Assembly (NCBI GenBank): GCA_019359435.1
Contig: JAHHHI010000055.1
Coordinates: 124,001-188,000 of the forward strand
DNA: 64,000 nt
From: Kaiparowitsia implicata GSE-PSE-MK54-09C
GTDB lineage: Bacteria; Cyanobacteriota; Cyanobacteriia; Elainellales; Elainellaceae
Reading direction: 5' to 3'
Part shown: positions 1 through 64,000 of the stretch, in pieces
How the letters are laid out: every line of letters begins with the position of its first letter
Numbering within the stretch: position 1 is the stretch's first letter
Notes under the pieces: generated by a model
Database searches by the model: none
What the model was told of the DNA's origin: nothing
The model's input: only the letters and a program-made list of their open reading frames with translations
Program-made: the position numbers and the translations under genes

Positions 1-1434
1 TTCTAGCACCACATGCTTGACGACTGTGTATTCCTCTAAGGCATAGTGCGACATGTCTTTGCCATAGCCGCTTTGCTTAAAGCCGCCGTGGGGCATTTCG
101 CTAGCGATGGGCAAGTGGTCATTCACCCAAACCGTGCCCGCTTGCAGGGCTTTGGCCATGCGCATGGCGCGCTGCACGTTTAAGGTCCACACGCTGGCAG
201 CAAGGCCGTAGGGGGTGTCGTTGGCAAGGGCGATCGCCTCTTCCTCAGTTGAGAACCGTTTCACCACCAGCACCGGGCCAAAGATTTCTTCACAGACGCA
301 GCTGGCCTCTTGGGGCGGATCAACGATCAGCGTGGGCGGGAAAAAGTAGCCTTGGCTAGGCACCTCGCCGCCACAGGTGACAACGTGATAGCCCTTTTGC
401 TTGGCTTCTTCCACATAGCCCGTTACTTTATTCAAATGTGACTGGCTAGAGAGCGGGCCTAGGTCTGTGTCATCGCCAAAGGGATCACCCACAATCACCT
501 GGTTGGCCAACTCTGTCAACCGCGCGACAAAGGCGTCAAATTGACTCTCATGGACATAAATGCGGGTAGCTGCGGTGCAGTCTTGCCCAGAGTTCTGAAA
601 GCCACCCACGATCGCCCCCTGGGCTGCGGCTTCCATATCGGCATCGTCAAAGACAACAAAGGGCGCTTTGCCACCCAGCTCTAGCGTGACGCGCTTGACC
701 GTGCTGCTGGCTAGTTCCGCCACGCGCTTGCCCGTGCGAGTGCTGCCGGTAAAACTCACCATGCCGATATCGGGATGGGTGCAGATGGCCTCGCCCACCT
801 CAGCCCCGCCCGTGACGATGTTGATCAGCCCCTTCGGCAAGCCCGCTTCTACCGCAATCTGAGCTAGCCGAATGGAGGTGATCGGGGTATTAGGAGCAGG
901 CTTGAGCACAATGGCATTCCCAGCAGCGATCGCCGGTGCAATCTTCCACACGGCCATCATCAGCGGGTAGTTCCACGGGGTAATCGCGCCGACCACGCCG
1001 ATGGGTTCGCGCCGTATCAGACTGGTATAGCCGCCGACATATTCGCCCGCGGCCGCACCCTCTTGCCGCCGCACCGACGCTGCAAAATAGCGCAGATTGT
1101 CTATGGAAAAGGGGATATCGCCATTCACCGTGAGCTTCGTGGGCTTTCCTGCATTGCGGCTCTCGAGTTGGCACAGCTCGTCTGCATGGGCTTCTAGCGC
1201 ATCGGCAAAGGCCATCATTGCGGCGCTGCGTTCGCTATAGGCGAGGGCCGCCCACTCTACCTGAGCTGCTTTGGCCGCTGCCACAGCCCGGTCTACATCG
1301 GCGCTAGTGCCCAGGGCCACGGTGGCAAACGCCTGCCCCGTGGCGGGGTCAAGCACCTCTTCACTGCCGGAGGTGATGGGTTCCCCTGCGATGATCATGG
1401 GGTAATGCACCATTTTCTCTGTGGTTGCCGTCAT
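1..1434 (-). CDS. Aldehyde dehydrogenase, gamma-aminobutyraldehyde/betaine-aldehyde type (3' end cut by window edge)
   Basis: NAD(P)-dependent oxidation of an aldehyde to its acid. The reading frame is open from the ATG at 1434 to base 1 (478 codons, no stop), so only the last few residues are missing. Visible family landmarks are the WNYPL cofactor segment, TLELGGKAP with the general-base Glu, and NSGQDC with the catalytic Cys at residue 286. The C-terminal KHVVLE stretch resembles the end of E. coli PatD (gamma-aminobutyraldehyde dehydrogenase), which favours a role in polyamine/GABA breakdown. Betaine-aldehyde or a related substrate is equally possible. It is transcribed away from the EF-hand gene, with a 308-bp divergent spacer. 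Confidence 0.9.
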   Translation of the reverse strand, partial: MTATTEKMVHYPMIIAGEPITSGSEEVLDPATGQAFATVALGTSADVDRAVAAAKAAQVEWAALAYSERSAAMMAFADALEAHADELCQLESRNAGKPTKLTVNGDIPFSIDNLRYFAASVRRQEGAAAGEYVGGYTSLIRREPIGVVGAITPWNYPLMMAVWKIAPAIAAGNAIVLKPAPNTPITSIRLAQIAVEAGLPKGLINIVTGGAEVGEAICTHPDIGMVSFTGSTRTGKRVAELASSTVKRVTLELGGKAPFVVFDDADMEAAAQGAIVGGFQNSGQDCTAATRIYVHESQFDAFVARLTELANQVIVGDPFGDDTDLGPLSSQSHLNKVTGYVEEAKQKGYHVVTCGGEVPSQGYFFPPTLIVDPPQEASCVCEEIFGPVLVVKRFSTEEEAIALANDTPYGLAASVWTLNVQRAMRMAKALQAGTVWVNDHLPIASEMPHGGFKQSGYGKDMSHYALEEYTVVKHVVLE

Positions 1435-1742
1435 AAAATCCTCGTGGAATAAGACTGGATTAAGCGCGAGCGAGACTGGGCCATGAGCGATCGCCCCCAT
1501 GCCTTTCCTAGATTGCGCTGTCCTTAGATTGTAGAACTGTCATCTAGTACACCAGAGCAGAATTTGACGTTTCTCAACGGGGTTTCCTGCGGCTTGCGGC
1601 CGGAACGAGTGCATCCTGCGTGGGTGAAGTTACTCGTTGCGCGTCTTTGTCAAATAGGCTGCATGAGTGCCCGTTGTGAACTAGCTGCTGGATTGCAGGG
1701 TGGTATTCTTAGTGAGTTGTTGGCTCAATTGACCCCCCTCCC
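1435..1742. other. Divergent spacer between aldehyde dehydrogenase and EF-hand gene
   Basis: The two flanking genes point away from each other, so both promoters should lie here. A 60-codon frame at 1564-1746 runs into the EF-hand start; it has no family resemblance and is not called. I see no clear hairpin or operator. Confidence 0.5.
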
Positions 1743-2207
1743 ATGAGTGCAGAGAACTTTAACCTTCAGGTCTCCGACGAGGCAAAAGAATTGCTGGTAC
1801 CCGAGCGGCTGACGGCCATTCAGCAGGCGTTTGTTCAGATGGATACCAATCAGGATGGCAAGATTCAGCTAGAAGAATACATCACCGCCATGCTGGAGCT
1901 AGAGCGCACCCGCTTGGTTGATAAGTTCAACACGATGGACACCGACGGGGATGGCGAGATCACCTTTGACGAGTTTCTGGCTGTTACAGAACCTCACTAT
2001 GTGCTGCTGAAAAAGATTCGAGAATTTGATTCCAACAAAAATGGACTGCTGTCGCTGAGTGAGGCGATCGCCCTCGCCGATAAAATTGATTTTCCCGTCA
2101 CTGGCGCGCAACTCCAGCGACTGCTCGAAAAACACGCCGCCGCCCGCAATGGCAAAGTTACCTACAACGAGCTATTGGGCGCAATGGTGCGGTTTGGCTT
2201 CCAGTAA
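1743..2207 (+). CDS. EF-hand calcium-binding protein
   Basis: A 154-residue soluble, calmodulin-like protein. Three canonical 12-residue EF-hand loops are visible: D34-E45, D66-E77 and D96-E107, each with Asp at position 1, Gly at position 6 and Glu at position 12. A fourth region near residues 133-145 (NGKVTYNE) keeps the end of a loop but has lost the first acidic ligands, so it is probably a structural, non-binding hand. There is no signal peptide or membrane segment, so it should sense or buffer Ca2+ in the cytoplasm. The ATG at 1743 starts MSAENFNLQ. The partner protein is unknown and the neighbours give no hint. Confidence 0.88.
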   Translation: MSAENFNLQVSDEAKELLVPERLTAIQQAFVQMDTNQDGKIQLEEYITAMLELERTRLVDKFNTMDTDGDGEITFDEFLAVTEPHYVLLKKIREFDSNKNGLLSLSEAIALADKIDFPVTGAQLQRLLEKHAAARNGKVTYNELLGAMVRFGFQ

Positions 2208-2293
2208 ATCTGGGCTTTCAGCTCCCAGCCTGAGGCAGTGAGACGCCATACCACAGTCGTAAGGTCTGCCTTTCGTAACGTAAAAGTGCGGAT

Positions 2294-2321
2294 TTAAGGA
2301 CGAACCCCGGTTCATCCTTAA
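2294..2321. terminator. Inverted repeat between convergent genes, followed by an 11-bp tandem repeat
   Basis: Arms TTAAGGAcGAACC and GGTTCaTCCTTAA (13 bp, one mismatch, 2-nt loop) form a strong hairpin between two convergent genes. There is no T-tract, so termination is an inference. It is followed by two head-to-tail copies of ACCCGTCACCT (2321-2331, 2332-2342). Confidence 0.45.
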
Positions 2322-2358
2322 CCCGTCACCTACCCGTCACCTACGCCAACAGGCAGAC

Positions 2359-3219
2359 TCATCCTTTACCCTCAATCTCAGCTAGCAGGTGCTCGGCTTC
2401 TTGGCAGAGCTGCGTATGGCACAATCCATTGCTCGCCAGCAGCCCGCCCCACTGGCTCACATCGCCTGTGTTGTAGCGCAGCGGCGCACCGCTGAAATGG
2501 GTAAACTGGCCGCCCGCTTCGGTGAGGATGAGTTCTGGTGCGGCCATATCCCAATCCTTGGGGGCAGATTTGCCCGATAGCGACAGGTACACATCTGCCC
2601 GCTGATCGACGATGGCCGCAATCTTGCCGCCCACGCTGCCCACCGCCAGTTGTTTTTGGCACGAGAGCTGCTGCAAGAGCTGATTAAACCGCTCGTCGCG
2701 GTGGGTGCGGCTGACGACGACTGTGAGATCTGCGGGGCGATCGCACGTTGAAACCTGCCCCGCTGTCACCGTCCCATCCGCAGTTTCCACAAAGGTGCCG
2801 CCGCCCAGTTTCGCAAAATAGAGCCGCTCGGCCTCGGGGCAAGCGACCACCGCCATCACCGGACGCCCCCCGTGGGTGAGCGCCAGGTGAAACGCATACT
2901 CTCCGGTCTGGTCAATAAAGTCGCGGGTGCCATCCAGCGGGTCGATAATCCACACCCAGTCTTGAGGAAACGGCGCATTTGCAGCGCTGGCTTTATAGGT
3001 TTCTTCGCTGAGGTAGCCAAACTGCTCAGTGCCCACCGCCTGCTGCAATGCATCTAGCACATACCGATTCACCGCCAAATCTGCCGCCGTCACTGGCCCA
3101 TCTTTTTTGTTTTGAATGTCTAATCCTTTCTGGCTGCCGTCATCTGGGGAAACGCCGCGATAGTAGGCGCGCAAAATCTTAGAGGCTCCCCAGCCAATGG
3201 TTCGGGCGATCGCCATCAT
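2359..3219 (-). CDS. Inositol-monophosphatase-family phosphatase, probably 3'(2'),5'-bisphosphate nucleotidase
   Basis: A Mg2+-dependent phosphatase of the IMPase/CysQ family. From the start used here, the metal-binding acidic LSEET lies near residues 70-74, motif IDPLDGT at 92-98, and the second motif WDMAAPELILTEAGG lies nearer the C terminus. CysQ-type enzymes dephosphorylate PAP, the by-product of sulfotransferases, and PAPS; inositol phosphate or fructose bisphosphate are alternatives. An open frame reaches 3366, three bases from the oppositely oriented neighbour, but its first 49 residues are glycine-rich and unlike the family. The double ATG at 3219/3216 gives the usual N terminus (AIARTIGWGA) and leaves a 149-bp promoter space. 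Confidence 0.82.
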   Translation of the reverse strand: MMAIARTIGWGASKILRAYYRGVSPDDGSQKGLDIQNKKDGPVTAADLAVNRYVLDALQQAVGTEQFGYLSEETYKASAANAPFPQDWVWIIDPLDGTRDFIDQTGEYAFHLALTHGGRPVMAVVACPEAERLYFAKLGGGTFVETADGTVTAGQVSTCDRPADLTVVVSRTHRDERFNQLLQQLSCQKQLAVGSVGGKIAAIVDQRADVYLSLSGKSAPKDWDMAAPELILTEAGGQFTHFSGAPLRYNTGDVSQWGGLLASNGLCHTQLCQEAEHLLAEIEGKG

Positions 3220-3368
3220 GGCCTCTACCGACGTTCCTGCAATCTCACCGCCCCCATCTTGACCCAAGCCACTGCCTAACTGCTGCACCACACCTCTACC
3301 CTCAACGACTGCCCCGCCATTATATTGGTCGAAGTTCTTCTCAGCATCCCCATACCCCCTCAGCACCC

Positions 3369-4070
3369 ATGGCTCGCGGCGACCAAATTTACGTAATGCG
3401 GCCCTTTCTTCAGCTCAATGGCGTGTATGAGCACCACGGCATCGACTGCGGCGATAGCACCGTCATTCACTACAGCAAAGTGGAATCAGACCCCGTCATC
3501 CGGCGCACCCCTTGGGCTGACTTTTCCTGGGGAAACCCCGTGTCAGTGAAAGAGTATGTCGCCAGCTACATTCCCGATGTGGTGGTGGAGCGGGCAGAAA
3601 GTCGCTTGGGCGAACGCCGCTATAACCTCACCGCCAACAACTGCGAACACTTTGCCACCTGGTGCAAAATAGGGCGCAACGACAGTCGGCAGATTTCTAA
3701 CTTTAGTCTGGATCTCAACCTGGTAGACTTGGCGCGGCGCGGCGGCTTGGTGAATGAAGCGGCACAAGAGGGCGATCCCATTCAAGCAGCGGCGACGATT
3801 GAGCAGGCGTTGCATAATGTGGCGATCGCCCGTCATCAGCTCAACAGCCAAATTCAGCAGGCCGAACACGAGCAAGACACCTGGCACCGCGTAGCCCAAC
3901 TGGCTCTTAAACAAGCCAAAGAACCTGCTGCCCGCGCCGCCCTAGAGCACAAAGTCGCGGTTAAACGCAAACTGCCCGATCTCTATACTCAGCGCGACCA
4001 ACTGCAGCAGATGGAAGCCAACCTGCTCCAACAAAAAACCCGCTTAAAACAGCAAATCGCCATTCTGTAA
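3369..4070 (+). CDS. LRAT-like (NlpC/P60 superfamily) NC-domain protein with C-terminal coiled coil
   Basis: 233 residues. Residues 1-110 form an LRAT-type domain: the H-box YEHHGIDCG (His22/His23, second His-Tyr near 34-35) and the nucleophile motif NNCEHFATW (Cys92). This circularly permuted papain-like fold makes acyltransferases or thioesterases in eukaryotes; the bacterial members have no settled substrate. Residues from about 140 to 233 are rich in Gln, Glu, Lys and Leu heptads and look like a long coiled coil, so the protein may oligomerise or dock on a partner. There is no signal peptide. It is divergent from the phosphatase gene and on the same strand as argF, 156 bp upstream of it. 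Confidence 0.75.
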   Translation: MARGDQIYVMRPFLQLNGVYEHHGIDCGDSTVIHYSKVESDPVIRRTPWADFSWGNPVSVKEYVASYIPDVVVERAESRLGERRYNLTANNCEHFATWCKIGRNDSRQISNFSLDLNLVDLARRGGLVNEAAQEGDPIQAAATIEQALHNVAIARHQLNSQIQQAEHEQDTWHRVAQLALKQAKEPAARAALEHKVAVKRKLPDLYTQRDQLQQMEANLLQQKTRLKQQIAIL

Positions 4071-4226
4071 TGAGGTGCGGTCATGAATGATCGACTCGCG
4101 TTTGTTTTAGCCCCAGTCCCCCAGGCCGAGGTGAAACGCCCTAAATGTGCCGCCGTGGATTGAGAGATTGAGGGGAATCTGATAGGGTTTTGATTCATCC
4201 AGTTCCATCTACCCCCCGCACACCGC

Positions 4227-5147
4227 ATGAAGTCACTAAAGGGACGCGACCTGTTGAGCATGGCAGACCTCAGCCCCGAGGAGGTGCTCGCTATTCTGAG
4301 GCTTGCCGCAGATATGAAATCTGGGGACACCCATGTGCGCTGCGAACGGGTGCTGGGGCTGCTGTTTCAAAAAGCCTCAACCCGCACGCGGGTGAGCTTT
4401 TCGGTCGCGATGTATCAGCTGGGGGGGCAGGTGCTCGACCTCAACGCCAGCGTCACTCAGGTGGGGCGCGGCGAGCCCACTATTGACACGGCGCGCGTGC
4501 TCGATCGCTACCTAGATGTGGTGGCAATCCGCACCTTTGAGCAAAAGGAAATTGAAACCTTTGCCAGCTATGCCGAAATCCCCGTGATCAATGCCCTCAC
4601 CGATCTCGAGCATCCCTGCCAGGTGCTGGCAGATCTCCTGACGATTCAAGAAGAGTTTGGGGCGCTCAACGGGCTCACGCTGACGTATATGGGCGATGGC
4701 AACAACATGGCCCACTCGCTTATGCTGGGCTGTGCGCTGGTGGGCATGAATGTGCGGGTGGCCTGTCCTGCTGAGTTTATGCCCGATGCAGCGGTGGTGG
4801 CTGCCGCCCAAAAGCTCGCGGGCGATCGCACCGACGTTCTGATCACCCAAGACGCCCAGCTCGCCGCCAAGGGCAGCCATGTCGTGTATACCGACGTGTG
4901 GGCTAGCATGGGGCAAGAGTCTGAAGCCCAAAGCCGCGTGCCTCTGTTCCAGCCCTATCAGGTGAACGCCGAGGTGATGGAGCTGGCCGACCCCTCTGCG
5001 ATTGTGCTGCACTGCCTGCCGGCCCACCGCGAAGAAGAGATTACCGACGAGGTGTTGGAGGGCGAGCAATCTCGCGTGTGGGATGAAGCGGAGAACCGCC
5101 TTCATGCCCAAAAGGCGCTTCTGGCGATGATTTTGGGCGTTGATTAA
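4227..5147 (+). CDS. argF: Ornithine carbamoyltransferase
   Basis: Condenses carbamoyl phosphate and ornithine to citrulline in arginine synthesis. The 306-residue length is typical. Carbamoyl-phosphate site STRTR is at 51-55, HPCQ at 129-132, and the ornithine-side HCLPAHR at 262-268, all intact. The ATG at 4227 gives MKSLKGRDLL, the expected cyanobacterial N terminus. Its last eight bases overlap the start of the downstream cofG gene if cofG uses its TTG start, suggesting co-transcription and possibly translational coupling. No ARG-box-like operator was recognised upstream. Confidence 0.96.
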   Translation: MKSLKGRDLLSMADLSPEEVLAILRLAADMKSGDTHVRCERVLGLLFQKASTRTRVSFSVAMYQLGGQVLDLNASVTQVGRGEPTIDTARVLDRYLDVVAIRTFEQKEIETFASYAEIPVINALTDLEHPCQVLADLLTIQEEFGALNGLTLTYMGDGNNMAHSLMLGCALVGMNVRVACPAEFMPDAAVVAAAQKLAGDRTDVLITQDAQLAAKGSHVVYTDVWASMGQESEAQSRVPLFQPYQVNAEVMELADPSAIVLHCLPAHREEEITDEVLEGEQSRVWDEAENRLHAQKALLAMILGVD

Positions 5148-6123
5148 AGCCTCTGATGCCGTGACTGCACCTGTCATCACCTATAGCCCGGCCTACACGC
5201 TGGTGCCCACCTATGAGTGCTTCAATCGGTGCAGTTACTGCAACTTTCGCGTGAACCCAGGCGAGGATGCATGGATGACGCTGGCCGAGGCAGACGCCAC
5301 GCTGCGATCGCTCCGTCCCCACGGTGTGATCGAAATCCTGATTCTCAGCGGCGAAGTGCATCCTAACAGTCCTCGGCGCGCAACGTGGTTTCAGCGCATC
5401 TATGATCTGTGCGCTCTGGCGCTGCGGCTGGGTTTTTTGCCCCACACCAATGCCGGACCGCTGAGCCACGACGAGATGGCACAGCTGAAATCGGTCAACG
5501 TGTCGATGGGGCTGATGCTCGAGCAGGTGACACCCACCTTGCAAGAGACGGTGCATCGGCACGCCCCGAGCAAAGCTCCAGCCCTGCGGGTGCAGCAGTT
5601 GGCCTGGGCCGGAGAGTTACACATCCCGTTTACGACAGGGCTGCTGCTGGGTTTGGGAGAATGCGAGGCAGACTGGGCCGAGACGCTGCGGGCGATCGCC
5701 CACTTGCACCAGCGCTATGGGCATATTCAAGAAGTGATTTTGCAGCCCCACAGTCCGGGGCACCAGCAGGCGTGGCCGGGGGAGCAACTCTCAACCGATC
5801 AGCTGGTCAGGGCGATCGCCCTAGCGCGGCAGGTGTTGCCCCCCGATATCACCCTCCAAATTCCGCCTAACCTGGTTTCCCAACCTAAGGATCTGTGGCG
5901 CTGCTTGAGCGCGGGTGCCCGAGACCTGGGCGGCATTGGCCCCAAAGACGAAGTGAACCCCGACTATCCCCATCCCCATAATGCCGCGTTGGCAGACACC
6001 CTGAACCAGGCGGGCTGGCACTTGCAGCCTCGTCTACCGATTTATCCCCACTATGACGATTGGCTGGATGCACCCTTGGGCGATCGCGTGGCGGCGTGGC
6101 GTCAGACAATCCAGAACATTTAG
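5140..6123 (+). CDS. cofG: 7,8-didemethyl-8-hydroxy-5-deazariboflavin (FO) synthase subunit CofG
   Basis: A radical-SAM enzyme that, with CofH, builds the deazaflavin FO. In cyanobacteria FO serves as the antenna chromophore of some DNA photolyases. The [4Fe-4S]-binding CxxxCxxC is at C27-C31-C34 (ECFNRCSYCNF). The following SGE and LGLGE segments match the family, and the length of 327 residues is normal. The start is uncertain: TTG at 5140 lies inside argF, while an in-frame GTG at 5161 lies 14 bp beyond the argF stop and would give a 320-residue protein. Neither has an obvious Shine-Dalgarno. cofH and a photolyase gene are not in the window. Confidence 0.9.
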   Translation: MIKASDAVTAPVITYSPAYTLVPTYECFNRCSYCNFRVNPGEDAWMTLAEADATLRSLRPHGVIEILILSGEVHPNSPRRATWFQRIYDLCALALRLGFLPHTNAGPLSHDEMAQLKSVNVSMGLMLEQVTPTLQETVHRHAPSKAPALRVQQLAWAGELHIPFTTGLLLGLGECEADWAETLRAIAHLHQRYGHIQEVILQPHSPGHQQAWPGEQLSTDQLVRAIALARQVLPPDITLQIPPNLVSQPKDLWRCLSAGARDLGGIGPKDEVNPDYPHPHNAALADTLNQAGWHLQPRLPIYPHYDDWLDAPLGDRVAAWRQTIQNI

Positions 6124-6254
6124 ACAAGTCACGTTCGGCAGAGCCAGTTGATCTCAACTCCTCTGCGACAGAAATTCCACGACTGGGCAGCAACGCAGGC
6201 AAAGGGTCTAGGCCATCTCCAGTAAAGAATTTTTCTGCATGGGGCAAGTAGGCA

Positions 6255-6277
6255 TAAGCCGTAACGCCTTTGGCTTA
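6255..6277. terminator. Weak hairpin between convergent cofG and the DCC gene
   Basis: Six-bp arms TAAGCC and GGCTTA around an 11-nt loop, in the spacer where the two genes converge. There is no T-run, so a terminator role is only suggested by position. The rest of 6124-6340 shows nothing recognisable. Confidence 0.25.
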
Positions 6278-6340
6278 GCTGCGCCAACATGCTTACAATC
6301 TCGCTTCAACGCTCAATTCAAGACTCCATCGAGACCTTAA

Positions 6341-6802
6341 TCAAGGCTCCAAATCAGGCTGGGTAAACTGTTTGGCGCAGGCATCACCGTCGCAACGGGA
6401 ATAGTCCGACATGTAAAGGTCAGTGCGTTTGCCAAACAAGTCGTAGCGATTGTCGCGCACCTGTTCATAGAGGCGATCGCCCCCCCACTTGACGCCGGGT
6501 ATCGATCGATACAGTTGCACAAAGGCAGATCCGGCAGGCAGCAGACGGCCAATTTCCTCTGCCGCCGCACTGCCCTGCCAGCGTTGCTCGGGATGAGCAG
6601 TCTTTAGCAAAATCATGCCCAGTTTGCAGTCTGCCGACGTAATGCTAAAGTCTGCCAGCGTAGCGGCATCCTGCATGGGGGCATAACAGAAGCGATCGCC
6701 CCGGTCGAGCGATTCCAGCAGGCGCACCAGCGTCACACAAAGATTGCAGTGGCCGTCATAAATCACTAGATAGGGTGCCGTCATCGTGGGGATAGCAGGC
6801 AT
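6341..6802 (-). CDS. DCC-family thiol-disulfide oxidoreductase (DUF393)
   Basis: 153 residues with the family signature YDGHCNLC near the N terminus, giving a thioredoxin-like CxxC at C19-C22, and the RDNRYDLFGKR segment near the C terminus. It is likely a cytoplasmic redox protein; substrates of this family are mostly unknown. The open frame extends to 6892, but the ATG at 6802 is preceded by GAGGAG eight bases upstream and gives MPAIPTMTAPYLVIYDG, the normal family length, so that start is used. It is divergent from comFB across a 541-bp spacer. Confidence 0.85.
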   Translation of the reverse strand: MPAIPTMTAPYLVIYDGHCNLCVTLVRLLESLDRGDRFCYAPMQDAATLADFSITSADCKLGMILLKTAHPEQRWQGSAAAEEIGRLLPAGSAFVQLYRSIPGVKWGGDRLYEQVRDNRYDLFGKRTDLYMSDYSRCDGDACAKQFTQPDLEP

Positions 6803-7343
6803 AGACAGCGCTCCTCGATAAATAATTTGAAATACTTTGAAGCGGAGATGAAAATCCCCTAAACGCAATAAATAGTTAAGAACCCGTGACAAATGAGCAT
6901 CAACTTCCTAGAAAATACGTAGATTTCAAGGAAAATTCTCAAAATTTAGCGACTTGATTTGCAGATCCACGGATAGATTCATTATGATAGATCCACGCGA
7001 TCGAGTATATCTACCGAGCACCCCCCAGTGCGAGGTAGGCCAAGACGGTAACGATGCCCGTGGCAGTAGCCTTATGCAAACGTTGCCAGCATTGAATGCT
7101 TTTTCCATCCAGATCACGCCTCCTCCCAGGCATATGGTTGCCCATGGGTCAGGGTTTGTGGCATCTGGAACACGGTTTTCGGTTACGCGTTCCAGCCCAA
7201 TTGTCCGATGTATCCGTCCGACGCATCCGTCTAACGCATCCGGTCGTCTGGAGCCCGACAGGTGCCCGACGCCTACACAATTGCCCCAATGCCTATAACC
7301 ATTAGCCCATGCGAATTTGTGCCTAAGTAGGGAGTGCCGCACT
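6803..7343. other. Long divergent spacer upstream of comFB
   Basis: No credible gene: frames at 6926-7342 and 6954-7298 overlap each other on opposite strands and resemble no family. The left part (6840-7000) is AT-richer. The right part carries a three-unit 13-bp direct repeat, listed separately. It should hold promoters for both flanking genes. Confidence 0.5.
7206..7245. repeat. Three 13-bp direct repeats about 100 bp upstream of comFB
   Basis: Units CGATGTATCCGTC, CGACGCATCCGTC and TAACGCATCCGGTC follow head to tail. The shared core is GCATCCG. The position before a regulated signalling gene makes an operator possible, but no known regulator site is recognised. Confidence 0.5.
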
Positions 7344-7988
7344 ATGAATGTTTACAAGAATGTGATGGAAATGCTGGTCGAGCAGGAGGTAGAACGCCAA
7401 CTGCTGGCGATGTCGCCGCGGGCTGCATCCCACATTAATCGGTTAGAACTGGTGGCCTATGCGCTAAACCAGTTGCCCTCTCTCTATGCCACCAGCAAAC
7501 GGGGGCTGCAATATCAGCTTCAGGTGGGCAAACAAAAGTATGCTGAGCAGATTGCTCAGGCGGTGCATCAGGCGATCGCCGCCGTCAATCGTGACCCCCT
7601 TCGCACGTCTGCCCCACTCAAGCTGAAGGAGCCGCGTGTGATTCAGCCAGTCATGGCGCAGTTGCGCAAACTGCTGCACAATGAGCAACTCAGTTGGGAT
7701 GCCTTGCCCAAAGCGATTGAATTGGCGCTGTCTTCTACTGCGGCGTCTATGGACTCAATGTCCAGTGGTACTCCATCCAGCATTGGCAACTATCGTCGCC
7801 CCGGAGCCTACAGCCGCACTACCTCATCCCCCTATCCAGCCAATCGCTACTCCGGGTTTCCCGATGGGGACGAAACCGCGGCCCTACCCGATACCTCTGG
7901 TCAGTCGCGCCCGGCGGCAGCTCCCGCCTCCACCTCACCCTATTCCCAAGAAGATGCCCTTAGTTGGGATGACCCCTTCTTTCGCTAA
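7344..7988 (+). CDS. comFB: ComFB-family protein (putative c-di-GMP receptor)
   Basis: 214 residues. The N-terminal ~90 residues (MNVYKNVMEMLVEQEVERQL..., with NRLEL and ALNQLPSLYATS) match the late-competence ComFB domain. Cyanobacterial ComFB-type proteins have been reported to bind cyclic di-GMP and influence motility, natural competence or cell size. The C-terminal third is Ser/Pro/Thr-rich and looks disordered. The ATG at 7344 follows GGGAG nine bases upstream; an upstream in-frame start at 7317 adds nine residues without a ribosome site. No competence genes lie nearby. Confidence 0.83.
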   Translation: MNVYKNVMEMLVEQEVERQLLAMSPRAASHINRLELVAYALNQLPSLYATSKRGLQYQLQVGKQKYAEQIAQAVHQAIAAVNRDPLRTSAPLKLKEPRVIQPVMAQLRKLLHNEQLSWDALPKAIELALSSTAASMDSMSSGTPSSIGNYRRPGAYSRTTSSPYPANRYSGFPDGDETAALPDTSGQSRPAAAPASTSPYSQEDALSWDDPFFR

Positions 7989-8028
7989 CGGCAGAGTAGG
8001 CCAGAGCAGGATGCGCTCACTCGGGTGC

Positions 8029-8961
8029 TCATTCGGGTATAGTGCGCGTTGATACCCGTGATCCCCACACGGCGATCGCCACCCCTAGCAGCACCACCAA
8101 CGCCCCCAGCAGCACCACGCCCCCCGGATTTTCGCGAAACACCAGATAGCCCAGCACCGCAGACCCCACCGGTTCTGCCAGAATGGTGAGCGTGACCAGC
8201 GTAGGCGACACCCAGCGCACCGACCAATTGAGGCTGGTGTGCCCAATAGCCTGCGGAAATAGCGCCATCAACGCCACATAGCCATAGACTGCCGGGGAGA
8301 AGCCCCCATAGCTTGCGCCCACCAGCGGCGGCAGCGGCAGCAGCGTTAACGCTGCGAACGAATAGGTCAGCACCGCGTGGCGACCAATGGGCAGGCCGCG
8401 CTGCTGGGCTTCGCGGCCTAACAAAAAATAAAGGCTTACCGCCCAAGACCCTACCAGCGCCAGCCCGTTTCCGAGAAGCGGGTTAAGGCTGGCCGTGCTA
8501 TTGCCGCCATCGCCCAGGCTGATTACGATGCTGCCCACTAAGGCAGTGGCAATGCCAACGATGGTGAGACGCGACGGAATTTCGTGAAACCATCGCCACG
8601 ATAATAGCGCCACCCATACGGGATTTGTAGTGACTAGCGCAGTAGACGCAGCAATGGAGGTATAGGAGAGGGACGTGATCCAGGCGGCGAAATGGATGGC
8701 TAGAAACAGCCCCGCTGCGATGGAGTAACGCATGGCAGACGGCTCTAACGGTCGATCGCCCCCTTGCCGCCAAGCCGGAGCCACAATCAAACTGGCGATC
8801 GACATTCGCGCTGCCGCTAGCACCAGGCTCACCCCTAGGCCGCTGCTATCCGCCGCTTGCAGCGCTAGGCGAATAAAGATAGCCGCCGTCGAAACCGACA
8901 AAATTCCAATGGTCAAAATGGTGGCGATCGCCCACCGCGAGGGTCGGGGTGCAGAATGCAT
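8029..8961 (-). CDS. EamA/DMT-family permease
   Basis: A 310-residue integral membrane protein with about ten hydrophobic helices arranged as two EamA repeats. The N terminus AIATILTIGILSVSTAAIFIRLAL is typical, and the second-half segment PVGSAVLGYLVFREN resembles the end of RhaT/YdcZ-like transporters. It probably exports or imports small metabolites; the substrate cannot be told. The open frame starts at 9045, but the ATG at 8961 has GAGGAA eleven bases upstream and removes a non-family extension that would overlap the neighbouring gene. It is in the same direction as, and 22 bp downstream of, the coiled-coil gene at 8984-9367, so they may be co-transcribed. Confidence 0.85.
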   Translation of the reverse strand: MHSAPRPSRWAIATILTIGILSVSTAAIFIRLALQAADSSGLGVSLVLAAARMSIASLIVAPAWRQGGDRPLEPSAMRYSIAAGLFLAIHFAAWITSLSYTSIAASTALVTTNPVWVALLSWRWFHEIPSRLTIVGIATALVGSIVISLGDGGNSTASLNPLLGNGLALVGSWAVSLYFLLGREAQQRGLPIGRHAVLTYSFAALTLLPLPPLVGASYGGFSPAVYGYVALMALFPQAIGHTSLNWSVRWVSPTLVTLTILAEPVGSAVLGYLVFRENPGGVVLLGALVVLLGVAIAVWGSRVSTRTIPE

Positions 8962-8983
8962 CAGCAGCGTTTCCTCACGACAC

Positions 8984-9367
8984 CTAACCCGCACAGCTAC
9001 GCAACACCCAGCCCAGCACCACACCCAAGCTGACAAACCGCACAATCTGCCAAAATAGCTCCCGCACCCACGTGCTAGAAATCAGCTTGCTTTCTAGCGC
9101 CACTTCTAACTCCAACAAGCGTTGCTGCAACTGGTCTATTTCAGTTTTGAGCGATCGCAGCTTGGTCGCTCGATATTCTTGCTTTGCCTGCGACAGGCGC
9201 GCCTGCAACTCTCGCTGCTGCAGTTGGTCAGAGTGCACCTGGGCATAGCGCATTTTGAGATCATGGAGCGATCGCTCCATCTCGGTTAGCGCCTGCTCAA
9301 TATTGACCTCGGTTGCATCCTGAGAATTAGAATTTTGGGAATTGGAGCCGTTGGCGGGGCGCGTCAT
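8984..9367 (-). CDS. Small coiled-coil protein with C-terminal membrane anchor
   Basis: 127 residues, unnamed. Residues 1-20 are Asn/Ser-rich. About residues 22-95 form a continuous coiled coil rich in Gln, Leu, Glu and Arg. Residues ~105-123 (IVRFVSLGVVLGWVLRSC) form a single transmembrane helix, so it is probably a tail-anchored protein with its coiled coil in the cytoplasm. The length and the tail pattern W-V-R-E-L-F-W look like a conserved cyanobacterial hypothetical family. The role is unknown. Confidence 0.7.
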   Translation of the reverse strand: MTRPANGSNSQNSNSQDATEVNIEQALTEMERSLHDLKMRYAQVHSDQLQQRELQARLSQAKQEYRATKLRSLKTEIDQLQQRLLELEVALESKLISSTWVRELFWQIVRFVSLGVVLGWVLRSCAG

Positions 9368-9476
9368 GAAGCCTAAACACCCAGAGCTTGCTAGAGTGAA
9401 ATCAACACTATAGCAACCGCCGCACGCATAGCACCAACCCGTCCCCCCAAACCCTAAGCATCCACGTTATTTACCC

Positions 9477-9824
9477 ATGTCAGACGCTCGCCACCGCCAA
9501 CCGCTCATCGCCGAGACCCTAACCGCACCAGAAACGCAGTCATTTGCTGACGCGACCCCCCTGCAACTGGCGCAAGCGCTAGCAGAAAAGCTGGCGATCG
9601 CCCCCAATGACTGGCACAAGCTCAAGGGCAACCGCCAAGCCCGCGCGGCAGAACAAGTGGCGATCGCCCTAGTCTACCTGCTCAACCAAAACTCCGACGA
9701 AAGCTTAACCCGGCTCCAGCAAGCCTCGGGCTGGCTCGATCGATCCATCTCGGCCCCGCCTTGCCCAACCCACGGCACACCTGCGCCCAACCCAGCCGAG
9801 TCATCATCAGTCCCCACAGGTTAG
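9477..9824 (+). CDS. Conserved cyanobacterial small protein
   Basis: 115 residues, mostly helical and soluble, with a compact middle (LAEKLAIAPNDWHKLKGNRQARAAEQVAIALVYLL) and a conserved-looking C-terminal signature ending ISAPPCPTHG. I believe it belongs to a cyanobacteria-specific family of unknown function (possibly DUF6439, not verified). It starts at ATG 9477, divergent from the coiled-coil gene across 109 bp. No function is proposed. Confidence 0.65.
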   Translation: MSDARHRQPLIAETLTAPETQSFADATPLQLAQALAEKLAIAPNDWHKLKGNRQARAAEQVAIALVYLLNQNSDESLTRLQQASGWLDRSISAPPCPTHGTPAPNPAESSSVPTG

Positions 9825-9962
9825 GGAAGTCAGGAATCATTCCGGTGACCCTAGGGGAACACCAACCCCCCCAACCCTCTGCTGAAAAAAACTTCAGGTT
9901 GGTAAAGGCCCAAAACCCGTCTTACCCCGCACTGAGGGTTGTTTCAGGGGTGAAACCCTTGT

Positions 9963-10550
9963 TTACAGCGCAGACGGGCGGTGAATTACCCAGGCGATCG
10001 CCAACGGCAGCCCGACACCCAGCACCAAATTTGCCACCAGCCATAGCCCAGACAGCGTCAGATCCCACCCATAAATCTGAAAGCCGCTGCGCTGCGCTGA
10101 CTGCACCGCATCCCAGGCCAGATGCGCCGCCATGCCGACCGACAGCCCCATCGCCCCATCTAACAACCACTTCCACACCCGATGGGGACGCCACCCCAAC
10201 AGCCAGATGCTGAGCCCAATCAGCCCAGATGGAATCAGCACCGAGTGGAACAACCAGCTACGATGCAACAAAAAACGCCAGCCCCATACCCGATACAGCG
10301 GGATATCCCAGTCCGGCACCGCCATATAGAACCAGTCTGCTGACAGCAGCGGAATGCCGAGCTTGCGAAAGAAAAATAACCCACTCGCACCCCAAATCAC
10401 CATCATCACAAACACGATGGGGTTAATGCGTCGCGCCGAGCCTCCCATAAACCGCTCTAAGATTTGCCAGAAGATCACGCCTCCGGCCAATCCCACGATG
10501 AAGTGCATCAACTTGTCGGCAGAGAGAGCAATCATACCCATGGCGGACAC
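9963..10550 (-). CDS. Membrane-bound metal-dependent hydrolase-like protein (YdjM/DUF457-like)
   Basis: 195 residues with about five hydrophobic helices. Conserved polar groups sit at helix ends: ADKLMHF near the N terminus, VPDWDIPLYR, then HRSWLFHS, and later HLAWD. The PDWD...HRSxxFHS pattern matches the putative metal ligands of the YdjM/DUF457 family of inner-membrane hydrolases. The family's reaction is not firmly known, so the call rests on motif order. Adjacent Met codons at 10550 and 10541 leave the exact start open. Confidence 0.62.
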   Translation of the reverse strand: MSAMGMIALSADKLMHFIVGLAGGVIFWQILERFMGGSARRINPIVFVMMVIWGASGLFFFRKLGIPLLSADWFYMAVPDWDIPLYRVWGWRFLLHRSWLFHSVLIPSGLIGLSIWLLGWRPHRVWKWLLDGAMGLSVGMAAHLAWDAVQSAQRSGFQIYGWDLTLSGLWLVANLVLGVGLPLAIAWVIHRPSAL

Positions 10551-10870
10551 CCCACTAAATTCGCAACATCTGCGCGCGCCATACGACGTCTTACCCGATC
10601 ATTCAACTGGTATTCCTATCCCACTGCGCTTGCAGTACGGCTGGATGTTTGTCTTCTGGTAAACGTTGGCTGGGCGACGGCTCCATAAAAAGGCTCGCCC
10701 TACCCCACTTAACCGTTGCCATTGTTAGTTCGAGCTGCCAATTCAGCACGCATTGGCGCAGAACAATGCGTGTTTCACAATACCATTCTGAATCACGGTA
10801 GCAGAGTCAAAAACCCCTGGGATGCATCCCACCTGCGACACACCGCACACCCTTTCCACGCGAATTTAGC
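10551..10870. other. Non-coding spacer left of the MITE-like element
   Basis: Short frames (10354-10662, 10464-10688) are antisense to or run out of the neighbouring hydrolase gene and look like shadows. Nothing else is recognisable before the inverted-repeat element at 10871. Confidence 0.4.
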
Positions 10871-11002
10871 CTAGGGCGTGTCATCAATTCCAACCAAACG
10901 CCTGATGCTATGAGCGTTACCACGCCCGACCCAAAAACCAGCCTAGGGGCTGTGACTGTTGATTTCTGGGATATTCAGAGGCTAATTGATGACACCCCCT
11001 AG
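10871..11002 (+). mobile_element. MITE-like element, copy 1 (132 bp)
   Basis: Both ends carry the same terminal inverted repeat, CTAGGGCGTGTCATCAATT on the left and, read inward from the right, CTAGGGGGTGTCATCAATT. The second copy (22259-22390) is exactly the same length in the opposite orientation; my hand alignment shows about seven substitutions and two single-base indels. It has no coding capacity, so a non-autonomous element mobilised by a transposase encoded elsewhere is the best reading. The ends may include a duplicated CTAG or TA target. Confidence 0.82.
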
Positions 11003-11093
11003 CAAGGGGTGCCGAGCCTTCCGCAAAACCCACCCAAAATCCTTACCTGTTTAGGACGACCTTCAACCCTTCAGTTGAAGACATGGGATAGCG

Positions 11094-12710
11094 TTATTCC
11101 CCATCATCGGGTTTGGATGGCGGCGTAGGGGGCGACTCTTCGGCAGTGGGCTGACGCGTGGCAAGACTTTGCCAATCTACTTTGCCAGACGCGGTGGCTT
11201 TGCTTTCGACGGGGATGTCGTCTGCTTCTAACGTCGTGAGAATGTCATCTGTCAGCGATGAGAGAACGGCTAACCGGTTAGCCTGCTTTTCGATGGTTTT
11301 CTCAAACAGGTTGCGAACAAGTCTGCCATTGCCAAAGGTGCGATCGCGCACCATATACAGCTCTTCAAATAAATGCGTTAGGCGCGACTTCGCATCAGAC
11401 GTGAGGTGAAAGTGGCTCTTTTTGCAGAGGATTTCAAAAATGCCCAACAGTTCCTCAGGGGTATAGTCGTTGAAGTAAAAGTAGCGGTTAAAGCGTGACT
11501 TGAGCCCTGGGTTAGAGTCGATGAAGTGGGTCATCTCATCGGTATAGCCCGCCACGATTACGACCAGGCGATCGCGGTGATCTTCCATGCGCTTCAGCAA
11601 AATATCCACCGCTTCTTGCCCAAAGTCGCGCCCGCCATCGCGAGGCACGAGCGCATAGGCTTCGTCGATCAGCAGCACCCCATCCAGCGCGGATTCTACC
11701 AGTTCATCGACCCGCTTTGCCGTTTGGCCGATGTAGCCTGCCACCATGCCCGAGCGGTCGGTTTCGATCAGATGCCCTTTCTTCAGAAAACCTAGCCCTT
11801 TATAGATGCGGCTGATCAATCGCCCGACTGTGGTTTTGCCTGTTCCCGGTGGCCCACAAAACACAGAGTGCAGCGACACTTGGGTTTTAGCAAGGCCCCG
11901 ATCTGCCCGAATTTTTTGCACCTTGAGCAAATTCGTCAGCGTGCGCACTTCTTCTTTGATATTCTCCATGCCGACCAGTTCATCCAGTTCTGCCAATGCC
12001 TCGGCCAGAATGTGGCTGAGGTCTTCGTCGCTGGGGGGCGGCGGTTCAGCAGCAGCAGCGGCGGGGCCAGCGGTGGAGCCGACTAGGCTTGCTCCGGTTG
12101 AGGAGGCTCCGTCAGAGGCCGGCGGCGCTATGGGGGTTGGGTTAACGACTTTGGTGAGGGCCTTAGCCAGCCCGTCTTGGTAGCTGTCAATGGGGGTGTA
12201 GGTGTGGAGTAGCTGCCACACGCCCGATAGCGCTTCCATTTCTTGCATGGTGATGGTGCCGTCAGACTTGACGAGCACTTGGGCAAATTTATAGATGGCG
12301 TTGGTGATATCGGTGGCGTAGTGGGTGTGGCGCTCTTTATCCAGTTGGTTCAGCAGGGTGGGGAGTTCTAGCGCGTCGGCGGGCTGAAGCTTGGTGCGCT
12401 CTAAAATGGTTTGCAGGGTGAATTTTTGGTACTGTAGGCGATCGCCATCCGAAAAATCCCAACTGTTAAGCGCCACGTTTAGGGCTTTTTTATCCTGACG
12501 CAGCAGGGCATACATCATTAAATAGGCCAGCAGCTCAGAGGAGCTAATTTCTTGATTGCTGCGGGCGCAAATCTGCACAATTTTTGCCAGATCCAGCAGC
12601 ACCAAATCCGCCAGTTTAGGGTCGATTGCGAGCAGCGGTTCAAAGGCGCGATAGAGCAAGTTGGCTTCTTGCCGAACTTGCTTGAAGTTCACAATCTGGC
12701 GAAAGTCCAC
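11094..12710 (-). CDS. AAA+ ATPase of the SpoVK/CbbX type with N-terminal TerB-like region
   Basis: 538 residues. Residues ~1-190 are helical and include LVKSDGTITMQEMEAL, reminiscent of a TerB-like domain. A Pro/Ala/Ser-rich linker (~195-235) follows, then a CbxX/CfqX/SpoVK AAA+ module: GPPGTGKT at 286-293, pore-loop-like GYIGQT, Walker B LLIDEAYAL, the RFNRYFYF region with the arginine finger and the FGNGRLVRNL sensor-2 helix. This class remodels proteins, for example Rubisco activation by CbbX, but no Rubisco gene is near and the N terminus differs from CbbX. It is probably cytoplasmic and hexameric. The TGG-linked start MDFRQIVNF is used. Confidence 0.85.
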   Translation of the reverse strand: MDFRQIVNFKQVRQEANLLYRAFEPLLAIDPKLADLVLLDLAKIVQICARSNQEISSSELLAYLMMYALLRQDKKALNVALNSWDFSDGDRLQYQKFTLQTILERTKLQPADALELPTLLNQLDKERHTHYATDITNAIYKFAQVLVKSDGTITMQEMEALSGVWQLLHTYTPIDSYQDGLAKALTKVVNPTPIAPPASDGASSTGASLVGSTAGPAAAAAEPPPPSDEDLSHILAEALAELDELVGMENIKEEVRTLTNLLKVQKIRADRGLAKTQVSLHSVFCGPPGTGKTTVGRLISRIYKGLGFLKKGHLIETDRSGMVAGYIGQTAKRVDELVESALDGVLLIDEAYALVPRDGGRDFGQEAVDILLKRMEDHRDRLVVIVAGYTDEMTHFIDSNPGLKSRFNRYFYFNDYTPEELLGIFEILCKKSHFHLTSDAKSRLTHLFEELYMVRDRTFGNGRLVRNLFEKTIEKQANRLAVLSSLTDDILTTLEADDIPVESKATASGKVDWQSLATRQPTAEESPPTPPSKPDDGE

Positions 12711-12907
12711 GGCAGTCTCCTAGGGGTCCTGTGGGTGATGGATGGCAGCATGGGCAAAACCATTCTTTATCCTAAACGGTTTGTCCTGCCCCTACATGGT
12801 TTGGCCCGACATGGGCGAGTGGTAGTCCGATCGAAAGTGCTATTGAAAGTGCTTGGGTAGAGCGAGAACAGCCTTGACCCACCCAGTCATGCCCCATTTA
12901 GACCTCT

Positions 12908-13495
12908 CTACTGGGTTTGGAGGGTTTGCAAATCGGCAGGCGTGTTGCAATTGAACAGCACCTGCGGATCGACGGCGGCGATGGGCTGCACGGGCTGTGT
13001 CTGGAGCCACACCTGGAACGATCGCCCGCCATCTGCCACAAACGGTAGCAAGGTGTCTAGGCACGCTGGGCGGTAGAAGCCACACAGGGGTTCCCATCCG
13101 GCGGCGCTGTGGGGAAGGTGGGCGATCGCCCCTGCCTCCACTGCCCCTAAGCCCGCGGCCCACCCCTGCACGACATCCGCCGTCAGCCGGGGCAAATCGC
13201 AGGCCAACAGCAGCGCCCAATCGGGATGAGTCGCCCTCAGCAATGGCGGCAATGCCTGAGCCACAGCCACCAGCGGCCCCTTGGCGCTAGCGTCTTCCAC
13301 CAAGGCGCAAGGATGGGGCACGAGGTCGCGGTAGCGGTCAGCCTGGGGGGCGACCACCCACACCTGCTCAGCCACCTGTTGGGCAATCTGGCATGTTCGC
13401 GATAACAGCGACAGGCCCTCTAGTTCAATCCGGGCTTTATCTTGGCCCATGCGGCGGCTTTTGCCCCCCGCGAGCACCAGTGCGGCAATCGTCAT
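12908..13495 (-). CDS. mobA: Molybdenum cofactor guanylyltransferase
   Basis: Transfers GMP from GTP to molybdopterin to make the MGD cofactor, as used by enzymes such as nitrate reductase. 195 residues; the nucleotide-binding signature LVLAGGKSRRMGQDK starts at residue 7 and the metal-binding LLACDLP is in the middle. Its ATG overlaps the stop of the upstream TPR-glycosyltransferase gene as ATGA, so it is last in that leftward operon and probably translated by re-initiation. No other cofactor genes are in the window. The spacer 12711-12907 has no gene I can support. Confidence 0.92.
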   Translation of the reverse strand: MTIAALVLAGGKSRRMGQDKARIELEGLSLLSRTCQIAQQVAEQVWVVAPQADRYRDLVPHPCALVEDASAKGPLVAVAQALPPLLRATHPDWALLLACDLPRLTADVVQGWAAGLGAVEAGAIAHLPHSAAGWEPLCGFYRPACLDTLLPFVADGGRSFQVWLQTQPVQPIAAVDPQVLFNCNTPADLQTLQTQ

Positions 13496-16101
13496 CGGGT
13501 CAGTCCTCCGTGCATCAGGAGCGATCGCACCTGGTCGATATCCACATAGATATCATCCAGGCGGGGATAGGGGCTCAGCAGGCGATGCAGCGCGGCCCCT
13601 TCGGGCTGTAGCCCTAGCCCATAGGCATAGCGCGCCCCCACCAAATTGCTCAGCACCCAATAGCAGGGATACACAAAGCTGGGGGAAAACAACTCCACCA
13701 CCTGCGTGCCGGGTTGGCAAAAGGCAAGATTGGTGAGGCCGCTGCCGTGGGGCGCAACAATGACCTCGGCATTGGCAAACAGAGCCGCCTGTTCGCGTAC
13801 CGACCGCGACTCTAGCGACACCGCCACAAACCCAAACTCCGCCAGCATCTCTAGCAAGGCGGGTTCGTTGAGGACGCGGCGAGCGGTGGCGGTATTGCGG
13901 CTGATATAGAGCCGCGTTAAGGGCTGAGCCGCAGACCCCGTCGGCAACACTAGCTGCTTGAGCCAATCGCAGACCCAAGAGGGCATCCAGGCGACGGTTC
14001 CAGGAAACGAGGGCACGATTAGCCGAGCGGCCTGCACATGGCTGTGGCGGCGAGGCGTGAGCACTTTTTCTGAGGGAATCCCCACCAGCTGCAACAGCTC
14101 TCGCTGATAGGGCTGGCGATCGCTCACCCAAAATCGATCCACCTCTGCCAGGTCAATGCCAGCCTGGTGCAGTAGCTCCAGCCGAGGCAAGCAGTCCAGC
14201 ATCCAGTGAAAATACACCTCGTTGGAGAGGCCCCCAAGCACCGCGATGGTTTCGTCATACGGTTCGACGGGCGGCATGGCCTGCGTTTGAAAGAGCCAAT
14301 GCTGCTCCGGCAGTATCGCCACATCCGGGCTGAGGATGGGAAACTGAGGCGACAGATCGGCCACGAGCTGATTCTCGGCAGTAAGAATGGCCGTGCTGCT
14401 TTGGTCGGGGTCAATCCACACCCGCCCGTGGGGCAAGGTTGTGACAAAGCTGCCCGGCAAGGGCATCTGCTCAGCAAAGCGAAAGCTGGGGTGCAGTTCG
14501 GCGTCGAGCGTGAGGGGGGGCGTGAGCAGGATCGACTGGGAGGAGTGAACGGAATGGCGGGTGACAGGGCTGGCGATCGCCCCATCGGGAGTGGCCCCAG
14601 GCATGATGGGCTGATACGGGGTGAGATCTGTGATGACGCCCTGCTGCTGCGCCGTGGTCAACTGCTCAGCAACCGTGGGAGCCAGGTTCGAGTCCAGCGC
14701 ATAAACCTGGCGCAGGCTGGCGATCGCGCCCTCCGTCTCTCCCAAGTGCAGTTGGGCGATCGCCCGATTAAGCCACCCTTCCACCGCAACGGGATAGCGT
14801 GTTAAGTATCGATCATACATCTCTCTTGCCTGCGCCCACTGCCACTGCCGCTGCCAGAGTTGCCCCAGCACCAAGAGCAATTGGGGATGATCGGGTTGCT
14901 GCTGCTCTACAGGCTGGAGCGCTGCCAGTGCTGCATCTAGAGCGCCGACCTGGGTCAACTGCTGCGCCAGTTCCAGGTGCAGAGCCAGATGGTGAGGGGC
15001 GATCGCCACCCCCCGCTGCGCCAGCTCTATCCCCCGTTGGGGTTGCCCCAGGGCCACCCAGCACTGGCTGAGGTAGAGGTAGCAGTCGGCATTCTGCGCA
15101 TCACTCGTGAGGGCTTGGTGAAAGAGGGCGATCGCATCGAACCATTGCCCCATCCGTTGCGCACAACAGCCCGCCGCAATTGCAGGCTGCGCGGGCGAGG
15201 TGGGGGCAACCAACGCCTGCACCAACGTAGTCGCCAGGGACTCGGCCTGCCACGCGGCCGCATAGTCCGGGTGGAGCGTCAGCGCATGTTGCCAGTGGGC
15301 GATCGCCCCAGTCACCTCTCCCAGTTGCAGCAGCACCCCCCCGCGATCGCCCCACGCAGCGGCCCACTGAGGGGCTAGGGCGATCGCCCGGTGATAGCAG
15401 TCGGCGGCAGCCTGCCAGTGTTGCTGTTGGGTATAGCATTGCCCAAGCCGATGATGCAGATCAGCGGTGGGCGTCTCCTCTAGCAAGCGTCGATAGTGAG
15501 CAATGGCTTCATCCCAGTTCCCTACACTCTGATGGGCATGCGCCAAGGCAGTCTGGGCGGCGACCCAGTCCAGGGTTCCGGTGGGAGCGATCTCTAGCGC
15601 CGCATGCCAGTGGGCGATCGCCCCGACATCGTCTCCCCGCCGCAGCAATTGATGGCCCAGTAACACCAGCGCGGCTGACTCCTCGGGTGCAAGCTCGATC
15701 CACGCCTGAGCCAGCCGCTCCAAGGCAGCCGGGTGATGCACCCCAGGCGACGCCTGAATCTGTTGAGCCGTGTGCGCTAGCGCCTGCGCCAATTCTTGAC
15801 CCCACGCCTCAAGCTGCGCCGCATCCCCTTGGCTGAGCACCTCCCACCAAACGGACTGGGCTTGATCAACCTCCCCTTGCAGCAGCCAGGCAATGCCCAA
15901 CTGCCAGCCCAGCGCGCGTGGCTCAGGTCGATCCACGGCACAGTCTGACACCAGCGGTGTGAGTTGGGCGATCGCCCCAGCACAATCCCCAGCGGCGATC
16001 GCAGTCTGGGCGATCGCCAGCGCCGCCAAATTTCGCTCACGCGCAGCGTCTATGTCTGAACCCACATCTGAGCCCACATCCGACCTGGCACCCTCTGTCA
16101 T
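13492..16101 (-). CDS. TPR-repeat protein with C-terminal family 61 glycosyltransferase (DUF563)
   Basis: 869 residues. About residues 20-480 are tandem TPR helices with repeated GxxxxAIAHW/xxxAL spacing. About 560-869 is a DUF563/GT61 domain: YFHWMLDCLPRLELL, FWVSDRQPYQRELL, RLYISRNTATARRVLNE, and the conserved VIVAPHGSGLTNLAFCQPGTQVVE region. It likely transfers a sugar to protein or polysaccharide, with TPRs binding the acceptor. The frame extends to 16206, but ATG 16101 overlaps the upstream stop as ATGA and is chosen. The N terminus carries a small GSDV repeat. The membrane-free sequence suggests a cytoplasmic enzyme. Confidence 0.85.
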   Translation of the reverse strand: MTEGARSDVGSDVGSDIDAARERNLAALAIAQTAIAAGDCAGAIAQLTPLVSDCAVDRPEPRALGWQLGIAWLLQGEVDQAQSVWWEVLSQGDAAQLEAWGQELAQALAHTAQQIQASPGVHHPAALERLAQAWIELAPEESAALVLLGHQLLRRGDDVGAIAHWHAALEIAPTGTLDWVAAQTALAHAHQSVGNWDEAIAHYRRLLEETPTADLHHRLGQCYTQQQHWQAAADCYHRAIALAPQWAAAWGDRGGVLLQLGEVTGAIAHWQHALTLHPDYAAAWQAESLATTLVQALVAPTSPAQPAIAAGCCAQRMGQWFDAIALFHQALTSDAQNADCYLYLSQCWVALGQPQRGIELAQRGVAIAPHHLALHLELAQQLTQVGALDAALAALQPVEQQQPDHPQLLLVLGQLWQRQWQWAQAREMYDRYLTRYPVAVEGWLNRAIAQLHLGETEGAIASLRQVYALDSNLAPTVAEQLTTAQQQGVITDLTPYQPIMPGATPDGAIASPVTRHSVHSSQSILLTPPLTLDAELHPSFRFAEQMPLPGSFVTTLPHGRVWIDPDQSSTAILTAENQLVADLSPQFPILSPDVAILPEQHWLFQTQAMPPVEPYDETIAVLGGLSNEVYFHWMLDCLPRLELLHQAGIDLAEVDRFWVSDRQPYQRELLQLVGIPSEKVLTPRRHSHVQAARLIVPSFPGTVAWMPSWVCDWLKQLVLPTGSAAQPLTRLYISRNTATARRVLNEPALLEMLAEFGFVAVSLESRSVREQAALFANAEVIVAPHGSGLTNLAFCQPGTQVVELFSPSFVYPCYWVLSNLVGARYAYGLGLQPEGAALHRLLSPYPRLDDIYVDIDQVRSLLMHGGLTR

Positions 16102-18116
16102 AGCGCCAGCACAGGCAGGTGGGCAACTCCAGCAGCGGCGATCGCCCGATGATTTTCGTGAGGCAAAGCCAGTCGCCCCGTCAAATGTGGCACCAACTGC
16201 TGCCACTGACGCGCCTCCATGGGCGGCAGCACGGCAAATTCCATCGCGTCTTCTGGCAGTTCTAGGCCTTCTTCCGCCAGCAGTTGCATCATCACGCTCG
16301 ACAGCGCCATGTCCGCATCGTCTGGGTCAATGCCGGTCGCATCGAGCAGCACCGTCAACGGGTGTTGTTGAGAGTGCTGCATACTGGCTTGCACCAGCAG
16401 CAGCAATTCTTCAAATAGCAACTCTTCTGGCTGGGCCCAGTCGGGAAACGCCACCACGTTGCAGGTTTGCAGAGAAAACGCCTGCACCAAGTTCACCTGC
16501 TCGTAGGCGTCGAGCAGATCCCGAAACACCTGCCCCAGGTGCGCGCCATAGCGGCGGCTGTCGAGAAACGGCGGCACTTGGCGCATGGCCTGCTGAATGC
16601 GATCGCCCAACGTTTTCCGCAGTTCAGGCTGGGTTCCAAGGGCGATCGCCCGCTGTCGATAGGCCGATTCCGACTCCGCCACCAGCGCTGCGCTGATCTC
16701 TGGCACCCCAAGCGCCTGCACAATCCCCGCGCCCATCGCATTGCGGAAATTTGGCCCTGTTTGCGTCAGCACCGGCAGCCCCAACTCCAGCGGCTCAATC
16801 AGCGAAGTCGTACCCGCAAACGGAAAAGAATCCAAATACACATCCGCCACCCGTAAAAATTCCTTCAGTTCCTCCCGGTTGGGCGTCGGCTGCGGATCGG
16901 CCATCACCACAGCCTGCGGCGGCATGTGGTGCTCCGCCAGCAGCGCCGTCACCGCCGCCTGAAACTGCGCCTTGGGATAACTCGACGACCAGTTGGGGCC
17001 GTAGGGAAACAGCAGCAGCACCGCCTTGGGCACTGCCGCTAGCACCTGCACCCAAGTCTGCATCAAATCAGGCACCAGCTTAAAGAAATTCGCCGCTGAT
17101 GCAAACACCACCGCATCCTCAGCGAGGCCCAAGCTAGCGCGCGTCACCCCACGCGGCGGGGCAGGCAGCGACTGTGGATAGCTGAAGCATTGCGCCGTCG
17201 CCGGCAACTGCACCAACTGCTCCCGATAGTGCGCCGCCGCATCGAGACTAGGGTCTGTCAGCTCACCCGACAAGAAATAATCCATGTGGCTGAGGCCAGT
17301 GGTCACCACAGAGCCGCCGCTAGTGCCCTGCACCCGCGCCAGCCGATGCGCCACCAGTCGACAGATCGCATTGGTATACGCCGTTACATTCGTGCTGATA
17401 TAGAGCACATCCAGGGTGTCGGCCCGCATCAGTTGCACCTGGGCCGATAGATCGGGCGGCAGCAGCCGAAATGCCTCTGCACGACTCTTGCAATACTCCT
17501 CTAGGGGATGCCCGGTTTCCGCAAAACTATACAGAATCACCTCAAACTCGCGGCTGAGGTGCTCATAGGCAGGCAGAGCCGCAGCAGTTTCAGCACTGGG
17601 GTTCAGGTGCGCCGAGAGAATTCCCAGTCGAACCTTGTCTCCGGTGCGGAGCGGCATTTCCCAATCTAGCGCATGGCCTTGACGGCGCAGGGTGGCCTCG
17701 ATAATGTCGCCTCGCTGCGAGTAGAGATCCCGCAGATTCTGAGTGTTGAAGTAGCAGGGCAGTAGATTGGCCGACTGGGTAAAGAGATCTGCCACGTGCT
17801 GCCACAGCGGCGAATCGGGCTGATTCAGGATTTGGTGGTGCAGCGTGCTGACTAGAGTCTGCATATAGACGCAGTAGCGATCGCCCTCTCCCACCGTTTG
17901 AAACACCATCGGCGGCTGCAGCAGATAGGCCACGTAGTCGTCTAACAGCCAAGGGGGAATGCGCTCTAACTCTAGCGGCAGGGACAGTTCATGGGGATAA
18001 GAGTAGAGCATCGCCGCCAGCAGCGCTTGCACTGCCTGCGGCTGATCGAGTCCTTGTTTGACCCGATGCTGAAGGTCGGCGAGCAGATCTGGGGATGGGG
18101 GGTAAGTGGCGGTCAT
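16098..18116 (-). CDS. O-GlcNAc-transferase-like (GT41/SPINDLY C-terminal type) protein
   Basis: 672 residues. An N-terminal helical region (to ~130) precedes VRLGILSAHLNPSAETAAALP, resembling the start of the GT41 catalytic half. Further conserved pieces are VLFASAANFFKLVPDL-like (VFASAANFFK), DVYLDSFPFAGTTSLIEPLELGLPVLTQTG and RNAMGAGIVQALG, the nucleotide-sugar and acceptor regions. TPRs are absent or degenerate, unlike eukaryotic OGT. The extra 28 residues from a TTG at 18200 are low-complexity Pro/Ser/Leu, so ATG 18116 is used. The 3' end overlaps the TPR-GT61 gene by ATGA, implying one operon and possibly one modification pathway. Confidence 0.8.
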   Translation of the reverse strand: MTATYPPSPDLLADLQHRVKQGLDQPQAVQALLAAMLYSYPHELSLPLELERIPPWLLDDYVAYLLQPPMVFQTVGEGDRYCVYMQTLVSTLHHQILNQPDSPLWQHVADLFTQSANLLPCYFNTQNLRDLYSQRGDIIEATLRRQGHALDWEMPLRTGDKVRLGILSAHLNPSAETAAALPAYEHLSREFEVILYSFAETGHPLEEYCKSRAEAFRLLPPDLSAQVQLMRADTLDVLYISTNVTAYTNAICRLVAHRLARVQGTSGGSVVTTGLSHMDYFLSGELTDPSLDAAAHYREQLVQLPATAQCFSYPQSLPAPPRGVTRASLGLAEDAVVFASAANFFKLVPDLMQTWVQVLAAVPKAVLLLFPYGPNWSSSYPKAQFQAAVTALLAEHHMPPQAVVMADPQPTPNREELKEFLRVADVYLDSFPFAGTTSLIEPLELGLPVLTQTGPNFRNAMGAGIVQALGVPEISAALVAESESAYRQRAIALGTQPELRKTLGDRIQQAMRQVPPFLDSRRYGAHLGQVFRDLLDAYEQVNLVQAFSLQTCNVVAFPDWAQPEELLFEELLLLVQASMQHSQQHPLTVLLDATGIDPDDADMALSSVMMQLLAEEGLELPEDAMEFAVLPPMEARQWQQLVPHLTGRLALPHENHRAIAAAGVAHLPVLAL

Positions 18117-18180
18117 GGAAGAGGTGGGGGGTAGGGGTAGGGTGGAGTGAAGAGGTGGGAAGGTGGGGAGGGAGCATGGG

Positions 18181-18207
18181 CAATTAATTCGGGGATTCAA
18201 TTAATTG
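18181..18207. repeat. AT-rich hairpin in the leader of the GT41-like gene
   Basis: Perfect 9-bp arms CAATTAATT and AATTAATTG around a 9-nt loop, in a locally AT-rich patch between the two glycosyltransferase genes. It could be an operator or a processing site; no T-run follows. Confidence 0.45.
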
Positions 18208-18296
18208 TGTGATTATTATTGGTGATCATTAATAGATGTGGATGTAATAAATGATCGATGCCCTGTTGACTCACGTCTTGCCTCTTCAGCGATCAT

Positions 18297-19964
18297 TCAT
18301 TTCACCCGATGTTGAACGAGTAGTTGGTGCGCTTTTCCTAAGGCATTGGCGTAGGCTGTTTCGAGTTGATCATCCTGCAGGTTGAGCAGCTGTTGAGCCA
18401 CCGTATCGCGGACTGATTTGATCTCGGTCAGCAGTTCGGGGTTGTGACCTGATTGTTGCAGGGCTATGAGCTGGCGCGACAGGTTCAGCAATGCCGGGTC
18501 GCTCAGGGTGGGCATATCCAATTGCCGAATCACCTGAATCACGGCATCTTTCACCGCGTCGGACTGGCTGCATTGCAGGCTTTCCTGAAGCTGGGCGATC
18601 GCCCGGGGCCAGTCTCCTCGGCTAAACCACTGCTGGGCAGTGGTGAGCGCCCCAGCCGCATAGTGATCGCGGGCTTGGGCCGAGAGGGTTGCTGCAAGGG
18701 AAGCAGGAAGATAGGTTTCGGCAATGTCGATGGCGCGGCGAGTGTCGTGGAGCGGCTGGGCGGTGGCGGGCGATCGCAGCCGGTAGCAGGCAAGGGGCTG
18801 CGGCTCATACCAAACCAGAGTGCAAGCGGCGATGCGCTTTGCCATCTCCCAATCTGCAGCGGTGCCCGCCTCGGGCAAAAAGCCACCCATGGCCTCATAG
18901 GTGGCCCGTTTCACCACCAGCGAGGGCAGTTGCGTCCGCTGCGCCACGGCAATGCGCTCCAGCCAGCGGGGCAACACTCCGGCAGTGGGCTGCTCTTGCT
19001 CTGACAGGTAGCGCTGGCTGCGCTGGTCATCGATATGAGCATAACGACAGAAGGCCGCGCCGACTGCCTGAGGGGAGGCCTCAATCCCAGCTCTCAACTG
19101 GGTATAAAACTGAGGTAGCACCAAATCTCCCGGATGCAGCAGATGCACCCACTGGCCCTGAGCTCGCTGCAAACAGGTATTGAGCGTGGCGATCGCCCCC
19201 TGATGCTGCGGCAGCCGATGATAGGAAAGGCGATCGCTGCCCATCGCCTGCACTAGCGCTGCTACATCCACGCCATCAGATGCATCATCCACCAGCTCGA
19301 TTTGCATCTCAGCCACAGCAGGCTGGTTCAACACCGTGCTCAGCGTTTCGTTCAGCAGCGCTGGCGTGGGATTGTGCACCGGAATCATGACGGACCAAAA
19401 CGGTCGGGTGGCATCTGGGGTGGTCAGCGGTGCGATCGCAGGAAACTGATAGGGCGATCGCTGGGGTTCATCCACCCACACCAGTTGATTGTTGACCAGT
19501 TGGGGCGGTGGCTTCACAACCTCTAGCAGGGCGTGAACGTGAATGACATCGGGAGCCGAGGTGACATCTTGCAGTGACTCAATGCGAAACGCCCCGTGAA
19601 AGCCATACTTGCGGCACAGCCGATAGTACGCCGCGTATTCCAAACAAAAGTAATAAAAGGAGTGAATGTTCCAAAAGCTGATGTGGGTGGGGTCTTGAAA
19701 CGCGCCTCTAGCATCTGTAGACGGCACGTAAATATCGACCCTAGCGCCTGGCTTACACACCCGCCAGATCTCGTTCATGGTGTTGAGGCGATCGGGCAAA
19801 TGCTCCACCACATCATAGGCGCGCAGCTCATCCACTGTGTTGTCGTCGAAAGGCAGGCGCTGGCTGATATCTGCCACAATATCGACCCCTGGGCCGGGGT
19901 GAATATCGACCCCGACATACCCGTCGGGTTTGGAGTCTCCGCAGCCAATATCAACGCGCAGCAT
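18297..19964 (-). CDS. Fusion of SAM methyltransferase and family 2 glycosyltransferase
   Basis: 555 residues. Residues ~1-165 are a class I methyltransferase: VDIGCGDSKPDGYVGVDI (SAM site), LPFDDNTVDELRAYDVVEHL and a WRVCKPGA segment. Residues ~188-400 are GT2: SVMIPVHNP, VDDASDG and LLHPGDLVLP, where the usual DxD is replaced by HPGD, so metal binding may be atypical. The last ~120 residues are helical and TPR-like. It probably modifies a glycan by adding a sugar and a methyl group. It is first in a leftward group of four genes and is separated from the next by 180 bp of AT-rich DNA. Confidence 0.85.
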   Translation of the reverse strand: MLRVDIGCGDSKPDGYVGVDIHPGPGVDIVADISQRLPFDDNTVDELRAYDVVEHLPDRLNTMNEIWRVCKPGARVDIYVPSTDARGAFQDPTHISFWNIHSFYYFCLEYAAYYRLCRKYGFHGAFRIESLQDVTSAPDVIHVHALLEVVKPPPQLVNNQLVWVDEPQRSPYQFPAIAPLTTPDATRPFWSVMIPVHNPTPALLNETLSTVLNQPAVAEMQIELVDDASDGVDVAALVQAMGSDRLSYHRLPQHQGAIATLNTCLQRAQGQWVHLLHPGDLVLPQFYTQLRAGIEASPQAVGAAFCRYAHIDDQRSQRYLSEQEQPTAGVLPRWLERIAVAQRTQLPSLVVKRATYEAMGGFLPEAGTAADWEMAKRIAACTLVWYEPQPLACYRLRSPATAQPLHDTRRAIDIAETYLPASLAATLSAQARDHYAAGALTTAQQWFSRGDWPRAIAQLQESLQCSQSDAVKDAVIQVIRQLDMPTLSDPALLNLSRQLIALQQSGHNPELLTEIKSVRDTVAQQLLNLQDDQLETAYANALGKAHQLLVQHRVK

Positions 19965-20387
19965 ACGCTTTTCTCCCTGGTAGGTCGCCTAGTGCGAGTG
20001 TTTAAAATTGACGCGGGGATTGCGGGAGTGCGCTCGCACCCATCCGCGACCAACCCCGTGCCGGAGCACCTCGAACCCAGGATGCCCTTGATACTAACAA
20101 GACTTACCACGTGGGCGATCGCCTTGACCGATCTTACCGAGCTTAACTATGGCTCGTTTGCCCTATAGATTCAGTAGGGTCGGGCGATCGCCCACGCGTC
20201 ACAACGCATGCACTGCGGTTCTTGCCTATGATGGAAATATCTGCTGGACATATCTGCTGAAAACCTCTGCAAACGCGTTCTGAATGTTATCTGCGGACTT
20301 CACAAGACACCTCAGATCTAGACCTGCGGCACCGGAATTTTAGCCATCAAACCCGTCCGTCAACCATTCACTAAACCTTGTTAACCC
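19965..20387. other. Divergent spacer
   Basis: 423 bp between the fusion gene and the membrane-anchored protein at 20388. It carries HIP1 sites at its left end. A short near-repeat (atatctgctg, at ~20238 and ~20252) is present. No gene or terminator is visible; promoters for both neighbours are expected. Confidence 0.4.
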
Positions 20388-21206
20388 ATGGTGCAAGACT
20401 CTGCAGCCCGCGTCCAACTCCAGCGACTCGTTAAAGACAACAGGGCGATCGCCCTGTTGATTTTGGGCTGTATCGGGGCGATCGCCCTGCTGCAAGTGCC
20501 CCAACTGCGGCGACTGCAAAACCCGAGCGAAACCTTACCCCTGGCAGAACTCCAGGGTCAGCTTGCTGCCGAAGCCGCTAGCTTAGACGTAGTGCGATCG
20601 CTCCCAAGCTTTGGCGTTGGCAACCTAATTGCCAACTGGACGTTTCTCAACTTTCTGCAATACTTTGGCGACACTGAAGCCCGCACCCGCACCGATTACA
20701 GCCTCAGTCCGCAGTATTTTGACATCATCGTGAAACACGATCCATTTTTTCTGCGAACGTATCAATATATTTCCACTAGCACGAGTCAATATGCCGGTCA
20801 GCCCGAGCGCACTGTCCAACTGTTGAACCAAGGGCTAGAACGCATGTCTCCCACCTTTCCCCCGGAGTCCTATCTGCTTTGGCGTTACAAAGGCATCGAC
20901 GAACTGCTTTTTCTCGGCAATGCATCTGCGGCGCGGCAGTCGTTTGAAACCGCCGCCAACTGGGCAGAAGCCTCAGGGCTGCCCGACAGTGCTATAGCTG
21001 CCGATATCTCTCGCCAAACGGCTGAGTTTCTTGTCGCTAACCCCGATAGCAACTATGCCCAATTCTCCGCGTGGCTGATGGTGCTGCAAACAGCTCCCGA
21101 TTCCACCACCCAAGACAACGCCGCGCAGCGAATCGAAGCCCTCGGTGGTAGCTTTATTCGCAATCCTGACGGCACGTTCCAAGTGCGGCCCCCCGCTCAA
21201 GACTAA
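20388..21206 (+). CDS. Membrane-anchored helical-repeat protein, cyanobacterial
   Basis: 272 residues, unnamed. One transmembrane helix near the N terminus (~20-39, AIALLILGCIGAIALL) precedes a soluble domain with TPR-like helices (YQYISTSTSQYAGQPERTVQLLNQGLERM). The DNA around residues 20-30 contains two HIP1 octamers in coding sequence. It looks like a conserved cyanobacterial hypothetical, probably anchored with its C-terminal domain on one face of a membrane. No function is assigned. It lies 75 bp upstream of ycf23 on the same strand. Confidence 0.7.
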   Translation: MVQDSAARVQLQRLVKDNRAIALLILGCIGAIALLQVPQLRRLQNPSETLPLAELQGQLAAEAASLDVVRSLPSFGVGNLIANWTFLNFLQYFGDTEARTRTDYSLSPQYFDIIVKHDPFFLRTYQYISTSTSQYAGQPERTVQLLNQGLERMSPTFPPESYLLWRYKGIDELLFLGNASAARQSFETAANWAEASGLPDSAIAADISRQTAEFLVANPDSNYAQFSAWLMVLQTAPDSTTQDNAAQRIEALGGSFIRNPDGTFQVRPPAQD

Positions 21207-21281
21207 CTGGCCGCCAGACTGACCGTAGACCAGTGGAGTGTGGCAGAATAATCCGTACTATACCGACGTTGAGGACTTCTC

Positions 21282-22043
21282 ATGACAACACTTCATCCCA
21301 CACTTCGCGCTGCGTTTGCCGCAGGTAATGCGCTAAAGGTGATTAGCGGCTTAACCAATCACCAAGCTGATCGCGTTGCCGCAGTGGTGCGGGCCGCCGA
21401 TCAAGGCGGCGCTACGCTAGTAGACATTGCCGCCAGTGCTGAGCTGGTGCGCTTATCAAAGTCCCTAACTGACCTGCCCATCTGTGTTTCAGCCGTTGAG
21501 CCAGCCCACTTTGTAGGCTGTGTAGCCGCTGGGGCTGACTTAATTGAAATTGGTAACTTCGATGCGTTCTACGCTTTGGGTCGACGGTTTGAGGCCGACG
21601 AAGTGCTAGCGCTAACGCATCAAACCCGTGACCTGCTGCCCCACATCACCCTGTCTGTCACGGTGCCGCACATTCTGCCGCTCGATCAGCAGGTGCATCT
21701 GGCCGAGGCTTTGGTCAAGGCGGGTGCTGACATTATTCAGACAGAAGGGGGCACTAGCAGCCAGCCCCGCAGTGCAGGAACGCTGGGGCTGATCGAAAAA
21801 GCTGCGCCGACCCTAGCCGCTGCCTACGAAATTTCTCGCGTCGTAGATGTTCCGGTGTTGTGCGCCTCTGGGCTATCGAGCGTCACTGCACCCCTGGCGA
21901 TCGCCGCTGGCGCATCTGGCATTGGCATTGGCTCCGCCATCAACCAGCTCAATAGCGACATTGCCATGGTGGCCGCAGTTCGGCAGATTGTAGAAGCTCT
22001 ACAGCAAGTCCAACTGAACAAAGCACCGTCACTGCAAAGCTAA
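21282..22043 (+). CDS. ycf23: Ycf23/DUF561 protein
   Basis: 253 residues with the TIM-barrel-like pattern of Ycf23, a family found in cyanobacteria and some plastid genomes: NALKVISGLTNHQADRV near the N terminus, GADLIEIGNFDAFY, VKAGADIIQTEGG, and VPVLCASGLSSVTAPLAIAAGASGIGIGSAINQL. The phosphate-binding-like glycine loops at the barrel ends suggest an enzyme of the phosphate-binding TIM-barrel type, but the reaction is unknown. ATG 21282 gives the usual start. A hairpin follows at 22116. Confidence 0.9.
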   Translation: MTTLHPTLRAAFAAGNALKVISGLTNHQADRVAAVVRAADQGGATLVDIAASAELVRLSKSLTDLPICVSAVEPAHFVGCVAAGADLIEIGNFDAFYALGRRFEADEVLALTHQTRDLLPHITLSVTVPHILPLDQQVHLAEALVKAGADIIQTEGGTSSQPRSAGTLGLIEKAAPTLAAAYEISRVVDVPVLCASGLSSVTAPLAIAAGASGIGIGSAINQLNSDIAMVAAVRQIVEALQQVQLNKAPSLQS

Positions 22044-22115
22044 AGAACCTGAGTTAAATACCAGATGAATGCCGGATGATCCGATAAATGCCGGATTATC
22101 CGATGATCAATGGCT

Positions 22116-22169
22116 AGGCATGACAGCAGTAGTGCATCCTTAACGCAGGTTGCACTACTGTCTATGCCT
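22116..22169. terminator. Imperfect hairpin downstream of ycf23
   Basis: Arms AGGCATGACAGCAGTAGTGCA and TGCACTACTGTCTATGCCT pair with small bulges around a 14-nt loop. It lies 72 bp after ycf23. No clear T-run follows, so it may stabilise the 3' end rather than terminate. Confidence 0.45.
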
Positions 22170-22258
22170 GGTCTCAGCAGCATCAGTTAAAGGACTGGAA
22201 TCAAGCATAGGCTGCGTTAGCAGAGCCAACATCACGGCAAGCGCGGGCTAATACAGGA

Positions 22259-22390
22259 CTAGGGGCTGTCATCAATTAGCCTCTGATATCCCAGCAATCA
22301 ACAGTCACAGCTCCTAGCCTGGTTTTTTGGGTCGGGCGTGGCAACGCTCATAGCATCAGGCGTTCGGTTGGAATTGATGACACGCCTTAG
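22259..22390 (-). mobile_element. MITE-like element, copy 2 (132 bp, inverted relative to copy 1)
   Basis: The reverse complement matches 10871-11002 over its whole length, with ends CTAAGGCGTGTCATCAATT and, from the other side, CTAGGGGCTGTCATCAATT. It is intergenic, between ycf23 and trmL, and non-coding. Identical length and only scattered differences point to transposition of a defined unit, not recombination. Confidence 0.82.
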
Positions 22391-22932
22391 GCATAGGGGA
22401 GACAAGACCTCTTATCTGTCCTAAAATTCCCTCGTCATACCGAGATGTTCTTAATATCCTATTTCCTAAAACTTACATAGCCTGCACAGTTTCATCTCTC
22501 CCAGAACCCATCTGGGGCGATTCAGAGCCATGCAATCGGCTCAAAAAGCTGAGCCAAGCCTAGATGTAACGAGCCATATTCCCACAACTTGCCAGAAGAC
22601 TATAGGCATGCCTGATATTCTGCAAGCGATAAAATCAGCAATTCTAATACTTGATAGGGTTTCGCTAAATTGCAACCCCCTATTAAGACGAAATATAAAC
22701 AAAATCTATGGTTCTTTTGGTAGATGACCGTTGCTAGACAAAAGATCCTGAGACTGGAGAGATGACTCAACCGGACTCAGTTGTCGTTGAGCGCTCATCA
22801 AATACCTGCCCTGCAACGAGATTCACCTAGCAAGTCCCTTCACAGGCGCTGCGCTGCGACACCTGTGATGCTCACTTCCGCTGGTTTTGCTCAAATCCGA
22901 TCAATTGCTTAACACTGCTTAACGATGAAGTA
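22391..22932. other. AT-richer spacer upstream of trmL
   Basis: No gene is supported; the 65-codon frame at 22530-22727 has no recognisable features. Base composition is lower in G+C than in the neighbouring genes and HIP1 is absent, as in the following 23.4-24.3 kb spacer. Confidence 0.4.
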
Positions 22933-23391
22933 ATGCCTAGAGTTGTTCTCGTTAATCCACAGATTCCTCCCAACACGGGCAACATTGCCCGCACCTGTGC
23001 TGCAACTGGCACAGAACTCCATTTGGTAGGCCCCTTGGGGTTTGAGCTGAGCGATCGCTACTTAAAGCGCGCGGGCCTCGATTATTGGGAACACGTCAAC
23101 TTGCATTATCATTCCTGCTTTGATGCATTCAGAACCCACCACCGCACTCTCGGAGGACGGTGGCTCGGGTTCAGCACTTCTGGAGTCTGTAGCTATATCG
23201 ATATGCCCTATAGAGACGACGACTGGTTGTTGTTTGGGTGCGAAACTGCTGGGTTGCCCCAGTCAGTGCTGCAAGAATGCACATCTACGCTCCACATCCC
23301 CATGGCCCAATCCGGCGTCCGCAGCCTTAATCTCTCGGTGAGCGTTGCGATTGGCCTGTTTGAGTCGCGCCGGCAACTGGGGTTGCTCTAA
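22933..23391 (+). CDS. trmL: tRNA (cytidine/uridine-34 2'-O)-methyltransferase
   Basis: A 152-residue SPOUT-fold enzyme that methylates the wobble ribose of certain tRNAs. Visible signatures: NPQIPPNTGNIARTCAATG at 8-26, the LVGPLGF loop, LLFGCETAGLP (knot) and IPMAQSGVRSLNLSVSVAIGLFE at the C terminus, which makes the SAM-binding trefoil knot. Length and start (ATG 22933) are standard. It is flanked by long non-coding stretches on both sides and appears monocistronic. Confidence 0.94.
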   Translation: MPRVVLVNPQIPPNTGNIARTCAATGTELHLVGPLGFELSDRYLKRAGLDYWEHVNLHYHSCFDAFRTHHRTLGGRWLGFSTSGVCSYIDMPYRDDDWLLFGCETAGLPQSVLQECTSTLHIPMAQSGVRSLNLSVSVAIGLFESRRQLGLL

Positions 23392-24295
23392 AGCGAGTAG
23401 CGCTCCACAGGCTCAACACCACGGGGTTGTCTTGTGCCGAAGCATTACCGTCATCGACAAGCAGTGCGAAATACTTATGGCTAACCATTCACTCTAAAGG
23501 TTAGTGGATGGGTGTTTCAGCGCCTTCTAATAAGGCCTTAGATCTATAATCTCTGCAAGCTATTAAATCCGTGAGCCTGCTGCAATCTTCAGTAGTCTGG
23601 AATACGAAAGTGACTCTTCTCACATAAGAAATCTCTATCGAAGTAGAGGCTTTATCTTCAGTACGGTTGCGGAGTTCAACCCACCCTTGGGCGGGCTAGA
23701 CTCCTGCCCATGTCTTCATCAACACTTCAAAAAAGAGCTGAGTCTAGAGCTGTCATAGGGAGCATCGCTCTTAAGCCCAATCGAGGTCAAACCGCTGAAT
23801 TTAGCCTGTTTGAGAGGGTATTAGAAAGCCGTAATCTGGAGCGATCGCCCCTTGATTTTGAAATTAAAATGCATCCCTCAATTCCTTGCATATCAAAGTG
23901 TTCAGACCTTAAGGCCAACTTTGCAAATTCTTAAAGGATTGACAAGCACTAGCCTTTCAGGATACAAACCTGATTCTGTTACCGAGTGTTTGCAAAACTG
24001 ACAAAGCAATCTCGATAATTCTGAGTCTGACGGCTGTTTGCTCAGCTAAGATTTGTGGGTTATCGATTTGCCCGTCTAATGTTTTGTTGATTGGTTCATT
24101 TCCACTTCGCGGTCATGTATTGATTTTCTGAGAGACTGATGTAAGCTTGTCTAAGCCAAATGATCAAGGTAATCTTACCTAGTCATCCGACATCGCTGTC
24201 CAGTTACTGTCCTTGGTTTAAAGGCTAATGTATCTAGCGCCCTGCAACTGTTCTCTGTTGAATGATTCAATACGCCGCTCACAAGGAGGTTTTCT
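23392..24295. other. 900-bp leader/spacer with nested inverted repeats upstream of the LysM-M23 gene
   Basis: No convincing gene (the 74-codon frame at 23710 looks random). A hairpin just after trmL pairs CCATTCACT with AGTGGATGG near 23485-23510. At 24012-24066 two nested pairs occur: TCGATAA/TTATCGA outside and CTGAG/CTCAG inside. This could be a structured 5' leader of the envelope protease. It does not match a riboswitch consensus that I can recognise by eye. Confidence 0.4.
24283..24289 (+). promoter_or_regulatory. Strong ribosome binding site fixing a TTG start
   Basis: AAGGAGG lies six bases upstream of TTG 24296. It is the best Shine-Dalgarno match I noticed in the window and decides the start of the LysM-M23 gene over the ATG at 24362. 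Confidence 0.8.
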
Positions 24296-26545
24296 TTGAG
24301 ACGCGCATTCCCGCAGAAGGTTAAGCCGGTTCTCCATGCGGACTTGTATGACACGGTTGCAATGGAGCAACTTAAGCAGACTTCATCAGGAGTCAATCGT
24401 AAGGCTCGCACCTCTGCAGCCATGCTTGGATTAGCTCTGTCAATGGGAGCATCCAGTTTGCTCTTGCCTCGTCAGGATGACAAAGCGAGAGCGTCTGAGC
24501 CTGTTCCAGTTGATGCTGATACGTTTTCAACAACGGCAGCAGATGCCTCTGAAAAGCAACTCGCGGGTGAGTCAGACTCTGACTTGTCGACCCGTTCAGG
24601 GCTTTTGCCCGAGTATGCCGAGCAGGCTAGTCCATCCGCTGCACGCTCTTTGTCTACGGTTGAGTCACCTGAGCAACAAAGTTCTCGTGCAGCAGATTCC
24701 CTCACAGGGATCGGCGATCGCCAAGAGGCGTTGAGCCGATTAAGAATCCAGAGAGAGCGCCTCAGCACTGCTCTGGCAGAGTTTGGAGTTGAGGAATCGG
24801 CTAGCCCATCTCGGGTGTCGACGCCAACAGCAGTGGCCCAGCCTGCCCAAGTTAATGCGGGCGATCGCAGTGCGGCGCAACGTCTTGATCGCTCTCAGCT
24901 AGTGACTTACTGGGTCAAGGCCGGGGATACTCTACATTCCATTGCCAAACAGCACGGCACATCTCAAGTCTTATTGGCAGATTTAAACCAGCTTGAAGAT
25001 ATTCATGAGCTGCGGGTCAACCAAGTATTGATGGTTCCAAAGCCTAGTGCTGTTCAACCATCCACCCTGTCGGGCAACACGCAGCCCTCACAAGAGTCAG
25101 CGCAATTCTTAAATTTGGACAAGGCGAGTGAAACTGCGTTGGTCAATGCTTCTGGCAACAATGTCGAGAGCGCTGAATCATCGGAGGCGAAAGTTGCACG
25201 TGCCCCTAGCTTAGAGCCTTCTATTTCGGATCAGATCAGACCTGATTCAACTTTGCAAAATGGCTTAGAGTTTGAGCACCAGCACCGTGTAGTTCGAGGA
25301 GATACCATCGCGCAACTCTCCCGACGCTACGGCGTTTCCATGCAGGATTTAGCTCAAGCCAATGGTCTTAGCAATCCAAACCTGATTCGTGTAGGCCAAG
25401 TGTTGACTGTTCCGGGTCAAGCTGCTGATTCAGCTCGTCAGCCTGCCCCCACAGTCCAGCAGCGAGAATCTACAGTTCGCTCCATTGCTTCGACTGATAT
25501 GGCGGCTGTACTCGGCTCTTCCTACTCAGACGCAGTATCAGCCCCTGAAGTTTTAGCTCAGCCATCAGAGCAAACTAATGTGCGCCCTGAAAGGGATGCT
25601 CCGGCTGTAGGTAAGGTTGCCTCTGCGTCTATTGCTATTGGCGGTTCGCTCAATAACAGCTACACCCGACAGTTTGTTTCTGACTTTGAGGGTCTGACAG
25701 GCGCTCAGGCAGTTGAGCGGTCTGAGGTCAATTCTGGATCACAGCAGCCAGTTTTGGTTTCTGCTTCTCCGTTGAGCTTTGTGCCAACGCTGCCTGATGT
25801 GGATGCATCATTCAGCATTCCTGCTAGAACTGTCGACGAGCCACAGCAGGCAACGCCTTCAGAGTCTCTGTTGGAAGAGGATGCTGCTGTTGAGTTGTCT
25901 CCCGCATTCCAAGAGTCTCAGGCAGAAAGTCCTGAACCAGTTTCACAGCAACGTCAAACAGACGCGGCTATTCCTGAATCGTCTGAAGAAGTCGCATCTG
26001 ATGATGGGATAGACTCAGTAACTGAGCCTCAGCTGTTGGCTGCAGCCCCTGTTGGTTCAGAAAGTTATGAGCCATTGCTTGAGCCACTTGTAGGTCGGTT
26101 AGTGTCTCCCGAGCTGCCTCCTCTTCCTGGTGCTGATGCCTTTCTTCCGGAAGGTACGCCCGTCTTCAACGGCTATATTTGGCCCTCTCGTGGTGTGTTA
26201 ACGTCTGGCTACGGTAGACGCTGGGGACGGATGCACCGTGGTATTGACATTGGGGCGCCCACAGGGACACCTGTCTATGCTGCAGCGTCTGGAGTGATTG
26301 AGTTTTCTGGCTGGAACTCGGGTGGCTACGGCTACATGGTTGATATCCGTCATCCCGACGGCAGCAAAACACGCTACGCCCACAACAGTCGCTTGATGGT
26401 GCGCGCGGGGCAGCAAGTGACTCAAGGTGAGCAAATTGCCGCAGTCGGTAGCACAGGCTATAGCACTGGGCCTCATCTCCACTTTGAGATTCACCTTCCC
26501 AGCCAGGGCACGGTCAATCCCATGTCGATGCTGCCGGGTCGTTAA
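24296..26545 (+). CDS. LysM-domain M23 endopeptidase (NlpD/EnvC-like)
   Basis: 749 residues. A hydrophobic stretch at ~41-58 (TSAAMLGLALSMGASSLLL) after a basic N terminus is a signal or anchor. LysM1 is ~202-248 (YWVKAGDTLHSIAKQHG...VNQVLMVP) and LysM2 ~328-376 (HRVVRGDTIAQLSRRYG...VGQVLTVP). A long Ser/Glu/Pro-rich linker leads to an M23 domain (~625-748) with HRGIDI, YAH and HLHFE zinc-site motifs intact. It would bind peptidoglycan and cut cross-links, or activate an amidase, in the periplasm. Codon use is visibly more T-ending than in neighbours. The TTG start is set by AAGGAGG. Confidence 0.92.
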   Translation: MRRAFPQKVKPVLHADLYDTVAMEQLKQTSSGVNRKARTSAAMLGLALSMGASSLLLPRQDDKARASEPVPVDADTFSTTAADASEKQLAGESDSDLSTRSGLLPEYAEQASPSAARSLSTVESPEQQSSRAADSLTGIGDRQEALSRLRIQRERLSTALAEFGVEESASPSRVSTPTAVAQPAQVNAGDRSAAQRLDRSQLVTYWVKAGDTLHSIAKQHGTSQVLLADLNQLEDIHELRVNQVLMVPKPSAVQPSTLSGNTQPSQESAQFLNLDKASETALVNASGNNVESAESSEAKVARAPSLEPSISDQIRPDSTLQNGLEFEHQHRVVRGDTIAQLSRRYGVSMQDLAQANGLSNPNLIRVGQVLTVPGQAADSARQPAPTVQQRESTVRSIASTDMAAVLGSSYSDAVSAPEVLAQPSEQTNVRPERDAPAVGKVASASIAIGGSLNNSYTRQFVSDFEGLTGAQAVERSEVNSGSQQPVLVSASPLSFVPTLPDVDASFSIPARTVDEPQQATPSESLLEEDAAVELSPAFQESQAESPEPVSQQRQTDAAIPESSEEVASDDGIDSVTEPQLLAAAPVGSESYEPLLEPLVGRLVSPELPPLPGADAFLPEGTPVFNGYIWPSRGVLTSGYGRRWGRMHRGIDIGAPTGTPVYAAASGVIEFSGWNSGGYGYMVDIRHPDGSKTRYAHNSRLMVRAGQQVTQGEQIAAVGSTGYSTGPHLHFEIHLPSQGTVNPMSMLPGR

Positions 26546-26553
26546 GCATCCGT

Positions 26554-26589
26554 TCAGTTCACCGATACAGGTCAGTTCACCGATACAGG
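26554..26589. repeat. 18-bp perfect tandem duplication
   Basis: TCAGTTCACCGATACAGG occurs twice head to tail just after the LysM-M23 stop codon. It is probably a recent slippage event; no function is proposed. Confidence 0.85.
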
Positions 26590-26649
26590 CGAATCAGCTG
26601 CCAATATGCAGGTTAGTCTGATCTGGGCAAGTTGGTGAGATAGATTTAG

Positions 26650-26680
26650 AGAGGGAAGTAAAGTTGCTTCCCTCTTTTTT
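26650..26680 (+). terminator. Rho-independent terminator after the LysM-M23 gene
   Basis: Perfect arms AGAGGGAAG and CTTCCCTCT with an 8-nt loop, followed directly by six T. It lies 104 bp after the M23 stop and just before the next gene, on the correct strand. Confidence 0.88.
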
Positions 26681-26701
26681 GGTTTCTTTAGAGTTTTCGC
26701 C

Positions 26702-27301
26702 ATGAGCTCATCGGTTTCTAACGATCGCCCGACTGCAACTGCCACCCAACCAGAACTTTGCCGCGTGTATCATCTCTCGCCGCTGATTCGGCTGACGCTG
26801 CTATTGTTTTACAGTGCCTTAACGCTGCCGCTGCCATTTTTGGCACGGGTGACGCGATCGCCCCTCTCACCGACTTTAGTGGCGATCGCTCTGCTAGCAG
26901 GTGCCTTACTCCTATATGCCACGTTAACCGAGCGTGTCATCACAGATAATCACGGCATACGGGTCGCCTACGCGCTCTGGGTTCCCAAGCTGTGGCGCTC
27001 GGGTTGGTCGCTGAAATGGTCTGAGATCAAAGCACTTAAGCCTAGATCTACTGGGCAGGGCGGCATCGTCTATTATTTTTTGACCCAGGCAGATGAAGCT
27101 AGGCTGCTTCCTGTACGGATCGCAGGATTTGCCAAACTTGTAGCTACAGTAGAGGCAAAGACGCAGTTAGATACCCGAGATGTGCGCCCCCTAGCTCAGC
27201 CCTGGATGTATTTCATTTTGCTGGGACTGACTATCTTGCTCTTGCTTGTGGATGGTTGGACAATCTGGACAGCGCTGACGCTGCCTACCTTAGCTACCTA
27301 G
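26702..27301 (+). CDS. Membrane protein with PH-like middle domain (hypothetical)
   Basis: 199 residues. Two closely spaced N-terminal hydrophobic helices (~29-47 and ~55-76) and one C-terminal helix (~166-190) flank a ~90-residue polar region (VITDNHGIRVAYALWVPKLWRSGWSLKWSEIKALKP...), whose pattern recalls bacterial PH (DUF304-type) domains that sit beside the membrane. Function is unknown. ATG 26702 follows the terminator by 22 bp, so its own promoter must overlap the terminator, or transcription reads through. Confidence 0.65.
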   Translation: MSSSVSNDRPTATATQPELCRVYHLSPLIRLTLLLFYSALTLPLPFLARVTRSPLSPTLVAIALLAGALLLYATLTERVITDNHGIRVAYALWVPKLWRSGWSLKWSEIKALKPRSTGQGGIVYYFLTQADEARLLPVRIAGFAKLVATVEAKTQLDTRDVRPLAQPWMYFILLGLTILLLLVDGWTIWTALTLPTLAT

Positions 27302-27364
27302 CTTAGCCTTGGCGATCGCCCTCCCTTAACCGTTTTACAACGTCTCTAACCCTAGGGGAGCTTC

Positions 27365-27532
27365 CTAGCGGGGCTGCCCCAACAGTTCCCGACAGTACGC
27401 TTCGTTCGCCTGGGCCGTGCGGCTCAGGTTATCAACCCAAGCGCCTAGAAAAATCATAAACAGAATGAACATTACAATTGGCCCCGGATCACCCCAGCCC
27501 TTGGGATTTCCAGGTGGTTCTATGCCGGCCAT
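27365..27532 (-). CDS. Small single-helix membrane protein (55 residues)
   Basis: The frame reads MAGIEPPGNPKGWGDPG, then a hydrophobic helix (PIVMFILFMIFLGAWV, ~18-34), then a polar tail ending ELLGQPR. The ATG at 27532 has AGAGGG upstream at a workable distance. The amphipathic order (Pro/Gly-rich head, one helix, charged tail) and clean stop argue for a real gene, but I know no family. It lies 81 bp after the small gene at 27614-27835 and on the same strand. Confidence 0.5.
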   Translation of the reverse strand: MAGIEPPGNPKGWGDPGPIVMFILFMIFLGAWVDNLSRTAQANEAYCRELLGQPR

Positions 27533-27613
27533 GGCGATCGCCCTCTTGCAAAAGATAAGACAATCCCATTAAATCACTGCTTTCTAGAGACAGCCAGCGG
27601 CTATGGAGCAATC

Positions 27614-27835
27614 CTAAAGCTCCAACGCACAATCAGGGAAACGCCCCAGTCGATTTGCTTCCACAATCGCATTGCGACAGCGCAACGGGTTCAACCCTGT
27701 TTGCTTCGACAGTTCCTGCAGGCTCAGCATTGGGTGGCTAGACTGAGGGGCGGCTAAGTAAAGCTGATAAGCAACTTCAAGCACATCCATATCCAGCATC
27801 AACGGCTTGATGGTTGCATCTAGTAACTCAAACAT
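27614..27835 (-). CDS. Small helix-turn-helix-like protein (hypothetical)
   Basis: 73 residues from ATG 27835; a GTG at 27868 would add 11. The middle and end (LSLQELSKQTGLNPLRCRNAIVEANRLGRFPDCALEL) look like a winged-helix or helix-turn-helix segment, and the first half is helical (LDMDVLEVAYQLYLAAP). It is possibly a cyanobacterial conserved family; DNA binding is an inference from the pattern alone. It is divergent from nothing and may form a pair with the small membrane protein downstream. Confidence 0.6.
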   Translation of the reverse strand: MFELLDATIKPLMLDMDVLEVAYQLYLAAPQSSHPMLSLQELSKQTGLNPLRCRNAIVEANRLGRFPDCALEL

Positions 27836-28001
27836 AGTTCGTCCCACACGAAACTCTATTGAAGTCACTATCTCAGATTTCGTAAAGATTTACCTCATAC
27901 TTTCGGTAAATCTTCGGACGAGAAAGGTTAATTCAGGATGAAGTCATTAGATCAGCCCAACAAATTTAGACATTGCACGATATGCATGCGCCCTGTTGGC
28001 A

Positions 28002-29384
28002 CTAAGCCATGGCCTGTAGCACCTGAGCCAGCGTGCCCACGAGCTGATCAATCTGCTGCCGCTCGATAATTAACGGCGGTGATAGCGCAATAATATCCGC
28101 CGTGGTGCGAATCATCACACCCCGCTCATACGCCTCTAGAAACGCACCAAAGGCCCGCGCGCCCGGCTTATCTAGAATCGGCTCTAGCTCAATACCCGCA
28201 ACCAGTCCGATGTTGCGAACATCAATCACGTAGGGCAAACCACGCAGAGAATGCACTGCCTCTTGCCAGTAAGTTGCCAGATCCCCGGCCTGTTGAAACA
28301 GCCCTTCATCCTCGTAAATATCTAGCGTGGCCAAGGCCGCCGCACAGGCCACAGGATGCCCTGAATAGGTATAACCATGAAACAGCTCAATACCCGGCGC
28401 ATCGTCTTGCATAAAGGCATCGTAAATATGCTGACGCACAAACACCGCCCCCATCGGAACTGTGCCATTGGTAATGCCTTTGGCAACCGTAATCATGTCA
28501 GGCAACACCCCAAAATGCTCCGCAGCAAACCCACTGCCCAACCGCCCAAAGCCAGTGATGACTTCATCAAAAATCAGCAAAATCCCGTGGCGATCGCAAA
28601 TCTGCCTCAACCGCTGTAGATAGCCCACGGGAGGAATCAGCACGCCTGTCGATCCTGCAACGGGTTCTACAATGACAGCTGCAATATTCGATGCATCATG
28701 CAGCGCCACGAGTTGCTCTAGTTCATCTGCAAGATGAGCACCCCACTCTGGCTGCCCTTCACTAAATGCATTGTGCTCCAAACTGTGAGTATGGGGCAGG
28801 TGGTCAACCCCGTTGAGCAGACTACCAAAAAATTTGCGGTTGGGCCCAATGCCACCGACAGAAATGCCGCCAAAGTTGACGCCATGATACCCCCGCTCTC
28901 GCCCAATTAAGCGCTGCCGCGTTCCCTGCCCCCGAACGCGGTGATAGGCGATCGCAATCTTCAGCGCCGATTCCACAGCCTCAGAGCCAGAATTGGCGAA
29001 AAACACATGGTCAAGATCGCCAGGAAGCATGTTCGTCAATCGGTCAGCTAGTTGAAAGGGAAGCGGGTGCCCCATCTGAAACGTCGGGGCAAAGTCTAAC
29101 GTGGCAACCTGTTGACTCACAGCTTCCACAATTTTAGTGCGGCAGTGGCCTGCATTCACGCACCACAACCCGGCAATGCCATCCAAAATCTGGCGACCAT
29201 CATGAGAGGTGTAATGCATCCCCTGAGCCGACACCAGCAAACGCGGATTTTCCTTGAACTGACGGTTGGACGTAAACGGCATCCAAAACGCGTCTAGGTC
29301 TGGCTGTTGAAACTGAGTTTGAGCCGGATGAGACAAATTCTGCACCATCGCGTTTACCTTATCGGGAATTTGGTACGTAGACAT
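28002..29384 (-). CDS. Class III aminotransferase, beta-alanine/omega-amino acid:pyruvate type
   Basis: A 460-residue PLP enzyme. Landmarks: FWMPFTSNRQFKENPRLLVSA N terminus, GLWCVNAGH, FFANSGSEAVESALKIA, LIGRERGYHGVNFGG, DEVITGFGRLG with the pyridine-contacting Asp, and the PLP lysine in TVAKGITNG (Lys302). These match the beta-alanine:pyruvate transaminase group; related substrates (GABA, putrescine, 3-aminobutyrate) are possible. Together with the aldehyde dehydrogenase at the window start it fits amine degradation, but the genes are 27 kb apart. The likely start is ATG 29384; MVQNL at residue 13 is an alternative. Confidence 0.92.
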   Translation of the reverse strand: MSTYQIPDKVNAMVQNLSHPAQTQFQQPDLDAFWMPFTSNRQFKENPRLLVSAQGMHYTSHDGRQILDGIAGLWCVNAGHCRTKIVEAVSQQVATLDFAPTFQMGHPLPFQLADRLTNMLPGDLDHVFFANSGSEAVESALKIAIAYHRVRGQGTRQRLIGRERGYHGVNFGGISVGGIGPNRKFFGSLLNGVDHLPHTHSLEHNAFSEGQPEWGAHLADELEQLVALHDASNIAAVIVEPVAGSTGVLIPPVGYLQRLRQICDRHGILLIFDEVITGFGRLGSGFAAEHFGVLPDMITVAKGITNGTVPMGAVFVRQHIYDAFMQDDAPGIELFHGYTYSGHPVACAAALATLDIYEDEGLFQQAGDLATYWQEAVHSLRGLPYVIDVRNIGLVAGIELEPILDKPGARAFGAFLEAYERGVMIRTTADIIALSPPLIIERQQIDQLVGTLAQVLQAMA

Positions 29385-29905
29385 TTAGCAGGATACGGTC
29401 AGACTTGCCTCACTCGCGTAGGGCAACTGCATAACAACAAAATATTGACAAAGACAGTCGCTGCAGTGCAGTGGGATTGGGGGCTGCGAAGCAATACAGC
29501 TATGGAGGAGTGCTGGGCGTTTCTACAAAACCAAGCACCATTAACCAAGCACCACTCAACTCTCAATCTAGCAATCAGACGCAATGACCAATCCTGATCG
29601 TGGGGTTATTTTATCGCTCTTCTATCGTGCGGAGTGTAGATTATGCAGCAACTGCCGCTGTATTAACCTGCATGTGAGTTCGATAGCGTTCCCGGCATTC
29701 AAAATAATTGTGGCAATGGTAAAAAGGTGGGGTTGAGCAGCGCTGCCCAACTCCCTCTATTCTTATCTATTCTGTAAACTCAGATTTTGGGATTAACCGC
29801 TGGCTAGTGCTCTGTCAAGACTGAAAGGTAGGGTATGGCTATTCTTGGCATGGCCTTCTTGTGGTGTATTGCTACGCGAATACACCTGCGCAACCGTCAG
29901 TGGTG
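29385..29905. other. 520-bp spacer with a palindrome
   Basis: No supported gene. GTTGAGCAGC/GCTGCCCAAC (29732-29751) is a 20-bp palindrome with one mismatch. The 17-bp string at 29674-29690 is the exact reverse complement of 63601-63617, which may be chance at this window size. Confidence 0.4.
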
Positions 29906-31414
29906 TTAACGGGGGAACGTCGGCAAGTCTACCGCTGCCAGCGAGGTGATTTTTTGGAGTGGACGAGTGGGGTATACAATCGGCGCGACGGACAAGGCTA
30001 CAGGCTCTGACACCTTGGCTGGGTTTGCGGTAAGGGGCTTAGGCGTTGCGCCTTCTGCCATTGGCATGGAGAGCGGCGCAATCTTGCGATTGCGGTCAGC
30101 CGGGGGTTGCCAAGCGGGAACAGCAGCCGTGGGAACGGGGGACGGGCGATCGCCCGCAGTATCCCTCTCTGAGCCTCTCTGGGTCTGCTCGGCCACATCC
30201 TCTCGAATACGTCCCTCACCTGCTCTATCGGGCTGATGGGGCCGATCGCCTGCGGCATCTGACTCGTTCAGCAAATTATCCAAAGTTGACTTTAATTCTG
30301 ACGCAGCCTCTTGTACGGCATGGGCCACCGGTTCAGGCAACGGCCCAGCATCCTCTGCGCGGTCTAGGGAAGTCGCAGACTCCGGCGGCAACAGGTCAGA
30401 CGGAAACGCGCCTGGAGGGGTTGCTTTGCCTAATAGCGCATCTAGCTTGCCGGGCAGATTTGACTCCCCATCCGCCGTCGTCCAGGGCTGAATGTGGTGG
30501 ATTTTAGGCGATATGGGCGTGATTGGGGCATTGGGCTGAGCGGTGTCGCCGATGCTTGCTAAAGGAGCCTCTAAAGGCGCAACCTCTAGGCTTCGCTCTA
30601 GCGCGGCTTTAAACTGCAGGGTATGGCGCTGCTGGCGCTGCAGCCGCACTTGCAAATCGCGGCAGGTGGCTTCGCTCTGGGCGAGCGATCGCCCCTGTTC
30701 TGCCGCCTGCTGTTGCAGGGCGGCGCAGCTTTGCTCAAGCTCCGCAATTTGGGCATGACTGGTGTTCACCTGTGCGGTCAGCGACTCAATGAGCTCCTGC
30801 TGGCGCTGGCTGGTCTGATGCGATTTTTCTAACTCTGCAAAGAGCTGCGTCACTTGCTGCTTCGCCAGCACTAGCTCTGATAAGTTCGTCGCGTCTTGGG
30901 AGGCCCCCTCACGCTCTGCCACCCGCGCCTTCTGGCTGTGGTCTAGAGCATCTTCTAGCTGCGACACCCGATCGAGCAAGGCGTTGTTGCACTGGTTCAG
31001 TTCTTGAATCAGGCTAATGAGTTCTAGCGGATCAACCTGGGGCAACTCAGCCATCCCATCCCCCATCCCATGATTGACCACTGCTGCAGGGACCTTGGGG
31101 GCCAGCTTGCGCACCGACCAATCCGGCAGATCAATCGAACCGGGGGCGCTGTCGGCTTCTGCTGGAGGCTCTGACAAAGACGGCTCAGCGCTCACCGACT
31201 GCGGCTGAATGGCATCTGCGCTGATTGCATCGGGGAAATCTACCGTCTGCCATCCTGGCCAAACCTCCTGAGGCGTTGTGACACTCTCGGGTGCTGCATC
31301 GTCGTGACTATCAGGAGGCTGCAAAAACTCATCCCATCCCGAAAACCAATTGGCAGACGAGTCTGGAGTATTTGGCGTGTTTTGTGGGTTTTCGGCAGGG
31401 TTATGGTCGCTCAT
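29906..31414 (-). CDS. Coiled-coil protein with acidic N-terminus and Pro-rich C-terminus (hypothetical)
   Basis: 502 residues from ATG 31414 (the frame opens at 31447). Residues ~1-100 are acidic and low-complexity, including SGWDEFLQPPDS. About residues 125-285 form a long coiled coil (LELISLIQELNQCNNALLDRVSQLEDAL and onward). The remainder is Pro/Ala/Asp-rich and probably disordered. There is no membrane segment. Such architecture suits a scaffold or polar-organising protein, but I cannot name a family. The N-terminal WFSGWDEF motif might be a short recruitment motif. Confidence 0.6.
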   Translation of the reverse strand: MSDHNPAENPQNTPNTPDSSANWFSGWDEFLQPPDSHDDAAPESVTTPQEVWPGWQTVDFPDAISADAIQPQSVSAEPSLSEPPAEADSAPGSIDLPDWSVRKLAPKVPAAVVNHGMGDGMAELPQVDPLELISLIQELNQCNNALLDRVSQLEDALDHSQKARVAEREGASQDATNLSELVLAKQQVTQLFAELEKSHQTSQRQQELIESLTAQVNTSHAQIAELEQSCAALQQQAAEQGRSLAQSEATCRDLQVRLQRQQRHTLQFKAALERSLEVAPLEAPLASIGDTAQPNAPITPISPKIHHIQPWTTADGESNLPGKLDALLGKATPPGAFPSDLLPPESATSLDRAEDAGPLPEPVAHAVQEAASELKSTLDNLLNESDAAGDRPHQPDRAGEGRIREDVAEQTQRGSERDTAGDRPSPVPTAAVPAWQPPADRNRKIAPLSMPMAEGATPKPLTANPAKVSEPVALSVAPIVYPTRPLQKITSLAAVDLPTFPR

Positions 31415-31850
31415 GGGGTATCTCTGGACGCAACAATTAAAGAGCAAGCAGGTAACGAGTGAACAGGCAGCCGGGGGCTAATGCGAGGGTGAGGCAGAGC
31501 TAACGAAGTATAGTTCTTATGTTCTTCTAGACTTAAGATAGCGATTTGCCTAACGGTTGAACGCTAACCGATCAAGATTGCTATGCAATCAGGGCGGATT
31601 TACCTAACATTTAGTAACACAGAACTCGCGAGGCGATGCACAAATTTTAGCGCTCCCTCCGTTGAGAAATCAGGTTTAAATGACCTAGCTTGGCCTAGAT
31701 TCTGGCGGTGTTCCTTAAGCTATCCCGCCCCGTTTGTGCCGTTGAGAAAGGCAAATGTTTGCAGCCCTGCCTCAAGGCAAGGATGACTATTAACATCCAA
31801 ATAGAACCGTGAGGACACGTTTGTAAAAAAGGGTACGGCCACCTATTCAT

Positions 31851-31883
31851 ATTGCGTTTACATTGCGTTTATATTGCGATCGC
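31851..31883. repeat. Three 11-bp direct repeats
   Basis: ATTGCGTTTAC, ATTGCGTTTAT and ATTGCGATCGC follow without gaps, a period of about one helical turn; the third merges into a HIP1 octamer. It is in the long leader upstream of the coiled-coil gene. Confidence 0.6.
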
Positions 31884-31993
31884 CCCAGTTAAAACATTTG
31901 CGTTTGTGCCGTGCATCCCTTTTAACACAAGCCTTTTGCGACAATCAACAGGTTGCCAGATGGGCGATCGCGCTAGAGGGCTGAACCAATGCT

Positions 31994-32030
31994 AAACCGT
32001 ACTGCTCGCGACGCGGACAACACGGTTTTA
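31994..32030. repeat. GC-rich palindrome, copy 1 (degenerate)
   Basis: AAACCGTACTGCTCGCG A CGCGGACAACACGGTTT; the arms pair at 13 of 17 positions. The flank TAGGCAGTTGCC is the inverse of the CAACTGCCTA beside copy 3 at 63531, showing that the two are homologous and in opposite orientation. Confidence 0.7.
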
Positions 32031-32149
32031 GGCAGTTGCCAAGATGTCATTTTAAGTATTCTAGTTTCAGAGAATCCAGAAGAATCCATTTACCAAACTC
32101 CTGAGTTTGGATCTGCACAACGGCTTTGTTGCGAACCATTTAACCGGCT

Positions 32150-33196
32150 CTACCAGAGTGGGCAAAGGGTGCGTTGCAGCAGTTCACGATGCACATCGGC
32201 TCGATCAAGATGGAATTGAATTTGATCGGTCGATAGAGGAATTCCGTTGGCGTATTCGTCGATCCAGGTTTTGCTGATGTCAGAAGCACTGGCAGGCACA
32301 TCGTTTAGCGACCAGCCAGGGATGTCTAAACTTTCCATGAGTTGAGACACTTTGGGGTCATAGCTGAGGGCAAAGCAGCGACATTCTGCCGCCGCCGCCA
32401 TAATCAGTCCGTGCAGCCGCATGGCGATCGCCATTTCTACACCCTGAAACACGCCCTTGAGCTGCTGCGGATGATGAACCCTCAACACTTGGCTCACGGC
32501 TGGCATGTGTTGGTGGATGGATTGGGCGATCGCCCCGTCTTGCTCTGGATGAAAGGGCATAAGCAAGATGAAGGTTTGAGTCGCCTGCTGAAAATCCATC
32601 AGCGCTTTGGTCAGCCGAGCCAGCAGATCTGGTGTGAACAGGGGATGGGGCCGCAGCACCACCGCCACACGGGGCGCAGGCAGATCCCACAATCCCGGCA
32701 GCGGCTCTCCTCGCAACGCCCAGACGGGATCAGGTGCGAGGGACAGCGGCACCTGCCAGGCCGCGAGCAGTTCTGCAGAGGCGCGATCGCGCACGCTCAC
32801 GGCTGAGCATCCGGTAAAGTTGCGCCGGGCCAGCCATCGGGTCAGGCGGCGATTTAGCGGCCCAACGCCCTGTGCCCAGGCCAAGGTGATCAGCCCTAGC
32901 CGCTGCGCTAACTCCATCAGCCCGCCATAGTAGAGAGGACTGATGGCGCTGGTGGCATCTTGAATTAAACTGCCGCCACCCCAAATAAACGCATCGGATC
33001 GGCGCATGGCCTGCACCACGGCGAATAGAGAGCGGCGATTGCACGCCTCTACCCCATACTCTTGCTGCGTCTGCACCGGATTGCCCGACAGCACCAGCGG
33101 CGTCACTTGGGGCGGCAGCATTTGCAATAGCGTAGCCAGCAGCGCCTCATCGCCGCCATTGCCCATGCCGTAATAGCCACACAAGACTGCTCGCAT
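32150..33196 (-). CDS. csaB: Polysaccharide pyruvyl transferase
   Basis: 348 residues. CsaB adds pyruvate ketals to cell-wall polysaccharides, which in other bacteria anchors S-layer (SLH) proteins. Visible pieces: MRAVLCGYYGMGNGGDEALLATLL at the N terminus, FIWGGGSLIQD, LAWAQGVGPL, VSVRDRASAELL and the C-terminal AIAMRLHGLIMAAAAECRCFALSYDPKV, all typical. The frame opens at 33226, but ATG 33196 gives the usual MRAVLCGYYG start. It is divergent from the DUF2499 gene. Confidence 0.92.
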   Translation of the reverse strand: MRAVLCGYYGMGNGGDEALLATLLQMLPPQVTPLVLSGNPVQTQQEYGVEACNRRSLFAVVQAMRRSDAFIWGGGSLIQDATSAISPLYYGGLMELAQRLGLITLAWAQGVGPLNRRLTRWLARRNFTGCSAVSVRDRASAELLAAWQVPLSLAPDPVWALRGEPLPGLWDLPAPRVAVVLRPHPLFTPDLLARLTKALMDFQQATQTFILLMPFHPEQDGAIAQSIHQHMPAVSQVLRVHHPQQLKGVFQGVEMAIAMRLHGLIMAAAAECRCFALSYDPKVSQLMESLDIPGWSLNDVPASASDISKTWIDEYANGIPLSTDQIQFHLDRADVHRELLQRTLCPLW

Positions 33197-33378
33197 CTGT
33201 CGCCACGCTATTTTGCCAATCTGCACCCCTTACAATACAGGGGTTGGGGATTGGGCACTAGGGTCAAGCGGTGGAACGGCGCTCTCAGGCCAGCGCATAG
33301 CCGACCCGCTTTGCAGCACCGTCTCGATCTCAAGCGCTGCCCCTGCGTCTCAGTCCGCACTATCCATCACGTGCTCTT

Positions 33379-33690
33379 ATGAATGCCCTGTCAATTCCAA
33401 CCTGGATTATCCACATCTCGAGCGTGCTGGAGTGGATTGCCGCCATTTGGCTGGTGTGGACCTTTGCGGAAGTGGTGCAGAATGCGGCGTGGCGCGCCCT
33501 GTCTTGGGGCATGTTGCCTGCGTTGGTGAGTGCCATGTGCGCCTGCACCTGGCATTTTTTCGACAATGCCCCCAGTTTGACTTGGCTGGTGACGGTGCAG
33601 GCAGCCCTGACCGTATTGGGCAATGTGACGCTGTGCGTGGCGGCATGGTGGATCTGGCGATCGCCCCCCCCTGCCACGCCCGATGCATAA
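33379..33690 (+). CDS. DUF2499 membrane protein
   Basis: 103 residues, three hydrophobic helices, with the family pattern SIPTWIIHISSVLEWIAAIWLVWTF and ACTWHFFDNAP. Family members occur in cyanobacteria and plant plastids and are predicted photosynthetic-membrane proteins; the molecular role is not established. It is followed 110 bp later by DUF3593, its usual genomic partner. There is no cleavable signal peptide that I can distinguish from helix 1. Confidence 0.85.
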   Translation: MNALSIPTWIIHISSVLEWIAAIWLVWTFAEVVQNAAWRALSWGMLPALVSAMCACTWHFFDNAPSLTWLVTVQAALTVLGNVTLCVAAWWIWRSPPPATPDA

Positions 33691-33744
33691 GCCCCGATGC
33701 TGACGCAATGTCGCGATCTCGATCTCGCTGACGTACTCTGTGTG

Positions 33745-33771
33745 TTTCGTGTATCCCGTGTGTCCCGTGTG
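33745..33771. repeat. 9-bp tandem repeat between DUF2499 and DUF3593
   Basis: Units TTTCGTGTA, TCCCGTGTG and TCCCGTGTG follow head to tail, in the 110-bp spacer. It is probably slippage-generated. Confidence 0.6.
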
Positions 33772-33800
33772 TTCTGTCCTTCACTCCAAGCCCTACCTCT

Positions 33801-34136
33801 ATGCCCGCCCCTGCGCTCTTTTCTAAAGAAACCCTCTTCGGTCTATCGTTGTTCCCCTACTTGGGGTTTCTGTGGTTTTTGACCCGCATCCCGCAAATGC
33901 CACGGCTGGCGCTCGTCGGCTTTTATATGACGCTGGTGTTTGTCGCGGTGACTATTCCAGCAGGTCTCTATGCACAGCAAGCCTTTGGGGAAGAGTTGGC
34001 CAATGTGGATGCGCTACATGGCGGGGCAGAATTTTTCCTGACCTTGGCGAATGTGCTCGTGGTGTTGGGATTTCGGCAGGCGGTCATGCAGCGCAGGCAG
34101 CAGACGCCGCCAGCAGAAACACCGCCCTCAAGCTAG
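33801..34136 (+). CDS. DUF3593 membrane protein
   Basis: 111 residues with two or three helices (LFGLSLFPYLGFLWFL, LALVGFYMTLVFVAVTIPAGLYA, FFLTLANVLVVLGF) and the family segment YAQQAFGEELANVDALHGGAE. It pairs with the upstream DUF2499 gene, and the two proteins probably interact or act in the same process in the thylakoid or plasma membrane. Its last nine bases overlap the 3' end of the convergent helicase gene. Confidence 0.82.
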   Translation: MPAPALFSKETLFGLSLFPYLGFLWFLTRIPQMPRLALVGFYMTLVFVAVTIPAGLYAQQAFGEELANVDALHGGAEFFLTLANVLVVLGFRQAVMQRRQQTPPAETPPSS

Positions 34137-35714
34137 ACGGTCAAAAAACACCGCTTCCCACCCGCGCGGGCCAAATTCTTTCTGAAACTCGCTAATCACC
34201 CAAGAGATAGATTTACCCTGGCGTTGGGCGATCGCCATTAAATAGTTTTTATAGTCTTGCTTTTGCTCCACTGTGGGCTGCTTGCCAAAAATCGATCCCT
34301 CACACCACGCATCCTTCGGCAGGCAGTTGAACTGCTCAAAAAACACGCGCGTCGTCCAAGCAGGCGAGGCATTTTCTCGATAGTGCCGCTTCCGCAGGTC
34401 TTGAAAGGTGCGACACATGTCTTGCTCTTGCACCATCAGCACCTGCTCTTCGCTCAGCACTTCTTCCAAATCATGCAAGGGAATGTGCGCGTCGTTGGCC
34501 CACTGGTGGTCGCAATCAGGGCAGGTCATCACAAAAATCCACACAATGCGACCGCAGCAGGGGCATTGCTTGGTCGGCACAGCGCCCGTGCCGCTCTCGG
34601 GTTCGCTCCGAGTGGGCAGGTGATAGCCCTGAACGTCTTCCGGAAAACCCAACCGCTGCAGATTGCCCGCCTGGTCAAGAATCGTGCCATAGAGCTTGCC
34701 CGTCTGGGGCGAGATCCGCATCACCCGGCCAATTTGCTGAAAGTGGAGCGCTTGCGACTGGGTAGGGCGCAGCAACAACCCAGCCTCTACGCTGGGTTCA
34801 TCAAAGCCAATGCTGATCACGTTGCAAGAGGTGAGCATCAAAATGTCGCCATCCCGCAACGCATCATAGAGCCGCCTGCGCTCTTTGATCGGTGTTTCGC
34901 CATCTACCGTAGCGGCGGCAACACCGGCCTGGTTAAAGGCCTCGGCGACATGGTGGGCGTGCTCCACATCCACACAAAAGGCAATGCTGCGTTTGTCGGG
35001 CACCAGGCGACACCACTCTTCCACAATGCGTTCTACCAATTCTGGGCGATCGCACGCAATCTTCAATTCCCGCTCGTCATAGTCGCCCGCCACCGTCCGC
35101 ACACCCTCCAGATCAACCTGGTTTTCTTCGGGCATGCCGTAATACTTCATCGGGGCTAAAAAGCCCATCTTTTGCAGCGTTGAGGGCACAGGCGACGCCA
35201 CTAGCGTTTCCATATGGTCGCCTAATTGGTCGCGCCCTAGGCGATAGGGGGTGGCCGTCATCGCCAGGTGCACCGCATCCCGATGCGTGTGATAGAGCAG
35301 CTGTTGCCCCACGCGGCTAAACACGGTGGTGTGCGCTTCGTCATAGAGCACCACATCGGCGGGCCAGCGTCGCCACCAGGATCGCTTCGCCATGGTCTGC
35401 ACGCTGGCAATCTGAATCGGCGCATCGGGGTCTTCATCCCACCCGGCTTTGATGAAGCCACAGCGCAGACCAAAGGCCTTCATCTTGTCGTAGGTTTGTC
35501 CCACCAGCACATCGAGGTGGACTAAAAATAGCAATCGGCGGCCTCGAGCTTCGGCATGGGCGCAGATCTGCCCGGCTATCACCGTTTTTCCGGCTCCGGT
35601 GCCCGCAATAATGGCAACGCGCGTGTACCCCTTGCCCAGCGCTGCGTAGAGATCCTTAATGAGCTGAAGCTGATAGGGACGCAGAATCGGTGGCTGAGGC
35701 GCAGAACCACTCAT
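34128..35714 (-). CDS. SF2 DEAD/DEAH-box helicase with C-terminal zinc ribbon
   Basis: 528 residues. Motif I AGTGAGKT is at ~38-45, followed by SVQTMA, motif II YDEAHTT, TATPYR (motif III), TSCNVISIGFDEP and QIGRVMR (motif VI). About residues 395-430 hold four cysteines in CPCC...CPDC spacing, a zinc ribbon. It belongs to the broad SSL2/RapA-like restriction-repair helicase group; the substrate (DNA or RNA) is not evident. No partner nuclease or methylase is nearby, so it is not part of a restriction system here. A 15-bp direct-repeat array lies upstream of its start. Confidence 0.87.
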   Translation of the reverse strand: MSGSAPQPPILRPYQLQLIKDLYAALGKGYTRVAIIAGTGAGKTVIAGQICAHAEARGRRLLFLVHLDVLVGQTYDKMKAFGLRCGFIKAGWDEDPDAPIQIASVQTMAKRSWWRRWPADVVLYDEAHTTVFSRVGQQLLYHTHRDAVHLAMTATPYRLGRDQLGDHMETLVASPVPSTLQKMGFLAPMKYYGMPEENQVDLEGVRTVAGDYDERELKIACDRPELVERIVEEWCRLVPDKRSIAFCVDVEHAHHVAEAFNQAGVAAATVDGETPIKERRRLYDALRDGDILMLTSCNVISIGFDEPSVEAGLLLRPTQSQALHFQQIGRVMRISPQTGKLYGTILDQAGNLQRLGFPEDVQGYHLPTRSEPESGTGAVPTKQCPCCGRIVWIFVMTCPDCDHQWANDAHIPLHDLEEVLSEEQVLMVQEQDMCRTFQDLRKRHYRENASPAWTTRVFFEQFNCLPKDAWCEGSIFGKQPTVEQKQDYKNYLMAIAQRQGKSISWVISEFQKEFGPRGWEAVFFDRLA

Positions 35715-35770
35715 AACTAAACGAGAGACGGCAAAGAGATGGCAGCAGGAGCGAGGAGGAGCGGGCTTAA

Positions 35771-35815
35771 AGTCCGAGGGCGATCAGTCCGGGGGCGATC
35801 AGTCCGGGGGATTCG
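35771..35815. repeat. Three 15-bp direct repeats upstream of the helicase gene
   Basis: Units AGTCCGAGGGCGATC, AGTCCGGGGGCGATC and AGTCCGGGGGATTCG, on the helicase leader side (helicase starts at 35714 on the minus strand). The spacing of 15 bp is constant. Confidence 0.65.
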
Positions 35816-36274
35816 GCCAGGGGAAACCCTGCGACTAGGCTCACTGTAGCAAAGTTCAAGTGTACTGAAAGCATCAATTTTGGTGGCTCTCTGCTTTCTC
35901 TCTGCCTTCTCCATATTTTCCTATGCCTTTTTAGTCAGCGGATAGCCAGCGCCAAGGCGGCAGCGGGTTGGGAGTGCAAGGCATAACCTTTAGCCCGGTT
36001 TAAGGCGATCGCCGTCTCTATCAAAAGACAGTTTTTCTGTATGCTCTGTTACCCATGCGCCGAGTTTGGTTCAGCGGGTGGGCGTGGGCGATCGCTCCAC
36101 AGCGCTGAACCGAAGCCCTGCAGCCCGCTGGCACACCTAGATAAAGTTTCCGTATTTTTTCGGAGAGTTAATGGGAATTTAAAAGTTACTTAAAGTTGCC
36201 ATGAAATTCTATGGGGTGGCAGTTCTGTTCGCTCGGCTACGGTTTGTTCATTTCACCCCCTTATTGATAGATTC
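35816..36274. other. Divergent spacer upstream of the 5'-nucleotidase gene
   Basis: No gene supported. The region holds a HIP1 site near 36005, an AT-rich stretch (~36140-36200) that could contain the nucleotidase promoter, and no strong hairpin. Confidence 0.4.
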
Positions 36275-39200
36275 ATGGCTTTTACACTTCAGCTTTTGCA
36301 TGCAGGAGACCAGGAAGCTGGCGCTCCCGCAATTGAAGATGCGCCGCGCTTTTCGGCAGTGCTCAACGCCCTCAAAAATGAAGACGCTGACGGCGATGGC
36401 AATCTTGATTTCCCCAATACGCTGGTTCTCTCCTCTGGAGACGCCTACATTCCCAGCCCCTTTTTCTTTGCCAGTGAATCCGCTTTTGGTGCCCAGGGAC
36501 GCGCCGACATCCTAATTCAAAACCTGTTAGGGTTTCAGGCGATCGCCCTAGGCAACCACGAATTTGACCTGGGCACTGGCGTACTCGCCTCTTTAATTGC
36601 CCCCGATGAAGAAGATGGCTACGTAGGTGCCCAGTTCCCCTACCTCAGTGCCAACTTGGACTTTAGCACTGACACCGCTCTGGCTCCGCTGGTGGCAGAC
36701 GATGGCCAAGAAGCCAGTGACATCCCCAATAGTGTGGCGGGCAACACCATCATCACCGTCAATGGGGAGCGCATCGGGATTGTAGGGGCAACTACGCCTA
36801 CCCTCTCCACGATCTCGTCCCCGGGTGGCGTTACGGTCAATCCTCAACCCTTTGACAGCACCAACCCTGACGATATCGCAGCTCTTGCCGCAGAAATTCA
36901 AACCTCTGTCGATACGCTGCTGACCAACAACCCCGATATCAACAAGGTGATTCTGCTGGCCCACATGCAGCAGATCGCCATTGAGCAAGAGCTAGCCACC
37001 TTACTCACTGATGTTGATGTTGTAGTGGCCGGTGGGTCTAACACGTTGCTCGCAGATGAGGGCGATCGCCTTCGCACAGGTGACGAAGCTCAAGGCCCTT
37101 ACCCTATCCTGTCAACCGCAGCAGACGGCAATCCCGTAGCGGTGATCAACACCGATGGCAACTATACGTACGTCGGTCGTCTGATTGTCGAGTTTGATGA
37201 GAACGGCGTCATCATTCCCGACAGCATTGACCCCAATATCAGCGGTGCCTTTGCCACTGACGACGACGGCGTAGCAGCCGTAGGCGGCACTCCCGATCCT
37301 GAGATTGTTGCCATTACCGATGCCCTGCGCGCCGTAATTGTGGACTTAGACGGCAATCTGTTTGGCCGCACCGACGTTTTCCTCAACGGCGCCCGCGACG
37401 ATGTGCGGACGCAAGAAACCAACCTCGGCAACCTCACTGCCGATGCCAACCTGTTCTATGCCAAAACCGTTGATGAAGACGTGGTCATTTCCATCAAAAA
37501 CGGGGGCGGCATCCGCGACAACATTGGCGTATTGACATTCCCTGCGGGCTCTACCAACCCTGACGATGTGCAGCTATTGCCGCCGCAGGCAAACGAGGTG
37601 GCTGGCAAGGAAGAGGGAGACATCTCTCAGCTTGATATCTTTAACGCATTGCGGTTTAACAACGGCTTAACCTTGCTAACGGTAACGGCTGAAGAGTTAG
37701 TAGCGCTGGTAGAGCATGGTGTAGCGGCTACGGAACCCGGCGCTACACCAGGGCAATTCCCACAGGTGGGCGGATTCTCCTTTAGCTTCGATGCCACACT
37801 AGAGCCGGGTAGCCGGGTGCAATCCCTCGCCATTATTGACGAAGACGACAATATTCTGGACGTGGTCGTGGAAAACGGAGCCATCGTGGGCGACCCCGAG
37901 CGCACCTTCCGCACGGTTACCCTTAACTTCTTGGCCGATGGGGGCGATGGCTATCCCTTCCCCGATCGCGATCGCGTCGATTTATTGACAGAAGACCTCA
38001 CCAGCCCTGACCCCGACAGCCGCACTGGGTTTGCCCTCTTCGCCCCTGACGGCACCGAGCAAGATGCCCTGGCAGAATTCTTGGTCACTGACTTTAGCGA
38101 CACGCCCTTTGATGCCGAAGACATGGCGCCCGAGTTTGACCTGCGAATTCAGAATTTAGAGTTCCGGGAAGACACGGTGCTGGGTGACGGCACCGAGCCG
38201 ATAGATCCAATCGACCCAGTTGATCCCAGCGAGCTGACGCTGCGGGTCTTCGACGGGGTGACCAGTGTATTCTTGGATTTGCCTTTGCTAGAACTAGCCG
38301 CCGGGTTGGTGTTAGTCAGTGCAGACAGCACTGTCGAGCCGTTCTCTGACGAGTTTCAGGTGGGCTTTGGTATCACCAATGCGTCAGACTTTACCTTCAC
38401 CGTGCCGCCCTTTACGCCGGTGGGGGGCACCATTGAGCACACGGGCACTGTCACCTTTAGTCTGGTGGGCGCACCGCAAATTGCAGTTACCGTCGGCAAC
38501 TTCTCCATCGGCTTTGATGCCGATCGCGTGACTGATATAGCCAGCGGCTTCTTTGTGGAAGACACCATCGAGGGCAACGGTCTAGATGTTCTATTTGACA
38601 TCGGGACTCCCGACACGCTGTCGGCAGACGATACGGTGCTGACTATCAGCGAGGCCGATCTGCTGCTGGCCGCCGAGTTTGCCACAGCCCTAGGGCTCAG
38701 TGAACTGGCCGGAGCTGAGGTGGGCGCCGCTCGGGTAGATGCCGACCTAATTGAAGTGCAAGATGCACCGCAGATTACTCGACTGGACTTTGAAGGAGCC
38801 GAGATTGATGCAGGGGTATTTGTGACGGATCAGTTTGCGGATCTGGGGGTAACCATTTCGGCTCCGACCAGTCCCTTCGAGGCAATGATCTTTGACACCT
38901 CTAACCCCACGGGTGGAGATTTTGACCTGGCGACCGACAACCAAGGCTCTGTGTTGATCATTTCTGAGAATGGCAATCAGCTCGACCCCGACGACCAGGC
39001 CGGTGGCGGCACGCTGCGGTTTGAGTTTGATGACCTCGTGGGCATTGCAAGCGTGGGCCTATTGGATATCGATGAAGATGGCGGCTCGATCACCTTCTTT
39101 GATGCCGACGATAGCCTGGTTCAGGTGGTGTCGATTCCGGGGATGGGTGACAACAGCCAGCAAACGCTGTTTGTGAACGCTGCTGAGGTGGCACGGATGG

Positions 39201-39304
39201 ATGTGAACTTGATTGGTAGCGGTGCCGTGACCACGGTGGACTTCTTCCAGCAGTCGCCAATGGGGGCGATCGCTCCTTCCCCTGACTTCGCCTTGGCGAC
39301 ATAA
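36275..39304 (+). CDS. Bifunctional metallophosphatase/5'-nucleotidase, large extracellular type
   Basis: 1009 residues. A calcineurin-like metallophosphatase (~1-330) with LLHAGDQEAG (first motif has D-Q-E where D-x-H is common), SSGDAY at 53-58 and GNHEFD at 93-98. The 5'-nucleotidase C-domain follows with NGGGIRDN near 408-415. The last ~370 residues are acidic beta-sandwich-like modules with internal repetition. It would release phosphate from nucleotides outside the cell. There is no N-terminal signal peptide, and the composition is Asp-rich and Cys-free, typical of substrates secreted by type I systems. ATG 36275 has no clear Shine-Dalgarno. Confidence 0.87.
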   Translation: MAFTLQLLHAGDQEAGAPAIEDAPRFSAVLNALKNEDADGDGNLDFPNTLVLSSGDAYIPSPFFFASESAFGAQGRADILIQNLLGFQAIALGNHEFDLGTGVLASLIAPDEEDGYVGAQFPYLSANLDFSTDTALAPLVADDGQEASDIPNSVAGNTIITVNGERIGIVGATTPTLSTISSPGGVTVNPQPFDSTNPDDIAALAAEIQTSVDTLLTNNPDINKVILLAHMQQIAIEQELATLLTDVDVVVAGGSNTLLADEGDRLRTGDEAQGPYPILSTAADGNPVAVINTDGNYTYVGRLIVEFDENGVIIPDSIDPNISGAFATDDDGVAAVGGTPDPEIVAITDALRAVIVDLDGNLFGRTDVFLNGARDDVRTQETNLGNLTADANLFYAKTVDEDVVISIKNGGGIRDNIGVLTFPAGSTNPDDVQLLPPQANEVAGKEEGDISQLDIFNALRFNNGLTLLTVTAEELVALVEHGVAATEPGATPGQFPQVGGFSFSFDATLEPGSRVQSLAIIDEDDNILDVVVENGAIVGDPERTFRTVTLNFLADGGDGYPFPDRDRVDLLTEDLTSPDPDSRTGFALFAPDGTEQDALAEFLVTDFSDTPFDAEDMAPEFDLRIQNLEFREDTVLGDGTEPIDPIDPVDPSELTLRVFDGVTSVFLDLPLLELAAGLVLVSADSTVEPFSDEFQVGFGITNASDFTFTVPPFTPVGGTIEHTGTVTFSLVGAPQIAVTVGNFSIGFDADRVTDIASGFFVEDTIEGNGLDVLFDIGTPDTLSADDTVLTISEADLLLAAEFATALGLSELAGAEVGAARVDADLIEVQDAPQITRLDFEGAEIDAGVFVTDQFADLGVTISAPTSPFEAMIFDTSNPTGGDFDLATDNQGSVLIISENGNQLDPDDQAGGGTLRFEFDDLVGIASVGLLDIDEDGGSITFFDADDSLVQVVSIPGMGDNSQQTLFVNAAEVARMDVNLIGSGAVTTVDFFQQSPMGAIAPSPDFALAT

Positions 39305-39359
39305 CCCCAGCCAGAGCGCCCAGTCTAGAGCTGGTCTTTCGACGGAAGACACCCAACGC

Positions 39360-39396
39360 AAAACCGTGCTGCCCGCAATGTGGGCAGCACGGTTTT
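39360..39396 (+). terminator. GC-rich palindrome, copy 2, at the 3' end of the nucleotidase gene
   Basis: Perfect 15-bp arms AAAACCGTGCTGCCC and GGGCAGCACGGTTTT with a 7-nt loop; the right arm ends in TTTT. It lies 56 bp after the nucleotidase stop and could terminate it. It is homologous to the palindromes at 31994 and 63531. Confidence 0.7.
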
Positions 39397-39514
39397 GGGC
39401 ATTTGCCAACCTGACGATAAGACGGGTTTTTTGGAATTAATCCTGCACCCGCATTAAACCATCACCATGCGTGTGGCTCAGGCCATACACGGATGGCAGT
39501 CTTCCATTGGTGCG

Positions 39515-40207
39515 TCAGGCTTGGCTAAGCTCGGCTGGTCGACCGCCTAGTGTAGGATGCATTTGCAGCAAGGTTTGGCATAGCGCTACAAACTCAAAAT
39601 CACTGCGATACCACTGCGTTAAGTTGGCGATCGCCCCATCCTCCAGCCGTCGATCCACATGGGTGGGATTCCGGTGAGCCTGAACATCGTCACTCGGCAA
39701 CGTCGCGTGGTCGGGCAGCCCCAGCTTCCTCTTCAGCACCTCAAAATCTGCAGCCAGCCGCTCTTGAAACCCAATGAACGCAATATCTGCTAATCGAGAT
39801 CTAAAGTACTCTCGATCCTGAAACCAATCCCAATAATGAGACCTCACATGCTGAATGTGGCGCATCGCCTGCTGCGCAGCAGCCCTCTCTTCAAGGATGG
39901 GAGAGGACAACGCCATCGCCAACTGATTGGGCGTTGAAAAGGTCGCAAACGCTGCCTCTTCCTCTAGGCTCCAAGGCGAGAGGTAGCGGGGTTGCCCCCG
40001 GCGCTGCCGACTATAAAAGCCGCTCACAAATCGCGAGATCGGATCTCGCAAGAAAAAAATAACTGACTCTCCACAAGGGATATCGACCAGGCGCACACCG
40101 TGAGGATGCAGAATCACTGGATGAGCACTGCTCGCCCTATAGGGTTCAATCGCCCAGCCGATGGCAGTGCCGCCTGTCTTACCAATATGTAAGATATGCA
40201 TGGTCAT
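39515..40207 (-). CDS. Sulfotransferase-family protein
   Basis: 230 residues with the PAPS 5'-phosphosulfate loop HIGKTGGT at ~7-14 and the 3'-phosphate segment FLRDPISRFVSGFYSR at ~51-66. It likely moves a sulfate group from PAPS to a saccharide or lipid. The LPDHATLPSDDVQAHRNPTHV stretch also recalls the C-terminal sulfotransferase region of heparan-type enzymes. Two adjacent Met codons (40207, 40201) are possible starts. It precedes, on the same strand, no obvious partner. A PAP phosphatase candidate lies 36 kb upstream (2359-3219). Confidence 0.82.
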   Translation of the reverse strand: MTMHILHIGKTGGTAIGWAIEPYRASSAHPVILHPHGVRLVDIPCGESVIFFLRDPISRFVSGFYSRQRRGQPRYLSPWSLEEEAAFATFSTPNQLAMALSSPILEERAAAQQAMRHIQHVRSHYWDWFQDREYFRSRLADIAFIGFQERLAADFEVLKRKLGLPDHATLPSDDVQAHRNPTHVDRRLEDGAIANLTQWYRSDFEFVALCQTLLQMHPTLGGRPAELSQA

Positions 40208-40241
40208 GGCTATTCACCCTGTCATGGGTTATCCTTCCTGA

Positions 40242-41411
40242 TTAAAAACCCTGATACACCAGGTTGGGGCGTCGGGCGGGCGTTGGGAACAGTCCCCGAA
40301 AGAGAGAATCGCGATTTCCCAACGTTTCGTAAAAGAAAAACGCTACACCAGCATAGCCGCGATCGCGCACCGCTTCGACCTGCTCATTGATCAAGCTCAT
40401 ATCGGTGATATTGTCCTTTAGCCCAGCGAGAATGCCAATAGAGACCGGCAAAAATTCCTTTGCAACTTGCACATCAGCCCGGTCAATCTCAAACTCAAAT
40501 CGCTCTAGGTCTCGGCGATAAATTTGGACGATCAGCTCATCAATCAGCCCCCGGCGCTCCCAGGTGCCCCAGTCTTGCAAGTATTCCATATAAGAAAACA
40601 GGCGGGGGTTAGGCGAGAGAGAAATCACACAGTCAGGATTGATGGCCTTGACCTCTTGCACCAAGCGCCGCATCAATTGCGTGACCTCGTTGGCGCGCCA
40701 GCGCACCCATTCAGCATCGCGAATATCGTCTGGCGGTGCTGCGCCATCGTGATCCGCTTGGTAGAGAGCAATCATGATGGGGTCATAGCCATAGGCCACA
40801 GGAATGCCGAAGTGGTCGTCGAGCTGAATGCCATCGACGCGATAGCGGCGCACCGTTTCCGTCACCAAGTTCACGATAAAATCTTGCACCTCAGGATGAG
40901 ACGGACTGAGCCACACGCGAGGAATGCGTCCGCCTTCCATCCAGATGGGGTCGCCATCGCTCTTGGCTGTGACCCAATCGGGGTGCTGCGCGACCAGCTC
41001 CGACTCGGCGGGCATCATCAGCCCAAACTCAAACCAGGGAATCACCGCCATGCCTTGGCGATGCCCTTCAACCACCATTTCACCCAGCATGTCGCGCCCG
41101 GCAAAGCCTGGGTAGGGATCTTGCTCAACGCCGAAGGTTGCCAAAGCAGTAGGGCTGGGGTATTGGGTATAGCCGCCGTTCCACACAGTCGGGTATAGAG
41201 TATTGAAGTTGAGACGGTGTAAGCGTTGTAGCCCCCCTACGACATTGCGGCTAGAAAATAACACTTCGCTGTCGATGTTGGTGAGCCAGATGCCGCGCAG
41301 CTCGGTCACGGGTTCTTGGGCCACGGCTCGCCCTACTCCTGCAAGCCCCAGGGCGATCGCCATCCCCAGCGCTAGCCAGCTCAACACCCATCGTCTGCGT
41401 TTATCGTTCAT
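40242..41411 (-). CDS. GHL10/DUF187 glycoside-hydrolase-like secreted protein
   Basis: 389 residues. A classical signal peptide ends at about residue 31 (LAGVGRAVA/Q). The mature part matches the GHL10 (DUF187, YngK/FenI-like) TIM-barrel: ELRGIWLTNIDSEVLFS, RLNFNTLYPTVWNGGY, VIPWFEFGLMMP, VDGIQLDDHFG with the catalytic-type acidic pair, and ISLSPNP. Such proteins are proposed to act on extracellular glycans or peptidoglycan-related polymers. It is in the same direction as the sulfotransferase gene, 34 bp upstream of it, so they probably form an operon. Confidence 0.88.
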   Translation of the reverse strand: MNDKRRRWVLSWLALGMAIALGLAGVGRAVAQEPVTELRGIWLTNIDSEVLFSSRNVVGGLQRLHRLNFNTLYPTVWNGGYTQYPSPTALATFGVEQDPYPGFAGRDMLGEMVVEGHRQGMAVIPWFEFGLMMPAESELVAQHPDWVTAKSDGDPIWMEGGRIPRVWLSPSHPEVQDFIVNLVTETVRRYRVDGIQLDDHFGIPVAYGYDPIMIALYQADHDGAAPPDDIRDAEWVRWRANEVTQLMRRLVQEVKAINPDCVISLSPNPRLFSYMEYLQDWGTWERRGLIDELIVQIYRRDLERFEFEIDRADVQVAKEFLPVSIGILAGLKDNITDMSLINEQVEAVRDRGYAGVAFFFYETLGNRDSLFRGLFPTPARRPNLVYQGF

Positions 41412-41522
41412 CGTCGCCCTATCATTCTGGATTTATCTCTTGCCAAACGTCTCTAGGACGATTGCAGCCCGATTATTTCATAGTTCAATAGAAGTTGCGT
41501 AGTGAATATAGATTGATGGTCC

Positions 41523-42974
41523 ATGCTCAGCTCTAACCCTGCTAAAAAGAAGCCCACCTCCCCTATCATTCGATGGCTCAATCGCGCAGTGGCGGCGATC
41601 GCCCTGGTGAATTTGGGTCTGATCGCCTTTGACCTGAGCTACATACCGTTCCGCGACCAGTATTTGCGGTTTTTGCCCGAGTTTACCGACTGGTATGGCG
41701 AACAGTTTAAGGGCATTGAGCCGAACCCAGATACGGAGAGCTACATCCAGGCGGTGGATGATTTTGTCAACAGCGGTGGGCTCAGCGCGGGGGATGCCGA
41801 TCAGCGGTTGGCAGATTTGCGGCAGCGCAGTGTGGATATGATCAATCAAGATCCGTTTGCGATCGCCAACAAGTCGGGCACGCTGGAGCGCATCAAGCGG
41901 CGCGTGCAAGAAGAAGTAGACGAAACCAATGCCACCCAAGCCTTTGAGCAATTTTGGAGCCGCGATTATATCGAACAAGAAGGCACCGCCGGGGCGATCG
42001 CCTTCTTTAACGAGCGCGTGCGCCCGCTGATGGCGACCAACTACTACCGGGGCATTGGCGAGAACGGGCGTCCCGTTGATGAATTCTGGCGCATCGACAA
42101 CTGGTTTATTGCCATTTTTGCCGCAGATTTTGTGATTCGCACAATTCACCTAGCGCGGCGCTACAACGGCGTTAACTGGTTCGATGCCATGATCTGGCGC
42201 TGGTACGATATCTTCTTGCTGCTGCCTTTCTGGCGGTGGCTGCGGGTAATCCCCACTGTGTTGCGGGTTAACCAATCGCGGCTGATCGATTTAGAACCCG
42301 TGCGCGATCGCCTAATCCACGGCGTCATTGCCAGCGTGTCTATTGAGATGACCGAAATTGTGGTGCTCCGCGTCGTCGAACAACTGCAACAGCTCGTTCG
42401 CGATGGCAGCGCCGTGCAGTGGCTGATGTATCCCGAAAAGCGCCGTCGCTATGTCGACATTACAGGCGTCGATGAAGCAGCCGAAATCTCCAAAGAAGTG
42501 ACGCACCTGCTGGTCTATCAAATGCTGCCGCAGATCAAGCCCGAGATCGAAGCTATAGCAAAGCACAGCGTCGAATCCATGCTGCGGCAATCCCCGGCCT
42601 ATCGCGGGCTCGTCCAAATCCCCGGATTGGGCGCCCTTCCCCATCGCATCAACGAGCGCGTGATTGCCGATGCGACTGACAACGCCTACCAAAGCCTCGT
42701 GAGTTCTCTCGAAGACGACGAAGGCAAAGCGCTGTCGCAGGCGTTGGTGGCTCGTATGGGTGAGGTCATTCGCACAGAGTTGATCAACGACGGCACCCTC
42801 CAGACGTTAGAAACCCTCATCGTCGATTTGCTAGAAGAACTCAAACACAACTATGTGGAACAACTGGGCGAAAAAGACTTTGACGACATTGAGTATGAAA
42901 CCCATCACCTGTATGAAATGACCCAGGGCAGTCGGTCTGCTCGCCCGGCTCTAGGCCCCAAGCAATCTCCCTGA
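41523..42974 (+). CDS. Multi-helix membrane protein, cyanobacterial (hypothetical)
   Basis: 483 residues. Hydrophobic segments lie at ~22-42, ~198-212 and ~232-248, the last two flanking basic/aromatic stretches (IRTIHLARRYNGVNWFDAMIWRWYDIF, RWLRVIPTVLRVNQSRLIDLEP), which gives a voltage-sensor-like look but no pore signature. The N-terminal ~150 residues between helices 1 and 2 and the C-terminal ~230 residues are soluble and helical (VRDRLIHGVIASVSIEM..., LEDDEGKALSQALVARMGE). It probably belongs to a conserved cyanobacterial family. It starts at ATG 41523 in a divergent spacer with the GHL10 gene. Function unknown. Confidence 0.72.
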   Translation: MLSSNPAKKKPTSPIIRWLNRAVAAIALVNLGLIAFDLSYIPFRDQYLRFLPEFTDWYGEQFKGIEPNPDTESYIQAVDDFVNSGGLSAGDADQRLADLRQRSVDMINQDPFAIANKSGTLERIKRRVQEEVDETNATQAFEQFWSRDYIEQEGTAGAIAFFNERVRPLMATNYYRGIGENGRPVDEFWRIDNWFIAIFAADFVIRTIHLARRYNGVNWFDAMIWRWYDIFLLLPFWRWLRVIPTVLRVNQSRLIDLEPVRDRLIHGVIASVSIEMTEIVVLRVVEQLQQLVRDGSAVQWLMYPEKRRRYVDITGVDEAAEISKEVTHLLVYQMLPQIKPEIEAIAKHSVESMLRQSPAYRGLVQIPGLGALPHRINERVIADATDNAYQSLVSSLEDDEGKALSQALVARMGEVIRTELINDGTLQTLETLIVDLLEELKHNYVEQLGEKDFDDIEYETHHLYEMTQGSRSARPALGPKQSP

Positions 42975-43052
42975 CGAGTAGGCACTGACTCAGATCTGGA
43001 AGAATTGGGATACCCGGCGTTGCGATCATCCAGGCGATCCCCAGCCCCAGCC

Positions 43053-43874
43053 TCATCCCGACGCAGACTCTCGAAACAGGCGCTCATGCTCCGCGTTATA
43101 GAGGCGCGATCGCCATTTCTCTTCATCGTGACGATCGGTTGCAGCCAATGCTGGGCTAATGACGTAGAGCGTGGTGCGGGTTAGGTTGTGGCGCTGGGTG
43201 ACGGCTGCCATGTCTGCAAGCAGGGTCACATGCACCTGCTCATCTGCCCAGCCGAGCCGAAAGCAAATCGCCACGGGCGTTTCTGGCGGATAGTGCTGCA
43301 ACAGCTGCGCCTGCGCCTGCGCCACATGGCGCGCGCTGAGGTAAAGACAAAGGCTTGCTCGATGCGCCGCCAACGCCGCTAAGTCTTCCCCATCGGGGAC
43401 TTGGGTGCGTCCGCTGATGCGCGTCAGAATTAGGGTTTGCACCAAACCAGGAACGGTGAGTTCGGTTTTGAGATGGGCCGCCGCCGCTTGGAACGCACTG
43501 ATGCCGGGGATCACTTCAAAGGGAATGCCAACTTGGGCGATCGCCCGCATTTGTTCATACACCGCACTATAGAGGCAGGGATCGCCGGAATGCAGGCGCA
43601 CAATAATGGCGTGCGATCGCGCCCGATCCACGAGCAGCGCCACAATCTCTTCTAACGTCTTGGAGGCGGTGGGGATCACTTCAGCGTCAGAACGCACCAT
43701 CTGCAACACAGGCGGCGGGATCAGCGAATCGGCAAACAGCACCACATCCGCCGCTGCTAGCAGCCGGTGCGCCTTCATCGTCAACAGCTCGGGATCGCCC
43801 GGCCCCGCTCCTACGATGTAAACGGTGCCCGGGCTTGGGTCTATTTCCCCCGGCATAGATGGTGCGATCGCCAT
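43053..43874 (-). CDS. cobM: Precorrin-4 C11-methyltransferase
   Basis: A 273-residue tetrapyrrole SAM methylase of cobalamin synthesis. Visible: VYIVGAGPGDPELLTMKAHRLLAAADVVLFADSL near the N terminus, IVRLHSGDPCLYSAVYEQM, FEVIPGISAFQAAAAHLKTELTVP and LILTRISGRTQVP. These order exactly as in CobM/CbiF. The ATG at 43874 has GAGG with a 5-base spacer. Lgt follows upstream on the same strand, with a 126-bp non-coding gap. Confidence 0.93.
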   Translation of the reverse strand: MAIAPSMPGEIDPSPGTVYIVGAGPGDPELLTMKAHRLLAAADVVLFADSLIPPPVLQMVRSDAEVIPTASKTLEEIVALLVDRARSHAIIVRLHSGDPCLYSAVYEQMRAIAQVGIPFEVIPGISAFQAAAAHLKTELTVPGLVQTLILTRISGRTQVPDGEDLAALAAHRASLCLYLSARHVAQAQAQLLQHYPPETPVAICFRLGWADEQVHVTLLADMAAVTQRHNLTRTTLYVISPALAATDRHDEEKWRSRLYNAEHERLFRESASG

Positions 43875-44000
43875 GCCAACCTCAGCCCTCAGCTAGATAC
43901 AACATCATCCAAACGACTCAAGTGCCAGAGTTTTTTCAGCAGACCATCCGGATGCCTCACCCCATTCTGAGTAAAAGGGAATGGTAGATGCACCCTGATT

Positions 44001-44861
44001 TCAACCCCGGAGGAAACTTCGGGGTTTTCTTTTTGAGAGTCGCACACTGCTTCCCGGCAGGGAACGATTTCCCCAATACAGCCAGGCCAGACCCAACCCA
44101 CCCAGCGCCATCTGCACAAGACTAACCACCTGTGCAATCCGCAACGGCCCCAGCATCAGGCTGTCCATTCGCAGCCCTTCAATCCAAAAGCGTCCGGCCC
44201 CATAGGCAATGAGATACACGAGCAAAATCGTCCCCAGTTTCAGCGGCAAGCGATTGCGCGCTCCGGCAAAAAACAGCACCAGCAGCAGCGTCAGCACACC
44301 CACATTCCACAGCGACTCATACAAAAACGTGGGATGAAAATACTCAAACTGCGTGTAGCTCGGTGGCCGCTGCGCCAGGGGAATGTAGAGCTTCCACGGC
44401 AGATCTGTAGGACGGCCAAAGGCCTCGGAGTTAAAAAAGTTGCCCCAGCGCCCGATCGCCTGACCCAGCGCTAGAGACGGCGCTACTACGTCTCCGAGTT
44501 GCCAAAACGAAATGCGATGGCGGCGGCTAAAAAGCAACATCGCCAACAGGCCTCCCAAAATTGCGCCGTGAATGGCAATGCCACCCTGCCAAATGGCCAG
44601 CGCTGTTGCCGGATTTTGGGCGTAATTCTCCCACTCAAACAACACGTAATAGAGCCGCGCCGCCGGAATCGCCCCAATCACCAGCCAAATCGCCAGGTCG
44701 CCAATTAGGTCGGAATTAATCTGACGGCGATCGCCCAACCGCTGCGCCAGCGTCAGCCCTAGAATAACGGAGGACGCAATCAGCAGGCCATACCATCGAA
44801 GGGTAATGGGGCCAATTTCAACCAGATCTGGCCCTGGCGACGTAAACAAAAAGGCAAGCAT
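44001..44861 (-). CDS. lgt: Prolipoprotein diacylglyceryl transferase
   Basis: A 286-residue integral membrane enzyme that adds diacylglycerol to the lipobox Cys of lipoproteins. Family landmarks: [30 protein letters not shown] with the essential His, and [13 protein letters not shown], the Lgt signature with the Arg and Asn residues. About seven transmembrane helices. A lipoprotein substrate in the window is the serpin at 55490. The C-terminal tail is short and basic ([12 protein letters not shown]) and is overlapped by the plus-strand terminator. Confidence 0.95.
44003..44034 (+). terminator. Plus-strand terminator inside the 3' end of lgt
   Basis: Stem AACCCCG/CGGGGTT with a GGAAAC-type loop, followed by TTTTCTTTTT, a textbook rho-independent form on the plus strand. 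The bases also encode the last residues of lgt on the opposite strand. No plus-strand gene lies between 42974 and here. Confidence 0.75.
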
Positions 44862-45115
44862 AGCGCTGGCTCAACCCGTATTGGTGCTTCGCCAGTCTAT
44901 CAAATCCATCTGCGAGGCCGCAGAAGAGTTGTCTGGCTAGCTGCCGCCTCAGCCGGGGGCTGGTAGGATTGCTAGCAGCGCGTCTCGCCCCGGTTGAAGG
45001 CTTCTGATGGATTGGCAGACTGTCACGAGACAAACTAAAGACGAAGTCTATTTCCTGCCAGTAACCCCTAGCGGTAAACCCCTAATCCAGCTTGTGAGAT
45101 CTCCAGTAGAGCCCT

Positions 45116-46372
45116 ATGGACGCATCGGTTGCATCATTAGAATCAGCGGCGATCGCCCATCTCCGCACCCCCCAAGCCATTCGCGAACGCTGTGGGGTCT
45201 TGTTTGAGCAGGCGTGCGCTGGCCGGTTGCAGCATTTTCGCTGCAATCTTGATCGGCTAGATGCCACCGCAGACTATGTGCTGACAGTGATGCACGCCAA
45301 CTATCCCACTCTAGACGTGCCGTTTCACAGCCGCTGGCGACACTTTGGGGCAGGCGGCGTCGATCGGCGGGCGCAACTGGCGCAGCAGTTGGCCGCGCTC
45401 GACCCTGTGGAACGGGCACGGGTGCACTATGACTTGGTGATTCCTAGCGTGCTGCTAGATGCCGGTGCTGGAGCCGCGTGGCACTATCATGAGGCAGAAT
45501 CAGGAATCACGCTGGGACGATCAGAGGGGTTGGCGATCGCCAGCTATCACCTCTTCCTCAGCGGTGCGCTCTCAGACGACGACGCTAACCCGCTGCAAAC
45601 CACCGCAGCCGGGTTGGAAACACTGACGGAAGCGACCCTGTGCCAACGTTTTCAGGTAAGCGACGCCAATCCTCTCGTGGGCGTCGCGGGGCGACTGGCG
45701 CTCATGCAGAGGCTGGGGCGAAGCCTGCGGCAGCATTCCCACTACTTCACAACGGATGGCTCCAAACCACCGCGACCGGGGTATCTGGTGGATTATTTGC
45801 TCGATCAGGCTGTGGGCAATCAGCTCTCGGCCCCGGTGGTGCTGGGTGCGGTGCTGGAGGGGTTGGGCGATATTTGGGCGGGGCGCATCACCCTAGGCGA
45901 CACAAATTTGGGCGACGTGTGGCCCCATTCGGCTCTGCCGCACGATGCACCGGGCAGCAATCTGGTACCGTTTCACAAGCTGTCGCAGTGGCTGACCTAT
46001 TCGCTGCTAGAGCCGCTGCAAGCGTTGGGGCTGACCATTACCGATTTAGATCAGTTGACGGGTTTGGCAGAATATCGCAACGGTGGACTGTGCGTAGATT
46101 TGGGGCTGCTGACACCCCGATATCCTGACATTCTGACAGACCGGCATTTGCCCAGTGCCGAGGTAATTGTGGAATGGCGGGCGCTGACGGTAGCGCTGCT
46201 AGATCGGGTGGGCGATCGCATCCGCACCCAACTCCACCTCAGCCCGGTGGAGCTACCCTTGGTCAAAATTCTCGAAGGCGGCACCTGGGCAGCAGGCCGC
46301 AAAATCGCGGCAGACCTGCGCCCCGACGGCAGCCCTCCCATCCAGATTAACAGCGACGGCACTGTATTTTAG
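45116..46372 (+). CDS. URC4/Urg3-family protein (DUF1688), uracil catabolism
   Basis: 418 residues. The pattern (LRTPQAIRERCGVLFEQACAGRLQHF, HSRWRHF, LVIPSVLLDAGAGAAWHYHE, SEGLAIASYHLF, PRPGYLVDYLL, LGDVWPHSALP, VPFHKLSQWLTYSLLEPL, RNGGLCVDLGLL) matches DUF1688, the family of yeast Urc4/Urg3. URC4 is required for uracil use by the URC pathway in Lachancea kluyveri; its exact reaction is unresolved. It converges on the URC1-type gene, 62 bp apart. The ATG at 45116 gives MDASVASLESAAIAHL. The spacer 44862-45115 shows nothing recognisable. Confidence 0.85.
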   Translation: MDASVASLESAAIAHLRTPQAIRERCGVLFEQACAGRLQHFRCNLDRLDATADYVLTVMHANYPTLDVPFHSRWRHFGAGGVDRRAQLAQQLAALDPVERARVHYDLVIPSVLLDAGAGAAWHYHEAESGITLGRSEGLAIASYHLFLSGALSDDDANPLQTTAAGLETLTEATLCQRFQVSDANPLVGVAGRLALMQRLGRSLRQHSHYFTTDGSKPPRPGYLVDYLLDQAVGNQLSAPVVLGAVLEGLGDIWAGRITLGDTNLGDVWPHSALPHDAPGSNLVPFHKLSQWLTYSLLEPLQALGLTITDLDQLTGLAEYRNGGLCVDLGLLTPRYPDILTDRHLPSAEVIVEWRALTVALLDRVGDRIRTQLHLSPVELPLVKILEGGTWAAGRKIAADLRPDGSPPIQINSDGTVF

Positions 46373-46434
46373 GTCAGTAGACCCCGCTTGCGCCAACCCA
46401 TGTCACAAGCGGTAGAGCGGCGAGATTCCACCCT

Positions 46435-47700
46435 TTACGAATAATCGCGCCCCTTAATTTTTGCCAGATCTTCTTCGCTGAGCCCCCCCGTGTCGGAATA
46501 GTAGCCTGCGGATTTCTTCGCTTCAATTTCAACCTGAGCATCCGCTGGCACCAGCTCCGGCGGGATGGGGATGCGTTCTACCACCTCAATCCCGGAGTGG
46601 GTGATGGCGTTGTATTTAAGATTGCTCATCGACACCAGCTGATCAATTTTGGTAATGCCCAACCAGTGCAACACATCGGGCATCAGCTCCTGAAAGCGCA
46701 TGTCTTGCACCCCGGCCACACATTCGGTGCGGAGGAAGTAGGCATCCGCGCGATCGCCCCCTTCTTGGCGTTTTCGAGCGTTATAGACCAAAAACTTAGT
46801 CACTTCGCCCAGCGCCCGCCCTTCTTTGCGGCAGTAGACAATGATCCCTGTGCCGCCCGCCTGCGCAGCCTGAATGCACACCTCAATACCATGCACCAGG
46901 TAAGGACGGCAGGTGCAAATATCAGAGCCAAACACATCAGACCCATTGCACTCGTCGTGGACGCGGAGCGCGAGCGGCTTAGTGGGGTCGGCGATCGCCC
47001 CAATATCGCCCACGATATAGACGGTGGTGCCCCCAATCGGCGGCAAAAACACATGCAGGTCTTGCCGCGTCACCAGTTCGGGGAACATGCCCCCCGTTTG
47101 CTGAAACAAAATGCGGCGCAGTTCCCACTCATCCACATTCAGCCGCTTGGCAATGCCAGGAAGATACCAAACCGGGTCGATAGCGGCTTTAGTCACCCGC
47201 AGGTTGCCGTCGGCCTTGAGCAGCGTGCCGTCTACCTTAAGTCGCCCCTTCGCAATCTCATCCTTCAGCTCGGGGATTTGGATATGGGCCTTGGTCACAG
47301 CAATGGTGGGGCCAATATCGTAGTCATCTTTAGGAAACTGGGAGGAAAAGATATTCGGGGCGATCGCCCCCAACGGATCAAGCGACACAATTTTGTCTGG
47401 GTCACTCCAACTCGGGTATGGCCCAAACTCTACAACCGGTGCAGTATTGGTAAAGTCGGCCTTGTGGTTAGGGTCGAGCACACCGCTTGCCACCGCCAGC
47501 GCCCGATACACGCTGTAGGCGCCGCCCATCGTGCCAATCACGTTACGGTGGTTGCGGCTCCGCACCGAGCCAATGATAGGCCCCCGCTCTAGGGGATCAC
47601 TCGCCCCCCAGCGAATGGGATGAACCTTCTCGCCTGTGGCATTGGGATGAGACGTTAGGATAATGTGCTTACGCTTTTGCGGAGACTGAGCATCGGTCAT
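46435..47700 (-). CDS. URC1-type GTP cyclohydrolase II-like protein (uracil catabolism)
   Basis: 421 residues, longer than RibA. Residues ~1-190 match the GTP_CH_N-type extension (GEKVHPIRWGASDPLERGPIIGSV, RNVIGTMGGAYSVYRAL, NTAPVVEFGPYPSW). About residues 210-380 are RibA-like: the zinc ligands ECNGSDVFGSDICTC (C-x10-C-x-C) and YCRKEGRALGE are conserved. URC1 of yeast is required for uracil degradation and is thought to act on a uridine nucleotide instead of GTP. Its neighbours URC4 (convergent) and upp (divergent) support this role over riboflavin synthesis. The spacer to upp is AT-rich. Confidence 0.85.
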   Translation of the reverse strand: MTDAQSPQKRKHIILTSHPNATGEKVHPIRWGASDPLERGPIIGSVRSRNHRNVIGTMGGAYSVYRALAVASGVLDPNHKADFTNTAPVVEFGPYPSWSDPDKIVSLDPLGAIAPNIFSSQFPKDDYDIGPTIAVTKAHIQIPELKDEIAKGRLKVDGTLLKADGNLRVTKAAIDPVWYLPGIAKRLNVDEWELRRILFQQTGGMFPELVTRQDLHVFLPPIGGTTVYIVGDIGAIADPTKPLALRVHDECNGSDVFGSDICTCRPYLVHGIEVCIQAAQAGGTGIIVYCRKEGRALGEVTKFLVYNARKRQEGGDRADAYFLRTECVAGVQDMRFQELMPDVLHWLGITKIDQLVSMSNLKYNAITHSGIEVVERIPIPPELVPADAQVEIEAKKSAGYYSDTGGLSEEDLAKIKGRDYS

Positions 47701-48058
47701 GGCAACTAACCTGCACCCCTATGGGGAAAATCTAATTGAGAGTGGTACAGTAATCCTACCTTAAGAATCCACTGAACAACTGTCCGTCATAATCACTTCA
47801 TCACGACAGAAACTTAGGTCTTAAACCTTGCAGTCTACTCCTTAAATTAATAAAAATAAACCCATAGAAATCAATGTTCAAAAGTTCTCAAATCATAGTC
47901 TCTTCAGAACACTAGACACAGTCTTTCTTAGCCTCTAAAAAGGCTGTCTGTTTAATACATTTACAGTTCTGAGATATGTCTTGACAAACTGAATAGTTGC
48001 CCTTTTCCATTATCAAAGTTCTTGACATTCTTACTCTCTATTGCATCTCATAATGATA
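47701..48058. other. AT-rich divergent control region between URC1-like gene and upp
   Basis: About 360 bp clearly richer in A+T than the flanking genes, with no HIP1. TTGACA boxes occur at 47981 and 48022, but neither has a -10 hexamer at a good 16-18 bp spacing. A small AGCCT/AGGCT hairpin is near 47929-47944. Both genes are probably controlled here, so this is where a pyrimidine- or nitrogen-responsive site would be sought. Confidence 0.5.
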
Positions 48059-48694
48059 ATGACGCCTAACCTACAGCTCATCCAACATCCACTGGTGCAG
48101 CATAAACTCACGCTGATGCGTCGAGTCGATACCCACACGCAAGATTTTCGACGGCTGATGAAAGAAATTTCGCTGCTGCTGGCCTACGAAGTCACTCGCG
48201 ATTTAGCTTTAAAGAAAGAGCTGATTCAAACCCCAATTGCAACAACCCAAGCCCCGGTATTGGCCGCAGAGAAAAATATGGTCATTGTGTCAATCATGCG
48301 AGCAGGACAAGGGCTTTTGGATGGCATGCTTGAGCTGATTCCTACTGCAAAAGTAGGGCACATTGGGCTATATCGTGAACCCACAACATTAACGGTAGTG
48401 GAATATTATTTGAAGCTGCCCAATGACACTGATCAGCGCGATATGTTAGTGGTTGACCCCATGCTAGCGACGGGCAACTCTGCAGTCGCAGCCGTGGAGC
48501 GATTGAAGGAAGCAAACCCACTGTCGATCAAATTTGTATGCCTGCTCGCGGCACCGGAGGGCATTGCCCAATTTCAGGAGCAGCATCCCGATGTGCCGAT
48601 TTACACGGCTTCTGTCGATGAGCGGCTCGATGAGCATGGCTACATTGTGCCGGGACTAGGGGATGCGGGCGATCGCCTATTTGGCACGAAGTAA
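48059..48694 (+). CDS. upp: Uracil phosphoribosyltransferase
   Basis: 211 residues. Makes UMP from uracil and PRPP. The N terminus [18 protein letters not shown] and the PRPP motif [19 protein letters not shown] are typical, and the C-terminal [30 protein letters not shown] is the UPRT signature. The frame opens at a TTG (48041); ATGs at 48053 and 48059 are likelier, with no clear Shine-Dalgarno. In the URC pathway UPRT supplies UMP; here it is divergent from the URC1-like gene, so the pair may be coregulated. Codon use is more AT-rich than in neighbours. Confidence 0.95.
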
Positions 48695-48700
48695 GCCGCA

Positions 48701-48781
48701 GGGTAAACCGCAAACCCTTGGCTTGAGACGCGTTTAATCAAGCTTCAGGATACAAGTTTCAACGCGTTCGCGGTTTAACCC
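48701..48781. terminator. Nested inverted repeats between convergent upp and histidine kinase
   Basis: Outer arms GGGTAAACCGC and GCGGTTTAACCC pair with one bulge; inside, ACGCGT-centred arms can pair. It lies in the 99-bp convergent spacer, so a bidirectional terminator is plausible. There is no T-run. Confidence 0.45.
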
Positions 48782-48793
48782 CGAAAGTTTCTG

Positions 48794-50890
48794 CTATGCC
48801 GACACCATCGAAGGCGAGGTAGAAGGAGCGATCGCCCCGGCCTCTGCTGAGAGGCTCACTGGAATTTCGATCAGAACGTCAGTTCCCTGTTGGGGCACAG
48901 AGGCAACCGTAAGGTGCCCACCATGCTGGTGTACTACGGTTTGAAAGCTAACCGCCAGACCCAGCCCGCACCCTTGACCGACCGCCTTGGTCGTAAAGAA
49001 GGGGTCAAATATCTTAGCTTCCAACTCTGGATCAATGCCGCAGCCGTTATCTGAAATCACGATACGAACCCACGGGCACTGCTGTTCTGGGTGGTGAAAG
49101 GCTTCAGTGGTGATGGTAATGAGTTTCTGCGGGCGATCGCTCAACCCCAGCGCCTCCACTGCGTTAATCAGCAAGTTCATAAACACCTGGTTCATCAGCG
49201 CAGGATAGCACTCTACCTCCGGTAACTCGCCATAGTTGCGGCGCATCTCAATGTCTTGCGAGACTTGCTGATGCACCATTGCCAGGGTGCTGTTCAACCC
49301 ATCATGGAGATTAACCACCTTGCAGTTAGCTTCATCTAGCCGAGCAAAATTTCGCAGCGCCAGCACTATCTCCCGAATCCTGCCCGCTCCAGACTTCATG
49401 GATTGCAGAATGCGTGGCAAATCTTGCACCAAAAAATCGTAATCGATCTCGTCGCGCAAGCGTTCGAGATCTAGCGTATTGACTGTGGACTGCTGAGAGC
49501 CCTCAACCATCTGCATTAAATCGTGGACGTAGCGCTCAACATAGGGAATATTGCCGTAGATAAAACTGATGGGGTTGTTAATTTCATGGGCTACACCCGC
49601 CACCATCTGCCCCAAACTCGACATTTTTTCGCTTTGAATCAGCTGCGCCTGGGTTCGCTGCAGCGCTTGCAGGGCCTCAGTCAGGCGCTCAGCTTGGGCT
49701 GCACTCTCGGCAGCCTGCTGCCGCATTTGGTGGTAAAGATGGGCCTGCTGAATTGAAATCGCCAACTGGTCGGCAACCGCTTGTGCCAGCTTTTGATCGT
49801 CTTTGCTCCAGTAGCGCACATTGGCGCATTGGTTCAGGTAAAGAATGGCTTGCAGTCTGCCGTTCGCCTGCGCCGGAATCACCAGCGAGGATTTAATCTG
49901 AGATAGCTGGTATTCCTGATTGTCTGTTCCGATCCGCGCATCTTCTGAGACGTCAGACACGACGACCTGCTGGCGGTTTTGAATCACCCATTGAGTCATG
50001 GGGCCGTTGGTATCAAAGTAGTCGATGGAGGGCTGAAAGGGAGCACGGCACACCTCAAACAGGTGCTTCCGGCGGAAGACCTGCTGCATCCCCTCAGGCG
50101 GCAAGTCGGCCTCTACAGGGGCGATCGCCTCATCATCTTCATCGGGATCTTCCACCAAATGAACCAGGCAGCGATCAACATGCAGGGCGTCGAGCAGTTG
50201 GGCGATCGCCTCAGGCAAAATAGCTTTTAGATCAAGGCTCTGGCGAGTTTGGGTGGTGATCCGGTTCACTAGCCGCTCTCGTTTGGCCTGCTTTTGAGTG
50301 CGTTCATAGAGCTGCGCTTGGCAAATCGCGATACTGAGCTGCTGGGCGATCGCCTGCACAAACTCGACTTCTGCCACAGTCCACTGGCGATCGCCCACCC
50401 CACTGCACACAATAAATCCGGTTGATCCATCCTGCCCACCCACTGGGATCAGAATTGAAGCCTTCGTGTCAGCCCCTAGCAGCGCATCGGGTTGAGAGGC
50501 CGGGCAATCGCGCAGTAGCGCTGTCAGCAATTCCAGGCCTGACGGTTTGGGGACGTGGCCTACACTCACCACCAGTTCTCCCCGCTGAATCAGCGGAGCC
50601 ACAGCCTCTAGCCGCGACAACGCATAATGCCCCAGGCACGAGGGCAGATCAGCTCGACTGCGCTCACAGACAACCTGCACCCGCTCTAAGTCTGGAAAAT
50701 ACCAGAAGAAGAGGCACTGGTGCGTCTGCAAAAGCTCTGCAATTTCATCCACAGCTGTTTGCAGGACTACTGGCAATTCTAGCGAATTGCGGATTCGATC
50801 AACCACGTGCCGCAGCAGCGCATCTTGACGCGTGGTATGGAGACAATTGTCAGGATGAGGAACTTCAGGTGAATTTGGGGAAGACGACAC
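48794..50890 (-). CDS. GAF-domain sensor histidine kinase
   Basis: 698 residues, soluble. Two GAF domains are at ~30-200 and ~215-395 (LVIPAQANGRLQAILYLNQC, WTVAEVEFVQAIAQQLSIAICQAQLYERTQ), then a coiled coil to the H-box SLGQMVAGVAHEINNPISF with His435, and an HATPase domain with N box (MNLLINAVEAL), DNGCGID and GCGLGLAVSF. No transmembrane helix and no adjacent response regulator, so it is an orphan cytoplasmic kinase. The GAF domains show no obvious bilin Cys. The ligand is unknown; it lies between upp and the deaminase gene, which hints at but does not prove a link to pyrimidine sensing. Confidence 0.88.
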   Translation of the reverse strand: MSSSPNSPEVPHPDNCLHTTRQDALLRHVVDRIRNSLELPVVLQTAVDEIAELLQTHQCLFFWYFPDLERVQVVCERSRADLPSCLGHYALSRLEAVAPLIQRGELVVSVGHVPKPSGLELLTALLRDCPASQPDALLGADTKASILIPVGGQDGSTGFIVCSGVGDRQWTVAEVEFVQAIAQQLSIAICQAQLYERTQKQAKRERLVNRITTQTRQSLDLKAILPEAIAQLLDALHVDRCLVHLVEDPDEDDEAIAPVEADLPPEGMQQVFRRKHLFEVCRAPFQPSIDYFDTNGPMTQWVIQNRQQVVVSDVSEDARIGTDNQEYQLSQIKSSLVIPAQANGRLQAILYLNQCANVRYWSKDDQKLAQAVADQLAISIQQAHLYHQMRQQAAESAAQAERLTEALQALQRTQAQLIQSEKMSSLGQMVAGVAHEINNPISFIYGNIPYVERYVHDLMQMVEGSQQSTVNTLDLERLRDEIDYDFLVQDLPRILQSMKSGAGRIREIVLALRNFARLDEANCKVVNLHDGLNSTLAMVHQQVSQDIEMRRNYGELPEVECYPALMNQVFMNLLINAVEALGLSDRPQKLITITTEAFHHPEQQCPWVRIVISDNGCGIDPELEAKIFDPFFTTKAVGQGCGLGLAVSFQTVVHQHGGHLTVASVPQQGTDVLIEIPVSLSAEAGAIAPSTSPSMVSA

Positions 50891-51952
50891 AGGTTTTTAT
50901 TAAACAACGACAGATCAGCATGAATGCAATGCCGGAAAAACGCATCACCGGCCAGATAAAAAATGCACCAAGACCCAGACCACACTTCTCCCTCGATCTA
51001 TCCTCTAGCCTAGGGGACAGAGTATGAGCTAGACCCGTGCCGCTGGCCGAACTGGGCAGAGCCACTAGCCCACAGCAAAGTCACTCACGCGAGCGATCGC
51101 CATCAGCGCCATGCAGCACTGTCATCAGAAAAATTGTAGAGCCTACAACTGTGGCGCATGTGGCGCAATACAACCCTTACACCCTTTGCCTGAACCTTGG
51201 CACGTCAGCTATTGATTAGTCACGACGATGAGGAGGGCTAGCAGTTCTGCAGTGCGATCGCCCCGTACAACCACCCGCTCAAGACCATTGCCCACTACAA
51301 AACACGCATCCAAGCTCTATATATCAGAATCAATTTATACAACAGTTGTACTGACAATGTCCAGTGAGACGGTAGAGCATCCCCTCAGCTTCATCAAGCC
51401 TTAATGCATCTGAGGTCTAGATATAGCTTCGATTAAGCCAGGCAGGATATACAGGCACCTATCGTCCGTAATGGTCTTGAAGGGGATTTGGTGATGTTCT
51501 AGACCTGTGGTCAGGGTTGCTAAACTGCCTAAGGCTTAGGGCATTCAGAATTATCATCCACATGTCTACAACACGACCGGGGATTTAAATATTCCTCGTT
51601 AACTCACGCCAGCAGACCTCTGGGACATAGAGTTCCCCGAACCTACAACGACATATATGGAATATAGGGACAGGCGTCTAGGTGAGCATTGCCATGGCGC
51701 AAACCCACAACTGACCCCAGACGGTTCGGCTTAGTTTCCGGCCTATTCTTCAGACCACGAACGCTAGACTCTGCGGAGCCATAAACCCTAGTCATCATGC
51801 CTGTTGTAACGCACCCTGTGATCTCTATCACGTTCTAGCATGATTGGAATCGTCAATTCCGTAATCTTACTGTCACTTTCTAAATCTAAATTCCCCGTCA
51901 TAGTGAGGATGTTGAGCATCTTCCTTTTCTCTATCGCGGTTGAAAAGTCATT
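50891..51952. other. 1.06-kb spacer without a supported gene
   Basis: Short frames (50422-51027 antisense to the kinase, 51037, 51643) are random-looking. The stretch ~51300-51600 is AT-richer. I see no tRNA-like cloverleaf, no long inverted repeat and no repeat family found elsewhere in the window. Confidence 0.4.
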
Positions 51953-52177
51953 ATGACTACGTTACTTCAAGCCCCAACGGATGCAGCTCTCCGGCAGAAT
52001 GGCTCCCTACACGATGTGGTGGATCACATTGTCGCATCTCGCCAAATCACCCGCGCCGATCAGCGCCGTCTTATGAGCGCAGCCCTGGCAGCAGGCGATT
52101 TCACCCTAGAAGATCAACAGTTGGTTGAGCAGATTTTTGCCGGGCTGCGCCGAGGTACGTTCAAGGTCGTCGATTAG
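51953..52177 (+). CDS. Small conserved cyanobacterial protein (hypothetical)
   Basis: 74 residues. It has a helical DNA/RNA- or protein-contact look: SLHDVVDHIVASRQITRADQRRLMSAALAAGDFTLEDQQLVEQIFAGLRRGTFKVVD. The segment RRLMSAALAAGDFTLEDQQLVEQIFAGLRRG looks like a pattern repeated across many cyanobacterial small proteins, with no assigned role. It starts at ATG 51953, 115 bp upstream of the deaminase gene on the same strand, and may be its leader gene. Confidence 0.65.
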   Translation: MTTLLQAPTDAALRQNGSLHDVVDHIVASRQITRADQRRLMSAALAAGDFTLEDQQLVEQIFAGLRRGTFKVVD

Positions 52178-52292
52178 GGTCGCGACCTGAGGCTGCAATG
52201 GCGTGGAGCGCCTCGCCATTCGCTGATGCCAGAAGGCAACAGAGTTCGATAGAGTAAAGTCGTCTGCATCTTAATCTGTGTTCAGGATTGCG

Positions 52293-53606
52293 ATGACTCA
52301 ACCACCCGCTCGTCTCTTGCTGCGCAATTGTTGTTTGCTCCATCCCACCGAACCGCCTCAGCAGGTGGATATTGCTATCGACGGCGATCGCATTGGGGCG
52401 ATCGCCCCGCATCTCGACGAACCCGCCGAGGTCGAACTTAATGTGCGCGGGCAGATCGTCAGTCCACCCTTTGTCGAATCGCACATTCATCTTGATTCGG
52501 CCCTGACGGTAGGGGAGCCTCGCTGGAATGAGAGCGGCACGCTGTTTGAGGGAATTGACATTTGGCGAGAGCGGAAGCAAACGCTCACGCTGGCGGATGT
52601 CAAAGAACGGGCGATCGCCACTCTGAAACAACAGGCGATGCAGGGTGTATTGTTTGTCCGCACCCATGCCGACGTGAGTGAGCAGACGCTCACCGCTCTA
52701 CAGGGCTTGCTAGAAGTACGCGATGCGGTGCGCGACTGGATCACGGTGCAAGTGGTCGCCTTTCCGCAGGATGGCGTGTATGGCAGCCCCAAAAACGAAG
52801 AACTGCTGGAAGAAGCCCTGCGCCTTGGGGCCGACGCAGTAGGCGGCATTCCCCATTACGAGCTAACTCGGGAAGATGGAGTGCGCTCGGTGCATCGCAT
52901 TTTTGAACTCGCCGCCCAATATGATCGTTTAATCGACATCCACTGCGACGAAATCGATGACGACCAAGCTCGGTTTCTGGAAGTGATGGTGGCCTGTGCC
53001 ATTCGCAGCGGTATGGGATCGCGTGTTGCCGCAAGCCATACCACAGCGTTTCACTCCTATAACAACGCCTACGCCTTTAAGTTGATGGGCTTTTTACAGC
53101 GCACCGACATCAACTTCATCGCTAATCCACTGATCAACATCACCCTGCAAGGGCGATCCGATACCTATCCCAAGCGGCGGGGCGTGACTCGTGTGAAAGA
53201 ACTCTGGCAGCAGGGGCAAAACGTGAGCCTGGGTCACGACTGCGTGCAAGACCCTTGGTATGGGCTGGGTACGGGCAACATGCTCGATGTAGCCAGCATG
53301 GCGATTCATGTGTGCCAGATGACTGGCTCTGCCGAGATGGATGCCTGCTACAACATGGTGACTTGGAATGGGGCAAAAACCCTACAAGTCGAGGATCGCT
53401 ATGGCATTGAGGTGGGCAAACCCGCAAACCTAGTGGTGCTCGATGCAGACAGTCGCTATGACGCGCTGCGCCGTCGGGCCACAGTTCGCCATGTGATTTC
53501 GCAGGGCCGTCTAATTGCGCAAACAGAGCCACCCCGGTCGCAGTGGATGGTGGCGGATGAGTCTACCCCCGCTTTAAACATGCCCAGCATACTAATGCAG
53601 CCCTAA
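52293..53606 (+). CDS. CodA-type cytosine deaminase family; possible 5-methylcytosine deaminase
   Basis: 437 residues. Amidohydrolase with metal ligands H64/H66 (SHIHLD), H217 in HCDEIDDDQARF (E220 catalytic), H249 (SHTTAFHSYN) and D316 (GHDC). The DTYPKRRGVTRVKELW and DPWYGLGTGNML segments match E. coli CodA closely. Residue 317, which aligns with CodA Asp314, is Cys. In published work, CodA homologues lacking Asp314 deaminate 5-methylcytosine to thymine. So uracil or thymine could be the product. ATG 52293 is preceded by AGGA and is preferred over GTG 52278. Confidence 0.9.
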   Translation: MTQPPARLLLRNCCLLHPTEPPQQVDIAIDGDRIGAIAPHLDEPAEVELNVRGQIVSPPFVESHIHLDSALTVGEPRWNESGTLFEGIDIWRERKQTLTLADVKERAIATLKQQAMQGVLFVRTHADVSEQTLTALQGLLEVRDAVRDWITVQVVAFPQDGVYGSPKNEELLEEALRLGADAVGGIPHYELTREDGVRSVHRIFELAAQYDRLIDIHCDEIDDDQARFLEVMVACAIRSGMGSRVAASHTTAFHSYNNAYAFKLMGFLQRTDINFIANPLINITLQGRSDTYPKRRGVTRVKELWQQGQNVSLGHDCVQDPWYGLGTGNMLDVASMAIHVCQMTGSAEMDACYNMVTWNGAKTLQVEDRYGIEVGKPANLVVLDADSRYDALRRRATVRHVISQGRLIAQTEPPRSQWMVADESTPALNMPSILMQP

Positions 53607-53748
53607 CGGGTTACGGGCGCTGTTGAGGGGAAGCAGTTTCCACGCAGGATGGGCTGTCTTGCTGTGACAGGTGCGATAGAGTATGTAGCCCTGTGTCATG
53701 GGACAGTCCATCGGGGAAGATTAAGAATCAGGATCTGTAACCCACGCC

Positions 53749-55224
53749 ATGCACACTGAGAAAATCGCGACCTTTGCAGATAACTGGGCGTATCTTAAAA
53801 CCGAGCTAGCTTGGCTAGAACGGCTGTTGATGCTAGCCGTCACGCGACAGCGCAAAGACTCTGCAGAAGTTGATCGATTAGCACAGACGCGGGCTGATCG
53901 GGCGACTAGCCATTGGTGGCGGGGGGTGATTTCGCTGGAGGGATCGCCCGCCTATGACGAGCATCGCCCGCCCAGCAAAGGCGAGGCCAAACTCAGCTAT
54001 CAACAGCAGATGGAGCAGCGCATCGCCAGCAGTCGTCAGCAGCAGGTGGGGCTGGCGTTGCCAATGCTGTGCGATCGCCTTCAGTTAACCCCCTTCGAGA
54101 AAAATTTGGTGCTGATCGCGCTCGCACCAGACGTGAGTCGGCGGTATGCGCAGCTTTATCGCTACTTGCAGGGAGAAGAGCGCACTGCGACTGAGCTGCC
54201 GATGCTGGATCTCGTGCTGCGGCTGCTGTGTCGCACTGATCAAGATTGGAGAGAGGCGCGATCGCGCCTCCGCACCGACTCTCCTCTTTGCACTCAGGGT
54301 CTGCTGCAGTGGGTGGTTCGCCCAGAAGACACGCTGCTGAGCCAGCACCTAAAGCTTGCCCCGGCTCTAGTCGATTTTTTGGTAGCTGAGCAGCCCACGT
54401 CAGCTCAGCTAGAGCGGCTGCTGGCAGGTCATGAGCCATTGTTAGCGCTGGGGTTCACAGAAGAGTCTGCCACCCCAGACTGGGCACATGTCATCCTTCC
54501 CCCTGAGCAGATCACGACGCTGCAACACTTGGCACTTCAGGGCAAGCTGTGCCGCTCGGGAGAGGTAAGGGGAGCGATCGCCCTCTTCATTGGCGCATCG
54601 GGCCTGGGCAAAACCTGGGCGGCTGGGGCGATCGCCCACGACATGGGCGTGCCGCTGACGGTGGTGGATCTCGATACGGTGCCCGCATCAGCCTATGCAG
54701 ACCTGTTCACAGAACTAGAGCGGCGATCGCCTCCTGTGCTTCTGCTCAAAGCAGCGCAGCACTGGTTGCGGCGCAGGGCTACTGTCGAGGAGGCAGCGCT
54801 CCATCGCTTTTGGCAGCAGCGCCAAACGGCGGGTATCACCCTGCTAGCGGTGCCTCGGTTAGAATCGGTGGCGATCGCTTGGCAGCACCGCATTCCCCAT
54901 AGAATTGCTTTCGCCATGCCTGCTCCAGAGGCCCGTCTTCAGCTATGGCAGCAGGCATTTTCGCCCAGCCTGCCCCTCAGCGATACGCTGCCGTGGGCCG
55001 CACTGGCGCAGCAGTTGGTCCTTTCTGGTGGCGACATTCAGGCGATCGCCCAAACCGCTCGGGTCTTTCAGCAACAGGCCGATGACGAGATGCTGACCCT
55101 AAGCCACCTCCAGCAGGCGATCGCCCAGCACGGGCACACCTTCACGCCGCCCAAGCCTCGCACTCGCCGTCCTCGCTCATCCACCCCATCGACCCGCCGC
55201 CGCACGGACTCTACCCCGGCCTGA
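53749..55224 (+). CDS. AAA-type ATPase-like protein with degenerate Walker B
   Basis: 491 residues. A helical N-terminal domain (~1-230, with LQLTPFEKNLVLIALAPDVSRRYAQLY) resembles the winged-helix domain of AAA proteins in contractile-injection loci. The ATPase core has Walker A GASGLGKT at 282-289. The Walker B position reads VLLLKAAQHW with no acidic pair. The C terminus is basic and Pro/Arg/Ser/Thr-rich. ATP binding seems likely but hydrolysis is doubtful. No phage-tail or injection genes are nearby, so it looks like a standalone member. ATG 53749 has weak ribosome-site support. Confidence 0.75.
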   Translation: MHTEKIATFADNWAYLKTELAWLERLLMLAVTRQRKDSAEVDRLAQTRADRATSHWWRGVISLEGSPAYDEHRPPSKGEAKLSYQQQMEQRIASSRQQQVGLALPMLCDRLQLTPFEKNLVLIALAPDVSRRYAQLYRYLQGEERTATELPMLDLVLRLLCRTDQDWREARSRLRTDSPLCTQGLLQWVVRPEDTLLSQHLKLAPALVDFLVAEQPTSAQLERLLAGHEPLLALGFTEESATPDWAHVILPPEQITTLQHLALQGKLCRSGEVRGAIALFIGASGLGKTWAAGAIAHDMGVPLTVVDLDTVPASAYADLFTELERRSPPVLLLKAAQHWLRRRATVEEAALHRFWQQRQTAGITLLAVPRLESVAIAWQHRIPHRIAFAMPAPEARLQLWQQAFSPSLPLSDTLPWAALAQQLVLSGGDIQAIAQTARVFQQQADDEMLTLSHLQQAIAQHGHTFTPPKPRTRRPRSSTPSTRRRTDSTPA

Positions 55225-55489
55225 GACGATAGAACAAAAATCCACCATCGGCAACCTTGAGCGGCTGAAGATCAGCCGAGTGTCACCGCCGCCTGTATTA
55301 CCGTCCCCTTGATCCCTCGGAACTGACGCACTGCGTACGGCGTCCTCGTGCGGCGTTCAATACTCCTGGGACAGTCCTATTCCTGCCGCGTTAGCGCGAT
55401 CCAGTTGCCAAAATCGTAACTGACGAGAACTTTTTAGGTCGAAATGCCATCCTTAACTCTGTGAGGGACTAATTTTTAGGAGTAGCGCA

Positions 55490-56776
55490 ATGGCCAGGTT
55501 TCGTCGAATGGGTAGGGCGATCGCAAGTAGTCTTGTCTTAGCCAGCATTGCCGGCTGCATGAGCGGGCACACCTGGGCAGGCAATACCAACAATACCGAC
55601 CCCAATAGGCCACCCTCAGAGCATCCCAGCGTGCAACACTCCTCACTCTCAGACATGAACCCCGAGGTATCTGCCGCCCAAACCCGATTTGCCTTTAACC
55701 TGCTGGCTCAGGTGGCTCCCCAAGCCAATGGGGAAAATCTGATGATTTCGCCGTCTAGCGTGGCGATCGCCCTGTCGATGCTCTATAACGGGGCCAGCGG
55801 CGACACCCAGCAGGCCATGACCGAGGCGCTCGCCCTGCAAGAGGTGACCATTGACGACTTGAACAGCAGCAACGCAATCCTCAAGCAGCAGTTAGAAACG
55901 GCTGATCCCAATGTTCGGGTGGCGATCGCCAACTCACTGTGGATGCGCGATAGCTTTCCCGTCAACAGCGGATTTCTCGAAACAAACCAGGACTACTATG
56001 ATGCGGAAGTCAGCGCGATAGACTTCGACAATCCGGCTGCGGTCAACACCATCAATGACTGGGTCAGCCGCAATACTGAGGGAAAAATCCCCACGATTCT
56101 GGACAACATCAATCCCGATGATGTGATGTTTTTGATCAACGCCATCTACTTCAACGGCGCATGGAGCGCGCCCTTTAACCCGAGAGAGACGATGGATCGT
56201 CTGTTCTATACTCCAGATGGAACGAGCAGTGACAGCCCCTTTATGAGCCAGCGGGGCTCCTATCAATACCTAGCGAACGACCAGTTTCAGGCAATTCACC
56301 TGCCCTATGGCGACTCGCAACAGATGAGCATGGTGGTGATGCTGCCGAGTGAGTCCAGCACCCTTCCCGAGCTTCTCAGCAGCCTGTCTTCTGACCAGTG
56401 GGAGAGCTGGATGGAGCAGTTTCGCCGCCAAGAGGGCATGATTCAATTGCCCCGCTTCACCTCAGACTATAGTGTGTCGCTGAATGAGACGCTCAAGGCA
56501 ATGGGCATGGCGGTGGCCTTTAGCCCTAGCGAGGCAGACTTTGCAGGCATTAGCCCAGAGCAAATTTACGTGAGTGATGTCAAGCACAAGACCTATATTG
56601 ACGTGAACGAGCAGGGAACAGAAGCGGCCGCTGCGACCTCTATCGGCGTGACCACCACCTCAATGCCGATTGACCCACCGTTCTTTATGGTGTGCGATCG
56701 CCCCTTTTTCTACGCCATTCAAGACAACGAAACGGGCACTATTCTGTTTATGGGAACGGTTGTGAACCCAAACTAG
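55490..56776 (+). CDS. Serpin-family lipoprotein
   Basis: 428 residues. A lipoprotein signal ends at IAGC (Cys23), an Lgt substrate, so the protein should be membrane-anchored in the envelope. The body is a serpin: SPSSVAIALSMLYNGASGDT, NAIYFNGAWSAPF, and the reactive centre loop whose hinge NEQGTEAAAAT starts at Asn373 (P17 = Glu374). Gly at P15, Thr at P14 and an Ala-rich hinge are features of inhibitory serpins. The 17-residue rule puts P1 near Thr390. Target proteases are unknown. AGGAG lies 9 bp before ATG 55490. Confidence 0.93.
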   Translation: MARFRRMGRAIASSLVLASIAGCMSGHTWAGNTNNTDPNRPPSEHPSVQHSSLSDMNPEVSAAQTRFAFNLLAQVAPQANGENLMISPSSVAIALSMLYNGASGDTQQAMTEALALQEVTIDDLNSSNAILKQQLETADPNVRVAIANSLWMRDSFPVNSGFLETNQDYYDAEVSAIDFDNPAAVNTINDWVSRNTEGKIPTILDNINPDDVMFLINAIYFNGAWSAPFNPRETMDRLFYTPDGTSSDSPFMSQRGSYQYLANDQFQAIHLPYGDSQQMSMVVMLPSESSTLPELLSSLSSDQWESWMEQFRRQEGMIQLPRFTSDYSVSLNETLKAMGMAVAFSPSEADFAGISPEQIYVSDVKHKTYIDVNEQGTEAAAATSIGVTTTSMPIDPPFFMVCDRPFFYAIQDNETGTILFMGTVVNPN

Positions 56777-56897
56777 AGCCAGACTAGAGAGGGTGCATTG
56801 ATACCGTGCATCACGGGTTTAGGGTTGGAACTACCGCCACCCTGGACAACGGCCTTAGCCAACTCTGCCCTCACCAATCAATTTATCCCGCATCCTC

Positions 56898-57257
56898 ATG
56901 CCTCGCCCTACCTCAGACCCCTACCATTCCGCAGACTTGAAGCGACTGCGGCTGTTTCTCTATCTCACGCCAGTGGTGGGGTTCTTTCCAGCCGTTTGGG
57001 CGTTACTGCGGCGGCAGGGCGATCGGCGGGAGCGCATCGCCAGTCGACTGGTGGTCACGCTGGCGATGCTGTGGCTGGTGGGCTATGTGGGGCTGGGCGC
57101 AGGCGCCCAGGCCACCCATTCGCTTAACGTCAGCATTGCCAATGCCCTGCTGACAACAGGCTATTTCGGCACCTGCCTGTGGCTAATGCTGCGGCTATGG
57201 CAGCGCAAGCCCTTGATCATTCCCGGCATTAGCGAGGTGAGCGATCGCCTCCCCTAA
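56898..57257 (+). CDS. Small membrane protein (hypothetical)
   Basis: 119 residues with three hydrophobic helices (~18-37, ~51-70, ~82-101), a basic loop (RRQGDRRERIASR) and a polar tail. It starts at ATG 56898, 121 bp downstream of the serpin gene. A second frame at 56798-57127 is its shadow. No function is evident; possibly a cyanobacterial conserved membrane protein. Confidence 0.65.
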   Translation: MPRPTSDPYHSADLKRLRLFLYLTPVVGFFPAVWALLRRQGDRRERIASRLVVTLAMLWLVGYVGLGAGAQATHSLNVSIANALLTTGYFGTCLWLMLRLWQRKPLIIPGISEVSDRLP

Positions 57258-57676
57258 ATTTCAGCCCCTGTTAGCAATCTCCTGATGCAATTCGCGAAAA
57301 CACTGCTAACATTCAGCTTGAGTAACATGCTCAGCCCCATATCTAGCGTGCAATTCTAGCCATCGCGGATCTCAGCAGGGGCATCGAGACGTCAGCGGAT
57401 TGTCTTTCTACTGCACTGTTGGCCTCTGCTCCACGTTCCACAACGCTGCAATGGGCGTTGTCGCGACCCTGATTTTTACCGCAGCAGCAAAGCTTGCTGG
57501 AGCATGGTCGATGATGCTTAGTTGAGCGTAAGTCGTAATGGGTCGTCATCGGCCTGATTGAGGGCGATCGCCGCTCTCCACAATCAGCCTTAGACTGTTC
57601 CTCCTCGGCTGGGTGTGGGGTAATTCTGAATCGTTGTTGGTCTTTATTTATTTCGTGTTGGGACTGGTTAAGTACA
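57258..57676. other. Spacer upstream of the LCP gene
   Basis: 420 bp with no supported gene and no obvious hairpin. A HIP1-like GGCGATCGCC lies near 57562. It should carry the LCP promoter. Confidence 0.35.
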
Positions 57677-59089
57677 TTGGTGAACCGTCATAACGTTCGG
57701 AGTTGGCTCAAATCTCGTCCATCCCGCCACTCTAACGGCTGGAAGAAGCCTCTTTGGTTTGGGTTAGGGCTATTGGGTATCGCCTCATCTTCAGCGATCG
57801 CCGGAGCGTTGCTAGCGGTATCGCTCGCCAGCACGCCGCTGATGCAAGCGCAGCTCAGCCTCGAAGATCAGCAAGCCTTTGACCAGAAGAACATCACCTC
57901 TGGGTCAAACTTTCAGCTGCCGCAGCTCACTCGGCCAGTCAATATTCTCGTACTCGGCATCAAGGTGTTAACGTCGGATGTCGCCAATCCGCCAGAAGAA
58001 CTGCGGGATCTGGGCTACCACGCCTTAGTCAACTCCTTTGATGGGTTGACAGATACGATGCTGCTGCTGCGATTTCAGCCTAGCGACAATACCCTGACGG
58101 TGCTGTCGATTCCTCGCGATACCCGCACTCAGGTGAGTGGGTTGGGCACGACCAAGATTAACGAGGCCAACGCCCACAGTGGGCCTGCCGGAGCGGCGAT
58201 CGCCGTTAGCAGCCTGCTCAACGACGTGCCCATCGACCGCTATGTGCGGATCAACATTCAGGGTGTAGAAAAGTTGATTGATGCGCTGGGCGGCGTGCAG
58301 CTTTATGTGCCTCGCGATATGCGGTATCAAGATGATTCGCAGCACCTTTACATCAACCTTAAAGAAGGACAGCAGCGTCTGGATGGGCAGAAGTCGATTG
58401 ATTTTCTTCGTTTCCGCTATGACGAACTCGGCGATATTGGGCGGGTGCAGCGGCAGCAGATGTTTATGCGGGCGATGGTAGAGCAGGCCGTGACGCCCGC
58501 GACAATCACCCGAATTCCGCAAATTTTGTCAGTCGTGCAAGAAAACGTAGACACCAATCTAACCATTGAGGAGCTGGTTGCATTGGCTGGCTTTGGGTCG
58601 CAGGTAGATCGCTCTAAGGTGCAAATGCTGATGCTGCCCGGAGAATTCAGCACATCGGATGAATATGTCGCCAGCTACTGGCTGCCCCACTATCGTCAGA
58701 TTGACCAATTGGTCACGCAATATTTGAGCGATCGCCCCGTCGTCACAGATCTCACAGCCGAGGGCGATCGCCCGGTGTCGGGCTACGAGCGCATCTCTAT
58801 TCAAAACAGCACTGGAGATGAGGACGCAATCGATAGCGTGGTGGATCTCTTAGGCGAGGATGGGTTTAGCAATGTGTCGGTTGAACGCGACTGGGGCGAG
58901 CCGCTCAACACCACCCAAATCATCGCGCAGCAAGGGAATACGGCGATCGCCGCCGCAGTGCAATCAGCGCTGGGGTTAGGCAGCGTCCAAATCGACAGCA
59001 CTGGCGTTTTTCGATCGGATGTGACAATTCGCTTGGGTCGCGACTGGCTCAGCCGCTACAGCGCCAGAACTTCTAGCACAGAGCAGTAA
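57677..59089 (+). CDS. LytR-CpsA-Psr (LCP) family protein
   Basis: 470 residues. A basic N terminus, one membrane helix (~26-48), then the LCP domain: NILVLGIKV, GLTDTMLLLRF, LSIPRDTRTQV, KINEANAHSGP, PIDRYVRINIQGVEKLIDALGGVQLYVP, and LRFRYDELGDIGRVQRQQMF with the conserved arginines. Residues ~375-470 form a LytR_C domain (ERISIQNSTGD...). It would attach polysaccharide or teichoic-like polymers to peptidoglycan outside the plasma membrane. The start is TTG 57677, with a GTG immediately after. It converges on the VWA gene. Confidence 0.9.
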   Translation: MVNRHNVRSWLKSRPSRHSNGWKKPLWFGLGLLGIASSSAIAGALLAVSLASTPLMQAQLSLEDQQAFDQKNITSGSNFQLPQLTRPVNILVLGIKVLTSDVANPPEELRDLGYHALVNSFDGLTDTMLLLRFQPSDNTLTVLSIPRDTRTQVSGLGTTKINEANAHSGPAGAAIAVSSLLNDVPIDRYVRINIQGVEKLIDALGGVQLYVPRDMRYQDDSQHLYINLKEGQQRLDGQKSIDFLRFRYDELGDIGRVQRQQMFMRAMVEQAVTPATITRIPQILSVVQENVDTNLTIEELVALAGFGSQVDRSKVQMLMLPGEFSTSDEYVASYWLPHYRQIDQLVTQYLSDRPVVTDLTAEGDRPVSGYERISIQNSTGDEDAIDSVVDLLGEDGFSNVSVERDWGEPLNTTQIIAQQGNTAIAAAVQSALGLGSVQIDSTGVFRSDVTIRLGRDWLSRYSARTSSTEQ

Positions 59090-59097
59090 TCTACGTC

Positions 59098-59171
59098 AGT
59101 TCGGGTTAAGAGGGGTTTGGGGCATCGCGCGACGCGCACAGCACATTAAGGGTTTGAGCTTATCCCGAACT
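59098..59171. terminator. Long-loop inverted repeat between convergent LCP and VWA genes
   Basis: Arms AGTTCGGGTTAAG (59098-59110) and CTTATCCCGAACT (59159-59171), 12 of 13 paired. The loop contains GCGCGACGCGC, which can form a small inner stem. It may terminate transcription from both sides. Confidence 0.45.
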
Positions 59172-59180
59172 CAGGTTAAT

Positions 59181-59270
59181 CTACTCGGCGTTGAGACAAT
59201 GTTCGGGGTAGATGTGCTTCTCTCCACAGCAGTCGCAGTCGCCCGTTACTGTGACGTTGACGTCGCTCAA
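59181..59270 (-). CDS. Candidate 29-residue Cys-rich micro-ORF after the VWA gene
   Basis: TTG-initiated frame of 29 codons: SDVNVTVTG, then CDCCGEKHIYPEHC, then LNAE and stop. Four cysteines and two histidines in C-x-C-C-x4-H-x4-HC order suggest a zinc-binding knuckle. It begins 8 bp after the VWA stop in another frame, and could instead be the lost tail of a longer VWA protein produced by frameshift. No ribosome site is evident. Confidence 0.35.
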   Translation of the reverse strand: MSDVNVTVTGDCDCCGEKHIYPEHCLNAE

Positions 59271-59278
59271 CCTGCCGT

Positions 59279-60526
59279 TTAATCTAGCCCCTGAAGCTTG
59301 GTCTTAGAGGCGATGCGGGTTTTCTTGCGATCGCTCTCTGACAGCTCTTGGCCCGACTGGAGCCGTGTCGCATTTTCTTGCAGCACGGTAGCGGCGTTTT
59401 GGTCGCCCATCTGCAGTGCTGTCTTAGCAGCCGTTTGCAGCATGGTGGCAGCGCCCGTGCGATCGCCCGACTGCAGCTTGGTTTCCGCAATCTGCGTCTG
59501 CCGATATTTTGCCAACGCCAGCACATGCTGCTGCACTTGGGGATTATGTTCAGGTCGATAGCCCTGCACCACATTAGCGCTAATGGACACCGATTCAGAG
59601 AGACAATTTTCGAGCTGCTGCCCAGGGTCGTCGTAGCGCACCTGTAGCTCTACTAGCGGCTGTAGCCCTTCTGCAAGCTGACCTGCATATAGATTCACCA
59701 GCACCACCCGCGGCACATCCAGCATCAGGTCACCCAAGCGGGCGATCGCCTGATTGGCTTCCTGCACCAGCGGCAACTCAATCGTATCGGGCACCACCTG
59801 AGCTAGGGGCTTAAGCTCTGCTAACCGCACCCCTGACATCAGCCGCATCTGCAAATGGGCATTGGTCAACGCCACCGACTGCACCCGTTCAAACAGTCGG
59901 CTAAACGCGCCGACTGCGTCTTCTGGACGCTGAATATAGGTGAGGGAACCCCCACCCGCATCGGCGATTTTTTCCAAAATATCTTGATTCCAGTTGTCGC
60001 CAAACCCCAGAGAATTCAGCGTCATGTTATAGCCTGCGGCCAGCTGCGCCAGTTTCAGACAGCGTTCATTATCGCCATGTTCGTTTTCCCCATCGGTCAG
60101 CAGAAAGGCTTGAGAAATGCTTTCCTTCTTGCCTTTCGCCAGTTCTTCGACCGCTAGCCGCATTCCCTCATCAATGGAGGTGCCGCCGCTAGGCTTTAGA
60201 GTGTTGATCTGAGCCTTTACCCCGGCAGGACTGTCGATCATTTGGTTAGGCACCAGCACCTTAGCCCGGTGGTCAAACCCAACCACAGACAGGCGATCGC
60301 CCGGCGACAGGCCGTCTACCACTCGATGTGCCGCCTGCTTCACCATGTCTAAGGGTCGTCCCTGCATAGAGCCGCTGTGATCCAAAATTAGGCACAGGTT
60401 AAGGGGAGCCGTCCGCCCCGGCTTATCTTGCAACGCAGAAATAGACACCGCCAACTGTCGCTGGCTATTCGGCTGAGCCACATCAATGCTGTCATCACTT
60501 AATGCCGCTTGCAGAACTACTTTCAT
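59279..60526 (-). CDS. VWA-domain protein
   Basis: 415 residues. The VWA domain (~40-225) has an intact MIDAS: DxSxS at D49-S51-S53 (DHSGSMQG), T-containing SGGTSIDEG and LLTDGENEHGDNE. The second half is beta-rich, and the last ~70 residues are helical and Gln/Lys/Thr-rich (KYRQTQIAETKLQSGDRTGAATMLQTAAKTAL). No signal peptide or membrane helix, so probably a cytoplasmic metal-dependent adhesion/assembly protein. Neighbours give no clue to its partner. A Cys-rich micro-ORF follows it. Confidence 0.88.
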   Translation of the reverse strand: MKVVLQAALSDDSIDVAQPNSQRQLAVSISALQDKPGRTAPLNLCLILDHSGSMQGRPLDMVKQAAHRVVDGLSPGDRLSVVGFDHRAKVLVPNQMIDSPAGVKAQINTLKPSGGTSIDEGMRLAVEELAKGKKESISQAFLLTDGENEHGDNERCLKLAQLAAGYNMTLNSLGFGDNWNQDILEKIADAGGGSLTYIQRPEDAVGAFSRLFERVQSVALTNAHLQMRLMSGVRLAELKPLAQVVPDTIELPLVQEANQAIARLGDLMLDVPRVVLVNLYAGQLAEGLQPLVELQVRYDDPGQQLENCLSESVSISANVVQGYRPEHNPQVQQHVLALAKYRQTQIAETKLQSGDRTGAATMLQTAAKTALQMGDQNAATVLQENATRLQSGQELSESDRKKTRIASKTKLQGLD

Positions 60527-61076
60527 CGCTCACGCTCCCCACGACAGATCAACACTCAGCTCATTTTATAAAGCGACCTAGAGCTGGCTTTTTAAGAGTA
60601 AGCCTGCAGCTCGTCGGTGGATGCGGCGCCAGCTTATAGACAGGCATCGCATCACGCCAGTCTCATATCACCACTCAACGCCTCATCAGCCACTCATGAG
60701 GATTCTCAACGATTCAGACGGGATCACCGTCTTAGACGCTTAGGGCATCCCCTGCGACAGCATGGGCGCTACCCCAGCATCCATAACATACCTAACTTCA
60801 GCACCGCCGTGGCTAATTCCGCAAGCCTAGCTGCAAAAAATTTGGCGTGGCTTCATTCTGCTCCTGCCTCAATGCCTTAATGATCGACGTCGTTAGACAT
60901 CAGCTCGGCCTCACCTTCTCCCGGATGCTCTCGTTGGGATGACCGGGCGATCGCCCGCAGCAACCCTACCCCGTCATCTGCCTCCAGCACAATCCGGATG
61001 GGGTTCACGCTACTATGTTAGGAAGATTGCTTCATCATTGGGGCGATCGCCCACGCACTGCAACCAAACGCAACGT
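60527..61076. other. 550-bp spacer upstream of clpR
   Basis: No gene supported; an 87-codon frame at 60617-60880 has no family resemblance and a clpR extension from 60939 is unlike the family. It should hold the promoter of the clp cluster. No hairpin was recognised. Confidence 0.4.
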
Positions 61077-61763
61077 ATGAGTTCACCCATTAAGGCTGTC
61101 CAATCTGCATTCTACGGAGACGCCTACTACCGTACGCCTCCGCCAGATTTGCCATCCCTCATGCTCAAAGAGCGCATCGTTTATCTGGGTGGGCCATTGC
61201 ACTCCCTTGACGATGCTAAACGCGATCCCCGTCAAGACTTTACCCGGCTGATCATCGCGCAACTGCTGTATCTGCAATTCGACGATCCCGAAAAGCCGAT
61301 CTATCTCTACATCAACTCCACTGGCACCCTCTGGTATACCGGAGAAACGATTGGGTTTGAAACCGAAGCCTTTGCCGTATGTGACACATTAAGCTACATC
61401 AAACCGCCTGTGCACACCATCTGCATTGGGCAGGCCATGGGTGCTGCTGCCATGATTTTGTCAGCGGGCACCAAAGGTTGTCGCGCCAGCCTACCTCACT
61501 CCACCATCGTCTTGAATCAGCCTCGGGGTGGAGCCCAGGGTCAAGCCACCGACATTCAAATTCGAGCGAAGGAAGTGCTGGAAAACCGCGCCGCCATTCT
61601 CGATATTCTGGCAAAGAACACCGGCCAGTCGGCAGAAAAAATTGCCAAAGACACGGATCGAACCTTCTACCTCAACCCACATGAAGCCATGGAATATGGA
61701 CTCATTGACCGGGTGCTCGAGAGCACGAAGGATCTCCCCAAGGCACTCCCTGCAATGGCCTAG
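61077..61763 (+). CDS. clpR: ClpR, non-catalytic Clp protease subunit
   Basis: 228 residues. ClpP fold without catalytic residues: the Ser position is Gly122 (ICIGQAMGAAAMI) and the His position is Asn147 (IVLNQP), while the later acidic residue is retained (KDTDRTF). In cyanobacteria ClpR pairs with ClpP3 in the essential Clp core partnering ClpC. The AVQSAFYGDAYYRTPPPDLPSLMLKERIVYLG N terminus is typical. The start at ATG 61077 gives family length; the frame opens upstream at 60939. First of three tandem clp genes. Confidence 0.92.
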   Translation: MSSPIKAVQSAFYGDAYYRTPPPDLPSLMLKERIVYLGGPLHSLDDAKRDPRQDFTRLIIAQLLYLQFDDPEKPIYLYINSTGTLWYTGETIGFETEAFAVCDTLSYIKPPVHTICIGQAMGAAAMILSAGTKGCRASLPHSTIVLNQPRGGAQGQATDIQIRAKEVLENRAAILDILAKNTGQSAEKIAKDTDRTFYLNPHEAMEYGLIDRVLESTKDLPKALPAMA

Positions 61764-61953
61764 CCTGCAATAACTTGGTCTGTAATGACTTGGTCTGCTG
61801 ATTCAGCCTGCATAGCGCCGTCTTGGCATTAGATTTACTGGGCATTGGGTTTACAATGCACGCTGCGTCAGGCGAGTCTCCTTCCCAAGGGTTAGAGGGT
61901 CTAGTCTGACAGCGCGTTTCGGATTTTCGTCCTCTGTTCTTGTCGGTGTCGCT

Positions 61954-62586
61954 ATGAAAGTTCCCTATCGCTATCCGGGTAGCACCAATACCCAGCTTGT
62001 CGATATTTATACACGTCTCGCCTTCGACCGGATTATTTTTCTGGACGACGCCATTAACGATGGGCTGGCAAACTTCATTGTCAGCATGATGTTATATCTC
62101 GACTCAGACGATCCCACCAAGCCCATCTACCTCTATATCAACTCACCTGGGGATGATGTGATGCCGGGCATGATGGCGTCGATGGCGGCGGGTCTATCCA
62201 TTTATGACACCATGCAGCACATCAAAGCGCCTATCCATACCATCTGCTTGGGGCAGTCTGCGGGTTCGTCGACGCTGCTGCTGGCTGCAGGGACTAAGGG
62301 CTTTCGGCTGTCGCTGCCTCATTCCACCATTGTGCTAAACCCGTTTTATGTAGGCGGGCGCGGGCAGGCCACTGATATTCAAATCATGGCAAAGAAAGTC
62401 CTGGCAGACCGCGACACCATATTTGGCATCTTGTCGGATCTGACAGGGCAATCCACTGAGAAGCTGGCGAAAGATAGCGAGCGTCGGCTCTACCTTGACC
62501 CTCATGAAGCCCAAGCTTATGGGCTAGTCGATCGGGTGTTGGAGCGATCGCCCCTTCCCAATGCGTTAGCCGCTGCGGCTACTTAA
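61954..62586 (+). CDS. Second ClpR-like subunit, catalytic triad degenerate
   Basis: 210 residues of ClpP fold. Ser is replaced by Gly104 (ICLGQSAGSSTLLL) and His by Asn129 (IVLNPF). The loop reads NSPGDDVMPGMMASMAAGLSIYDTM, about eight residues longer than the [17 protein letters not shown] of active ClpP, and the oxyanion GG is GD. It therefore looks non-proteolytic, as ClpR is, but with a different insertion. The N terminus MKVPYRYPGSTNTQLVDIYTRLAFDRIIFL is closer to the ClpP at 62636 than to ClpR. It probably joins the Clp ring; the spacing to the next gene is 49 bp. Confidence 0.85.
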   Translation: MKVPYRYPGSTNTQLVDIYTRLAFDRIIFLDDAINDGLANFIVSMMLYLDSDDPTKPIYLYINSPGDDVMPGMMASMAAGLSIYDTMQHIKAPIHTICLGQSAGSSTLLLAAGTKGFRLSLPHSTIVLNPFYVGGRGQATDIQIMAKKVLADRDTIFGILSDLTGQSTEKLAKDSERRLYLDPHEAQAYGLVDRVLERSPLPNALAAAAT

Positions 62587-62635
62587 CCCCTTGCTCATTC
62601 TCTCAGCCGTTTTTTCCATCGTTTGGTGAAATCCT

Positions 62636-63238
62636 ATGCCTATTGGTGTTCCAAAAGTTCCCTATCGCTTTCCAGGCAGCTCCTATGAGCAGTGGATCGA
62701 CATCTACGATCGCCTTAGCCTAGAGCGCATTATCTTCCTTAGCCGAGATGTAGACGACAATATCGCCAACTCCATTGTGGCCTCCATGCTGTATCTCAGC
62801 TCCGAAGACCCTGATAAGCCCATCTATCTCTACATCAACTCGCCTGGCGGGTCTGTGACAGCGGGGATGGCAATCTACGACACGATGCAGCACATTAAGC
62901 CAGAAGTGGTGACAATTTGTGTGGGGTTGGCCGCGTCGATGGGTGCCTTTTTGCTGGCAGCTGGGGCTCCAGGTAAGCGCGTGGCGTTGCCTCATTCCCG
63001 CATTATGATTCACCAGCCGCTGGGAGGCACGGGTCGAGGGCAAGCCACTGACATCGATATTGAAGCACGGCAAATTTTGCGCATTAAAAAAGAGTTGAAC
63101 GATCTCATGGCGTTCCACACCGGCAAAACAACCGAGCAAATTGAAAAAGATACCGATCGGGACTATTTTCTATCAGCAGAAGCTGCCCAGGCTTATGGGC
63201 TGATTGATCGCGTGATTGCAGATGCATCTGCCGCATAA
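62636..63238 (+). CDS. clpP: ATP-dependent Clp protease proteolytic subunit (active)
   Basis: 200 residues with the catalytic triad intact: Ser101 in [12 protein letters not shown] and His126 in [10 protein letters not shown], and the acidic residue in KDTDRDYF. The oxyanion segment NSPGGSV and the N-terminal [35 protein letters not shown] are typical of cyanobacterial ClpP2/P3. The third gene of the tandem; it would form mixed rings with the preceding dead subunits and with ClpX or ClpC. ATG 62636 is used. It ends 592 bp before the J-domain gene. Confidence 0.95.
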
Positions 63239-63530
63239 AGCGCTCAACCGTTCGTACCTTTAATCCTCAGTGCAGCATGAGTGCTGCGGCTCAAGTTCTA
63301 GGCATGTTAGGGCGAGCGAAGGAGATATCTGACAAAGAAAATCCCACCTCAATCAGCCGTAATCAGCCGCGCATGTTTAGGAGCAGGAGCGTTGGCCCAG
63401 CCAAGCCGAAGACTTTATGATTGTTCGCTCAATGCAGGGACGTTCTGGTCAAGAAATCTCCTAAGTTCTGAGTTAAGAGGTGGTCAATCTCTAGGCAACC
63501 TTTAGCTAACGTCAGTTCGACAACTGCCTA

Positions 63531-63565
63531 AAACCGTGCTGCCTGCGACGCAGGCAGCACGGTTT
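63531..63565. repeat. GC-rich perfect palindrome, copy 3
   Basis: 35 bp: AAACCGTGCTGCCTGCG, A, and its exact reverse complement. Same core as the palindromes at 31994 and 39360. Flanked on the left by CAACTGCCTA, as in copy 1 (inverted). Confidence 0.85.
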
Positions 63566-63606
63566 AGCGTTATTTCAGCCTCGCGCTTTGGGGCTGAAAT
63601 AACGCT
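63566..63606. repeat. Second perfect hairpin abutting the palindrome
   Basis: Arms AGCGTTATTTCAGCC and GGCTGAAATAACGCT (15 bp, 11-nt loop) start at the base after the palindrome. Outer arms AGTTCGA (63514-63520) and TCGAACT (63608-63614) enclose both. Confidence 0.85.
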
Positions 63607-63829
63607 ATCGAACTCACAGTTAAATAGCAAAATGCGGCGTGGTGGCAACGCGATCGCGCCGCATTGCTAGTGGGTGCAGGTTGCGATGCACCTTGCCAGA
63701 CCCAACGTTTGATAGATTGATGATTGTTTTTCCGTTTCTGGTGGCAGAATTCAGGATAGCTAGAACAAATGCCGCTGGGCTACTTTCTGGATGGGTTGGT
63801 CTGGGTCCTCAATTCTGCTGCGTAATTGG

Positions 63830-64000
63830 ATGAATCTTACGGATTGCTATCGGGTGCTAGGTCTGCGGGAACAGGCAAGTTATGACGATGTCAAAGCATC
63901 CTATCGGCGGCTGGCACGGCGCTATCATCCAGATGTGAATCCTGAAGATGCAGCAGCTCAAGATAAGTTTATTCGTATCACAACGGCCTATAAGCAGTTA
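63830..64000 (+). CDS. J-domain (DnaJ-like) protein, 5' part only
   Basis: 57 codons are visible before the window ends. The J-domain is intact to the HPD motif (RRYHPDVNP), preceded by TDCYRVLGLREQASYDDVKASYRRLAR. J-domain proteins stimulate Hsp70 ATPases. The rest of the protein, which tells DnaJ from specialised types, is outside the window. The ATG at 63830 is preferred by the usual MNLTDCYRVLGL start. Confidence 0.88.
   Translation, partial: MNLTDCYRVLGLREQASYDDVKASYRRLARRYHPDVNPEDAAAQDKFIRITTAYKQL

Follow-up and report, generated by a model that had tools for sequence, protein, structure and literature searches.

The window, a stretch of 64,000 nucleotides from the cyanobacterium Kaiparowitsia implicata, contains a codA gene whose product is probably a metal-dependent cytosine deaminase of the CodA type, relaxed in its pocket at C5, feeding uracil to salvage and to the URC route and deaminating 5-methylcytosine (5mC) as a side or second activity. 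To judge from family models and active-site residues, the gene is a CodA orthologue and an ordinary-looking cytosine deaminase gene, in which the Asp314 of E. coli CodA is replaced by Cys. The positions of codA, of two of its codons and of the uracil genes are collected in Table 1.

Table 1. Features of the codA region and their coordinates in the window.
Feature	Position	Strand	Detail
codA, cytosine deaminase (amidohydrolase superfamily), Cys at CodA Asp314 position	52293..53606	+	437 aa
Codon 281 (Ile), CodA position 278, pocket residue	53133..53135	+	
Codon 317 (TGC, Cys), CodA position 314, adjoining metal-binding Asp316	53241..53243	+	
URC4 (DUF1688, PF07958), uracil catabolism	45116..46372	+	501 bits
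URC1-type protein (GTP cyclohydrolase II-like)	46435..47700	-	PRK07198, 718 bits
upp, uracil phosphoribosyltransferase (URC6-like role)	48041..48694	+	285 bits

The ORF of codA starts with ATG, and an in-frame GTG lies 15 bases further upstream. The product scores 561.5 bits with the NCBIfam family model PRK09230 (cytosine deaminase, EC 3.5.4.1), whose cut-off is 483; the cut-off of PRK07572 is likewise exceeded, and Pfam Amidohydro_3 is also matched. In the phmmer alignment, residues 46–416 are aligned to E. coli CodA (1k6w) with E = 5.6e-142, and the identity in the matched part is 57%. The metal ligands His61, His63, His214 and Asp313 and the catalytic residues Gln156, Glu217, His246 and Trp319 (CodA numbering) are all kept, and Phe154, NPL.N and YPKRRG are also shared with E. 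coli CodA (1k6w, 3o7u). The initial annotation, made from the letters of the DNA, had already pointed to the metal ligands and to the HCDEIDDDQ, DTYPKRRG and DPWYGLGT segments as those of CodA, and these are present as claimed. Unlike E. coli CodA, the window protein has Cys314, Ile278, Gln316 and Phe250, that is, the differences near the pocket are Asp314Cys, Phe316Gln, Val278Ile and Met250Phe; moreover, the gene is not adjacent to codB, as it is in E. coli.

The same annotation placed Cys317 at the discriminating Asp314 position, and this is borne out by an alignment free of gaps around the site (window ...VSLGHDCVQDPWYGLGT versus CodA ...VCFGHDDVFDPWYPLGT, phmmer) and by the PDB entries of the CodA mutants D314A, D314S and D314G, in which the letter A, S or G stands exactly opposite Cys317. 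The alignment with E. coli CodA and the Klebsiella enzyme that it had called for was run, and gave Asp in CodA, Ser in the Klebsiella enzyme and Cys in the window protein. The AlphaFold2 model of the window protein is superimposed on 3o7u, 1k6w and 4r7w with Z scores of 52.0, 51.4 and 50.9, respectively; its mean pLDDT is 79 and falls below 50 at residues 284–294 and 320–327, so that the loop after Cys317 is of low confidence and the model speaks for fold and register, not for side-chain geometry. The Asp314 by which E. coli-type enzymes exclude 5-methyl substrates is missing here, and this specificity residue lies outside what the family-model threshold covers; the window protein is a CodA homologue without Asp at 314, the trait associated with bacterial 5mC deaminases. 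With Kpn00632 of Klebsiella pneumoniae (4r7w, 4r85, 4r88) it shares the fold, the absence of Asp at 314 and Gln316. It does not belong to the Kpn00632 subgroup, which is defined by Ser314 and CPTES: the window protein has Cys and NPLIN (NPLVN in CodA), GHDC in place of AQDS, and a separate branch of the tree.

The distribution of Cys314 was followed in a set of 148 homologues from cyanobacterial genomes, named genome contigs and plasmid-collection records. Of the 124 sequences that make up the main cyanobacterial branch, 123 have Cys; the 24 sequences outside it comprise 10 with Cys, 7 with Asp and 7 with Ser. All 10 members of a sister branch of proteobacterial type have Cys; eight of them come from proteobacteria, and the other two, L024 and L025, from cyanobacteria with 3-Mb genomes. 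On the homologues compared, Cys314 thus characterises the cyanobacterial branch as a whole and is no peculiarity of the window gene. It is encoded by TGC in 85 and by TGT in 48 homologues, and its retention is more than chance, since the codons vary silently while the residue stays. In a tree built from 60 sequences, the Ser-type sequences form one branch (support 98/90), and a branch with support 100/99 has all the Cys sequences, cyanobacterial as well as alpha- and betaproteobacterial, on one side. In the same tree, L024 and L025 fall together with Azospirillum and Cupriavidus, a placement that suggests gene transfer as the source of their codA. The proteobacterial Cys type (Ruegeria, Haematobacter, Rhizobium, Azospirillum, Cupriavidus and possibly Rsp0341) shares Cys314 with the window protein from this sister branch, but differs in an identity of about 45–50%, in mostly having Met316, and in having genes for an ABC importer as neighbours in those annotated records that were examined. 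As a side observation, the L213 locus of a 3-Mb cyanobacterium (G177:C1:399000-417000, 3140-9380) has a proteobacterial-type Cys codA lying divergently beside genes that resemble an ABC importer, an association that occurs in alphaproteobacteria too.

The sole Asp within the Cys side of the tree is L039 (genome G391, of the window's own family), which is sister to the Cys-bearing L034 with support 100/98. Because it is the only Asp among Cys sequences and stands beside L034, a reversion from Cys to Asp is the most likely origin. Its codon GAT differs from TGC at three positions, of which two are required for the amino-acid change, and L034 and L039 show 57 differences over the aligned part.

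Asp314 and Val278 have been described as being among the important active-site residues that distinguish CodA from AtzC (PMC4577212). Among the homologues, Asp is paired with Val in 8/8 sequences, Ser with Glu in 7/7 and Cys with Ile in 131/133, the two exceptions being L024 and L025, both with Val at 278; that is to say, residues 314 and 278 change together in this alignment. At seven positions, L039 has a residue shared with none of the other cyanobacteria, and only at two of these, 278 and 314, does it equal E. coli, so that it carries the E. coli pair Asp/Val with both pocket positions apparently reverted together; this two-position pattern, both positions of which lie in the pocket, was spotted after the fact and is a lead, no test. 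Tentatively, and with rather less than even confidence, 314/278 may be regarded as a two-residue specificity switch, of which the cyanobacterial Cys/Ile state would permit 5mC and the Asp/Val state of L039 would have flipped back to cytosine only. If so, L034 and L039 would be a natural pair of close relatives for measuring the selective value of accepting 5-methylcytosine. The co-varying residues together with a natural revertant offer a simple test of how C5 specificity evolves in the CodA-type family.

As for activity, PMC6186785 (citing Hitchcock 2014, with numbering one higher) describes CodA as essentially inactive on 5-methylcytosine, its alanine mutant at the Asp position as gaining 5mC activity, and the Klebsiella enzyme as having Ser at the discriminating residue. 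The mutant and the Klebsiella enzyme uphold the earlier statement that loss of Asp314 permits 5mC deamination. Since Asp is absent at 314, its loss is known to allow 5mC and Cys is conserved in the clade, it is plausible that the window enzyme accepts 5mC as a second activity, and its C5 specificity is predicted to be relaxed; by its residues it is 5mC-enzyme-like at one position and CodA-like elsewhere. Two Rhodobacterales homologues (Ruegeria and Haematobacter), which are relatives of Rsp0341 of Rhodobacter sphaeroides, also have Cys at 314, and homologues of R. sphaeroides itself were sought in the plasmid collection, with none among the matches listed. Rsp0341 has reportedly been assayed as a 5mC deaminase, and by analogy the Cys type may already have been proven active through it. 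If the Cys type accepts 5mC, many cyanobacterial families would be able to remove free 5-methylcytosine, on whose fate in cyanobacteria we know of no study, and a natural sensitivity to 5-fluorocytosine would be expected of such cyanobacteria, one that would defeat counterselection with codA in these strains.

The URC1-URC4-upp cluster recurs across cyanobacteria. It has been reported that the yeast URC pathway converts uracil into 3-hydroxypropionate and urea (PMC7530994). One cluster holding URC1, URC4 and uracil phosphoribosyltransferase is the feature shared with URC uracil catabolism as known from Lachancea kluyveri and from bacteria; CodA has no defined part in that pathway, and the window CodA would simply supply uracil to it. 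Among 386 cyanobacterial genomes, codA is found in 21, URC4 in 33 and both in 15, an association (Fisher p of 1e-13 by genome) that is inflated through kinship and to which genome size perhaps contributes too. Counted by hand from the listed labels (42 families), p rises to 2e-6 for genera and 2e-4 for families, kinship being only partly removed by these counts. Among the 25 genomes of the family to which the window belongs, 24 carry the two genes together, and the remaining one, which is incomplete (78%), has neither. The co-occurrence of codA and URC4 suggests a route from cytosine to nitrogen in cyanobacteria. In the window, upp and codA are 3.6 kb apart and codA and URC4 about 6 kb, the latter distance being 11.5 kb in G405; in the other codA loci with such flanks, URC genes within 8 kb of codA were not found. 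That is, codA co-occurs with URC4, and clustering with URC1/URC4 was not seen in more than one genome. The suggestion of the initial annotation that the enzyme feeds thymine to nearby catabolic genes is not supported: the nearby URC genes serve to degrade uracil, and other loci do not preserve their proximity to codA. Also encoded in the genome are three xanthine/uracil-type permeases and a cytosine permease of the CodB type (427 bits with PRK11017, cut-off 326).

In the proposed mechanism, cytosine would be imported via the CodB-type permease or released by nucleic-acid turnover; the metal and Glu217 would activate a water molecule, which would replace the 4-amino group of cytosine; and uracil would then be converted into UMP through Upp or into nitrogen through the URC route. 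Lacking the charged Asp314, the enzyme would be expected to convert 5-methylcytosine into thymine as well and to act fast on 5-fluorocytosine. The main flow is likely from cytosine to uracil, with 5mC to thymine as a plausible second activity. The fate of the two products differs in the gene content of the genome: thymidine kinase (PF00265) gave no match in the genome and was positive in 8/14 control genomes by the same search, and the C-terminal domain of pyrimidine-nucleoside phosphorylase (PF07831) was absent from it and positive in 9/14 controls, so that thymine would be without the textbook route to dTMP here. For uracil, we infer two uses in this cell, UMP via Upp or breakdown via URC.

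HIP1 (GCGATCGC) occurs 139 times in the 64-kb window versus about 1.5 expected from base composition, and one C5-cytosine methyltransferase is found in the genome; 5mC may therefore exist in the DNA of K. implicata. CGATCG-specific methyltransferases, mostly 5mC enzymes, are common in cyanobacteria and generally accompany frequent HIP1 (PMC4390886). Of the earlier idea that HIP1 sites may carry 5mC, the high frequency of HIP1 and the presence of a C5-methyltransferase stood, and nothing was found that ties codA to 5mC; the further idea, recycling of methylated cytosine from DNA to yield thymine, is not supported, as neither thymidine kinase nor pyrimidine-nucleoside phosphorylase was found in the genome. 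The sole C5-methyltransferase found (L176, G000:C104, 2-2676) adjoins a gene resembling an ATP-binding protein. It perhaps serves in a restriction or defence system and not as the HIP1 methylase.

Other explanations must be weighed against the same evidence. The enzyme might be an ordinary cytosine deaminase whose Cys314 is neutral or structural, with 5mC still excluded, for example by the larger Ile278 filling the space of Asp. Two Rhodobacterales homologues with Cys, in the kinship of Rsp0341, which is said to be an assayed 5mC deaminase, speak against this. So does the acquisition of 5mC activity by CodA without Asp314 (PMC6186785). These points make it unlikely, even though the metal ligands, catalytic residues and NPL.N equal those of E. 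coli CodA (Klebsiella has CPTES instead), residue 278 is larger wherever 314 is Cys (two exceptions apart) and the genome context points to uracil. Quite doubtful is the proposal of the initial annotation, a dedicated 5-methylcytosine deaminase recycling the methylated cytosine of its own DNA: Cys at the discriminating site, the HIP1-rich genome with its one C5-methyltransferase and a second putative cytosine deaminase (PRK07583), which could free CodA to specialise, can be read in its favour. Against these stand the missing thymidine kinase and phosphorylase, the fact that CGATCG 5mC methyltransferases are common (PMC4390886) while codA is present in just 21/386 genomes, and URC4 as the partner that tracks codA.

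Very improbable is a main substrate of another kind, as amidohydrolases often have: a different aminopyrimidine or a heterocycle related to it, for instance isocytosine or a creatinine-like or pterin-like compound. The superfamily is promiscuous, and 314 and 278 are among the residues that set CodA apart from AtzC, the next structural neighbour (PMC4577212), but the remaining catalytic residues equal those of CodA and the score is above the curated cutoff of the cytosine deaminase subfamily. Against the preferred CodA-URC reading itself, in other cyanobacteria neither URC nor upp shares an operon with codA, and the PRK07583 deaminase in the genome could handle cytosine instead.

This PRK07583 "cytosine deaminase" lies at G000:C55:346.3-347.7 kb (662 bits, cut-off 403), so CodA may not be the sole cytosine deaminase of the genome. 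Its gene stands behind genes resembling the substrate-binding, ATPase and permease parts of an ABC importer (L219, G000:C55:339000-355000, 3812-8621). Its orthologues adjoin URC1 in two other cyanobacteria (G039 and G099; loci L179 and L181) and codA in L118, positions by which the codA, URC and PRK07583 gene sets are tied together. When the ORFs flanking codA were compared in 29 loci, every neighbour was confined to at most a few close relatives, apart from a group of kinase-like proteins that turned up in eight loci at differing positions; without a widely recurring neighbour, codA looks single. The Rfam and tRNA scans of the codA region gave nothing. A 74-aa ORF without NCBIfam match (window 51953-52177, +) directly precedes codA in the same orientation, and some twelve other cyanobacterial codA loci have a homologue of it, with 35–45% identity, upstream of the gene. 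A GAF-domain histidine kinase (window 48794-50890, -) is divergent from codA, and its homologue adjoins codA in a number of closely related loci, among them L068, L071, L083 and L097. The second gene after codA (window 55490-56776, +) codes for a serpin (PF00079, 396 bits).
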